From the NCBI GenBank assembly GCA_003220435.1, contig QHSL01000091.1, forward strand, positions 1 to 43,696: a stretch of DNA of 43,696 nucleotides, written 5' to 3'. The notes below the pieces were generated by a model, which worked only from the letters and a program-made list of their open reading frames with translations, did no database searches and was not told the DNA's origin. Positions 1 to 43,696 of this stretch are shown piece by piece; position 1 is the stretch's first letter, and each line of letters starts with the position of its first letter. This DNA is from Candidatus Rokuibacteriota bacterium (GTDB taxonomy: Bacteria; Methylomirabilota; Methylomirabilia; Rokubacteriales; CSP1-6). The position numbers were made by a program, and so were the translations under genes.

Positions 1-115
1 AGCGGCCGTCCATCACGTCGACGTGGAGCTGGTCGGCGCCGCCCGCCTCGACGCGCGCGATGTCGGTGCCGAGGGCGGCGAAGTCGGCCGACAGGATCGA
101 GGGTGCGATCTTCAT
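1..115 (-). CDS. rpe: Ribulose-phosphate 3-epimerase, N-terminal fragment (cut by window edge)
   Basis: Interconverts ribulose 5-phosphate and xylulose 5-phosphate in the cytosol (pentose phosphate or Calvin cycle). Only the first 38 residues are inside the window. They begin [16 protein letters not shown] and reach HVDVMDG, which are the first beta strand of the TIM barrel and the metal-ligand HxD strand of the family. The ATG at 113-115 lies 8 bases after the rsmB stop, so it is the distal gene of the same minus-strand run. A TATAAC hexamer sits 7 bases before the ATG but overlaps the rsmB stop, so I do not claim it as a promoter. Confidence 0.9.
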
Positions 116-123
116 CGATGTTG

Positions 124-1500
124 TTATACCTCAAAACGGCGGAAGCGGACGGCGGTGAAGCCGTCGGTGCCATCGCGATGCGGCAGGCAACGGAGCGTGC
201 CGTCGGCGTCCAGCGGCAGCGGAAACGTCTCGGGCGGATCGACCGCGAACCCCGGGTGGGCGGCGACGAATTCCCGCACGACGGCGTCGTTCTCCTCGGG
301 CTCGAGCGAGCACGTGGCGTAGACCAGCCGGCCGCCGGGCTTCACCATCGTCGCGGCGGCAGCCAGGATCTCGGCTTGGCGCCGGCTCACGGGCGCCAGG
401 TCCTGGGCCTGACGCCGCCACTTCACCTCGGGGTTGCGCCGGAGCACGCCGAGGTTCGAGCACGGCGCGTCGACCAGGACGCCGTCGCAGGCAGCCTCGA
501 ACCCTCCGGCCAGCGCCTGGACCCCGCCGACGCGGGCGTCGATGATCGTGAGCCCGAGGCGCGCGGCGGCCTCGCCCACTCGCGCCAGCCGCGCCGGTTG
601 CGGGTCGAACGCGAGAACGCGGCCCCGGTCGCCCATGAGCTGGGCAAGGTGCGTGGTCTTCGTGCCCGGGGCGGCGCACACGTCGGCGACGGTGCTACCC
701 GGCTCGGGGGCGAGCAGGCGCGCCACCAGCATCGAGGCCTCGTCCTGCACCGCGAAGCTGCCGTCGGCGAACGCGCGCCAATCCGCCGGCGCGCCGCCAG
801 GGCTCACCACGAGCCCCTCGGGGGCCAGGCTCGTCGGTTGGCAGGCGAGCCCCTCCTCGAACAGGAGCCGCTGGCCGAGCGCCTGGCGGGTCGTGCGGAG
901 CGTGTTCGTGCGAAGCGTCAGGGGCGGGCGTTCGTTGAGCACCCGCATCAGCGCCTCGGCGTCGTCGTGGCCGTAGCGCTTTACCCAGCGCTCGACCAGC
1001 CACGTCGGAAACGAGCAGCGCGTGCCCAGCGCGTCCAGACGATCGCCCGGCGGCGCGGGCTCGCGCTCGCTGGCGCCGCGGTTGGCGAAGGATCGGAGCA
1101 CCGCGTTGACGAACGCCTTCGCCCCCGGCGTGTGGGGCGCCAGCGTGACCGCGTCGTTGACGGCGGCGAACGCTGGCACGCGTTCGAGGAACGCGATCTG
1201 GTAGGCCGTCGCGCGCAGGATCACCCGTACCCGAAGGTCGAGCGCGTCGAGGTGCCGCCGCGAGTGCGGCGAGAGCACCCAGTCGAGATAGCGTTGCCAG
1301 CGGAGCGTGCCGAACACGAGCTCCGTCGCCAGCGCCGCGTCGCGGGGCGACGGGCCGCCCGCCCGGAGCTCGGCCTCCAGCGCGATATCGGCAAAGCTCG
1401 CGTCCGCCTCGACGCGCTCGAGCACTCTCACGGCGATCTCGCGGCCCGGCGACGGGCCCGAGGCCATTCCTGAGAGCGGTTGCCTCCGCTGCGGTGTCAC
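124..1500 (-). CDS. rsmB: 16S rRNA (cytosine-967-C5)-methyltransferase RsmB
   Basis: Methylates C967 of 16S rRNA with S-adenosylmethionine. The 458 residues match the family length. The N-terminal ~140 residues are the NusB-like RNA-binding domain. The C-terminal Rossmann domain shows the SAM loop [15 protein letters not shown], motif [20 protein letters not shown], and motif [14 protein letters not shown] with the catalytic cysteine (TCS). The GTG start at 1500 overlaps the fmt stop as GTGA, implying translational coupling. An in-frame ATG at 1467 ([13 protein letters not shown]) is an alternative start and would remove 11 poorly conserved residues. The fmt-rsmB order is the classical bacterial one. 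Confidence 0.95.
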
Positions 1501-2444
1501 GGCGCGCCCGGCGCGTCGGGCTTCGTGAACCGCGCGCCGGCCGCGAGGCGCGCGCCGCGTAGATATTCAGCCCACGGCATCGCGCGCCGGTTCTCCGGCT
1601 GGACCTCGCTGGGCAGCAGCCACCCGTCCGCGGTCGCGATCGCCAGCTCATCGCCGCCGGGACGCGGGTGCATCAGCGTGCCCGGAGGATCCGAGGGGCC
1701 CGCGCCGGCCGCGGCGCGCCAGATCGTGAGCGCGCCCGCGCGACTTCGCGTGAGGGCGCCCGGCCACGGGTTGCATCCGCGGACGACGTTGACGAGCTCG
1801 CGGGCCGGACGATCCCAGTCGAGGTGGCCGTCGGCGCGCTTGAGTCGCGGCGCGAGCGTCGCACCCTCGCGGGGCTGGGGCGCGGGCGTCAGCTCATCGA
1901 GCTTCGCGAGCGTCTCGACGATGACACTCGCGCCGAGCACGGCCAGCCGTCCGGCCAGCTCGCCGGCGGTCTCCTCGGGGCCGATCGCGAGGGACTCGGA
2001 CAGAAGCGTCGGCCCCGTGTCCATGCCCTCGTCCATCTGGAACGTGGTGATCCCGGTCACGGTCTCACCGCGCATGATCGCCCACTGGATGGGAGCCGCG
2101 CCGCGATAGCGCGGCAGGGGGGACGCGTGTACGTTGATCGAGCCGCGCCGGGGCGCGTCCAGCACGGCGCGCGGCAGGATCTGCCCGAACGCGACGACGA
2201 CCGCCACGTCGGCGCCGAGCGCGCGCAGGCGCTCGGGCCACTCGGCGTCGCGCACCCGCGCCGGCTGGAGGATCTGCAGTCCGTGGGTGAGCGCGTACGC
2301 CTTGACCGGCGGCGGGGTCAGCCGCTGCCCGCGGTGCGCCGGCCGGTCGGGCTGGGTGACGACGGCGACGACCTCGTGCCGGGCGCGCAGCGCCTCGAGC
2401 GTCGGCAGCGCAAACTCGGGCGTGCCGTAGAAGAGAACTTTAAA
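1497..2444 (-). CDS. fmt: Methionyl-tRNA formyltransferase; no standard start codon at the conserved N terminus
   Basis: Formylates initiator Met-tRNA using 10-formyl-tetrahydrofolate. The catalytic block INVHASPLPRYRGAAPIQ (Asn, His) and the downstream MDEGMDTGP (Asp) are intact, and the C-terminal OB-like domain is present. Family similarity extends upstream to KVLFYGTPEFALPTLEAL, whose first codon AAA is at 2441-2439; with one preceding codon the protein would be 315 residues, the usual length. That preceding codon is TTT, not ATG/GTG/TTG. Reading upstream in frame there is no ATG, GTG or TTG before a TGA inside def. The first GTG is at 2255, which would delete the nucleotide-fold start, and the first CTG is at 2408. 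The interval is therefore drawn from the TTT codon. Either the start is non-canonical, a frameshift from def is used, or a base is wrong. Confidence 0.85.
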   Translation of the reverse strand, partial: FKVLFYGTPEFALPTLEALRARHEVVAVVTQPDRPAHRGQRLTPPPVKAYALTHGLQILQPARVRDAEWPERLRALGADVAVVVAFGQILPRAVLDAPRRGSINVHASPLPRYRGAAPIQWAIMRGETVTGITTFQMDEGMDTGPTLLSESLAIGPEETAGELAGRLAVLGASVIVETLAKLDELTPAPQPREGATLAPRLKRADGHLDWDRPARELVNVVRGCNPWPGALTRSRAGALTIWRAAAGAGPSDPPGTLMHPRPGGDELAIATADGWLLPSEVQPENRRAMPWAEYLRGARLAAGARFTKPDAPGAP

Positions 2445-2964
2445 GCGCGAAGGCGTGGCGGGAGGCGTCCTCGCGAAGACCTTCCTTCTTGATCTTCCGC
2501 TTGATGCGATCGCGCGTCATCGCGTCGACGCGGTCGATGAAGAGGACGCCGTCGAGGTGATCGATCTCGTGCTGCAGGACGCGCGCGCGCAGGCTGCGCG
2601 CGGTGATCGCCACGGGCTTGCCGTCCACGTCGCGCGCCTCGACCTTCACCCACGCGGCGCGTGCCACCGGCGCGAACACACCCGGGATCGACAGGCACCC
2701 TTCCTCGGCCGTCGCCTCGCCCCCCCGCTCGATGATCGCGGGGTTGAGGAGCGCGTGCACGCCGCGGCCGTCCTCGTCGGCGAGGACGATGAGCCGGAGC
2801 GGGATGCCCACCTGGGGCGCGGCGAGGCCGATGCCGACCTCGTCGTACATGGTGTCGGTCATGTCCGCGATCATCGCCCGGACCTCGGGCGTCACCTGGT
2901 CTACCAGCAGTGCGCGGCGGCGCAGTACCGGATCACCGTATTTCCGGACCTTCAGAATTGCCAT
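2440..2964 (-). CDS. def: Peptide deformylase
   Basis: Removes the N-formyl group from nascent proteins; metal-dependent hydrolase acting at the ribosome exit. The 174 residues carry all three family motifs in order: GIGLAAPQVG, EEGCLSIPG (metal-ligand Cys) and QHEIDHLDG (two metal-ligand His and catalytic Glu). It starts at ATG 2964, inside the last codons of priA. It ends in CTT TAA (2445-2440), and fmt-type sequence continues at once in the +1 frame. The def-fmt-rsmB order is the standard formylation cluster. Confidence 0.97.
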   Translation of the reverse strand: MAILKVRKYGDPVLRRRALLVDQVTPEVRAMIADMTDTMYDEVGIGLAAPQVGIPLRLIVLADEDGRGVHALLNPAIIERGGEATAEEGCLSIPGVFAPVARAAWVKVEARDVDGKPVAITARSLRARVLQHEIDHLDGVLFIDRVDAMTRDRIKRKIKKEGLREDASRHAFAL

Positions 2965-4802
2965 TCGACCGGATCGACCTCCACGTCAATGATACCCCGG
3001 CTCGCCGCACGGGGCGTCGTGAACTCCCGCAGCGCCTCGTCGAGCAGGTTCGGGAGATCGGCGTCGCCCTTCGCCACGACGCGCTGCGCGCGCCCCCCAC
3101 GATCGGCCGAGGGCGGATAGACCGCGAGCCCGCGGCGCGCGCGCAGTGCGGCGGCGACGGCTTCGCCGAGCCGGCGAGTCTCGTCGACGTGCGCGGCGCG
3201 CGCGGTGACGACGGCGAGGCGCCGGAAGGGCGGATAGCCGAGCTCGGCGCGGAACTTCAGCTCGGGCTGATAGAACACGTGGAGATCCTGGCGCGCCACG
3301 GCCTCGAACGCGTAATGTCCGGGGTTCTGCGATTGGATCACCAGCACGCCGTCGCCGGCCACCCGCTCAGCGGCCGCCCACGCGAACGCCAGGGCGCGCT
3401 CCCCGGCGCGGAAATCCGGCGCGCGTAAGAGCTGGTCCGGGGACACGAAGGCGGCCAGCCCGAGCGCCGCCGGACCGAAGAGGCGGAGCGCCCCGCGCGT
3501 GCCGATGACGACGTCGGCGGCGGCCGCCGCGGCGCGCTGCGCCTCGGCACGGGCGCCGCGCGCGGCGTCGGGATCCCAGCGCGCGATGCGCGCATCGGGA
3601 AAGCGGCGGCGCACCGCGTGCTCGACGCGCTCGGCGCCCCAGCCGAACGGGGAGAGCCGGCGCCCGTGGCACACGGCGCAGGTGTCGGGCAGCGGCTGCG
3701 AGGTCGCGCAGAGCCGGCAGACGAGGCGGGCGGCGGCGCGCGGGTAGGCGAGCGCGATCGCGCACTGGGCGCAACGGACGACGGTCCCGCACTCGTCGCA
3801 AGCGAGCGACGAGGTGAGCCGGCTCACCGCGAGGAAGACGCGCCGTCGCGCCGCGAGCGTCTCGCGGATCGCGCGTGCGAGCGGCGGAGTGAGCGGCTCG
3901 CGGCGCAGGATCCCGCGGGTGTCGGCCACGCTCACCACCGGCCACGGACCCCGCGGCGGCGTGGCCATGTCCACCAGCCCGGACTCGGCGCGCCGCCACG
4001 CCTCGACGCTGGGCGTGGCCGACGTGAGCAGGAGAGTGAGCCGCTCGCGGGCGGCGCGCTCGAGGGCGACGTCGCGCGAGTGGATTCGCGGCGGGCCCGG
4101 CGGCTTGTGGGCCGCCTCGTGCTCGTCGACCAGGACGACAGTGGCCGGGGCGACGAGCGGCGCCAGCAAGGCCGAACGCGTGCCGGCTGCCAGCCGCTCC
4201 GACCCGTCGCGCAGCGCATCCCACGCGGCGACCCGCTCCGCGTCCGGCACGCCCGAGTCGAGCCGCACCACACGGCCGAGCCGGGCCAGGCGCTGCGCCC
4301 AGCGCGCCGCGGTCTCGATGTCCGCCGCGATCACCAGGACCGTGCCCGGCGCCGCCTCGATGCGCTCGAGGGCCCGCTTCTCGCGCCCGGCGCCGACCAG
4401 CAGCTCGGGTCGGGCGCCAGGGCTTGTGTCGGCATCGGACGCGTTCCGCGTGGCAGCGTGGGTGATTTGCCGCGAGGGAGTTGGTGCAGCGCGCTTCGCG
4501 GGAGGCGGCGGCAGGAGCGCGGCGCAGGTCGAGCCGACGGACGAGAGGCTCTGAACCGCGATCCAGTGGACGAGGTCGAGATGAGCCGGCGAGAGCACGG
4601 GCTCGCCGTCGACGACGCGGTCGAGCGCCTTGAGCTTCGCGTCGGCGCCGTCCTCCCGGAGCGTCACGATCATGCCAACGCGCGAGGCGCCGCGCAGCGG
4701 CGCGAGCACGCGCTGACCGGGCCCCAGCGTCCAGCCGTCGGGCACGCGGTACGCGAAGGAATGGGCAAGGGGAACGTCGAAGGCGACGTCCGCGATGGTC
4801 AT
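2952..4802 (-). CDS. priA: PriA-like primosomal protein N' with degenerate ATPase motifs
   Basis: Family role: recognises stalled replication forks and reloads the replisome. The 616 residues are shorter than the ~730 of E. coli PriA. Recognisable parts are the N-terminal 3'-DNA-binding domain (about 1-100), helicase-like core, eight zinc-binding cysteines (C335, C338, C344, C347, C362, C365, C375, C378) and a C-terminal domain with LGYPPF. The Walker A position reads GAGREKR (137-143) instead of the usual GSGKT. The DEEH box is DEHE (226-229). The motif VI region reads AWAAAERVAG where QVAGRAGR is expected. ATP-dependent unwinding is thus unlikely, as known for actinobacterial PriA; a structural loader role is inferred. 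It starts at ATG 4802 and overlaps def by 13 bases. Confidence 0.88.
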   Translation of the reverse strand: MTIADVAFDVPLAHSFAYRVPDGWTLGPGQRVLAPLRGASRVGMIVTLREDGADAKLKALDRVVDGEPVLSPAHLDLVHWIAVQSLSSVGSTCAALLPPPPAKRAAPTPSRQITHAATRNASDADTSPGARPELLVGAGREKRALERIEAAPGTVLVIAADIETAARWAQRLARLGRVVRLDSGVPDAERVAAWDALRDGSERLAAGTRSALLAPLVAPATVVLVDEHEAAHKPPGPPRIHSRDVALERAARERLTLLLTSATPSVEAWRRAESGLVDMATPPRGPWPVVSVADTRGILRREPLTPPLARAIRETLAARRRVFLAVSRLTSSLACDECGTVVRCAQCAIALAYPRAAARLVCRLCATSQPLPDTCAVCHGRRLSPFGWGAERVEHAVRRRFPDARIARWDPDAARGARAEAQRAAAAAADVVIGTRGALRLFGPAALGLAAFVSPDQLLRAPDFRAGERALAFAWAAAERVAGDGVLVIQSQNPGHYAFEAVARQDLHVFYQPELKFRAELGYPPFRRLAVVTARAAHVDETRRLGEAVAAALRARRGLAVYPPSADRGGRAQRVVAKGDADLPNLLDEALREFTTPRAASRGIIDVEVDPVEWQF

Positions 4803-4864
4803 GTATCGGGGCGTGAGGCCGCGAAAACCGAGGGTGGCCTGAGAAAGACGCGAGCCGGCTCCGT
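4801..4864 (+). repeat. Dispersed intergenic repeat, copy 1 (UDG-priA gap)
   Basis: This stretch fills most of the 97-base gap between the family 4 UDG gene and priA. It matches, in the opposite chromosomal orientation, each unit of the tandem repeat at 38075-38245. The shared core is ACCGAGGGTGGCCTGAGA, and the match runs for about 60 bases with a similar left end (GTAKCGGGG) and right end (CCGGCTCCG). By-eye identity to the nearer unit is about 80 percent. No open frame is conserved across copies, so a non-coding repeat is inferred. Confidence 0.6.
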
Positions 4865-4899
4865 CCGCGCGGTCAGCCAGGGCCGGTGAGGCTGGTCCG

Positions 4900-5598
4900 T
4901 CATCGCGTCTTGCGGCGGTCGTACTCTCGTCGGGCGAGCTGGAGGTCTTCCCAGGCCATGCGCTTGTACTCCTCGCCGGGGTTGCGCAGGAGGAACGCGG
5001 GATGAAACGTGGGGATCAACACGGCGGAGCCGTACGGATGCACGCGCCCGCGCAGCTTCCCGATCGGCTCGCGCGTGCCGAGCAAGCTCTGGGTCGCGAC
5101 GCTCCCGAGCGCCAGCACGACCTTGGGCTGCAGCACCGCCAACTGCGCCGCCAGGAACGGCGCGCAGGCGGCGAGCTCCTCGCCCTCCGGATTGCGGTTG
5201 CCGGGAGGCCTGCACTTCACGGCGTTGGTGATATAGACCTCGTCGCGCGACAGCTCGACCTTCCGCGCCTCGAGCATCCTGGTGAGGAGCTGCCCCGCGC
5301 GCCCGACGAACGGCAGGCCCTGCGCGTCTTCATCGGCTCCCGGGCCCTCGCCGATCACGACCAGCTCGGCCCGCGGGTTGCCCGAGCCGAAGACGATCGT
5401 CGAGCGCCCCTCGCAGAGCTTGCACTTGCGGCAGCCCTGGAGCGCCGCCTCCTGGGCGCGGAGCGCCTCGGCGGAGCCCAGCAGGTAGTCGCCCTTCAGG
5501 GAAACCTCGGTGAAGCCGAGGTCGCGGTGGTGGCGTAAGGTTTCGCTCAGCGCGCCGAGGGCGTCGGCGAGCGTCGCGCGCGGATCGCCCGTCGCCAT
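4900..5598 (-). CDS. Family 4 (iron-sulfur) uracil-DNA glycosylase
   Basis: Excises uracil from DNA, starting base-excision repair. The 232 residues show a non-conserved N-terminal 50-residue extension, then CRKCKLC (two Fe4S4 cysteines), motif [32 protein letters not shown] and ACAPFL (the other cluster cysteines), and motif [11 protein letters not shown]. This is the thermophile/actinobacterial type, distinct from E. coli Ung. It starts at ATG 5598, 6 bases after the coaBC stop, and so sits in the same run. The similar DNA-polymerase-like family (SPO1-type) is less likely given the four cysteines and complete HPAFLLR motif. Confidence 0.93.
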
Positions 5599-5604
5599 GC
5601 CCGG

Positions 5605-6825
5605 CTAGGCGGGCGTCTTGCGGGTGGCGGCGCCGGCGCGCAGCGCGAGGACGTGCGAGAGGATCGCGTCGGCGACGGCCGACTTCGCCATCCGCGGCAG
5701 CGGGCGCGCGCCGCCCCAACGATCGAGCAGCAGCACCTCGTTGTCGTCGGCGTCGAAGCCGATGCCCCGCTGGCTCACGTCGTTCGCCACCAGCAGGTCG
5801 ATGCCCTTGCTCTCGAGCTTGGCGCGCGCGTTCGCGGCGACGTCATGGGTCTCGGCAGCGAAGCCGACGACGAACGCGCGCGTCCGCCGCGCCGCGACCT
5901 CGGCGAGGATGTCGGGGTTCGGCGTCAGCTCGAGCGTCACGTCGCGCTTGCCCTTGATCTTCACGGTCGACGGCTGCTTGATTCGGTAGTCAGCGACCGC
6001 CGCCGCCTTGACGACGATCGTGGCGCGGTCGAGGTGATGGAGCACTGCCTCGCGCATCTCCTCGGCGGTCTGCACCGGTACGAACACCGCCCCGGCCGGC
6101 GGCGTGAGCGCGGTCGGCCCGGAGATCAGCGTGACGGCCGCCCCGCGCCGGAGCGCGACCGCGGCGAGCCCGTAGCCCATTTTGCCGGAGGAGCGGTTCG
6201 AGATGTACCGCACCGGATCGATCGGCTCGCGCGTCGGGCCGGCCGTCACGATGAGCCGGTCGCCGGCGAGGTCACGCACCGTCACCAGCGCGCGCTGCAG
6301 CGCCTCGACAATGTCGTCGATTTCCGGGAAGCGTCCCTTGCCGCTCTGGCCGGACGCGAGCGCGCCGGTGTCCGGCTCGAGCACGGTGACGCCGCGCCCG
6401 CGCAGCGTGGCCACGTTGGCGACCACTGCCGGGTGCTCCCACATGCCGCCATCCATCGCCGGCACCATCAGCACCGGCGCCCGCGCCGCCAGCAACAGCG
6501 TCGTCAAGAAATCGTCGGCGATCCCGTGAGCCGCCTTGGCGAGGACGTTCGCGGTCGCCGGCGCCACCACCAGGGCGTGGGCGCGCTCGGCGAGCGCGAC
6601 GTGCTCGACCGCGTCGGCGCTCTGCGGATCGAAGAGGTTGGACAGCACCGGTCGCCCCGACAGGGTCCGGAACGTGAGCGGCCCGACGAACTCGCGGGCG
6701 TGCTCGGAGAGGCACACGGTGACCGCGGCGCCCAGGCGCACGAGCTCGCGCAGCAGGTACACCGCCTTGTAGGCGGCGATCGAGCCGGTGACGCCGAGGA
6801 TCAGCTCGCGGCGGTCGAGGCTCAT
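5605..6825 (-). CDS. coaBC: Bifunctional phosphopantothenoylcysteine decarboxylase / phosphopantothenate-cysteine ligase
   Basis: Carries out two consecutive steps of coenzyme A synthesis. The flavin-dependent CoaC half is residues ~1-185 (LGVTGSIAAYK, EHVALAERA with the active-site His). The CoaB half is residues ~188-400 (VTAGPTREPIDPVRYISNRS, AAAVADYR, and KIKGK). Two CoaC positions differ from the E. coli enzyme. The PxMNxxMW motif is PAMDGGMW (122-129, Asn to Asp), and the active-site loop cysteine of ACG is Ser158 in LASGQSGKGR. Other phyla also vary here, so loss of function is not implied. Length (406) is normal. Its ATG overlaps the rpoZ stop as ATGA. Confidence 0.95.
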   Translation of the reverse strand: MSLDRRELILGVTGSIAAYKAVYLLRELVRLGAAVTVCLSEHAREFVGPLTFRTLSGRPVLSNLFDPQSADAVEHVALAERAHALVVAPATANVLAKAAHGIADDFLTTLLLAARAPVLMVPAMDGGMWEHPAVVANVATLRGRGVTVLEPDTGALASGQSGKGRFPEIDDIVEALQRALVTVRDLAGDRLIVTAGPTREPIDPVRYISNRSSGKMGYGLAAVALRRGAAVTLISGPTALTPPAGAVFVPVQTAEEMREAVLHHLDRATIVVKAAAVADYRIKQPSTVKIKGKRDVTLELTPNPDILAEVAARRTRAFVVGFAAETHDVAANARAKLESKGIDLLVANDVSQRGIGFDADDNEVLLLDRWGGARPLPRMAKSAVADAILSHVLALRAGAATRKTPA

Positions 6826-7037
6826 GCCTTGGGCGTGTCGTCCGGTTCCTTGACGCGATACTCGACCTTGGCGGCCGCGATCTCTTCCAGCGCGCCGCTG
6901 GTCGGCTTCTTGTGGCGGCTCTCCACGCGCGCCTGCGCGCCGCGGTTCAGCTGGCGCGACCGCTTCGCGGCGAGCACGACGAGCAGATAACGGTTCGAGA
7001 CCTTGTTCAACGCGCTCTCAAGAGACGGAAATGCCAT
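6822..7037 (-). CDS. rpoZ: RNA polymerase omega subunit
   Basis: Small subunit that helps fold and assemble the beta-prime subunit of RNA polymerase. The 71 residues begin MAFPSLESALNKVSNRYLLV and continue VLAAKRSRQLN, the family hallmark for helix 1 and the (A)KRARQ-type motif. The C terminus is charged (EYRVKEPDD). The ATG at 7037 overlaps the gmk stop as ATGA and its own stop overlaps coaBC as ATGA, so gmk-rpoZ-coaBC is translationally chained. This gene order is common in non-proteobacterial lineages and in delta-type groups. Confidence 0.95.
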   Translation of the reverse strand: MAFPSLESALNKVSNRYLLVVLAAKRSRQLNRGAQARVESRHKKPTSGALEEIAAAKVEYRVKEPDDTPKA

Positions 7038-7651
7038 CAACTCTGTACCTCCAGGTCTGGAAGGGTGAGACGGAGCCGCGCGACACGACAGCGCTCGGCG
7101 TGGACGATCGACTCGAGCTGATCCAGGGCCTCCTTCAGGTCGCGATTCACGATCAAGTAGTCGTAGCGTCGCCACAGCGCGATCTCCTCGCGCGCCCGCG
7201 CCAGGCGCCGCTCGATCTCCGCGTCCGCGTCGGACCGCCGCTCGCGCAGCCGCGTCTCTAGGTCTTTGATCGACGGCGCCAGGATGAAGACCAGCACCGC
7301 GTCGTGATAGCGCGCCCGGAGCTGTGCGGCGCCCTGCGTGTCGATGTCGAGGAGCACGTCGCGGCCCGCCGCCAGCGCGTCCTCCAGCACGCGGGCCGGC
7401 GTGCCGTAGAGGTTGCCATGCACGGTCGCCCACTCGGCGAGCTCGCCGTGGTCGAGCATCGCACGGAACTCCCGCTCGGCGGTGAACCGGAAGTCGACGC
7501 CGTCGATCTCGCCCGACCGCGGCGCCCGCGTCGTCACCGACACCGAGTACGCCAGGTCGGGCACGCGCAGCCGGATCTCGCGGCACAGCGTCGTCTTGCC
7601 GGCCCCGGACGGCGCCGAGACGACGAACAGCGTGCCGCGACGTCTAATCAC
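7037..7651 (-). CDS. gmk: Guanylate kinase
   Basis: Phosphorylates GMP to GDP with ATP. The 204 residues show the P-loop SAPSGAGKTTLCRE (residues ~12-25), the GMP-binding SVSVTTRAPRSGEIDGVDFR and GNLYGTP segments, and the lid with ERRLARAREEI. Translation starts at GTG 7651 (MIRRRGTLFVVSAPSG), overlapping the end of remA by 8 bases. Length and motifs are normal. It is the middle member of the yicC-remA-gmk-rpoZ-coaBC chain. Confidence 0.97.
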   Translation of the reverse strand: MIRRRGTLFVVSAPSGAGKTTLCREIRLRVPDLAYSVSVTTRAPRSGEIDGVDFRFTAEREFRAMLDHGELAEWATVHGNLYGTPARVLEDALAAGRDVLLDIDTQGAAQLRARYHDAVLVFILAPSIKDLETRLRERRSDADAEIERRLARAREEIALWRRYDYLIVNRDLKEALDQLESIVHAERCRVARLRLTLPDLEVQS

Positions 7652-7928
7652 TCGCCGAGCCCTTCTCCGTGAGGAGCCGCTGCGCCAGCGTGGCGGGCTC
7701 GAGCGACGAGAGAATGAGATGGTCGCTCCCCGTCACGATGACGGCGCGCGTACGCCGGCCGTTGGTGGCGTCGACCAGCTTCGTGCTGCCCTTGGCGCTC
7801 TCGATGAGCCGCTTCACCGGCAGCGAGTCGAGCCCGACAATCGCCACGATCTGCTCCGCGACGACGACGTTGCCGTGCCCCACGTTCACGAGCCGTGTTG
7901 TCGACCGACTCGCGCCGTTGCTATTCAA
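7644..7928 (-). CDS. remA: RemA/DUF370 family DNA-binding regulator
   Basis: RemA-like proteins are small DNA-binding regulators; in Bacillus RemA activates matrix and osmoprotection genes. The core VNVGHGNVVVAEQIVAIVG and later GRRTRAVIVTGSDHLILSS match the family. The 94-residue frame opens at TTG 7928 (MNSNGASRSTTRLVNVG), overlapping the last codons of yicC. The family normally starts 3-4 residues before the VN(I/V)G motif, so the GTG at that Val is an alternative start. What it regulates here cannot be seen. The yicC-remA-gmk order is a widespread conserved block outside proteobacteria. Confidence 0.87.
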   Translation of the reverse strand: MNSNGASRSTTRLVNVGHGNVVVAEQIVAIVGLDSLPVKRLIESAKGSTKLVDATNGRRTRAVIVTGSDHLILSSLEPATLAQRLLTEKGSASD

Positions 7929-8835
7929 GATTTTGCACCTGTTCGCGCATCTTCTCGATGATCCCCTTGGCGGCCAGCGCCGCCTGACTGAGCTCGAGGT
8001 CGTCCGCCTTCGAGGCGATCGTGTTGACCTCGCGATTCAGCTCCTGGATGAGAAAGTCGAGCGGCCGACCGACCGCCCCGCCCCGGTCGAGCAGGAGCGC
8101 GAGCTGCTCGAGGTGCGCCCGGAGCCGCGTCAGCTCTTCCCGGACGTCGGTCTTGTCGGCCCACAGCGCGACCTCGGTGGTGATCCGACCCTGGTCGAGC
8201 GCGACCTCGCCGAGCAAGCTCGCGATGCGCTCGCGCAGCCGCTCCTGATACCGGGCGAGCGCGACCGGCGTCCGGGCGGCGATCACGTCCACCTGGCTCC
8301 GGAGGGTGGCGTGCAGCGTGCGCAGCTCCGCGCGCAGCGCCTCGCCCTCCGCCGCGCGGCACGCGACGAGGTCGTCGAGCGCGCGGCCGAGCACCTCGGC
8401 CAGGGCGGGCCACGCGACCGTGTCGGCGGGCGCATCCGCATCCTCCATGCGCACGACTCCCGGCCGCTCGAGCACCCACGCGAGCGTCACGTCGCCGCCG
8501 ATCCCGACGCTGCGGCCGAGCTCGCGCGCCTCGGCGACGAACTGGGCGGCCAGCGCGTGGTCGACGCGGATCCGCTGAGTCGACTGGCCGGGTGTCGGGC
8601 CGATCTGCACGGCCACATCGATCCGTCCCCGCTCGAGCCGCGACTGGATCAGCCGGCGCGTGTCCATCTCGAACGACGCGAAGGAGCGCGGCAGACGAAG
8701 CGCGACGTCGAGGTGGCGGTGATTGACGGCGCGCGCTTCGACCGTGACAGTCATGGCGTCGCCTCCGCCTTCGGCCCGACCGAATCCCGTCATGCTGCGA
8801 ATGGCGTGACTCCCATCGAGCCGGGCGGGTGTCAT
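7921..8835 (-). CDS. yicC: YicC/YloC family endoribonuclease
   Basis: The family cleaves RNA, and E. coli YicC has been linked to small-RNA decay. The N-terminal YicC domain shows IRSMTGFGRAE and EARAVNHRHLDVALRLPR. The C-terminal DUF1732 domain shows GRPLDFLIQELNREVNTIASK, which carries acidic metal-site residues. I start at ATG 8835 (304 residues) because a TTGACA-18-TATCAT promoter ends 6 bases before it, which predicts a leaderless mRNA. ATG 8793 (MTGFGRAE) is an alternative, and the ATT of IRS has a GGGAG 7 bases upstream. First gene of the long minus-strand run, divergent from the signalling operon. Confidence 0.93.
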   Translation of the reverse strand: MTPARLDGSHAIRSMTGFGRAEGGGDAMTVTVEARAVNHRHLDVALRLPRSFASFEMDTRRLIQSRLERGRIDVAVQIGPTPGQSTQRIRVDHALAAQFVAEARELGRSVGIGGDVTLAWVLERPGVVRMEDADAPADTVAWPALAEVLGRALDDLVACRAAEGEALRAELRTLHATLRSQVDVIAARTPVALARYQERLRERIASLLGEVALDQGRITTEVALWADKTDVREELTRLRAHLEQLALLLDRGGAVGRPLDFLIQELNREVNTIASKADDLELSQAALAAKGIIEKMREQVQNLE

Positions 8836-8841
8836 CTTGTG

Positions 8842-8871
8842 ATGATAGGGTGAAATTCCCTGTAGTGTCAA
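8842..8871 (-). promoter_or_regulatory. Promoter of yicC-remA-gmk run (TTGACA-18-TATCAT)
   Basis: Reading the minus strand, a perfect -35 TTGACA (8871-8866) is followed after 18 bases by TATCAT (8847-8842). The yicC ATG at 8835 begins 6 bases later, so the predicted start of transcription falls on or beside the start codon. Its -35 is one arm of the inverted repeat TGTCAAT-8-ATTGACA whose other arm is the -35 of the plus-strand promoter. The spacer contains GTGAAATTC (plus-strand sense, 8850-8858), repeated in the other promoter. Confidence 0.72.
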
Positions 8872-8898
8872 TATGTTGCGATTGACACCGTGAAATTC
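8850..8898. repeat. Direct repeat GTGAAATTC x2, 40 bases apart, within divergent promoters
   Basis: Identical 9-mers at 8850-8858 and 8890-8898, one inside each promoter spacer, flank the TGTCAAT/ATTGACA inverted repeat (8866-8872 and 8881-8887). The sites lie on roughly the same helical face (about four turns). They could be an operator coordinating both promoters, or chance. Confidence 0.4.
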
Positions 8899-8911
8899 TC
8901 CGGCGTAGACT
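8882..8911 (+). promoter_or_regulatory. Divergent promoter of the kinase operon (TTGACA-18-TAGACT)
   Basis: The plus strand has TTGACA at 8882-8887, an 18-base spacer and TAGACT at 8906-8911, about 60 bases before the first plus-strand gene. The two -35 boxes of the divergent pair are only 10 bases apart. The spacer carries a second copy of GTGAAATTC (8890-8898), exactly 40 bases from the first copy and in the same orientation. A shared repressor or activator site is an inference from this symmetry. Confidence 0.62.
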
Positions 8912-8971
8912 CCTGGCGCCGGCCTGGGCACACTCACTACGCATGAGGTCCACCAGAGAGTCGCCCGGCGA

Positions 8972-9340
8972 GTGCCGGTGACCCGCTGGGCGCTCGCCAC
9001 TCTCGGCGCGCTCCTGGTGTTGGGCATCGCCACGGTCGCCGTTGCTCGGTTCTTCGGCAAGTCCGGATCCCGCGCCTCGGTCGTCGCGTCGATCGCCGCC
9101 CACTGGCTTGGCGCATACGTCCTCTGGAGCTTTGCCGGCGGGCTCGCAGTGACGTCCGGCGTCCTCTCCACCTATTACAGCGCGCCGTTCGCCGCGATCG
9201 GGATCCTCGGAGCCCTCTGGCAGTACCAAACCCACGTCCGGTGGGGTCGCGAGCGCGCGCTGGCGGTGTTCGTCAGCGTCCAGCTCGCATGGCTGGTGTG
9301 GGTGCTGAGCCAGAACGGCATGTTCCCCGTCGGGTGGTGA
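8972..9340 (+). CDS. Small four-helix membrane protein, unknown function
   Basis: A 122-residue hydrophobic protein I do not recognise. Four likely membrane helices are at about residues 7-27, 36-60, 68-86 and 95-118. The loops contain a few Arg/Lys on one side (RFFGKSGSR, HVRWGRER), giving a predictable topology. It has no signal peptide and no conserved catalytic motif that I can see. The start is GTG 8972; a GTG three codons in is an alternative. Ribosome-binding sequence is weak (GAGAG 13 bases upstream). It is the first gene behind the plus-strand promoter and ends 9 bases before the large histidine kinase, so it is probably co-transcribed. It could be a membrane partner for the soluble kinase, but that is inference. 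Confidence 0.72.
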   Translation: MPVTRWALATLGALLVLGIATVAVARFFGKSGSRASVVASIAAHWLGAYVLWSFAGGLAVTSGVLSTYYSAPFAAIGILGALWQYQTHVRWGRERALAVFVSVQLAWLVWVLSQNGMFPVGW

Positions 9341-9349
9341 TAGGCTCGG

Positions 9350-12300
9350 ATGAGGATGGGCGAGCGGGATGCGATCCTGGTCGTCGACGACGATCCCAAC
9401 GTTGCGCTTCTCCTGAGCGACTTTCTCGAGCGCGAAGGGTACCCGGTCGTCGTGGCTCCCACCGGGAGCGAGGGCCGACGCCTGCTCCGCGAAGGCGCCT
9501 TCGCTCTCGTCTTGATGGACCTCAACCTGCCCGACGCCGACGGCACCGTGCTCATGCGCGAGGCCGAGCGGGTGGACGAGCCCCCCGAGATCATCGTCGT
9601 CACGGGTCACGCGACGCTCGAGTCGGCGCTCCAGGCGGTCGAGAGCCGCGCTGCCGGCTACATCATCAAGCCCATCGATCTGGCCCGCCTCGGCGCCCTC
9701 GTCGCGATGGTGTTCGAGCGGCGGCGGCTGGCCCTGGACAACGCGCGGCTGCAGGTCGAGCTGGCGGAGCGGCTCGGCGAGAGCGAAGCGCTCGCCGCGA
9801 TGTCGGCCACCGTCAGCTCCACCCTGGACGTCCGCGAGGCGCTGCGCCGGATCTCTCGCGAGCTCTCGCGTCTGCTCGGCGCCGACACCGCGGCCGCGTA
9901 CCTGCACGATCCCCGGAGCGGCCACCTGACGCCGGCCGCCGCGTACCACGTGCCCAAGGAGTTCCTGGCCACGCTCTCGGCGACGCCGCTGCCACTCAAG
10001 GAGCAGGGCTTGTTCCTGTCGCTGTGGTCCGAGCGCCGCCCCGTGCACTCGGACGACGTCGCCCACGACGAGCGGTTCACGCACGCGATGTTCCGGAGCT
10101 TCCCCCATCAGTCGGGACTGCTCCTGCCGCTCATCGTCGACGACGAGGTGATCGGCGGCTTCTATCTGGTCTGGTGGACCACCCGGCGCCGCTTTACCGA
10201 GCGTGAGGTTCGTGGGCTCGATCGCGTCTGCGGGCAGGTCGGGTTCTTTCTCCGCAACGCGCGCCTGTACGAACAGGCCGAGCGGAACCGGCAGCGACTG
10301 GAAGCCCTCAACGGCGTGTCGCGACGGCTGGCCGCCGTGCACGACCCGGAGGAGGTGCTGACGGTCATCGTGAACGAGGCCGCCCGGCTCGTCGGCGCCG
10401 AGGCGGCGGGCCTCCGCCTGCTCGAGGGCGACGAGCTCGTGGTCGGCGCGCGGACCGAAGCCGCCGCGGCCGTGATGTCGAGGCCGCGCATGAAGGCCGG
10501 GGAGAGCCTGAGCGGCCGGATCGTCGCCACCGGAGAGCCGGTCGTGGTCGAGGATCTGGCGGCCGACACGCGGTACGATCCCGCTCACAAGCGCGGCGCC
10601 CTCGAGCGGGGCTTCCTCGGCTTCATCGGCGTGCCGCTCCGTGCCCGCGAGTCCACCATCGGCACGCTCAACGTGTTCACCAAGGGCGCGCGCCACTTCC
10701 TGCCGGACGAGGTCGCGCTGCTGTCGGCGCTGGCCGACCAGGCCTCGCTGGCCATCGAGAAGGCGCGCTTGTTCCGGGCGACCGACGAGAGCCGGGCGCT
10801 GCTGGAGCGGCTCTCCCACGCGGCGATCACGATGCAGAGCTCCTGGGACCGCCGCGACCGGCTGGATGCTTTCGTACGGGCGGCGCGCGACGTGGTCGGC
10901 TTCGACCGCGTCGACGTGTTTCTGCTGACCGCCGACGGCACCCACCTCGAGCTGGTCACCACGGGCGGCGTCGACACCGAGCTCCGCCTGCCGGCGACGC
11001 CGGCCGCTGGTCCGTACTACGAGGCGTTGAAGAGCCGTCGCCCCGTCGCGGTGCTCTCCGACGCGGATCTGGCGTCGGTGCCTCCGCTCGATGCCGCGCA
11101 GCTCGCCGAGCCCTACCTGCGCTCGCGACGGTTCGTCGTGGCGCCGCTGGTGGTCGGCGAGCGGGTGATCGGCGCGGTGAGCGCCGACAACAAGTCGAGC
11201 CGCCGTCCGATCAGCCCGCGGAGCGTCGAGCCGTTCGGCTCGCTCTGCCAGAACCTGGCGATGGCGCTCGAGGAGAGCCGGCTCTACGCCGAGGCCCACG
11301 GTCGCGAGCAGGAGGCGACGAAGCTCTACTCGGTGACGCGCCAGCTCACCACCAGCCTGGACCGCGAGCACCTCCTCGATCTCATCGTCGAGCAGGCCAA
11401 GGAGCTGACGGGGTGCGACGCGGTCGGCGTGTTCTTCTTCGACCCCGCTCGCGACGCGCTGGTCTTCCATCGCGGCCTCAATCTCGCCCCGGAGTTGACG
11501 AGCGTCCTCGCGCTGCGCCCTGGCGAGGGCGTCGCCGGGCGCGCCTACCGGCAGCGCGAGCCGGTGTGGACGCGTGACCGCCGGACCGACCCGGCGATGC
11601 ATCACTCGCCGGAGACCCAGCGGTTGGTCGACTCGGCGGCTCCGCGCGCGTATCTGGGAGCGCCCATCACCACGCGCGAGGGGACGCACGGCGTCCTCGT
11701 CGTGTACTTCTTCGAGCCGCACGATTTTACTGTGCGCGAGGTCCAGCTCGTCTCGACGCTGGCCGACCACGCGGCGGTCGCGCTGCAGAACGCGCGGCTC
11801 CTCGAAGAGTCGCGGCGCCGCGAACGCGAGGCCCAGACGCTTTCCGGCGGCCTGGCGCTCCTGAACCAGGCGTCGCGCGCGCTCCACCGAACGCTCGACG
11901 TCGACGCGATGCTGGACGGCGCGCTCAAGGAGCTGGCGCGGGCGTTCGGCGCCAGCGGCGTGCTCGTGCACCACCTCGCCGAGGACGGGACGTTGATCCG
12001 CAGCGTCGGTCACTGGGTGACCGGCGGCGCGCCGCCCCGCGCTTCGGCGCGCCGGGGCCCGATCCGCGACTACGTGCGCCGGACGCGGGCGCCGCTGCTC
12101 TTGCGCGACGTCACGAAGCATCCCGATCTCGTCCACCCGGCGAACATCGCCCACGGTGTGCGGTCCATCGCGGCGTTTCCGATCATGGGCCCGGGCGAGC
12201 GCGTGCTGGGCGTGATGCTCCTCTACTACACGACGCCGCAGGTGTTCCCCGACCCCGAGCGCCGCCTGCTCGCCTCCTACGCCGATCACCTCGCGACGGC

Positions 12301-13393
12301 GCTCGAGAACGCCGGTCTCTATCAAGAAACGCAGTCGCAGCGGGTCCGCTTCGCGCAGATCTTCGACTCGACCTCCGACGGCATCGTCCTGGTCGGCCGT
12401 AGCGGCGAGATCCAGGCGGCGAACCGGCAGGCCGGAGACCTGCTCGGCTTCGACGCGGGCGCGGCCATCGGAGGCCGCCTGGCAGACCTGCTCGGCGGCT
12501 CCCGGACCTCGGTCGCCAATCACGATCGCGCGCTCCGCGACCTGTCAGCGCTGCTCGACGACCCGGACAACGGCGGCCAGGGGGAGCTCGAGCTGCGGCG
12601 GACCGGCCGGATCATCCACTGGGCCGGGCAACCCACGAAGGACGCCGCGGGCGCGACCGTCGGGTTCACCCTGACGCTGCGGGACGTGACGCAGGAGCGA
12701 CAGGTGAGCCAGATGAAGTCGGACTTCGTTTCGTTCGTCACCCATCAGCTCCGCACGCCGCTGGCCGGTATCAAGTGGATGCTCGAGCTGGCGGCGCAGA
12801 CGCCGCGGGTGCCCACCGAAGCCACGGGCTACGTGGCCGACGCGCGCGCGGCCGCCGACCGGCTGATCGGCCTGGTGAACGACCTGCTCGACATCTCGCG
12901 CCTCGAGAGCGGCAAGCTGACGATCAAGCGAGAGCCGACGAGCCTCGACGCGCTCACCCGGAGCGTGCAGGACGACCTGGTCTCCCTCGTGCGCGAGAAG
13001 GGGCACCGGCTCTCGGTGGCGGGCGGCGAGCGGGTCCCGCTGGTGATGGCCGACCCGCAGCTGCTCCGCCAGGTGATCGTCAACCTCACGTCGAATGCGA
13101 TCAAGTACACCCCGAGCGGGGGCGAGATCTCGATCCGCATCGGCGCCGAGAGCCCCGAGATGGTCCGCTGGGCGATCACCGACACCGGGATCGGGATTCC
13201 GAAGGGATCTCAGGGGAAGCTCTTCGAGAAGTTCTATCGGGCCGAGAACGTCCACACGGTCGAAACGGAAGGCACCGGGCTGGGCCTGTACCTGGTCCGT
13301 CTCATCATCGAGAAATTCGCAGGCCAGGTCTGGTGCGAGGCCGAAGAAGGCCGCGGATCGACGTTCATCTTCACGCTCCCAATCGAGGGCTAG
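9350..13393 (+). CDS. Giant soluble sensor kinase: REC-GAFx5-PAS-HisKA-HATPase
   Basis: 1347 residues with no membrane segment. Domains in order: receiver (about 7-125; acidic pocket D13-D15, phospho-acceptor D57, T85, K107); five GAF-type sensor domains (about 150-310, 315-475, 484-640, 654-815, 827-985); PAS (about 1000-1120); HisKA with H1132 in HQLRTP; HATPase with N box N1245/N1249 (NLTSNAIKYTP), DTGIGIP from 1278, and GTGLGLYLV. All catalytic residues are intact. The N-terminal receiver means the kinase is itself a phosphorylation target or a phospho-relay member. The ligands of the GAF domains cannot be predicted; no obvious chromophore or haem ligand stands out. It is followed by two receivers and a GspE ATPase in one operon, which are plausible outputs. 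Confidence 0.93.
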   Translation: MRMGERDAILVVDDDPNVALLLSDFLEREGYPVVVAPTGSEGRRLLREGAFALVLMDLNLPDADGTVLMREAERVDEPPEIIVVTGHATLESALQAVESRAAGYIIKPIDLARLGALVAMVFERRRLALDNARLQVELAERLGESEALAAMSATVSSTLDVREALRRISRELSRLLGADTAAAYLHDPRSGHLTPAAAYHVPKEFLATLSATPLPLKEQGLFLSLWSERRPVHSDDVAHDERFTHAMFRSFPHQSGLLLPLIVDDEVIGGFYLVWWTTRRRFTEREVRGLDRVCGQVGFFLRNARLYEQAERNRQRLEALNGVSRRLAAVHDPEEVLTVIVNEAARLVGAEAAGLRLLEGDELVVGARTEAAAAVMSRPRMKAGESLSGRIVATGEPVVVEDLAADTRYDPAHKRGALERGFLGFIGVPLRARESTIGTLNVFTKGARHFLPDEVALLSALADQASLAIEKARLFRATDESRALLERLSHAAITMQSSWDRRDRLDAFVRAARDVVGFDRVDVFLLTADGTHLELVTTGGVDTELRLPATPAAGPYYEALKSRRPVAVLSDADLASVPPLDAAQLAEPYLRSRRFVVAPLVVGERVIGAVSADNKSSRRPISPRSVEPFGSLCQNLAMALEESRLYAEAHGREQEATKLYSVTRQLTTSLDREHLLDLIVEQAKELTGCDAVGVFFFDPARDALVFHRGLNLAPELTSVLALRPGEGVAGRAYRQREPVWTRDRRTDPAMHHSPETQRLVDSAAPRAYLGAPITTREGTHGVLVVYFFEPHDFTVREVQLVSTLADHAAVALQNARLLEESRRREREAQTLSGGLALLNQASRALHRTLDVDAMLDGALKELARAFGASGVLVHHLAEDGTLIRSVGHWVTGGAPPRASARRGPIRDYVRRTRAPLLLRDVTKHPDLVHPANIAHGVRSIAAFPIMGPGERVLGVMLLYYTTPQVFPDPERRLLASYADHLATALENAGLYQETQSQRVRFAQIFDSTSDGIVLVGRSGEIQAANRQAGDLLGFDAGAAIGGRLADLLGGSRTSVANHDRALRDLSALLDDPDNGGQGELELRRTGRIIHWAGQPTKDAAGATVGFTLTLRDVTQERQVSQMKSDFVSFVTHQLRTPLAGIKWMLELAAQTPRVPTEATGYVADARAAADRLIGLVNDLLDISRLESGKLTIKREPTSLDALTRSVQDDLVSLVREKGHRLSVAGGERVPLVMADPQLLRQVIVNLTSNAIKYTPSGGEISIRIGAESPEMVRWAITDTGIGIPKGSQGKLFEKFYRAENVHTVETEGTGLGLYLVRLIIEKFAGQVWCEAEEGRGSTFIFTLPIEG

Positions 13394-13398
13394 AGCCG

Positions 13399-13785
13399 AT
13401 GGAGACTTCCGAGAAACGGGTGCTGCTCGTCGAGGACGACCGATTCCTGCGCCGCGCCTGCGAGGCGAGTCTGCGGCAGCGCGGGCTGTCGGTCACGACC
13501 GCCGCCGACGGTGAGGAAGGGCTTCGGCTCGCCCGGAGCGAGCTGCCCGACCTGATCCTGCTGGACATGCTGATGCCGAAGCTGTCCGGGCTGGAGGTGC
13601 TCAGAGCGCTCCGCGGCGAGGACGCGACGCGCGCGGTGCCCGTGCTCATCCTCTCGAACTCCTCGCGCGAGTCCGACATCGCCGAGGTCACCCGGCTGGG
13701 GATCTCCGGGTACTTCGTGAAGTCCAACCTGTCTCTGCAGGAGCTCGGCGAGCTCGTCGGGCGCCTGCTGGCTGCCTCCAAGTGA
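13399..13785 (+). CDS. Single-domain response regulator (first of a tandem pair)
   Basis: 128 residues that form only a receiver domain (CheY/PilH-like), with no DNA-binding or enzymatic output. Key residues are E12-D13-D14 (LLVEDDRF), phospho-acceptor D56 (LLDMLMP), Ser86 at the usual Thr/Ser position (LILSNSS) and K108 (YFVKSN). ATG 13399 lies 5 bases after the kinase stop and its stop overlaps the next receiver as GTGA. About half of the residues are identical to the following protein, so the pair arose by tandem duplication. Likely phosphorylated by the upstream kinase and acting by protein contact. Confidence 0.93.
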   Translation: METSEKRVLLVEDDRFLRRACEASLRQRGLSVTTAADGEEGLRLARSELPDLILLDMLMPKLSGLEVLRALRGEDATRAVPVLILSNSSRESDIAEVTRLGISGYFVKSNLSLQELGELVGRLLAASK

Positions 13786-14171
13786 CCGAGCGCGCGCGGC
13801 GGATTCTGCTCGCCGAGGACGACCGGTTCCTGCGTCGCGCCGCGGAGTCTCGTCTTCGTCAGGGCGGGTTCACCGTGATCACGGCGGTCGACGGTGAGGA
13901 AGCGCTGCGAATCGCGCGCGCGGAGCAGCCCGATCTCGTTCTCCTCGATCTCATCATGCCCAAGATCCAGGGCTTCGAGGTGTTGAAGGCGTTGAAGGAC
14001 GACGCGACCACCCGGCACATCCCGGTCATCGTGCTGTCGAACCTCGGCCAGGAGAGCGACGTCCAGCGGGCGATGGCCCAGGGCGCCATCGCCTACGTCG
14101 TCAAGGCGAACCTCTCGCTCCAGGGCCTCGCGCAGAAGGTCGCCGAGGTGTTCGAGGGAGGGACGCCGTAA
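13782..14171 (+). CDS. Single-domain response regulator (second of a tandem pair)
   Basis: 129-residue receiver-only protein. E12-D13-D14 (LLAEDDRF), D56 (LLDLIMP), Ser in VIVLSN and Lys in YVVKANLSL mark a complete phosphorylation site. It starts at GTG 13782 within the stop of the previous gene and ends in TAATG with the GspE-like gene, so translation of the three is chained. Receiver-only regulators next to a PilB/GspE ATPase recall PilG/PilH, which control type IV pilus motors. That comparison is inference; no pilus structural gene is in the window. Confidence 0.92.
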   Translation: MTERARRILLAEDDRFLRRAAESRLRQGGFTVITAVDGEEALRIARAEQPDLVLLDLIMPKIQGFEVLKALKDDATTRHIPVIVLSNLGQESDVQRAMAQGAIAYVVKANLSLQGLAQKVAEVFEGGTP

Positions 14172-15910
14172 TGCTGGCGCTGCAAATCTCGGAGGAGGAG
14201 CTCCGGGCGCTCGTCGTCGACGAGCTCGCGGTCGTCGACAAGGCGGAGTTCGAGGCGGTCCGGCGGATGGCCGCCCGGCTCCGGATCCCGCTCGAGCGGG
14301 CGCTGGTCGAGCGCGGGCGGGTGCCGATCGGGTTCGTTCTGGTGCGCGTCGCCGAAGCCTGGGGGGTCGGCTTCGTCGACCTGAAAGTCAGCGACGTCAA
14401 GCTCGAGGCGCTGCGCGTGCTGACCGAGGAGTACGCGCGGAAGAACCTGCTGCTGCCTTTCGAGCTCCGCGACGCCGCGCTGCACGTCGCGATGTGGAAC
14501 CCCCGCGACCGGCGGGTCATCGACGAGGTCCAGCGGACGACTGGGCGGAAGGTCGTGCCCTTCCTGGCCCCGGAGAACTCGATCCGGCGGGGCCACCTTC
14601 TCTACAAGAGCAGCTTGCGCGAGATGCTCGAGCGCTCGGTCGCCGATGAGACGATGCGCGTGGATGCCGACGGCTGGGCGGCCAGCGATCGCAGCGCGGC
14701 CGAGCTGCTGACGCGGATTCTCGAGTACGCGGCGGTCGCCAGAGCGTCGGACATCCACATCGAGCCATACGAGCTGGAGATCCTGGTCCGGTACCGCGTG
14801 GACGGCACGCTGCGCGAGGTGTTGAGTCTGCCGCCGGCGGCCCTCCAGTCCCTGGTCGCACGGGTGAAGATCCTGAGCCAGATGCGGATCGACGAGCGGC
14901 GGGCACCGCAGGACGGACGCTTCGAGGTGGACCTGGGCGGCTTCACGATCGACTTCCGCGTGTCCACCCTGCCCACCATGTGGGGCGAGAAGATCGTCCT
15001 GCGGGTGCTCTCCCGCGAGGGCATCGTCCTCGACCTCGAGGACCTCGGTCTCACGCCGCGCGATCACGCGATCGTGCTGCGGAACGTGCTGCGGCCGTAC
15101 GGGATGATCCTGATCACCGGGCCCACCGGATCCGGCAAGACGACGAGCCTCTACTCGATGCTCGTCCGTCTCGGCATCGAGCGGCAGAACGTCGTGAACA
15201 TCTCGACCATCGAGGATCCCATCGAGTACAACCTGCCCCGGATCAACCAGGTCGCGGTCAATCCGAACGCCGGGGTGGAGTTCGCCACCGGGCTGCGGGC
15301 GCTGCTCCGCCAGGACCCGGACATCATCATGGTGGGCGAGATCCGGGACCGCGAGACGGTGGAGATCGCGGTGCGCGCGGCGCTGGTGGGTCGCCTGCTC
15401 ATCTCGACCCTGCACACCAACGACGCGACCGGCGTCGTGCCGCGCCTGCTCGACATGGGGGTCGAGCCGTTCCTGCTGGCGTCCACGCTCGGCATGGCCC
15501 TGGCGCAGCGGCTGGTCCGGCGGATCTGCGCGAGCTGCCGGCAGTCCGTCACCCCGGATGCGTCGATCCTCGCCGCGTTGCGCGAGCGCGGGGACTTCGA
15601 GCGCACCGTGGAGGTGCTCCGGAGCGAGGGCGTGATGAGCGCGGCCGGCGACCCGCTGTCAAGCATCCGGTTGTTCCACGGGCAGGGCTGCGTCCAGTGC
15701 AACGGGAGCGGCTTCCGCGGCCGGCTGGGAGTCTTCGAAGTCTTCGAGGTCGACGATCGCATCCGCTCCATGATCATGGAGCGCCGCGACGCCACCGCGA
15801 TCCGGAACGAAGCGATCGAGCGGGGCATGAAGACCATGTTCCAGGACGGCCTCGCGAAAACGCTTCTGGGCGAGACAACGCTCGAGGAAGTGTTCCGCGT
15901 CGCTCCTTGA
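14171..15910 (+). CDS. GspE/PilB-family assembly ATPase, not accompanied by other secretion genes
   Basis: Hexameric ATPase family that powers type II secretion or type IV pilus assembly at the inner membrane. 579 residues: N-terminal T2SSE_N/MshEN-like domain (~1-150), linker, then the AAA-type core. Walker A is GPTGSGKTT (317-325, K323); the Asp box is ISTIEDPIEY; Walker B and His box are RQDPDIIMVGEIRDRETVE and STLHTNDA. A zinc-binding tetracysteine is C453/C456 (CASC) and C507/C510 (CVQC). I do not see the RLGxxL-type c-di-GMP motif in the N domain. No pilC, pilin, gspF or secretin gene flanks it. It is the last gene of the kinase operon and converges on pyrE with 23 bases between. Confidence 0.93.
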   Translation: MLALQISEEELRALVVDELAVVDKAEFEAVRRMAARLRIPLERALVERGRVPIGFVLVRVAEAWGVGFVDLKVSDVKLEALRVLTEEYARKNLLLPFELRDAALHVAMWNPRDRRVIDEVQRTTGRKVVPFLAPENSIRRGHLLYKSSLREMLERSVADETMRVDADGWAASDRSAAELLTRILEYAAVARASDIHIEPYELEILVRYRVDGTLREVLSLPPAALQSLVARVKILSQMRIDERRAPQDGRFEVDLGGFTIDFRVSTLPTMWGEKIVLRVLSREGIVLDLEDLGLTPRDHAIVLRNVLRPYGMILITGPTGSGKTTSLYSMLVRLGIERQNVVNISTIEDPIEYNLPRINQVAVNPNAGVEFATGLRALLRQDPDIIMVGEIRDRETVEIAVRAALVGRLLISTLHTNDATGVVPRLLDMGVEPFLLASTLGMALAQRLVRRICASCRQSVTPDASILAALRERGDFERTVEVLRSEGVMSAAGDPLSSIRLFHGQGCVQCNGSGFRGRLGVFEVFEVDDRIRSMIMERRDATAIRNEAIERGMKTMFQDGLAKTLLGETTLEEVFRVAP

Positions 15911-15933
15911 GCGCGCGGCGGACGGCGTTCCGC

Positions 15934-16503
15934 TCAGACGCGACTGCCGGGCTTGACGGCGCGACCGCCGCTCCGGCACAACGGGCATTCCTCGGGCGTC
16001 CAGGTCTCGGCCTTCACGCTCGCGAGTGACACCCGCTTCACCGGGAAGCGGGCGGTCCCGCCGCTCCGGTCGATCAGCGAGCCGACCGCTACGACCGCGC
16101 CGCCGGCCGCCTCGACGCAGCCGACGACTTCGCGAATCGAGCCGCCCGTCGTCATCACGTCCTCGACCACGAGGCACCGCTCGCCGGGAGTCAGGCCGAA
16201 GCCGCGCCGAAGCCGCATGGTTCCGCCCTCGCGCTCGGTGAAGAGCGCCCGAACGCCGAGCGCGCGCGCGACCTCGTGAGAGACCAAGATTCCGCCGATC
16301 GCCGGGGCTAGCACCGTCTGGATGCCGTCGCCTCGGAATGGCGACGCCAGCGCCTCGCCGAGCTTCGCGGCGTCGGCCGGATGCTGCAACACGAGCGCGG
16401 ACTGGAGGTAGACGTCGGAGTGGAGGCCGGACGTGAGCAGGAAGTGGCCGCGCAGGAGTGCGCCGGTCGTCTCGTAAAGGTCGAGCGTCTCGCGCTCCGT
16501 CAC
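15934..16503 (-). CDS. pyrE: Orotate phosphoribosyltransferase
   Basis: Joins orotate to PRPP to make OMP, the fifth step of UMP synthesis. The 189 residues show GHFLLTSGLHSDVYLQ, FTEREGG with the catalytic-loop region, and the PRPP-binding CLVVEDVMTTGGS. The C-terminal tail ECPLCRSG is typical of one bacterial PyrE subgroup. The GTG start at 16503 overlaps the pyrF stop as GTGA. It is the last gene of the pyr operon. Only 23 bases separate its stop from that of the convergent ATPase, with no clear bidirectional terminator. Confidence 0.95.
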   Translation of the reverse strand: MTERETLDLYETTGALLRGHFLLTSGLHSDVYLQSALVLQHPADAAKLGEALASPFRGDGIQTVLAPAIGGILVSHEVARALGVRALFTEREGGTMRLRRGFGLTPGERCLVVEDVMTTGGSIREVVGCVEAAGGAVVAVGSLIDRSGGTARFPVKRVSLASVKAETWTPEECPLCRSGGRAVKPGSRV

Positions 16504-17231
16504 GGCGTGCGGAGCTCCGCCACGACGGCGGCCGCCGCCGCGGCCGGGTCCCGGGCCGCGCTGATCGCCCGGCCCACGACGAGATAGTCGGCGCCAACCG
16601 CCAGCGCCCGGCGCGGCGTCGCGATGCGCGCCTGATCGGCCGGGTCGACTCCGGCCGGTCTCACACCGGGCGTGACGATCACCCAGCCGGCGCCCATCGC
16701 CACGCGCAGCAGCGCGATCTCCTGGGGGGAGGCGATGCAGCCGTCGAGTCCGGCCTCGCGAGAGACCGACGCCAGGTGGAGCACGTGGCCCTCCACGCTC
16801 GTCGGCACGCCGACCTCGCGCTGGAGCGCCCGGCGATCGAGGCTCGTCAGCACGGTCACGCCGAGACACAAGGGCCGAGCGATCCGGAATTCGGCGGCGG
16901 CCTTCGTCGCGGCCTCGGCGCCGGCGCGGGCCATAGCCACGCCGCCGCTCGCGTGCACGTTGAGCATGAAGACGCCGAGCCGCGTCGCCTCGCGCGCGGC
17001 GCCGGCGACGGTGTTCGGGATGTCGTGGAACTTGAGATCGAGGAACACGCGGAAGCCGCGCTTGCGGGCCATCTCGATCGCGGCGGGGCCGGCGGCGGTG
17101 AAGAGCTGCGAGCCGACCTTGCAGCCGGTCAGGACCCCGGCGACGCGATCCAGCAGCACCTCCGCCTCGCCCAGAGTCTGGACGTCGAGCGCCACCAGCA
17201 CGCGGTCGGCCGGGCTAGCGGAGGCCGGCAT
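16500..17231 (-). CDS. pyrF: Orotidine 5'-phosphate decarboxylase
   Basis: Decarboxylates OMP to UMP, the last pathway step. The 243-residue TIM barrel begins VLVALDVQT, contains the catalytic Lys/Asp block [11 protein letters not shown] and the phosphate-binding TPGVRP with GRAI near the end. The ATG at 17231 lies 17 bases inside the carB 3' end, so it is translationally coupled to carB, and its stop overlaps pyrE. Length and motifs are normal. Confidence 0.96.
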
Positions 17232-20200
17232 GGTACTCCTGGAGACTCCGCACCCGGTGCTCGCCCTTCAGCAACGCTTCGATCGCGCCGATGGCCGCCT
17301 GGATCCCGTCGACGGTGGTGTAGTACGCGACGTTCTGCGCGACCGCGGTGCGCCGGATGATGGCCGAGTCCTTCCGGGCCCGGCCGTCCTCGGGCGTGTT
17401 GAACACGACGGCGATCTGCCCGCCTTCCAGCAGATCCACCACGTTGGGCCGATGGCCCTCGCCCACCTTGTGGATCACCTCGACCGGCATGCCGTGCCGC
17501 TTGAGCACCCGCGCGGTGCCGTCGGTCGCCACGAGCGTGAATCCCATGTCGGCGAGCCGCTTGGCCAGCGACGTCACCTGGCGCCGATCGCGGTTCCTCA
17601 CCGAGATGAAAACGGTCCCGGAGGCGGGGAGCGTCTCGCCCGCGGCGATCTGGGCCTTGAGGTACGCCTTCCGGAAGTCCCGATCGATGCCCATGACCTC
17701 ACCGGTCGACTTCATCTCTGGGCCCAGGACCACGTCCACGCCGGGGAACTTCACGAACGGGAAGACGGACTCTTTCACGGCGATGTGGGACAACTCGCGC
17801 TCCTCGAGGCCGGTGTACGTCGACAGCGATCGGCCGAGCATCACGGCCGTCGCGATCTTGGCGAGCGGCTGCCCGATGGCCTTGGAGACGAACGGGACCG
17901 TGCGGGAGGCGCGCGGGTTCACTTCGAGCACGTAGATCAGGTCGCCGCGGATCGCGAACTGGACGTTGATCAGCCCGATCACCCCGAGCGCCCGCGCCAG
18001 CGCGCGGGTCTGGGCCCGGAGCTCCCGGACCTGCCCCTCGCCGAGCGAATAGGGCGGCAGGGCGCACGCGGCGTCGCCCGAGTGAATGCCCGCCTTCTCG
18101 ATGTGCTCCATCACGCCGCCCACCACCACCCGCTCGGCGTCGGCCACCGCGTCCACGTCGATCTCGAGCGCATCCTCGAGAAACTTGTCGATGAGCACTG
18201 GATGCTCGGCAGACACCTGCACCGCCTCGCCCATGTACTCGCGCAGATCCTGGTCGTCGTGCACGAGCCGCATCGCGCGGCCGCCCAGCACGTAGGAGGG
18301 GCGAACCAGCACGGGGTAGCCGATCGTGGTCGCGACCGTCTGGGCCTCCGGCAGCGATCGCACGGTCGTCCCGGCCGCCTGGTTGAGGCCGAGCTCGGCG
18401 ATGAGGGCGTTGAAGCGCTTGCGGTCTTCGGCGCGGTCGATCGCGTCGGGCGAGGTGCCGAGGATCGGCACGCCGGCGTCGCGGAGCGGCACCGCGAGCT
18501 TCAGCGGGGTCTGGCCCCCGAACTGCACGACGACGCCGAGCGGCCGCTCGCGCTCGACGATGTTCAGCACGTCCTCCAGCGTCAGCGGCTCGAAGTAGAG
18601 CCGGTCGGACGTGTCGTAATCGGTGGAGACGGTCTCGGGGTTGCAGTTGACCATGATCGCCTCCACGCCGAGATCGCGGAGCGCGAACGCGGCGTGGACG
18701 CAGCAGTAGTCGAACTCCACGCCCTGGCCGATGCGGTTGGGCCCCGAGCCGAGGATGACGACCTTGGGACGCGCCGTCGGCGGCGCCTCGTCCTCTTCCT
18801 CGTAGGTGGAGTAGAGGTACGGGGTGTGCGCGACGAACTCGGCGGCGCACGTGTCGACGGTCTTGAACGTCACGCGGATCCCCTGCTCGAGCCGCCGCGC
18901 CCGCACGGCCGCCTCGGTGGCGGCGGTGAGGTCGGCGATGCGCCGGTCGGCGAAGCCCAGCTGCTTGGCGCGTCGAAGCACGTCGCCGTCGGTCAGCGCC
19001 GCCTCGGCGATGCGCGGCTCGAAGGCGACGATCTCCCGCATGTTCTCGAGGAACCACGGATCGATCCGGGTCATCGATTGGATGTCCGCGGTCGTGAGCC
19101 CGGCCCGGTACGCGTCGCCGACCGCGAAGATCCGGTCAGGGTTGGGCACGCTGAGCAGACGGCGCAGCTCGTCGCCGTCGAGCGGGCGGTCGAGCGTCAG
19201 CCCCCACCGGTCCTGCTCGAGCGAGCGGATCGATTTCTGGAGTGCCTCCTTGAACGTGCGCCCGATGGCCATGACCTCGCCCACCGACTTCATCTGGGTG
19301 CCGAGCGTGCGGTCGGCCTCGGGGAACTTCTCGAACGCCCAGCGCGGGAACTTGACCACGCAGTAGTCGATGGCCGGCTCGAACGACGCGGGAGTTTCCC
19401 GCGTGATGTCGTTGCGGACCTCGTCGAGCGTGAAACCCACCGCGAGCTTGGCGGCGATCTTCGCGATGGGGAAGCCGGTCGCCTTGGAGGCGAGCGCCGA
19501 GGACCGCGACACCCGCGGATTCATCTCGATCACGACGAGGCGGCCGTCCTCGGGGTTCACCGCGAACTGGATGTTGGAGCCGCCGGTCTCGACGCCGATC
19601 TCGCGGATGATCGCGATCGAGGCGTCGCGCATGAGCTGGTATTCCTTGTCGGTCAGGGTCTGGGCCGGCGCGACCGTGACCGAGTCGCCGGTGTGGACGC
19701 CCATCGGATCGACGTTCTCGATCGAGCAGATGATGACGACGTTGTCGGCGAGGTCGCGCATGACCTCGAGCTCGAACTCCTTCCAGCCGATCACCGACTG
19801 CTCGACCAGGATGGACCCGAGGGGCGAGGTCTGGAGCCCCCATCGCACCGCCCGCTCCAGCTCATCGGGGGTGTGCGCGATGGAGCCGCCGGTGCCACCC
19901 AGCGTGAAGGACGGGCGGATGATCGCCGGATAGCCGACGTCCTCCACGATGGCCCGCGCCTCGTCGAGCGTGTGGGCGTGACCCGACCGGGGCAGCGCCA
20001 GCCCGATGCGCTCCATCGCCTGCTTGAAGAGCGCCCGGTCCTCGGCCTTCCGGATCGCCTCGAGCTTGGCGCCGATCAGCTCGACGCCGAACCGGTCGAG
20101 GGTGCCGTCCTCCGCCAGCGCGACCGCGATGTTCAGGCCGGTCTGGCCGCCGAGCGTCGGCAGCAGCGCCTGCGGCCGCTCGCGCTCGATGATCTTGGCG

Positions 20201-20421
20201 ACGAACTCCGGCGTCAGCGGCTCGACGTAGGTCCGATCCGCCAGGTCGGGGTCGGTCATGATGGTGGCGGGATTCGAGTTCACCAGCACGACCTCGAACC
20301 CTTCTTCCCGGAGCGCGCGGCAACCCTGCGTGCCGGAATAGTCGAACTCGCACGCCTGGCCGATGACGATCGGTCCGGAGCCGATGATCAGGATGCGTCT
20401 GAGATCGGTGCGCTTGGGCAT
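17215..20421 (-). CDS. carB: Carbamoyl-phosphate synthase large subunit
   Basis: Makes carbamoyl phosphate from bicarbonate, ammonia (channelled from CarA) and two ATP. The 1068 residues (E. coli 1073) contain two homologous ATP-grasp halves, starting [20 protein letters not shown] and [21 protein letters not shown]-terminal MGS-like allosteric domain follows (about 940-1068; [19 protein letters not shown]). ATG 20421 is 30 bases after the small unknown gene that separates it from carA. The allosteric domain would be the site of control by UMP or purine/arginine signals in other bacteria; specificity cannot be read here. Confidence 0.98.
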
Positions 20422-20451
20422 CGGCCGTCCCGCCGGGGCGCGCTCCGGCGG

Positions 20452-20718
20452 CTACTCCTCCACTGACCCGTAGACGATTGAGATCTCCGGCGCGGCTTCT
20501 TCGCGCCGGTAGAGCACGTCGTCGAGGCGGCCGCCGCCGATCCACGCGACCTCGCCGTTGCCCCAGAGCTGCTCGCCCAGCACGCTGATACGCCGGTCGA
20601 CGCGCTCCCGGATCGCGTGGGCCTCGAGCGAAGCCTCGCTCTGCGTCGTGAACGAGGTCCACTCGGGCTTCTGGCCGCTGCCCTCGGTCTTCCGGTACGA
20701 GATCAAGTACTTGGGCAT
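20452..20718 (-). CDS. Small protein of unknown function between carA and carB
   Basis: An 88-residue soluble protein (MPKYLISYRKTEGSGQKPEW, then a mixed helical/strand pattern ending EISIVYGSVEE). It has no cysteine, no signal peptide and no motif I recognise. Codon use looks like its neighbours. The ATG at 20718 has GGAGG 12 bases upstream. An in-frame GTG at 20730 overlaps the carA stop as GTGA, the coupling used by several genes here, and would add MTPL. The position inside the carA-carB pair argues for a real gene with a role linked to carbamoyl phosphate or pyrimidine synthesis, but no function can be assigned. Confidence 0.75.
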   Translation of the reverse strand: MPKYLISYRKTEGSGQKPEWTSFTTQSEASLEAHAIRERVDRRISVLGEQLWGNGEVAWIGGGRLDDVLYRREEAAPEISIVYGSVEE

Positions 20719-20726
20719 GAGGGGCG

Positions 20727-21851
20727 TCACCCTCCGTTCCGCGTCATCAAGTCGGTGAACCGGTGGAAGAGGTAGTTGGCGTCGTGCGGGCCCGGGGAGG
20801 CCTCTGGGTGATACTGCACCGAGAAGACCGGCCATTCGCGGTGCCGGAGGCCCTCGCAGGTGGTGTCGTTGAGGTTGACGTGGGTCGGCTCCCAGCCGAG
20901 CCGGGACACGGAGTCCGGCTCGACGGCGAAGCCGTGGTTCTGCGCCGTGATCTCGACCTTCCCGGTCACCAGATCCTTCACCGGATGATTGGCGCCGTGA
21001 TGGCCGAACGGCAGCTTGTACGTGCGCCCGCCGGCCGCGAGGCCGAGGATCTGGTGGCCGAGGCAAATGCCGAAGATGGGGACGCGTCCGAGCAACCCCC
21101 GCACCGACTCGATCAGGTAGGGCACGCCCTCGGGATCGCCCGGACCGTTCGAGAGGAAGACGCCGTCGGGCTTGCGGACGAGGACATCGGCCGCCGGCGT
21201 CGCCGCCGGCACCACGGTCACGTCGCAGCCGACCGTGCTCAGTTGGCGCAGGATGTTGAACTTGATCCCGCAGTCGTACGCGACGACTTTGAAGCGCGGC
21301 GGCGGCGGCGCGACGTAGCCGCGCGACAGCTCCCAGCGCCCTTCCGACCAGCCGTATGGCGCATCGGCCGTCACCTCGGCGACCAGGTCGCGGCCGATGA
21401 GCCCGGGCAGCGCGCGGGCGCGCTCGAGGAGGCCGCGTGGATCCGTCTCGACTGAGGAGATGATTCCGTCCTGCGCGCCGTGGTCGCGCAGATGCCGCGT
21501 CAGCGCCCGCGTGTCGATGTCCTGGATGCCCACGATCCCGTGGCGTCGGAGGTAGTCGTCCAGGCTTGTCCCGGCCCGGAAGTTGGACGCGATGGCCGAC
21601 GCCTCCTTGACGATGAACCCGTTGACCCAGGGCCGGCGCGACTCCACGTCTTCCTCGTTGACGCCGTAGTTACCGATCATCGGGTATGTCATCGCCACGA
21701 TCTGCCCGCGATAGGACGGATCGGTGAGGATCTCCTGGTAGCCCTGCATCGCGGTATTGAAAATGACCTCGCCCGAGCCTTCGCCCACGGCGCCGAGCGG
21801 CCGGCCCCTGAACGTGCGCCCGTCGCGCAGCACCAACCACGTGGTGCTCAT
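20727..21851 (-). CDS. carA: Carbamoyl-phosphate synthase small (glutaminase) subunit
   Basis: Hydrolyses glutamine and passes ammonia to CarB. The 374 residues have the N-terminal CPSase domain ([33 protein letters not shown]) and a C-terminal class I glutaminase. The glutaminase has nucleophile Cys in [13 protein letters not shown] and the His-Glu pair in [19 protein letters not shown] is also present. ATG 21851 follows pyrC by 22 bases. Length and catalytic triad are complete. Confidence 0.97.
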
Positions 21852-21873
21852 GGCTGTTTCACGAGCCCATTTT

Positions 21874-23193
21874 TCATAGGCTCCCCTCGGCCGGCGGGGC
21901 CCCAGCCCCGCGACGGCCTGCGGGTCGCACTACCACTCCGGCGACGATCGTCATCCAGGGTCTGCCCTGGAGGTTCCATCCGCCGAACGGCGTGTTCCGG
22001 CTTCGTGATTGAAACCGCGACGGGTCGACCGTCGTTTCACCATCAGGGTCCAGGATCGTGACGTCCGCGGGGGCGCCGGCGGCGAGCGTGCCCCCGGGGA
22101 GGTTGAGGAGCCGCGCCGGATCGCGGCTCCACCGCCCGATCAGCGTCGCCAGCGGCAGGAGCCCCGGCCGGACCAACCGATCGAGCAGCACCGCCACGGC
22201 GGTCTCGAGGCCGACGATCCCGAAGGCCGCCTGATCGAACTCGCCTTCCTTCTCGGAGAGCGCGTGCGGCGCGTGGTCGGTCGCGATGCAGTCGACGGTG
22301 CCGTCGGCGAGCGCCTCGATCAGCGCCTCGACGTCGCGCTTCGTGCGCAGGGGCGGCGCCATCTTGGTGTTCGGATCCCAGCTCCGCACCGCGTCTTCGG
22401 TCAGGACCAGATGGTGCGGCGTGACCTCGGCCGTTACCCGAACGCCGCGGGCCTTCGCGTCGCGGAGCAACCGGACGGCGCCGGCGGTGGAGACGTGGGC
22501 GATGTGGACGTGGGCGCCGGTCAGCTCGGCCAGGAGGATGTCGCGCGCGACCATCACGTCCTCGGCGGCGGCGGGCTGGCCGGGGAGGCCGGTCTCCGTC
22601 GAAACGACGCCCTCGTTCATCGACGCGCCGCGGCTCAGCGTCGCGTCCTCGGCGTGGCTGATCAGCGGCGCGCCGAAGGGCAGCGTGTACTCCATCGCGC
22701 GCCGGTAGAGGCCGGCGTTCATCACGCACTTGCCGTCGTCGGAGAACGCGACGCAGCCGGCCTCGGCGAGCTCGGCCAGCTCGGCGAGCTCCTCGCCGCG
22801 CAGGCCCCGCGTGACGGCGCCGATCGGGTAGACGCGCACCGCGCCCTCGACCTTCGCCTTGGCCCGGATGTAGTCGGTGACCGCGCCGTTGTCGTTGACC
22901 GGGTTCGTGTTCGCCATGCAGCACACGGCGGTGAACCCGCCGGCGGCGGCGGCCCGCGTGCCGGTGGCGACCGTCTCCTTGTACTCGTAGCCGGGCTCGC
23001 GCAGGTGGACGTGCATGTCGATGAACCCCGGGCACACGATCTTGCCGCTCGCGTCGACGACCTCGACATCGGCCGGCGCCGCCAGGCTCCGGCCGACGCG
23101 CGCGATCTTGCCGTCGGTGATCAGCACGTCCTGGACGGCGTCGACGGCGTTCGCCGGGTCGATGACGCGGCCGTTCCGCAGCAGGAGGCTCAT
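21874..23193 (-). CDS. pyrC: Dihydroorotase (class I, metal-dependent)
   Basis: Cyclises carbamoyl-aspartate to dihydroorotate. The 439 residues show the metal-site strand [21 protein letters not shown], the metal His in ISHAED and HIAHVST, substrate loop ANTNPV and catalytic Asp in [14 protein letters not shown]. This is an active enzyme, not the PyrC-prime type. ATG 23193 overlaps the pyrB stop as ATGA. The last ~15 residues ([13 protein letters not shown]) are encoded by a short sequence (21885-21933) that recurs at 30906-30958, so the tail looks repeat-derived. Confidence 0.96.
21885..21933 (-). repeat. Dispersed GC-rich repeat, copy inside pyrC 3' end
   Basis: On the minus strand this reads GTAGTGCGACCCGCAGGCCG and then GGGGCTGGGGCCCCGCCGGC. 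It matches the plus-strand sequence 30906-30958 at about nine of ten positions over the central 40 bases, including the GGGGCCCC palindrome. It encodes the non-conserved C-terminal tail of PyrC. The second inverted arm present in the other copy is lost here. Confidence 0.55.
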
Positions 23194-24128
23194 CCGCCGT
23201 CTCCGCCCTTGCGGCCGGCCAGGAGGAGCAGCACGCCCATGCGCACGGCCACGCCCCGCGAGACCTGATCGAGGATGACCGAGTACGGCCCGTCGGCGAC
23301 CTCGGGCGACAGCTCGACGCCGCGGTTCACGGGCCCGGGGTGCATGATCAGAACGTCGGGGCGGGCGTGGCGCGCGAGCTTGTCGAGCGTCAGCCCCCAG
23401 TAGCGCGAGTACTCGCGGACCGATGGGATCAGGCCCGCGGTCATGCGCTCCTGCTGCAGGCGGAGCATCATGATCACGTCCACGTCGCCGATCGCGTCTT
23501 CGAGGCGATAGCTGACCTTGGCGCCGAGCTCCTGGACGAACGGCGGGATCAGCGTGGGCGGTCCGGCCACCGTGACGGTCATGCCGAGCTTGCGCATCCC
23601 GTGGATGTTGGACCGCGCGACCCGACTGTGGGCGATGTCCCCGACGATCGCCACGTGGAGGCCGTCGAAGTGGCCCTTCTTCTCGCGGATCGTGAGGAGA
23701 TCGAGGAGCGCCTGGGTGGGGTGCTCGTGGGCGCCGTCCCCGGCGTTCACGATCGAGCACGGGAGCTCGCGGGCCAGGAGCGCGGCGGCGCCGGCCGACG
23801 AGTGGCGCACGACGACGACGTCCGGGCTCATCGCCGCGATGTTTTTTGCCGTATCGACGAAACTTTCTCCTTTGCTCGTGCTCGATCCACTGGCCGAGAA
23901 GTTGATGACGTCCGCCGAGAGCCATTTTCCGGCGATCTCGAACGAGGTGCGCGTTCGCGTGGACGATTCGTAGAAGAGGTTGACGACCGTCTTGCCGCGG
24001 AGCGCCGGCACCTTCTTGATGTCCCGCGTCGCGATCTCCTGCAGCGACGCGGCGGTGTCCACCAGCAGGACGATCTCGCCCGCCTCGAGCTCGCGCATCG
24101 CCAGCAGATCTTTGCGCGTCCAGCTCAT
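23190..24128 (-). CDS. pyrB: Aspartate carbamoyltransferase catalytic subunit
   Basis: Condenses carbamoyl phosphate with aspartate. The 312 residues contain the carbamoyl-phosphate loop [25 protein letters not shown], and [16 protein letters not shown], plus the aspartate-side [10 protein letters not shown] and HPGPVNRG. No regulatory pyrI gene is present in the operon. ATG 24128 starts one base after the pyrR stop region and the stop overlaps pyrC. Normal length. Confidence 0.97.
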
Positions 24129-24129
24129 G

Positions 24130-24759
<630 letters not shown>

Positions 24760-24761
24760 TC

Positions 24762-24791
24762 ACTCTACACGGCGCGCGTGGCCGGTGTCAA
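24762..24791 (-). promoter_or_regulatory. Promoter of the pyr operon (TTGACA-18-TAGAGT)
   Basis: A perfect -35 TTGACA (24791-24786) lies over the stop codon of the upstream amidohydrolase gene. After 18 bases comes TAGAGT (24767-24762). The predicted start near 24755 gives a leader of about 55 bases carrying the PyrR-type hairpin and the pyrR ribosome site. Confidence 0.62.
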
Positions 24792-26032
24792 CCGTCGGTG
24801 CCGCCGACCCGCCAACGCTCGATGACCCGTCGCTCGTGCTCGACCGTGACGCGACCCGCCTTCACCACCAGGCGCCGCGCCGGCAGGGCAGTGACGATCT
24901 CATCGAGTCGATCGCAGTCCCACACGACCAGATCGGCCCGGCTCCCCTCGGCGCAGCCGTAGTCGCGCAGGTTGAGGATGCGCGCGGCGTGCGTGGTCAC
25001 CGCGGCCACCAGCTGGCGCACGAGGTCCGGCGTTCCCATGTGGGCGGCGACCGCCGTCACGAACGTGAGATGCGCGAGATCGGCGGTGCCGATCGGCGTG
25101 AACGGGTTCCGGACATTGTTCGACGCCAGCGCCACCGGCACGCCCGCCGCGAGCAGGCGCCGGATCGGCGTGAGCCCGCGGCGGACGTTCCGCTCGTCGC
25201 GGCGTCCCATCAGATAGAGATCGGTCAAGGGCAGGCTGATGACGCCGATCCCGGCGGCGGCGAGCACGCCGATCAGCGTTCCCTGCTCTTCGGCGGGTAG
25301 CGCGGCCAGCTCGGTCAGGTGTCCGACCGCGACGCGTCCCTGCCAGCCCGTCCGCATGGTCTGCCGCGCGATCTCGCGCACGTGCAGGTGCTCGGGCTCG
25401 TCGGAGAAGTCCACGTGGAAGTCGGCGTCGACGTCGAACTCTCGCGCGAGCGCGAAGACGATCTCGATGTGCCGCCGGGCGTCGGTGTCGTTGTACGGGC
25501 AGCCGCCGACGAGGTCGGCGCCCATTTCCAGGGCCCGAACAAGCAGCGCCTCGGTGCCCGGCGCCTGGAGGATGCCCTCCTGGGCGAAGGCGCAGAGCTG
25601 CAGGTCGATGGCGGGCGCGTACTCGCGCTTGAGCGCCAGCATGGCCTCCATGCCCGCCAGGTGGACGATCGGATCGACCTCGACGTGCGCGCGCATCGCG
25701 GTGGTGCCGGCGGCGACGGCGAGGTCGAGCACGCGGCGCCCCCGCGCTTCGATATCGGCCGCCGTGAAGCCCCGCTTCGCGATCGCGGTGAGCCGGATCG
25801 CGTCGGCGGCGGTCTCGGCCGAGCCGGACACCCGGTCGCCCAGGAGCGCCTTGTCCAGGTGGATGTGAGCCTCGACGAGGCCGGGGGTGACGAGGTGGCC
25901 GCCGACGTCGACCGTTTCGCGGGCGGGCCCGCGCGCCGGGCCGATGCCGACGATGCGGCCGCCGGCGATCGCGAGATCGACCGGCGCGCTTCCCCCCGGA
26001 AGGCGACAGTTGCCGAGAAGGAGATCGAGCAC
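24788..26032 (-). CDS. Cytosine-deaminase-like amidohydrolase
   Basis: 414 residues of the amidohydrolase superfamily, closest by eye to the CodA/AtzC group (hydrolytic deaminases of pyrimidines or s-triazines). Metal-site features are HIHLDK (H56, H58), DFHVD (H206) and VAVGHLTE (H238). The usual metal-binding/catalytic Asp near residue 305 is Asn: VALASNNVRNPF where the families have (S/H)D(N/D). The C-terminal composite beta domain is present (ADLVVWDCDR, VVKAGRVTVE). No signal peptide, so cytoplasmic. It lies just upstream of, and in line with, the pyr operon, which has its own promoter over this gene's stop. Pyrimidine salvage is plausible but the substrate is unproven. Confidence 0.82.
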   Translation of the reverse strand: MLDLLLGNCRLPGGSAPVDLAIAGGRIVGIGPARGPARETVDVGGHLVTPGLVEAHIHLDKALLGDRVSGSAETAADAIRLTAIAKRGFTAADIEARGRRVLDLAVAAGTTAMRAHVEVDPIVHLAGMEAMLALKREYAPAIDLQLCAFAQEGILQAPGTEALLVRALEMGADLVGGCPYNDTDARRHIEIVFALAREFDVDADFHVDFSDEPEHLHVREIARQTMRTGWQGRVAVGHLTELAALPAEEQGTLIGVLAAAGIGVISLPLTDLYLMGRRDERNVRRGLTPIRRLLAAGVPVALASNNVRNPFTPIGTADLAHLTFVTAVAAHMGTPDLVRQLVAAVTTHAARILNLRDYGCAEGSRADLVVWDCDRLDEIVTALPARRLVVKAGRVTVEHERRVIERWRVGGTDG

Positions 26033-26084
26033 CCGACGACAGTATGACGAAATCTCGGCGCACGAAAAAGCGGCCGCGCCCGCC

Positions 26085-26638
26085 TCACGCGGCGGTTGGT
26101 GGACGGGGGTCCCGATCCGGAGGCGGCGTGTTCCAGCAGCGCAGGAGATCGAGGGCGAGGAGCGCGAGCGCTGCGAGCATCGTCAGCGTCCCGAGCGCGA
26201 AGATCGACCGGCCCACGGTCTCGGCGGTTTGCAGGAGACCGAGCCGGCCGAGAACGTAGTTCCAGTCGTGAATCAGCCCCTCGGCCAGGAGTTGGCAGGG
26301 CCTTCGCGCGTCCGTCGGCCGCGTAGATCGCGACGTCGGTCAGCGACTGGCCCGTCCACCAGAGCGTGACCGCCGCCGATCCCCACTGCCGCGTTCGCAG
26401 GAAGGCGACGGTGGCGATCAGCGGGATCAGCACCTGATTCAGTGAGCCGCCGAGCACCGCGACGAGCTCGCCGAAGAGCCCGAAGATCACGTGGCCGGCC
26501 TCGTGGAAGACGAGGTCCACGCCGTGAATGAAGCCGGGAATGCCGCCGCCCCGGAAGGTCAGCCCGGCGCCATCACCTGCCACGTGAGGCCCAGGAGGAT
26601 CAGGAGGCCGAGCGCGCGAACGGCGACGCCGGGAACGT

Positions 26639-26642
<4 letters not shown>
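26085..26642 (-). pseudogene. HExxH membrane protein gene broken by two compensating frameshifts
   Basis: Joining three frames gives a convincing ~185-residue membrane protein. It has an N-terminal helix (VRALGLLILLGLTW), LTFRGGGIPGFIHGVDLVFH, the zinc-protease-like HEAGH, further helices, and a C-terminal part HDWNYVLGRLGLL followed by a last helix and WNTPPPDRDPRPPTAA. The first break is near 26559-26570, where the upstream frame meets TGA (a missing C would restore it). The second is near 26288-26298 (an extra A in CCAACTCC). The first codon overlaps the ntrX stop (CTG 26642). Sequencing error and real decay cannot be separated here. Function unknown; a membrane metallopeptidase is possible. 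Confidence 0.75.
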
Positions 26643-27990
<1,348 letters not shown>

Positions 27991-28009
<19 letters not shown>

Positions 28010-28088
28010 CTCACCCCTCGGCGCGGCGCCCCAGGCGCAAGCGCGCTCACGCGCGCACGGATGTGCTCGCCGGCCACGTCACGCCTCG
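27991..28088. repeat. Partial tandem duplication of the ntrY-stop/ntrX-start junction
   Basis: 27991-28020 and 28059-28088 match at about 26 of 30 bases with a 68-base offset. Each copy, read on the minus strand, has GAGG-GTGA/CGTGA then (A/G)TGGC(A/C)GGCGAGCACATCC. The upstream copy includes the ntrY stop and a GTG that opens a ~28-codon frame ending shortly after the ntrX ATG in another frame. It may be a leader or a dead remnant. Confidence 0.6.
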
Positions 28089-30304
28089 ACCGGGGCGGCG
28101 GCGCGGGACACCGGCACCTCGATGATGAAGCGGCTGCCCCGGGGCTTGTTCTCCTCGACGTGGATCGTCCCGCCGTGCTCGGTCACGATCTCGTGCACGA
28201 TCGGTAACCCGAGCCCCATGCCGGTGACCTTCGTGGAGAAGTAGGGGAGGAACAGCTTCTCGCGATCCTCGGGACTGATCCCCGGACCGCTGTCGGTGAC
28301 CACGATCCGCGCGTGACCCGACCCGGCCACGTGCGCCGTCTCGAGCCGCACATCGCCGGCGCCGCCGACCGCCTCGACCGCGTTGTCGACCAGGTTGAGG
28401 ACGGCGCGCTTGATGTGATCCGGATCGACCTCGAGCAACGGAAGGCCGTCCGGGTGATAGGTCGTGATGGCCAGGCGCGGGTGAGAGTCCCGGTACAGGC
28501 TCGCGACGCTGTCGATGAGCTGGCGCACGTCGGTGGGCCGCGGCGTGAGCACCGGCATCCGCGCGAAGCGCGAGAACTCGTCCACCAGCCGCTTGAGGCC
28601 CTCGACCTCGTGGATGATCGTCTCGGTACACTCCTGCACCAGCTGCTCCTCGCCCGGGGTGCGGGCCAGCCGCCGCCGCAGCCGCTGGGCCGAGAGCTGG
28701 ATCGGCGTCAATGGGTTCTTGATCTCGTGGGCGATCCGCTGCGCCACCTCGCGCCACGCCGCCACGCGCTGCGCCTTCAGGAGCTCGGTGAGGTCGTCCA
28801 GGACGACCACGGTGCCCGTGTAGTCACCCTCCGGGCTGCGCAGCGCCGTCGCCGAGGCCAGGAGCGAGAGGGTGGCGCCGCCGCGCCGCAGCTGGAACTC
28901 GAGCTCCACGCTGCCCGAGTTGGGCCGCCGCGTGCGCTGCACCTGCATCACGACCGGCCGGAGATCCGGGCCCGCGAAGATTTCCTCGAGGAGTCGCCCG
29001 ATCGCCGTCGACTCGTTCACGCCGAGCATGCGGGCCGCCGAGCGGTTGATGGTGGTGAGGCGCCCGAGCGGATCGAAGGTCAGCACGCCGGTGGTGATCG
29101 CCTCCAGGACGGTCTCGATGTAGACGCGCCGGTCCTCGAGCTCGGTGTGCTTGTCCGAGAGATCGAGGTACGCCTCCTCCAGGCGGCGCTTCGACTCGGC
29201 GAGGTCGTCGGTCATCCGGTTGAACGACTCGACGAGGACGCCGATCTCGTCGTCGCCCCGCGCCTGCACCTTGTAGGCGAGATTGCCGGCGGCGACCTCG
29301 CGCGTGGCCTCGGCGAGCTGCGCGATCGGGCCGGTGATCCCGCGGGCGAGGTAGAGACCGAACCACGTGAACGAAAAGACGACGATCAGCGTCATGAGCA
29401 GGAACAGCAGGATGTAGATGCCCTTGATCGGCGTCTTCAGCAGCTTGAGCTGCTTGTACTCGCGGAACGCCTGCGAGATGCCGCGCACTCTCGCCTCGAG
29501 GCGTTCGGTGACGTGCGTGCCCACCACCAGCACGGCGGCGACGCGGCGCTCGCCGATCCGCTCGGTCCACACCGGCACCACCGCCTCGACGAGGTCGCCG
29601 GACGTGAGCTCGCGCACGGTCGTGAGCTCCTGGCCGGCGGCGCCATGGCGGAGCTGGCTCTCGTTGACGTCGCGCGTCGCCAGATCGCCCAGGATCGGGT
29701 CCTTGACGTGCACCAGCTCCTGCCCCTGCGGGCTGAACACGGTGAGCGCGCTGATCCCGAGCTGGTCCTGCTGCTCGACCAGGTAGGACGCCAGCCGCTC
29801 CCGCCGCGCGTCGGCGAGGAGCCCGTCGCGATCGATCACGCGGCTGATGTGCTGCGCGTGGCGCAGCGCCGTGCGCTCCAGGTTCGCGTAGTAGGTCTGC
29901 GCCACCGCCAGCGCCTGGTCCAGCGGCCGCTCGACCTGCGGCTTGAACCAGCCCTCGATCGATCGGTTGATGAAGTTGGAGGCGATGATGAAGATCAGCG
30001 TCGCCGGGATGAGCGAAAGGGTGAGGAACGCCAGCACCAGCTTCGCTTTGAACTTGGCGCCGATCACGTTCTCGCGCCGCTCGAACCAGAGCTTCACGAG
30101 GTTGCGGAACAGGAGCAGCACGAGCAGCAGCAGCACGATCAGGTTCAGGTTGAGCAGGGCGAACACCGCGATGTTGGAGGCGAGCGGCAGGTCCGGCGCG
30201 TACACGCCGATGTCGAGCAGGTTCGCGGCTCCCACCAGCGCGACGAAGCCGGCGAGGATCACTAAGTTCCGCTTGCGCCGGTTCTCGTCGCTGAGCAGCG
30301 GCAC
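28079..30304 (-). CDS. ntrY: NtrY-type membrane sensor histidine kinase
   Basis: Senses an unknown signal and phosphorylates NtrX. 741 residues: three N-terminal helices (about 14-36, 44-72, 95-117), a ~180-residue periplasmic region, a fourth helix (about 305-330), HAMP, PAS (about 395-500), HisKA with H526 in AHEIKNPLTPIQL, and HATPase with LNLVDNAVEA, DSGPGI and GMGLGLPIVHEI. The GTG start at 30304 overlaps the stop of the DUF4390 gene. All catalytic residues are intact. Topology and domain order are the NtrY standard. Confidence 0.94.
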   Translation of the reverse strand: MPLLSDENRRKRNLVILAGFVALVGAANLLDIGVYAPDLPLASNIAVFALLNLNLIVLLLLVLLLFRNLVKLWFERRENVIGAKFKAKLVLAFLTLSLIPATLIFIIASNFINRSIEGWFKPQVERPLDQALAVAQTYYANLERTALRHAQHISRVIDRDGLLADARRERLASYLVEQQDQLGISALTVFSPQGQELVHVKDPILGDLATRDVNESQLRHGAAGQELTTVRELTSGDLVEAVVPVWTERIGERRVAAVLVVGTHVTERLEARVRGISQAFREYKQLKLLKTPIKGIYILLFLLMTLIVVFSFTWFGLYLARGITGPIAQLAEATREVAAGNLAYKVQARGDDEIGVLVESFNRMTDDLAESKRRLEEAYLDLSDKHTELEDRRVYIETVLEAITTGVLTFDPLGRLTTINRSAARMLGVNESTAIGRLLEEIFAGPDLRPVVMQVQRTRRPNSGSVELEFQLRRGGATLSLLASATALRSPEGDYTGTVVVLDDLTELLKAQRVAAWREVAQRIAHEIKNPLTPIQLSAQRLRRRLARTPGEEQLVQECTETIIHEVEGLKRLVDEFSRFARMPVLTPRPTDVRQLIDSVASLYRDSHPRLAITTYHPDGLPLLEVDPDHIKRAVLNLVDNAVEAVGGAGDVRLETAHVAGSGHARIVVTDSGPGISPEDREKLFLPYFSTKVTGMGLGLPIVHEIVTEHGGTIHVEENKPRGSRFIIEVPVSRAAAPVEA

Positions 30305-30870
30305 TATTGCACCCGGTGGATCGTGCGGTAGTCGGACTGGCGCGTGGTCTGCTCGGCCGTGCCCGCCATCCGCGTCACGAAGGTGTTCTCGCCGTTCAGC
30401 GCCGCCACGGCGTTGACCCGCACATAGATCACCGCGGTCGGATCGAGCGCCGCCGCCGGCGTCATCTTGACGCCCCGGATCTCCGAGAGAACCCGCTGGG
30501 CGTCGCGAAGGTCGCGCGTGGCATAGGTGCGGGGCGCTTCGCCGGCCACCGCCGCCACCTTGAATTCCTTGGTGACCACGTTGTAGGCGAGCGTCCGCTC
30601 GACGGCCTTGGTGACGAGCAGCCGGTCGGGAAGCCATCGAAGGTACTGCCACAGCTCGACGACGAGGCGGACGTGCGCCGGAATCCCGCTCTGGATGCCC
30701 TCCTGGACCCCCTCCGGGAGCGTCCCCAGCAGGACGACGTGCACGGTCACCTCATGGTCGTTGAGGAAGACGTCGAGATCGCTGATTCGGAGCTCGGCGC
30801 GTGCGGGCGCGACGGCGAGCAGGACCAGCGCCGTTGCGACGAGGTTGGAACGGAGCCACTGCGCACCCAT
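30304..30870 (-). CDS. DUF4390-family exported protein
   Basis: 188 residues with a signal peptide (MGAQWLRSNLVATALVLLAVAPARA, written here only as N-terminal ~25 residues ending in an ARA cleavage site) and a beta-rich periplasmic domain (LRISDLDVFLNDHEVTVHV, VELWQYLRWLPDRLL). The family is of unknown function and commonly sits just upstream of ntrY, as here, overlapping it by one base. A periplasmic accessory to the NtrY sensor is a reasonable inference. A TATAAT hexamer lies 14 bases before the ATG, with no ribosome-binding sequence between. Confidence 0.85.
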   Translation of the reverse strand: MGAQWLRSNLVATALVLLAVAPARAELRISDLDVFLNDHEVTVHVVLLGTLPEGVQEGIQSGIPAHVRLVVELWQYLRWLPDRLLVTKAVERTLAYNVVTKEFKVAAVAGEAPRTYATRDLRDAQRVLSEIRGVKMTPAAALDPTAVIYVRVNAVAALNGENTFVTRMAGTAEQTTRQSDYRTIHRVQ

Positions 30871-30884
30871 ACGGCGAACGGCCC

Positions 30885-30890
30885 ATTATA
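30885..30890 (-). promoter_or_regulatory. -10 element (TATAAT) for the DUF4390-ntrY-ntrX operon
   Basis: A perfect TATAAT at 30890-30885 is 14 bases from the ATG. No good -35 is seen at 16-18 bases upstream, where the repeat 30906-30958 lies. The predicted 5' untranslated region is only about 7 bases. Confidence 0.45.
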
Positions 30891-30905
30891 GCGTGGCGGG
30901 TGGCG

Positions 30906-30958
30906 GTAGCGCCGCAAGCCGTCGCCGGGCTGGGGCCCCGCCGGCTGAGGCGCGCTAC
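30906..30958 (+). repeat. Dispersed palindromic GC-rich repeat (lpxC downstream gap)
   Basis: Begins GTAGCGC and ends GCGCTAC, an exact 7-base inverted terminus, with internal CCGG...GGGGCCCC...CCGG self-complementarity. The central 40 bases match the copy at 21885-21933. It lies between lpxC and the DUF4390 gene, upstream of the -10 hexamer of the latter. It could fold as a terminator-like hairpin for transcripts from either side, but it has no T-run. Confidence 0.55.
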
Positions 30959-30977
30959 AAGTGGAGGAGAGCGCCGC

Positions 30978-31898
30978 TTAGATCGCGGCGAGACCGGGCG
31001 TGCGAACGAAGCCCTCGCGCCGCGCGGCGTCCTCCGCCGCCAGCGCGCCGAACTCGACGATACCGGCGCTGCGCCGCTCGAGTCCCAGGGCCCGCTGGAT
31101 CGCGACGACCAGCTCGAAGTTGAGCCCGTGGCCGCCGTTGCGCGCGATGACGTGCGCGTGAAGCCGGCGGCCCAGCAGGGCGAGGTCGCCGAGGAGGTCC
31201 AGGATCTTGTGCCGCACGAACTCGTCGCGGAAGCGAAGGCTGTTCAGCGCCGCGCCGTTGCCGAGCACGATCGCGTTGTCGAGCGAGCCGCCGCGGGCCA
31301 GGCCGTTCTTCCGCATGATGCCCAGGTCCTTGAGAAAGCCGTACGTGCGCGCCGGCGCGAACTCCTCGACGAACGACCGCTCGGTCGGCGTCCACGAGAG
31401 CACCTGGGTCCCGATCGCCGGGTGCTCGTTGTCGAGCGTGTAGCTGATCCGCAACGTGTCCGATGGTGTGATCTGGATCCAGCGCCCGCCGCTGCCCACT
31501 CGGAGCGGACACGGGACCGTCAGGGGCTTCCGCAGCTCGGATTGCTGCGTGCGGCCGGCGGACGCGAGCAGCGTCACGAACGGCTTCGCGCTCCCGTCCA
31601 GCGCCGGGATCTCGGGGCCGTCCACCTCGACGTCCAGGTTGTCGATGCCGAGCCCGGCCGCGGCGGCCATGAGGTGCTCGACCGTCTGGATGCGGGTGCC
31701 GTTCACCCCCAGCGTCGTCGCGTAGTGCGAGTTGACGACGCTGTCGACCGTCGCGGGGACCCGCTCGCCGGTCGCCTTGACCCTGAACACGATGCCAGAA
31801 TCCGGGGCACCCGGTGCGAACGAGACGCAGGAGACCTTACCCGAATGGAGCCCGACACCCTGGACGCTGACCGCCCTGCGAATGGTGTGCTGGCGCAT
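30978..31898 (-). CDS. lpxC: UDP-3-O-acyl-N-acetylglucosamine deacetylase
   Basis: Zinc enzyme for the first committed step of lipid A synthesis, which shows that the organism makes an outer membrane with LPS. The 306 residues contain the GVGLHSG start, metal His in TVEHLMAA, the ARTYGF segment, metal His/Asp in RHKILDLLGDLAL and the catalytic His region ARNGGHGLN. ATG 31898. It is a single-gene unit here, with about 165 non-coding bases upstream that contain a TATATT hexamer. Confidence 0.97.
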   Translation of the reverse strand: MRQHTIRRAVSVQGVGLHSGKVSCVSFAPGAPDSGIVFRVKATGERVPATVDSVVNSHYATTLGVNGTRIQTVEHLMAAAAGLGIDNLDVEVDGPEIPALDGSAKPFVTLLASAGRTQQSELRKPLTVPCPLRVGSGGRWIQITPSDTLRISYTLDNEHPAIGTQVLSWTPTERSFVEEFAPARTYGFLKDLGIMRKNGLARGGSLDNAIVLGNGAALNSLRFRDEFVRHKILDLLGDLALLGRRLHAHVIARNGGHGLNFELVVAIQRALGLERRSAGIVEFGALAAEDAARREGFVRTPGLAAI

Positions 31899-31950
31899 AA
31901 GCCGGGCTCAGGTACAGCAACACAGGTGCCAGGATTCCGGGAATGGTCCT

Positions 31951-31956
31951 AATATA
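31951..31956 (-). promoter_or_regulatory. Possible -10 element (TATATT) of lpxC
   Basis: TATATT on the minus strand, 52 bases before the lpxC ATG, within an AT-richer island (CCAAAAGAATCAGTATATT) that stands out in this GC-rich window. No convincing -35 at normal spacing. The rest of the 166-base gap 31899-32064 holds only the hairpin at 32021-32045. Confidence 0.35.
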
Positions 31957-32020
31957 CTGATTCTTTTGGAGTCGAGCGGGGTTCGCCAAGGCCTGCAAAC
32001 GGGGCTAAAGTTGCGTCGAT

Positions 32021-32045
32021 GACACGGGCCGGGAGGCCCCGTGTC
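32021..32045 (-). terminator. Strong hairpin downstream of the archease gene
   Basis: GACACGGGCC GGGA GGCCCCGTGTC forms a 10-base-pair stem with one bulged base and a four-base loop, 20 bases after the archease stop. No T-run follows on the minus strand, so it is either a terminator of the T-less kind or a 3' processing/stability hairpin that ends the lepA-to-archease run before lpxC. Confidence 0.5.
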
Positions 32046-32064
32046 TCCGATGCGAGACATCAGG

Positions 32065-32481
32065 CTACCACCCGATCCTGACCTCGTGCCGGCCCTCCCC
32101 CTCGACCACTGAAAGATGATCCATCGTCGCGGCCTTCACGATCGTCCCGAGGTGGTGGCGATCGGCGTCGATCTCCTCGCCGTGGAGCACGCCGTGGATG
32201 ACCGTGGTGCTGCACGCGTCGACCTCGACCCGGCGAGCCACGAAGCCCTCGATCTCGTGCACGTAGAGGCACTCGGTGATCCAATTGAACAGGAGCTGCT
32301 CCGGCGACTGGCCCTGGGCGCGCACCTCGCGGTGCTCGCGCTCCGCGACCTCCTCCGGCCTCACGATCAACGCGAACACGCCCTGGGCGGCTTGAGCGAA
32401 CGCCGACGCCCGTGTCGCGCCCCACGCGCGCACGCCCGCGTCGGCCCCGACGCGCTCCCAGCCGGCGTCCCCGGCGCTCAC
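32065..32481 (-). CDS. Archease-family protein
   Basis: Archease promotes guanylylation and turnover of the RNA ligase RtcB. The 138 residues match the fold by eye: GADAGVRAWG in place of the usual HTADIGIxVxG, FAQAAQGVFALI, SPEQLLFNWITECLY, and the C-terminal TIVKAATMDHLSVVE with a terminal beta strand. The first motif lacks its His but keeps the Asp. GTG 32481 overlaps the rsmE stop as GTGA. No rtcB is in the window, so the partner must be elsewhere. Last gene of the lepA-to-archease run. Confidence 0.8.
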   Translation of the reverse strand: MSAGDAGWERVGADAGVRAWGATRASAFAQAAQGVFALIVRPEEVAEREHREVRAQGQSPEQLLFNWITECLYVHEIEGFVARRVEVDACSTTVIHGVLHGEEIDADRHHLGTIVKAATMDHLSVVEGEGRHEVRIGW

Positions 32482-33263
32482 CGACCGGTCCCGAGGTCGC
32501 CGAAGCGCGATTGAAGCACGGCGATGATGGCCGGTCCCGCCGTCTCCGTTCTGAGGATTCGCGGCCCGACCCCGACGATCGTCCAGTGATGCGCGCAGGC
32601 GCTCTGGGCCTCCTCGCGCGACAGCCCGCCCTCCGGTCCCACCAGCAGATGGACGCGCGAGCCCGAGGGCAAGTCGGCGGGCAAGCTCGCGGCCAGCGTC
32701 GCGACGGGCACGCCCGCTTGCCTGCCGCGCGGCTCGTCGCTGACCGCGCCCTCCCACAAGCACAGCCGGAGGTCGGCGGGCTCGTCGAGCGCCAGTGCGT
32801 CGGCGAGAGGGCGCGGCACGTCGACCGGCGGAACGACGGCGCGTCCGCACTGCTTGGCGGCCTCCTTCGCGACGCGCTGCCAGCGCCGGGCGCGATCGCG
32901 CCAGCGGCCCGGCTCGAGCGTGACGATCGTGCGCGCCGTGAGTACCGGGACGACGCGCGCCACGCCGAGCTCGATGGCGGCGCGCACGATGGCCTCCATC
33001 TTGTCGCCCTTGGGCACCGACTGCAGGAGGGTGATCCGCAAGGGCGACTCGGTCTCGCGTGAGGTGACCCCGAGCACCGTGCCGGTCGTCAGTTCTCCAA
33101 CCGTCTCGAGGCGCACGGTGTACTCTCGGCCAGCGCCATCGGCCGCGATCACCGTGTCGCCGGACCGCAGCCGCAAGACGCGCGCAAGATGGTGCGACTC
33201 GTCGCGGTCGAAGACGACGCGGTCGCCGTCGAGCCGCTCAGGCGCAATCGTGAAGCGGCGCAC
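32478..33263 (-). CDS. rsmE: 16S rRNA (uracil-1498-N3)-methyltransferase
   Basis: SPOUT-class methyltransferase for U1498 of 16S rRNA. The 261 residues include the N-terminal PUA-like domain (RRFTIAPERL, HHLARVLRLRSGD), QSVPKGDKMEAIVRAAIELGV, and the trefoil-knot SAM site LLVGPEGGLSREE with PRILRTETAGPAII. The GTG 33263 start lies 26 bases inside the end of prmA. Complete and of normal length. Confidence 0.95.
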   Translation of the reverse strand: MRRFTIAPERLDGDRVVFDRDESHHLARVLRLRSGDTVIAADGAGREYTVRLETVGELTTGTVLGVTSRETESPLRITLLQSVPKGDKMEAIVRAAIELGVARVVPVLTARTIVTLEPGRWRDRARRWQRVAKEAAKQCGRAVVPPVDVPRPLADALALDEPADLRLCLWEGAVSDEPRGRQAGVPVATLAASLPADLPSGSRVHLLVGPEGGLSREEAQSACAHHWTIVGVGPRILRTETAGPAIIAVLQSRFGDLGTGR

Positions 33264-34131
33264 GGAGCTCGAGCGTGGTCCAGCCCTCCACGGAGCGGGG
33301 GGCCCGCGGGACGAACCCATAGCCGGCGAGCGCCGACGCGACCTCGGCCGCCTCGCCGTCGAGAATGCCGCCGAGGATCAGCGTTCCGCCCGGCCGCACC
33401 GCGCGCTCGTACCGAGGCGCGAGCTTCCGATGGGCGGCCGTCAACAGATTTGCGACGACCAGGGGCGCCGCCGTCTCGTCGAGGAGCTCGGCGGCGGCGA
33501 GCACGCACCGCACGCGGTCGCTGACGTGATTGCGGGCGGCGTTCGCCATCGCGGAGGCGACCGCGTCCGGGTCGTCGTCCACCGCCAGCACGCCGTCGAC
33601 GCCCAGCCGCGCGGCCGCGATCGCGAGGATGCCGGAGCCGGTGCCGAGGTCGATCATCCGCCGCGGTCCCTCCGCCTCGACGGTGGCCTCGAGCGCCTCG
33701 AGGCACCCGACCGTGCTCCCGTGGTGGCCGGTTCCGAACGCCCGTCCCGGCTCGATCGTGATCACGAGCCGGCTGGTGGCGACGGGAATGTCCCACGGCG
33801 GCGCGATCAAGAGCCGCCGCCCCACCGTCCGCGGCGTGAAGTGGACCCGCCACGCCTCGTGCCAGTTCTCGTCGGCGAGCGCGACCACACTCACCTCGCG
33901 CGCCGGCGCGAAGCCCAGCTCGCGCAGTCCGTCGAGATATTCGCGAACGCTCTGCTCGACGGCGCTCGCGCGCGCCGCCTCGGGAAAGAACGCGCGCAGC
34001 CGCGGGGCCTGACCCGGCTGCTCCTCCTCGACGACGCCGAGGGCGCCGAGCTCCCACACGAGATTCGTCAGCCCCTCGGAGATGTCGGCGGGCGCGCCGA
34101 CGGTGAGCTCCCAGTAGCGGGAGGACGCCAT
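33238..34131 (-). CDS. prmA: Ribosomal protein L11 methyltransferase
   Basis: Methylates ribosomal protein L11. The 297 residues have an N-terminal substrate-recognition domain, linker ENWHEAWRVHFTP, then the Rossmann core with GRAFGTGHHGST, MIDLGTGSGILAIAAARLG and VVANLLTAAH (N-[ILV]-[LI] in the usual NIL position). ATG 34131 is 4 bases after dnaJ. The dnaJ-prmA-rsmE order is a well-known conserved block. Confidence 0.95.
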   Translation of the reverse strand: MASSRYWELTVGAPADISEGLTNLVWELGALGVVEEEQPGQAPRLRAFFPEAARASAVEQSVREYLDGLRELGFAPAREVSVVALADENWHEAWRVHFTPRTVGRRLLIAPPWDIPVATSRLVITIEPGRAFGTGHHGSTVGCLEALEATVEAEGPRRMIDLGTGSGILAIAAARLGVDGVLAVDDDPDAVASAMANAARNHVSDRVRCVLAAAELLDETAAPLVVANLLTAAHRKLAPRYERAVRPGGTLILGGILDGEAAEVASALAGYGFVPRAPRSVEGWTTLELRAPLHDCA

Positions 34132-34135
34132 CGGG

Positions 34136-35230
34136 TCAGCCGAGGAGCTTCTTCATCCGCTCGAAGAACGCCGACGCCAATGGGCCCCGCTCGTCCTTCG
34201 ACGCCGCCTCGAACGCCGCGAGCGCTTCGCGCTGTTTGGCGTTGAGCTTCTGCGGGACCTCCAGGACGACGCGGTAGCACGCGTCGCCGTGCCCGCGCTG
34301 GCGGAGGTGCGGCATGCCCTTGCCGCGCACTCGCAGGATCTCGCCCGGCTGCGTGCCCGCCGGAATCTTCAACCGGGTCGTGCCGCCGAGCACGGGCACC
34401 TCGGCATCGTGACCGAGCGCCAGGTGGGCGAACGAGACGGGCAGATCGCAATGGAGGTCTGCACCCTCGCGCGTGAACAGCTCGTGCTCACGGATGTGGA
34501 CGAGCACGTACAGATCGCCGGGGGGGCCCCCGTTGACGCCTCCCGACCCCTCGCCGCTGACCCGGAGCTGCATCCGGTCCTCGATGCCCGCGGGAATCTT
34601 GACGCTCAACAGATGCTCGGCCCGCCGGCGACCCTCGCCACGGCACTCGCGGCACGGCGAGCGGTTGAGCTGCCCGGCCCCCCGGCACTTCGGGCAGGGC
34701 TGGGCGACCGTGAGGAAGCCGTGACTGCGGCGAACTTCGCCGGCGCCGCGACACATGTCGCACGTCTCGAGGCGGCTGCCCGCCTCCACGCCGCTTCCGC
34801 GGCACGCGTCGCACGTCTCCAGGCGCGGGATCTGAATCTTCGTCTCGAGGCCCGCCGCGGCGTCCGCGAGCGTGATCTTCAGCTCGTACTGGAGGTCTTC
34901 GCCTCGGCCGGCGCGCGAGCGGCGCCCACGCCCACCCGCCGAGAAGAAGTTGTCGAAGATGTCTTCGAACAGGGTCCCGAAGCCCGTGTCGCCGAACCCG
35001 GGGCCGCCGCCCGGCGCGGCCGTCCCGAAGCGATCGAAGTGGGCCCGCTTGTCCGGGTCTGAGAGGACGGCGTACGCCTCGTTGGCTTCCTTGAAGCGCT
35101 CCTCCGCGCCCTTGTCGCCGCGGTTCCGGTCGGGATGGAACTGCATCGCGAGCTGACGGTACGCCTTCTTGATCTCGGCGTCGCCGGCGGTCCGGGGGAC
35201 GCCGAGAACCTCGTAATAGTCGCGGTCCAC
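34136..35230 (-). CDS. dnaJ: Chaperone DnaJ
   Basis: Co-chaperone that delivers substrates to DnaK and stimulates its ATPase. The 364 residues have the J domain with HPD at 32-34, a Gly/Phe-rich linker (~70-110), four zinc repeats (CDACRGSG, CDMCRGAG, CPKCRGAG, CRECRGEG) and the C-terminal beta domains (VKIPAGIEDRMQLRV, GEILRVRGKGMP). Full class A DnaJ. It begins 5 bases after grpE; dnaK, usually between them, is absent. Confidence 0.97.
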   Translation of the reverse strand: MDRDYYEVLGVPRTAGDAEIKKAYRQLAMQFHPDRNRGDKGAEERFKEANEAYAVLSDPDKRAHFDRFGTAAPGGGPGFGDTGFGTLFEDIFDNFFSAGGRGRRSRAGRGEDLQYELKITLADAAAGLETKIQIPRLETCDACRGSGVEAGSRLETCDMCRGAGEVRRSHGFLTVAQPCPKCRGAGQLNRSPCRECRGEGRRRAEHLLSVKIPAGIEDRMQLRVSGEGSGGVNGGPPGDLYVLVHIREHELFTREGADLHCDLPVSFAHLALGHDAEVPVLGGTTRLKIPAGTQPGEILRVRGKGMPHLRQRGHGDACYRVVLEVPQKLNAKQREALAAFEAASKDERGPLASAFFERMKKLLG

Positions 35231-35235
35231 CGGAC

Positions 35236-35763
35236 TCAGGCGCTCTCGTCTGGCGCCGCGGCGACGGAAACCAGCGCAGCGCGCAGGACGCGACCGTGCA
35301 GCAGGTAGCCCGGCAGCGTCTCGCGAAGGACGGTGCCCGGCGGAGCGTCCGCGCTCACCACGCTGGCAATCGCCTCGTGGCGGGTCGGATCGAACGGCTG
35401 GCCGAGCGCGGAGTAGCGGGTGACGCCGGCGCGCTCGAGCACCTTGAGCAGCTCGCGCTGGATCAGCTCGACGCCGGCCACGACACCCGTGGCGTCGCCG
35501 CCCGAGCGCGCCGCCTCGAGGGCGCGATCCAGGTTGTCGAGCACCGGGATCAGGTCGCGCAGCAGCGACTCGTTCGCGTAGCGGACGTAGTCATCGCGCT
35601 CCCGTTGCGCCCGCCGCCGGACGTTCTCGGTCTCGGCGAGCGCGCGCAGGAGCCGGTCCTGTTTCTCCTCGACCTCCCGTCGCAGCTCCTCGACCGACGC
35701 GACACCCTCGGCCGGCTCGGCTCGGGGCGCGTCGTCGGTGTCGTGCACCTTGGAGTCATCCAT
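35236..35763 (-). CDS. grpE: Nucleotide exchange factor GrpE
   Basis: Releases ADP from DnaK. The 175 residues have an acidic N terminus, a long coiled coil (about 23-75: VEELRREVEEKQDRLLRALA, ENVRRRAQRERDD) and the beta-wing domain (FDPTRHEAIASV, PGYLLHGRVLRAALVSV). ATG 35763 is 9 bases from a perfect TATAAT and has no ribosome-binding sequence, so a leaderless transcript is likely in addition to read-through from hrcA. Confidence 0.96.
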   Translation of the reverse strand: MDDSKVHDTDDAPRAEPAEGVASVEELRREVEEKQDRLLRALAETENVRRRAQRERDDYVRYANESLLRDLIPVLDNLDRALEAARSGGDATGVVAGVELIQRELLKVLERAGVTRYSALGQPFDPTRHEAIASVVSADAPPGTVLRETLPGYLLHGRVLRAALVSVAAAPDESA

Positions 35764-35772
35764 AACATTTGG

Positions 35773-35778
35773 ATTATA
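35773..35778 (-). promoter_or_regulatory. -10 element (TATAAT) of grpE-dnaJ
   Basis: Perfect TATAAT at 35778-35773, nine bases before the grpE ATG. No consensus -35 at 16-18 bases. No CIRCE inverted repeat (TTAGCACTC-9-GAGTGCTAA) is present in the 80-base hrcA-grpE gap. Confidence 0.5.
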
Positions 35779-35824
35779 GCAGCGGGATCGCCAGGTCTCG
35801 GCAGGGGACCGCGCGTCCCGATGA

Positions 35825-35840
35825 GCGGGCCGGCGCCCGC
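35825..35840 (-). terminator. GC hairpin just after hrcA
   Basis: GCGGGC GCCG GCCCGC forms a perfect 6-base-pair stem 3 bases after the hrcA stop, with no T-run. It may end or attenuate hrcA transcripts before the separate grpE -10 element, or be incidental in GC-rich DNA. Confidence 0.35.
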
Positions 35841-35843
35841 CGA

Positions 35844-36869
35844 CTACGACGGCAAGTACAGATCCTGGCGGACGCGCGAGAGAGCGTCGGTGACGTGCCG
35901 AGCCGTCTCGTTGACGATCGAGATCACTTCCGGATAGGGCAGTCGGCGCGGGCCGACGACGCCGAGGATGCCCACCACCTGATCGCGGTAGAGGTAGGTC
36001 GACGTGATCAGCGTGCACTCGCGCATCCCGGCGACCGGATTCTCGTCGCCGATCGTCACGTTCAGCCCCTCGGCGCCGGCGAGCTTCGTCATGAGGTCGG
36101 CCAGGTGCTCCTTCTGCTCGAAGGTCCGGAGCAACTCCCGCGTCGTGTCGATGTTCCAGAACTCCGGCTGGTCGAGCATGTTGATCGCACCGCTCACGTA
36201 GAGGGTGCGATCGCGCAGGAGCGCGAGGATCTGGTCGATGACGCCGCGCGCTCGGGTGTGGAGCGCGTCGAGGGGATCGTTGGGCATCGTCTCCATGTCG
36301 ACGACGTCCTGGACCGTGTGGCTGCCGAATCTCCGGTTGAGCTCGCGGCCGATCGCGCGAACCTCGTCGGCCCCAAGCGGCGAGTCGAGCGTCACCGCCC
36401 GGGCGGTCACCCATCCCGCGTCGGTCACCAGGACCGCCAGCGCGCGATCGTCCTCGAGCGGGATCAGGTCGACGCGCGCGAGGGTGGTCTGCTTCAGCGG
36501 CGGCGCCAGCAGAAGGCCGGTCAGCTTCGTCGCGCTCGAGAGGTGCGACGACGCCCGCTCCATGAAGCCGTCGATCCCGGACCGGCGCGTCGGGAGCTTC
36601 TCGCCGGACGACGTGGCGGTGGAGCTCTGCGGCGGCGGGAACGACTCGACGTAGAAGCGGTAGGCCTTGTCCGTCGGCACGCGACCGGCGCTCGTGTGAG
36701 GCTGGGCGAGGTAGTCCATTTCCTCGAGATCGGCCATGACGTTGCGGAGCGTGGCCGCCGACAGCGTCGGGAAGTGACGGCGCGCCAGCACGCGCGAGCC
36801 GACCGGCTCGGTCGAGTCGATGTACTCCCTGATGACGGCAATGAGCACGTCGCGATGGCGCGCGTCCAT
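35844..36869 (-). CDS. hrcA: Heat-inducible transcription repressor HrcA
   Basis: Winged-helix repressor that binds CIRCE and is kept active by GroEL. The 341 residues have the N-terminal HTH (YIDSTEPVGSRVLARRHF, SAATLRNVMADLE, HTSAGRVPTDKAYRFYV), a central dimerisation insert and the C-terminal segment TSTYLYRDQVVGILGVVGPRR. Complete. ATG 36869 is 9 bases after hemW. A TATAAT overlaps the hemW stop and lies 8 bases before the ATG. I find no CIRCE in front of hrcA or grpE, so its target here would be elsewhere (e.g. groE). Confidence 0.96.
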   Translation of the reverse strand: MDARHRDVLIAVIREYIDSTEPVGSRVLARRHFPTLSAATLRNVMADLEEMDYLAQPHTSAGRVPTDKAYRFYVESFPPPQSSTATSSGEKLPTRRSGIDGFMERASSHLSSATKLTGLLLAPPLKQTTLARVDLIPLEDDRALAVLVTDAGWVTARAVTLDSPLGADEVRAIGRELNRRFGSHTVQDVVDMETMPNDPLDALHTRARGVIDQILALLRDRTLYVSGAINMLDQPEFWNIDTTRELLRTFEQKEHLADLMTKLAGAEGLNVTIGDENPVAGMRECTLITSTYLYRDQVVGILGVVGPRRLPYPEVISIVNETARHVTDALSRVRQDLYLPS

Positions 36870-36877
36870 CGCGGGGA

Positions 36878-36883
36878 ATTATA
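36878..36883 (-). promoter_or_regulatory. -10 element (TATAAT) of hrcA
   Basis: Perfect TATAAT at 36883-36878, overlapping the hemW TAA, eight bases before the hrcA ATG; no Shine-Dalgarno sequence between. Spacing predicts transcription starting at the start codon. No consensus -35 is visible within hemW. Confidence 0.5.
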
Positions 36884-38018
36884 GCAATTCGACGAACAGG
36901 GCGTCGGACAGGAGGAATCCGGCCTCGGTGAGGTGGATGCGGTCGCCGGTGCCGGCCAGGAGCGCCTGGGCGCGCCAGGTGTCGAGTCGCTGGCGCAGGC
37001 GTTGGTCGCCGTCGAGTCGTGTCTCGAGCCAGCTCGTGGGAACGCCATCCGCGGTGCGGAGGCCGAGGATCAGCCGCTCGCCGAGCTTCTGCCTGGACGA
37101 GAGCCGCTCGGACGACTCGATCGGAAGCACGCCGGCCGCGAGCGTCTCGCAATAGCGCGGCGTCGCCCTGACGTTGGCGTAGCGGATGCCGCCCACGAAG
37201 CCGCACGCGCCCGGTCCGGCGGCGAGGTACTCGGCGGCACGCCAGTAGATCTGGTTGTGGCGCGAGCGACAGCCGGGCCGCGCGTAGTTGGAGATCTCGT
37301 AGTGCTCCAGCCCGCGCGCTGCGGCCGCGTGTGCGAGCCGCCAGTACTGATCGATCTGCTCCTGCTCGGCCGGAATGCCCTCCACGCCGGCGGCGCCCCA
37401 CAGGCTGCCGGCGTCGAGGGTGAGCCCGTAAGCGGAGACGTGATCAGGCTGCCAGTCGAGTACCGCGTCGACGGCGCCGGCCCACCCGGCGAGATCGAGG
37501 CCGGGCAGGCCGTACATCAAGTCGACGCTGAGGTTGACGCACCCGGCCTCGCGGGCCGCCTCAAAGGCGGAACGCGCGCCGCGCGCGTCGTGGAGACGGC
37601 CGAGGCGCGGGAGGATCGTGTCGTCGAGCGACTGGATGCCGAGGCTCAGGCGATTCACGCCGGCGACGCGATAGCCCTCGAGCTTCTCGCGCGTCACGCT
37701 CTCCGGGTTGCACTCCACGGTGATCTCGGCATCGGGCGCCACCTCGAACTGCGCGCGGATCCCGTCGAGCGCCGCCGCCATCTCGTCGACGGCCAGGAGC
37801 GACGGTGTGCCGCCGCCGAGGAAGACGGTCGCGAGCCGCACGCCCGGCGCCCACGCGAGCGCGCCGAGCAGGTCGATCTCCCGATGGAGCGCCTCGAGGT
37901 AGCGGGCCATGGCGCCGTCCGTGAGCGGCGCGGTGTTGAAGCTGCAATACCCGCACCGCTTCGTGCAGAACGGAACATGCACGTACAACCCCAGCTCCTT
38001 CGCCTCCGGCGCGCTCAC
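36879..38018 (-). CDS. hemW: HemW (heme chaperone / coproporphyrinogen-III-oxidase-like radical SAM protein)
   Basis: Radical SAM protein of the HemN-like group; HemW delivers heme rather than oxidising coproporphyrinogen. It shows LYVHVPFC, the cluster motif CTKRCGYCSF, the GGGTPSLL segment, NPESVTREKL, RLSLGIQSLDD, and the C-terminal HemN domain with GERLILGLRT. It has the HemW-type CxxxCxxC without HemN-specific N-terminal residues. I start at GTG 38018 (379 residues) because upstream ATGs at 38072 and 38099 would add a serine run encoded by a low-complexity tract. A TTG at LYVHV with AAGGAG 6 bases upstream is another option. Confidence 0.92.
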   Translation of the reverse strand: MSAPEAKELGLYVHVPFCTKRCGYCSFNTAPLTDGAMARYLEALHREIDLLGALAWAPGVRLATVFLGGGTPSLLAVDEMAAALDGIRAQFEVAPDAEITVECNPESVTREKLEGYRVAGVNRLSLGIQSLDDTILPRLGRLHDARGARSAFEAAREAGCVNLSVDLMYGLPGLDLAGWAGAVDAVLDWQPDHVSAYGLTLDAGSLWGAAGVEGIPAEQEQIDQYWRLAHAAAARGLEHYEISNYARPGCRSRHNQIYWRAAEYLAAGPGACGFVGGIRYANVRATPRYCETLAAGVLPIESSERLSSRQKLGERLILGLRTADGVPTSWLETRLDGDQRLRQRLDTWRAQALLAGTGDRIHLTEAGFLLSDALFVELL

Positions 38019-38074
38019 CGCAAGAATGGAGGAAGAAGACGAAGACGGGTTGTCCGCCACAAGAAAATGCATTT

Positions 38075-38245
38075 TTGGATATGCGGAGCCGGGTCGCATC
38101 TCTCTCAGGCCACCCTCGGTGACGCCGGTCTCACGGACCCCGCTACAATAAATGCTTCGTTGGACGTACGGAGCCAGGATCCCGTGATCTCAGGCCAGCC
38201 TCGGTGTGAGCGGCCTCGCGGGCCCCGCTACCACAACGTGCATCG
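38075..38245. repeat. Imperfect tandem duplication of an ~85-base intergenic unit
   Basis: Unit 1 (38075-38159) and unit 2 (38160-38245) share TCTCAGGCCA(C/G)CCTCGGTG and CCCCGCTAC, with about 80 percent identity over 44 central bases and similar flanks (TTGGA...CGGAGCC). A third copy in opposite chromosomal orientation is at 4801-4864. With 38246-38270 this accounts for the whole gap between lepB and hemW. No conserved frame, no tRNA-like fold and no short-spacer CRISPR pattern. Confidence 0.65.
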
Positions 38246-38270
38246 ACCGCAGAGCGCCTGTCCTTACGCA

Positions 38271-38951
38271 CTACGGTATATAGTTCGCGAGCCGCCACCA
38301 GCGCAGCCAGTGGCGGTCGCCATCCCAGGACCAGTAGATGAGGAAGGCCTTTCCCTTGATCTTGTCTCGCCTGACGAAGCCCCAGTACCGGCTGTCCTGC
38401 GAGTTGTCGCGGTTGTCGCCCATCACGAAGTACGAGTCGGCCGGCACCGTCGTGGGCTCGCAGCCGTAGGCGTAGCCGCAGTACCCGTCACCGCCGCGCC
38501 CTCCCGAGTCGGCGAACTTGGTGTACGATTCGCGCAGGGCGACCCCGTTGACGAAGACCTGGTGGCCGCGGATCTGCACCCGCTCGCCGGGGGTCGCGAC
38601 GATCCGCTTGATGAAGTCGCGCCTTTCATCCTGAGGATACCTGAACACGATGATGTCGCCGCGCCGCGGCGAGCGGATGCCGGGCAGGCGCCACTCGGTC
38701 AGGGGCACCTCGGGGCCGTAGAGGAACTTGTTGACCAGGATGTAGTCCCCGACCAGCAGCGTGTCCATCATGGAGCCGGACGGGATCGTGAAGGCCTGGA
38801 CGACGAGCGAGCGGATCACCAGCGCGAGCAGGACCGCGATCGCGATCGCCTCGGCGTACTCGCGGACGATCGACTTGCGGCGCCGTCTCGGCTCCACCGC
38901 GTCGGTCGACACCGACGGCGCGGCTTCGATCTCGATCTTCCGCTCGTCCAT
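38271..38951 (-). CDS. lepB: Signal peptidase I
   Basis: Membrane serine protease that removes signal peptides on the outer face of the inner membrane. The 226 residues have a basic N terminus, one membrane helix (about 35-55), catalytic Ser in FTIPSGSMMDTLLVGD, box C/D with catalytic Lys in RRDFIKRIVATPGERV, and box E GDNRDNSQDSRYWGFV. Pair of Cys in GYCGYAYGC. ATG 38951 is two bases after the lepA stop. Single-helix topology as in Gram-positive and many other bacteria. Confidence 0.96.
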   Translation of the reverse strand: MDERKIEIEAAPSVSTDAVEPRRRRKSIVREYAEAIAIAVLLALVIRSLVVQAFTIPSGSMMDTLLVGDYILVNKFLYGPEVPLTEWRLPGIRSPRRGDIIVFRYPQDERRDFIKRIVATPGERVQIRGHQVFVNGVALRESYTKFADSGGRGGDGYCGYAYGCEPTTVPADSYFVMGDNRDNSQDSRYWGFVRRDKIKGKAFLIYWSWDGDRHWLRWWRLANYIP

Positions 38952-38953
38952 GC

Positions 38954-40744
<1,791 letters not shown>

Positions 40745-40750
40745 CGGCTC

Positions 40751-40756
40751 AGTCTA
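40751..40756 (-). promoter_or_regulatory. Possible -10 element (TAGACT) of lepA
   Basis: TAGACT 6 bases before the lepA ATG, the same hexamer as in the kinase-operon promoter. A GCCGC-GTC-GCGGC hairpin (40761-40773) lies where the -35 spacer would be. No consensus -35. Confidence 0.35.
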
Positions 40757-40785
40757 GCACGCCGCGTCGCGGCCCCGGGGACCCC

Positions 40786-41868
40786 TCAGCGGGCGAGCGT
40801 CGCGCCCTCGGGGACGACCGCGCCCGACTCCAGCACGACCTCGGGACCGACGCGCGCGTGCGCACCGATCTTGACGTCGGCGCCGACGACGCAGCGATCG
40901 AGCACAGCGCCTGCCCCGACCTCCACGCGTTCCCAGAGGACGGCGCCCTCCACGCGCGCGCCGGCCCCGACCCGCGCGCCGTCGCCCACGACGGTGGCGG
41001 GGCCGACGCGGCAGTCCCGGGCGAGCACGGCGCCGGCGCCCACCACCGACGGAGCGACGACGTGCGCGCCGTCGGCCACAGATGCGCCGACGCCGATCCA
41101 GCTTCCGTCGTGGCGCTCGCCCGGCGGGGACAACGGCATGTTGGCCCGCCCCTCGAGCAGATCGACGTGGCCGGCCCGGTACGCGACGGGGTTGCCGAGA
41201 TCGCGCCAGTACGTCCGCGGACACCAGCCGTAGGCCGGGATGCCCTCGGCGATCAGCGCGGGGAAGAACTCGCGCTCGATCGAGCTCGGGCGGTCCCGCG
41301 GGATCCGGGCCAGCAGCGGCGCCTCGATGAGATAGATCCCCCCGTTGATGGTGTTGGTCGTGATCTTCTCCTCGGCGGTCGGCTTCTCGCGGAAGCGAAG
41401 GAGGCGGCCGTCGGCGCCGGTCTCGACGAGACCGAACTGGCGCGGGTCGTCGACCGGCTGCAGGAAGATCGTGGTGCGCGACCCGTGGGCCTCGTGCAGG
41501 TGGCGCATCGCAGTCAGGTCGGCGTCGGTGAGGATGTCGCCGTTGAGCACGAAGAGCGTGCCCGAGGCGAGGTCGGCAGCGTGGCGGACCCCGCCGCCCG
41601 TGCCGAGCGGCTCGTCCTCCACAACGTACCGGAGGCGCACGCCCAGACGCGCGCCGTCGCCGAGGGCCTCCCGCACGTCGTCCACGCGATACGAGCAGGC
41701 CAGCACGACGTCGGACACGCCGTGCGCGCGCAGCAGCGCGAGCTGGTACGCCAGGAACGGATGGTTCAGGAGCGGGACGACCGGTTTGGCGCGGGCGAGC
41801 GTCAGCGGCCGCAGGCGTGTTCCCTGGCCGCCCGCCAGGATCACCGCCTGACGCGCACCGTCGGCCAC
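40786..41868 (-). CDS. Sugar-1-phosphate nucleotidyltransferase with beta-helix tail (GDP-mannose/NDP-glucose pyrophosphorylase type)
   Basis: Makes an NDP-sugar from a sugar 1-phosphate and NTP. The 360 residues have the nucleotidyltransferase signature AVILAGGQGTRLRPLT, the VLNGDIL metal site, FREKP and NGGIYLIE, followed by a left-handed beta-helix of hexapeptide repeats (about 255-355: IGVGASVADGAHV, VGAGAVLARDC). Two-domain layout resembles ManC/GMPPB and RmlA-like long forms; exact sugar and base are not clear. GTG 41868 shares a base with the Trm112 stop. It ends 41 bases before lepA and is in a nucleotide-sugar cluster. Confidence 0.9.
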   Translation of the reverse strand: MADGARQAVILAGGQGTRLRPLTLARAKPVVPLLNHPFLAYQLALLRAHGVSDVVLACSYRVDDVREALGDGARLGVRLRYVVEDEPLGTGGGVRHAADLASGTLFVLNGDILTDADLTAMRHLHEAHGSRTTIFLQPVDDPRQFGLVETGADGRLLRFREKPTAEEKITTNTINGGIYLIEAPLLARIPRDRPSSIEREFFPALIAEGIPAYGWCPRTYWRDLGNPVAYRAGHVDLLEGRANMPLSPPGERHDGSWIGVGASVADGAHVVAPSVVGAGAVLARDCRVGPATVVGDGARVGAGARVEGAVLWERVEVGAGAVLDRCVVGADVKIGAHARVGPEVVLESGAVVPEGATLAR

Positions 41869-42038
41869 TATCTACTCGGCGACCAGGGCTCCGCCTCGGT
41901 GATCAGCATCACCGGGATCCCGTCGCGCACGGGATACGCCTTGCGACAGGCGGGGCAGATGATCCGGGTCTCCTCGAAGAGGAGATCGCCCTTGCACGCC
42001 GGGCAGGCGAGGATCGCCTTCAGTTCGTCGTCGATCAT
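41868..42038 (-). CDS. Trm112-like (UPF0434) zinc-ribbon protein
   Basis: 56-residue protein with two CxxC knuckles (LACPACKGDL and IICPACRKAYP) and the family end VRDGIPVML. Trm112 proteins act as small partners/activators of methyltransferases; bacterial YcaR-type members often neighbour lpxK/kdsB or sugar genes. ATG 42038 overlaps the epimerase stop as ATGA. Confidence 0.9.
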   Translation of the reverse strand: MIDDELKAILACPACKGDLLFEETRIICPACRKAYPVRDGIPVMLITEAEPWSPSR

Positions 42039-42964
42039 GGGCGTAGATCCTTCCGGAACCAGGCGACCGTTTGCCGAAGGCCTTCGCCGAACGGCGTCGC
42101 CGCGCTCCACCCGAGCAGCTTCTTGGCGCGTGTCGCGTCGAGCACGCTCCGGCGTTGCTCGCCGGGCCGCGCCGGACCGTGCTCGGCCGGGACGGTCACG
42201 CCGGTGAGCTGTGCCAGCTCTCGGTAGATGTCGTTGACGGTCTTCTCGACGCCGGTGCCGATGTTCGCCGCGCCGACGGCGTCGGGCGTGACCACCGCCC
42301 GCGCGACCGCGTCGGCGACGTCGAGCACGTAGACGTAGTCACGGGTCTGCTCACCGTCGCCGTTGACCAGGCACCGCTCTCCGGCCAGCAGGCGAGACGT
42401 GAAGATCGCAACGACCCCGGCTTCTCCGGCCGGATCCTGGCGCGGGCCGAACACGTTGGCCAGGCGCAGCGTCAAGGCGCGGCCGCCGGTCAGCCCAGCC
42501 CAGCAGTCGACGTACCGCTCGGCGGAGACCTTCGAAGCGCCGTAGGGCGACGAAGGTCGTATGGGATGGTCCTCGGGCGTGGGCAGGACGTCGGTGTCCC
42601 CGTACCCGGCGCCGCCCGTCGAGATATAGACGACGCGGCGAACGGAGGCGTGCCGGCACGCTTCCAGCAACCCGATCGTTCCGAGCACGTTGACGCTGGC
42701 GTCGAATCGCGGGTCGAGCACGGAGCGGGAGACCGCGGCCTGGGCGGCGACGTGGACGATGGAGTCGGGCCGTGTGGTCGCGACCACCTCGTCGAGCCGC
42801 GCGTCGCGCAGGTCGCAGACGTGGAGCCGGGCCTTCGCGTTCACCCGCTCGCGCCGCCCGGTCGACAGGTTGTCGAGCACCTCGACGGCGTGTCCGTCCT
42901 CCAGCAGACGGTCGACCACGTGGGAGCCCACGAAGCCCGCGCCGCCGGTCACCAGGATTCTCAC
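42035..42964 (-). CDS. NAD-dependent sugar epimerase (UDP-glucose 4-epimerase type)
   Basis: Extended short-chain dehydrogenase acting on UDP-sugars. The 309 residues have the NAD loop [36 protein letters not shown] with the catalytic-region Ser/Thr, and YGASKVSAE (Tyr-x3-Lys). [14 protein letters not shown]-like text reads [20 protein letters not shown], typical of GalE-like enzymes. GTG 42964 overlaps the decarboxylase stop as GTGA. Substrate could be UDP-glucose, UDP-GlcNAc or UDP-glucuronate; context favours envelope polysaccharide synthesis. Confidence 0.9.
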
Positions 42965-43696
42965 GAGCGGAGCGCCTCCCGGAACCAGTCGATGGTGCGG
43001 CGCAATCCGTCGTCGGTGTCCACACACGGCTCCCAGCCGAGCCGCGAGCGCGCCAGCGTGATGTCGGGCTGGCGCACCTTGGGATCGTCGACCGGGAGCG
43101 GGCGGAACACGATCTCGCTTCGCGAGCCGGTGAGCCGGATGATGCGCTTGGCGAGCTCCAGGAGCGTCATCTCCTGCGGGTTGCCGATGTTCACGGGGTC
43201 GTTCACCGGCGCCCGCATGAGCCGCCACAGACCGTCGATGAGATCGGTGATGTACTGGAACGAGCGCGTCTGGCCGCCGTCGCCGAACACCGTGACCGGC
43301 GCGCCGGTCAGGGCCTGACCGATGAACGCGGGAATCGCGCGCCCGTCGTTGAGCCGCATGCGTGGACCGAAGGTGTTGAAGATGCGGACGATGCGCGTGT
43401 CGATGCCGTGCGTGCGGTGGTACGCCATCGTGATCGCTTCCGCGAATCGCTTGGCCTCGTCGTAGACGCCGCGCGGGCCGACCGGGTTCACGTGGCCCCA
43501 GTAGTCCTCCTTCTGGGGATGCACGAGCGGATCGCCGTACACTTCGGAGGTCGAGGCCAGCAAGAAGCGCGCGGCCTTGGCCTTGGCGACCCCGAGCGCG
43601 TTGTGGGTGCCGAGCGCGCCGACCTTCAGCGTCTTGATGGGGAGCTCGAGATAGTCCAGGGGCGACGCGGGGCTGGCGAAGTGAAGCACCCAGTCG
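42961..43696 (-). CDS. UDP-glucuronate decarboxylase (UDP-xylose synthase), C-terminal part
   Basis: Converts UDP-glucuronate to UDP-xylose. The window edge removes the N-terminal ~70 residues, including the glycine-rich NAD loop. What remains matches the family closely: [41 protein letters not shown], catalytic YDEAKRFAE and FNTFGPRM. Ending with [20 protein letters not shown]. The stop overlaps the next gene. Together with the epimerase it suggests pentose-containing LPS or capsule. Confidence 0.93.

Follow-up and report, generated by a model that had tools for sequence, protein, structure and literature searches.

A conserved receiver–ATPase gene pair in Rokubacteria and Nitrospirota, a candidate for phosphorelay control of a type IV filament-family motor

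Introduction

How the motors of type IV pili receive two-component signals is not settled, and the locus described here raises the question in a compact form. In a genome whose named relatives are Candidatus Rokuibacteriota, five closely spaced genes encode a small membrane protein, a histidine kinase rich in GAF domains, two lone receivers (REC1 and REC2) and an assembly ATPase of the PilB/GspE kind. The initial annotation read all five as a control module for a pilus or secretion motor whose structural parts lie elsewhere, with the small membrane protein as a possible anchor. Which of these genes belong together, and does the ATPase answer to the receivers? That a receiver can act on such an ATPase is already known: EmvR of Xanthomonas oryzae is a binding partner of PilB and reduces PilB's ATPase activity by about 40%, for which the phospho-site residues of EmvR are required (PMC11973254). 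For the PATAN-REC protein PixE of Synechocystis, an interaction with PilB1 has likewise been reported (cited in PMC7690835). With a constant pair consisting of a receiver and its own ATPase, direct control by phosphorylation could be tested simply, with purified proteins; the locus also points to an ATPase subfamily, so far without a name, that occurs in Rokubacteria and Nitrospira, two groups whose surface behaviour is poorly known.

Gene content of the locus

The window, that is, the whole stretch of DNA analysed (43,696 nt), is the complete contig C132 of a 5.4-Mb genome in 147 contigs. All five genes are on the + strand, between yicC on the left and pyrE-pyrF-carB on the right (both on the - strand), and are spaced as first annotated:

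8882-8911, + strand, promoter-like site (-35 TTGACA at 8882-8887, 18-nt spacer, -10 TAGACT at 8906-8911)
8972-9340, + strand, ORF of the small membrane protein (probable start 8978)
9350-13393, + strand, kinase gene (gap of 9 nt after the membrane-protein ORF)
13399-13785, + strand, REC1 gene (gap of 5 nt after the kinase gene)
13782-14171, + strand, REC2 gene (overlap of 4 nt with the REC1 gene)
14171-15910, + strand, ATPase gene, 579-aa product (overlap of 1 nt with the REC2 gene)

The promoter-like site is sigma-70-like and is one of two such sites found, where 0.2 were expected. Its TTGACA is invariant in seven same-genus genomes, including those without the ATPase, and TAGACT is kept in six of the seven (TACACT in L072); this conservation within the genus supports the proposal that a single putative promoter serves all five genes. 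Back to back with it lies a second candidate promoter (TTGACA-N18-TATCAT, 8871-8842, - strand), directed toward yicC and also conserved in the genus. No RNA element was found in the locus. The same contig carries a gene for an NtrC-type sigma-54 response regulator with REC, AAA+ and Fis HTH domains (26639-28009, - strand).

Pfam searches bore out the domain make-up proposed for the kinase, the two receiver-only proteins and the ATPase. The kinase (1347 aa) carries a REC domain at 9-117, five GAF domains, PAS at about 1005-1118, HisKA at 1122-1188 and HATPase_c at 1235-1346, with no sensor transmembrane domain assigned, and its dN/dS against relatives is 0.22-0.24. HisKA and HATPase_c combined with REC, GAF and PAS is not the CheA-type kinase plus chemoreceptor by which Pil-Chp systems are recognized. 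In two same-genus loci (L073:4309-7932 and L074:4639-8184) the N-terminal 840 residues of the kinase are kept and the C-terminal half is different, and in L075 most of the kinase interior has been lost.

REC1 and REC2 (128-129 aa) consist of a Response_reg domain only, with no PATAN domain. They are each other's closest relatives within the genome (55% identity, next best 40%), which holds 50 receiver matches at E < 1e-8 in its 5.4 Mb. In a receiver tree they group together within Rokubacteria, with the Nitrospirota receivers outside (moderate support), and they appear to derive from a duplication in Rokubacteria. The phosphorylation residues of REC2 (DD13/14, D56, S86 and K108) are invariant in 16 sequences from two phyla, so that the family consists, like EmvR, of lone receivers with an intact phospho-site. 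The two receivers keep different company: REC1 accompanies the kinase, also in genomes that lack the ATPase (it is 98% identical in L069 and has a dN/dS of 0.06), and REC2 accompanies the ATPase, whose gene it overlaps in the window.

The ATPase and its subfamily

The ATPase joins a degenerate MshEN domain to a T2SSE core that scores 415 bits against PF00437 (gathering cut-off 24.9). Walker A (GPTGSGKT), the acidic box (TIEDPIEY), Walker B (DPDIIMVGE) and two CxxC pairs are intact, and throughout the subfamily, in both phyla, the catalytic motifs and the cysteines that bind zinc show either no substitutions or conservative ones only. It falls short of the equivalog cut-offs for PilB (TIGR02538, 512.8 vs 675.65) and GspE (TIGR02533, 499.9 vs 630.25), which the genome's own PilB and GspE pass with 744.8 and 665.9, respectively. 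A tree that included 18 subfamily ATPases united them in a single clade (SH-aLRT 100) on a stem of 0.85, separate from the genome's PilB and GspE, and dN/dS values of 0.05-0.28 indicate purifying selection. The closest solved structures in the PDB are PilF of Thermus and PilB of Myxococcus and Geobacter. Foldseek matches of an AlphaFold model built from 14 sequences likewise follow PilB, PilF and GspE with poor TM-scores; because the core of that model is poor (mean pLDDT 59.4) and only its N domain is usable, no docking or structural argument is drawn from it.

The N-terminal domain of other such ATPases binds c-di-GMP. A 24-residue c-di-GMP motif (RLGxx...) has been published for MshEN domains (PMC5013675); in its strict or relaxed form it has 0 matches in all 14 subfamily members tested. 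Within the genome itself, PilB, GspE and the C32 ATPase carry the motif and the C69 ATPase does not. The missing motif suggests that the subfamily may have lost c-di-GMP ligand binding, although it falls short of proof because 10 of 32 control ATPases lack the motif too.

Two further orphan assembly ATPases are encoded in the same genome. That on C69 (L117:9338-11761) is a GAF-MshEN-T2SSE fusion with no pilus genes seen nearby, and that on C32 (L118:7982-9979) has an extra N-terminal MshEN-like motif and scores under both the PilB and GspE equivalog cut-offs.

The locus of the ATPase itself has no T2SSF platform gene, as a PilB or GspE operon would. Only two such genes are present in the genome, and each is accompanied by an ATPase of its own: one is on C103, with PilB, PilT, PilC, PilS and a pilin, and the other on C91, with GspE, GspF and PilM/N-like genes. 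Among the module genomes tested, T2SSF is present in 15 of 16 (the exception is 77% complete) and PilT in 12 of 12, a co-presence that does not discriminate because it is common in bacteria. These observations are compatible with use of a shared platform by the ATPase. Of the control module with structural parts elsewhere that was first proposed, the receiver–ATPase unit and the pilus genes on C103 and C91 stand, and the membrane anchor is not supported.

The receiver–ATPase pair in two phyla

In all 21 loci carrying this ATPase (9 from Rokubacteria and 12 from Nitrospirota) the stop codon of a receiver gene lies close to the ATPase start, the spacing ranging from -13 nt (13 nt inside the ATPase gene) to +7 nt; in L110 it is the receiver's true stop that overlaps the ATPase start. 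Seven genomes (G000, G007, G017, G054, G056, G049 and G052) have the full set of window-type kinase, REC1, REC2 and ATPase; in G049 it lies at a contig edge and in G052 it is split over two contigs. When about 85,000 species genomes were scanned with the ATPase N domain, the same subfamily was recovered in nine Nitrospira-type MAGs as full-length proteins of 58-60% identity; a search of that phylum added three further loci, bringing the Nitrospirota total to 12, and a wider scan of 388 genomes returned the same Rokubacteria only. All 12 Nitrospirota loci have the gene order Hpt, REC, ATPase, with a receiver about 52% identical to REC2 and a stand-alone Hpt that retains the AH-x-x-KG phospho-histidine motif (12/12). 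Pairwise distances of receiver and ATPase are correlated (r 0.95 overall; 0.65 in Rokubacteria alone, permutation p 0.003), part of which is shared descent. Two of the Nitrospira ATPase copies are interrupted (L136:8001-9743 and L133:5172-6919), one by an in-frame TAG and one by an apparent frameshift, and may be either pseudogenes or assembly errors.

The partner beside the pair varies but is always a phosphorelay part. It is the GAF-HisKA kinase in loci like the window, a lone Hpt in Nitrospirota and, in G038 and G023 (loci L107 and L109), a CHASE-HisKA-HATPase-REC-REC-Hpt hybrid kinase. The conserved core is thus REC2 plus the ATPase, and the five genes do not make up a single conserved module; the gene order that was expected to be conserved is poorly kept in relatives for the full set but holds across two phyla for REC2 and the ATPase. 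A locked pair with changing upstream partners suggests a motor under phosphate signalling.

Loss of the ATPase in relatives

The ATPase is patchily distributed, being present in 9 of the 95 genomes of the phylum that were sampled, all of one family. Nine genomes (G001, G002, G003, G005, G006, G008, G012, G033 and G039) have the kinase and REC1 without an intact ATPase. Within the genus of the window, six relatives, which is most of them, lack an intact ATPase but still have the kinase or its receivers: G003 has neither REC2 nor ATPase, G008 (L071:5433-6199) has a remnant of about 110 N-terminal and about 150 C-terminal codons in different frames with the core deleted, and in the other four the ATPase is absent. 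The ATPase is, then, decaying in this genus.

REC2 has not followed it. In the five same-genus genomes that have REC2 but no intact ATPase, all phospho-site residues are intact, and REC2 dN/dS is 0.10-0.36, as against 0.25-0.44 in ATPase-bearing pairs. The ratio of REC2 to REC1 dN is higher without the ATPase (2.6-7.1 vs 0.8-1.7) because REC1 is more constrained in those genomes; relaxation of REC2 after ATPase loss was considered and rejected, its own dN/dS not being raised. L110 enters none of these REC2 pairs. Since REC2 stays constrained without the ATPase, it either has other targets or can acquire them. The ATPase had been counted among the only encoded outputs of the locus, and it can no longer be seen as the sole possible one, given that the kinase and REC1, and often REC2, outlive its loss.

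Discussion

With somewhat better than even confidence, we favour the view that the locus encodes a phosphorelay-controlled, auxiliary ATPase of the type IV filament family, which would be bound by its receiver and would work on a platform encoded elsewhere. The GAF-rich kinase would phosphorylate REC1 and REC2, and its own N-terminal receiver may take input from a further kinase. REC2 would bind the ATPase, its operon partner, most likely at the N-terminal domain, and could then switch either the hydrolysis of ATP or the docking of the ATPase to a PilC/GspF platform in the inner membrane, which the ATPase would borrow. Filament assembly would be changed as a result, whichever direction the effect might take. 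REC1 would probably have another target or serve as a phosphate sink.

A more specific evolutionary reading, which is possible but put forward tentatively, is that a dedicated phosphorylated receiver took over from c-di-GMP as the controlling element. The MshEN domain would have lost its ligand motif and become a dock for the receiver, with the phosphodonors being swapped by lineage.

It is rather unlikely, in our judgement, that the main targets of the receivers are other proteins, for example the housekeeping PilB encoded on C103, and that the ATPase of the operon is either a decaying paralogue or an accessory that can be dispensed with. The nine genomes that have retained the kinase and REC1 but no intact ATPase speak for it, as do the stronger constraint on REC1 than on REC2 in ATPase-less genomes and the remnant in L071, with its core deleted and its ends out of frame; EmvR, moreover, is a lone receiver that acts on an ordinary PilB (PMC11973254). 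However, a receiver gene adjoins the ATPase gene in every one of the 21 loci, and the ATPase has kept all its catalytic motifs over the deep Rokubacteria-Nitrospirota split with a low dN/dS.

That the ATPase is a signalling or scaffold protein reporting to another pathway, and not a filament motor, is distinctly unlikely. PilB of Myxococcus xanthus does have a role in regulating exopolysaccharide that is separate from its work as a motor (PMC5544727), no dedicated platform gene accompanies the window ATPase, and the second orphan ATPase of the genome carries a GAF domain. Yet both Walker motifs, the catalytic acidic box and the two zinc CxxC pairs have been preserved in two phyla, as would be expected of a working hexameric motor.

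A five-gene system anchored by the small membrane protein is highly improbable and, as a conserved unit, largely refuted, even though a common conserved promoter and a gap of only 9 nt between the membrane-protein ORF and the kinase gene would fit it. AlphaFold predicts four helices for this protein (pLDDT 84.7), in agreement with the four transmembrane segments first proposed. The length of 122 residues belongs to the ORF from 8972 (+); the real protein is probably 120 aa, as the start codon of its relatives aligns with 8978. Pfam and NCBIfam searches gave no match, and a fold search of the PDB returned nothing at E < 0.001; its best fold matches, chains of pentameric channels, have a TM of about 0.34 and are not meaningful. 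It occurs in 37 of 148 genomes searched, all of the window's family, and in most fetched loci that show yicC and pyrE it lies between them. A window-type kinase is directly downstream in about 12 of its loci, but about 25 are without one, and the receiver–ATPase pairs of L107, L109, L110 and every Nitrospirota locus have no adjoining small membrane protein. Because it lies mostly beside yicC without other module genes, it was rejected as part of the module: it is a co-transcribed neighbour outside the conserved core, and its suggested role as an anchor is not supported.

Chance co-transcription of a functionally unrelated receiver and ATPase might be entertained where receivers are as numerous as in this genome (50 matches), but we give it almost no credence because the pairing recurs in all 21 loci, across two phyla and in different upstream contexts.

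The phosphorelay-controlled motor that we favour is best counted as a variant of a known principle, because direct precedents exist in EmvR-PilB and PixE-PilB1. EmvR is likewise a stand-alone receiver under a histidine kinase that acts on a type IV pilus extension ATPase and needs its phospho-acceptor Asp and a Thr/Ser, but it is an orphan working on the housekeeping PilB, whereas here receiver and distinct ATPase have overlapping genes with a phosphodonor adjacent. PixE, as described in the account cited above, is a CheY-like receiver that reportedly contacts the extension ATPase and thereby redirects motility; unlike REC2 it has a PATAN domain, and it is there said to be bound by the light sensor PixD and not paired with a neighbouring kinase. 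The Pil-Chp system of Pseudomonas aeruginosa (ChpA, PilG and PilH) shares the plan of one kinase, two lone receivers and a type IV pilus motor output, but ChpA is of chemotaxis type with the receptor PilJ, in contrast to the HisKA kinase with GAF and PAS domains seen here, and no interaction of PilG or PilH with PilB has been reported (PMC11656802). The ATPase itself resembles PilB and GspE in its MshEN-type N domain, T2SSE core, Walker motifs and zinc CxxC pairs, and differs in its sub-cut-off scores, the missing c-di-GMP motif, its place outside any pil or gsp operon and its separate clade. A dedicated receiver–ATPase pair was not found described in the open-access literature searched, including that on Nitrospira pili and on GspE with phosphorelay Hpt proteins. 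What is new is a genetically fixed, dedicated pair with interchangeable donors in two phyla.

A further neighbour is seen in G038 and G023, where the receiver–ATPase unit lies upstream of a gene for a di-haem cytochrome c peroxidase (MauG-type; L107:3791-4828 and L109:13367-14404). This gene overlaps the upstream ATPase gene by 14 nt in both loci, hinting at a redox or periplasmic link.
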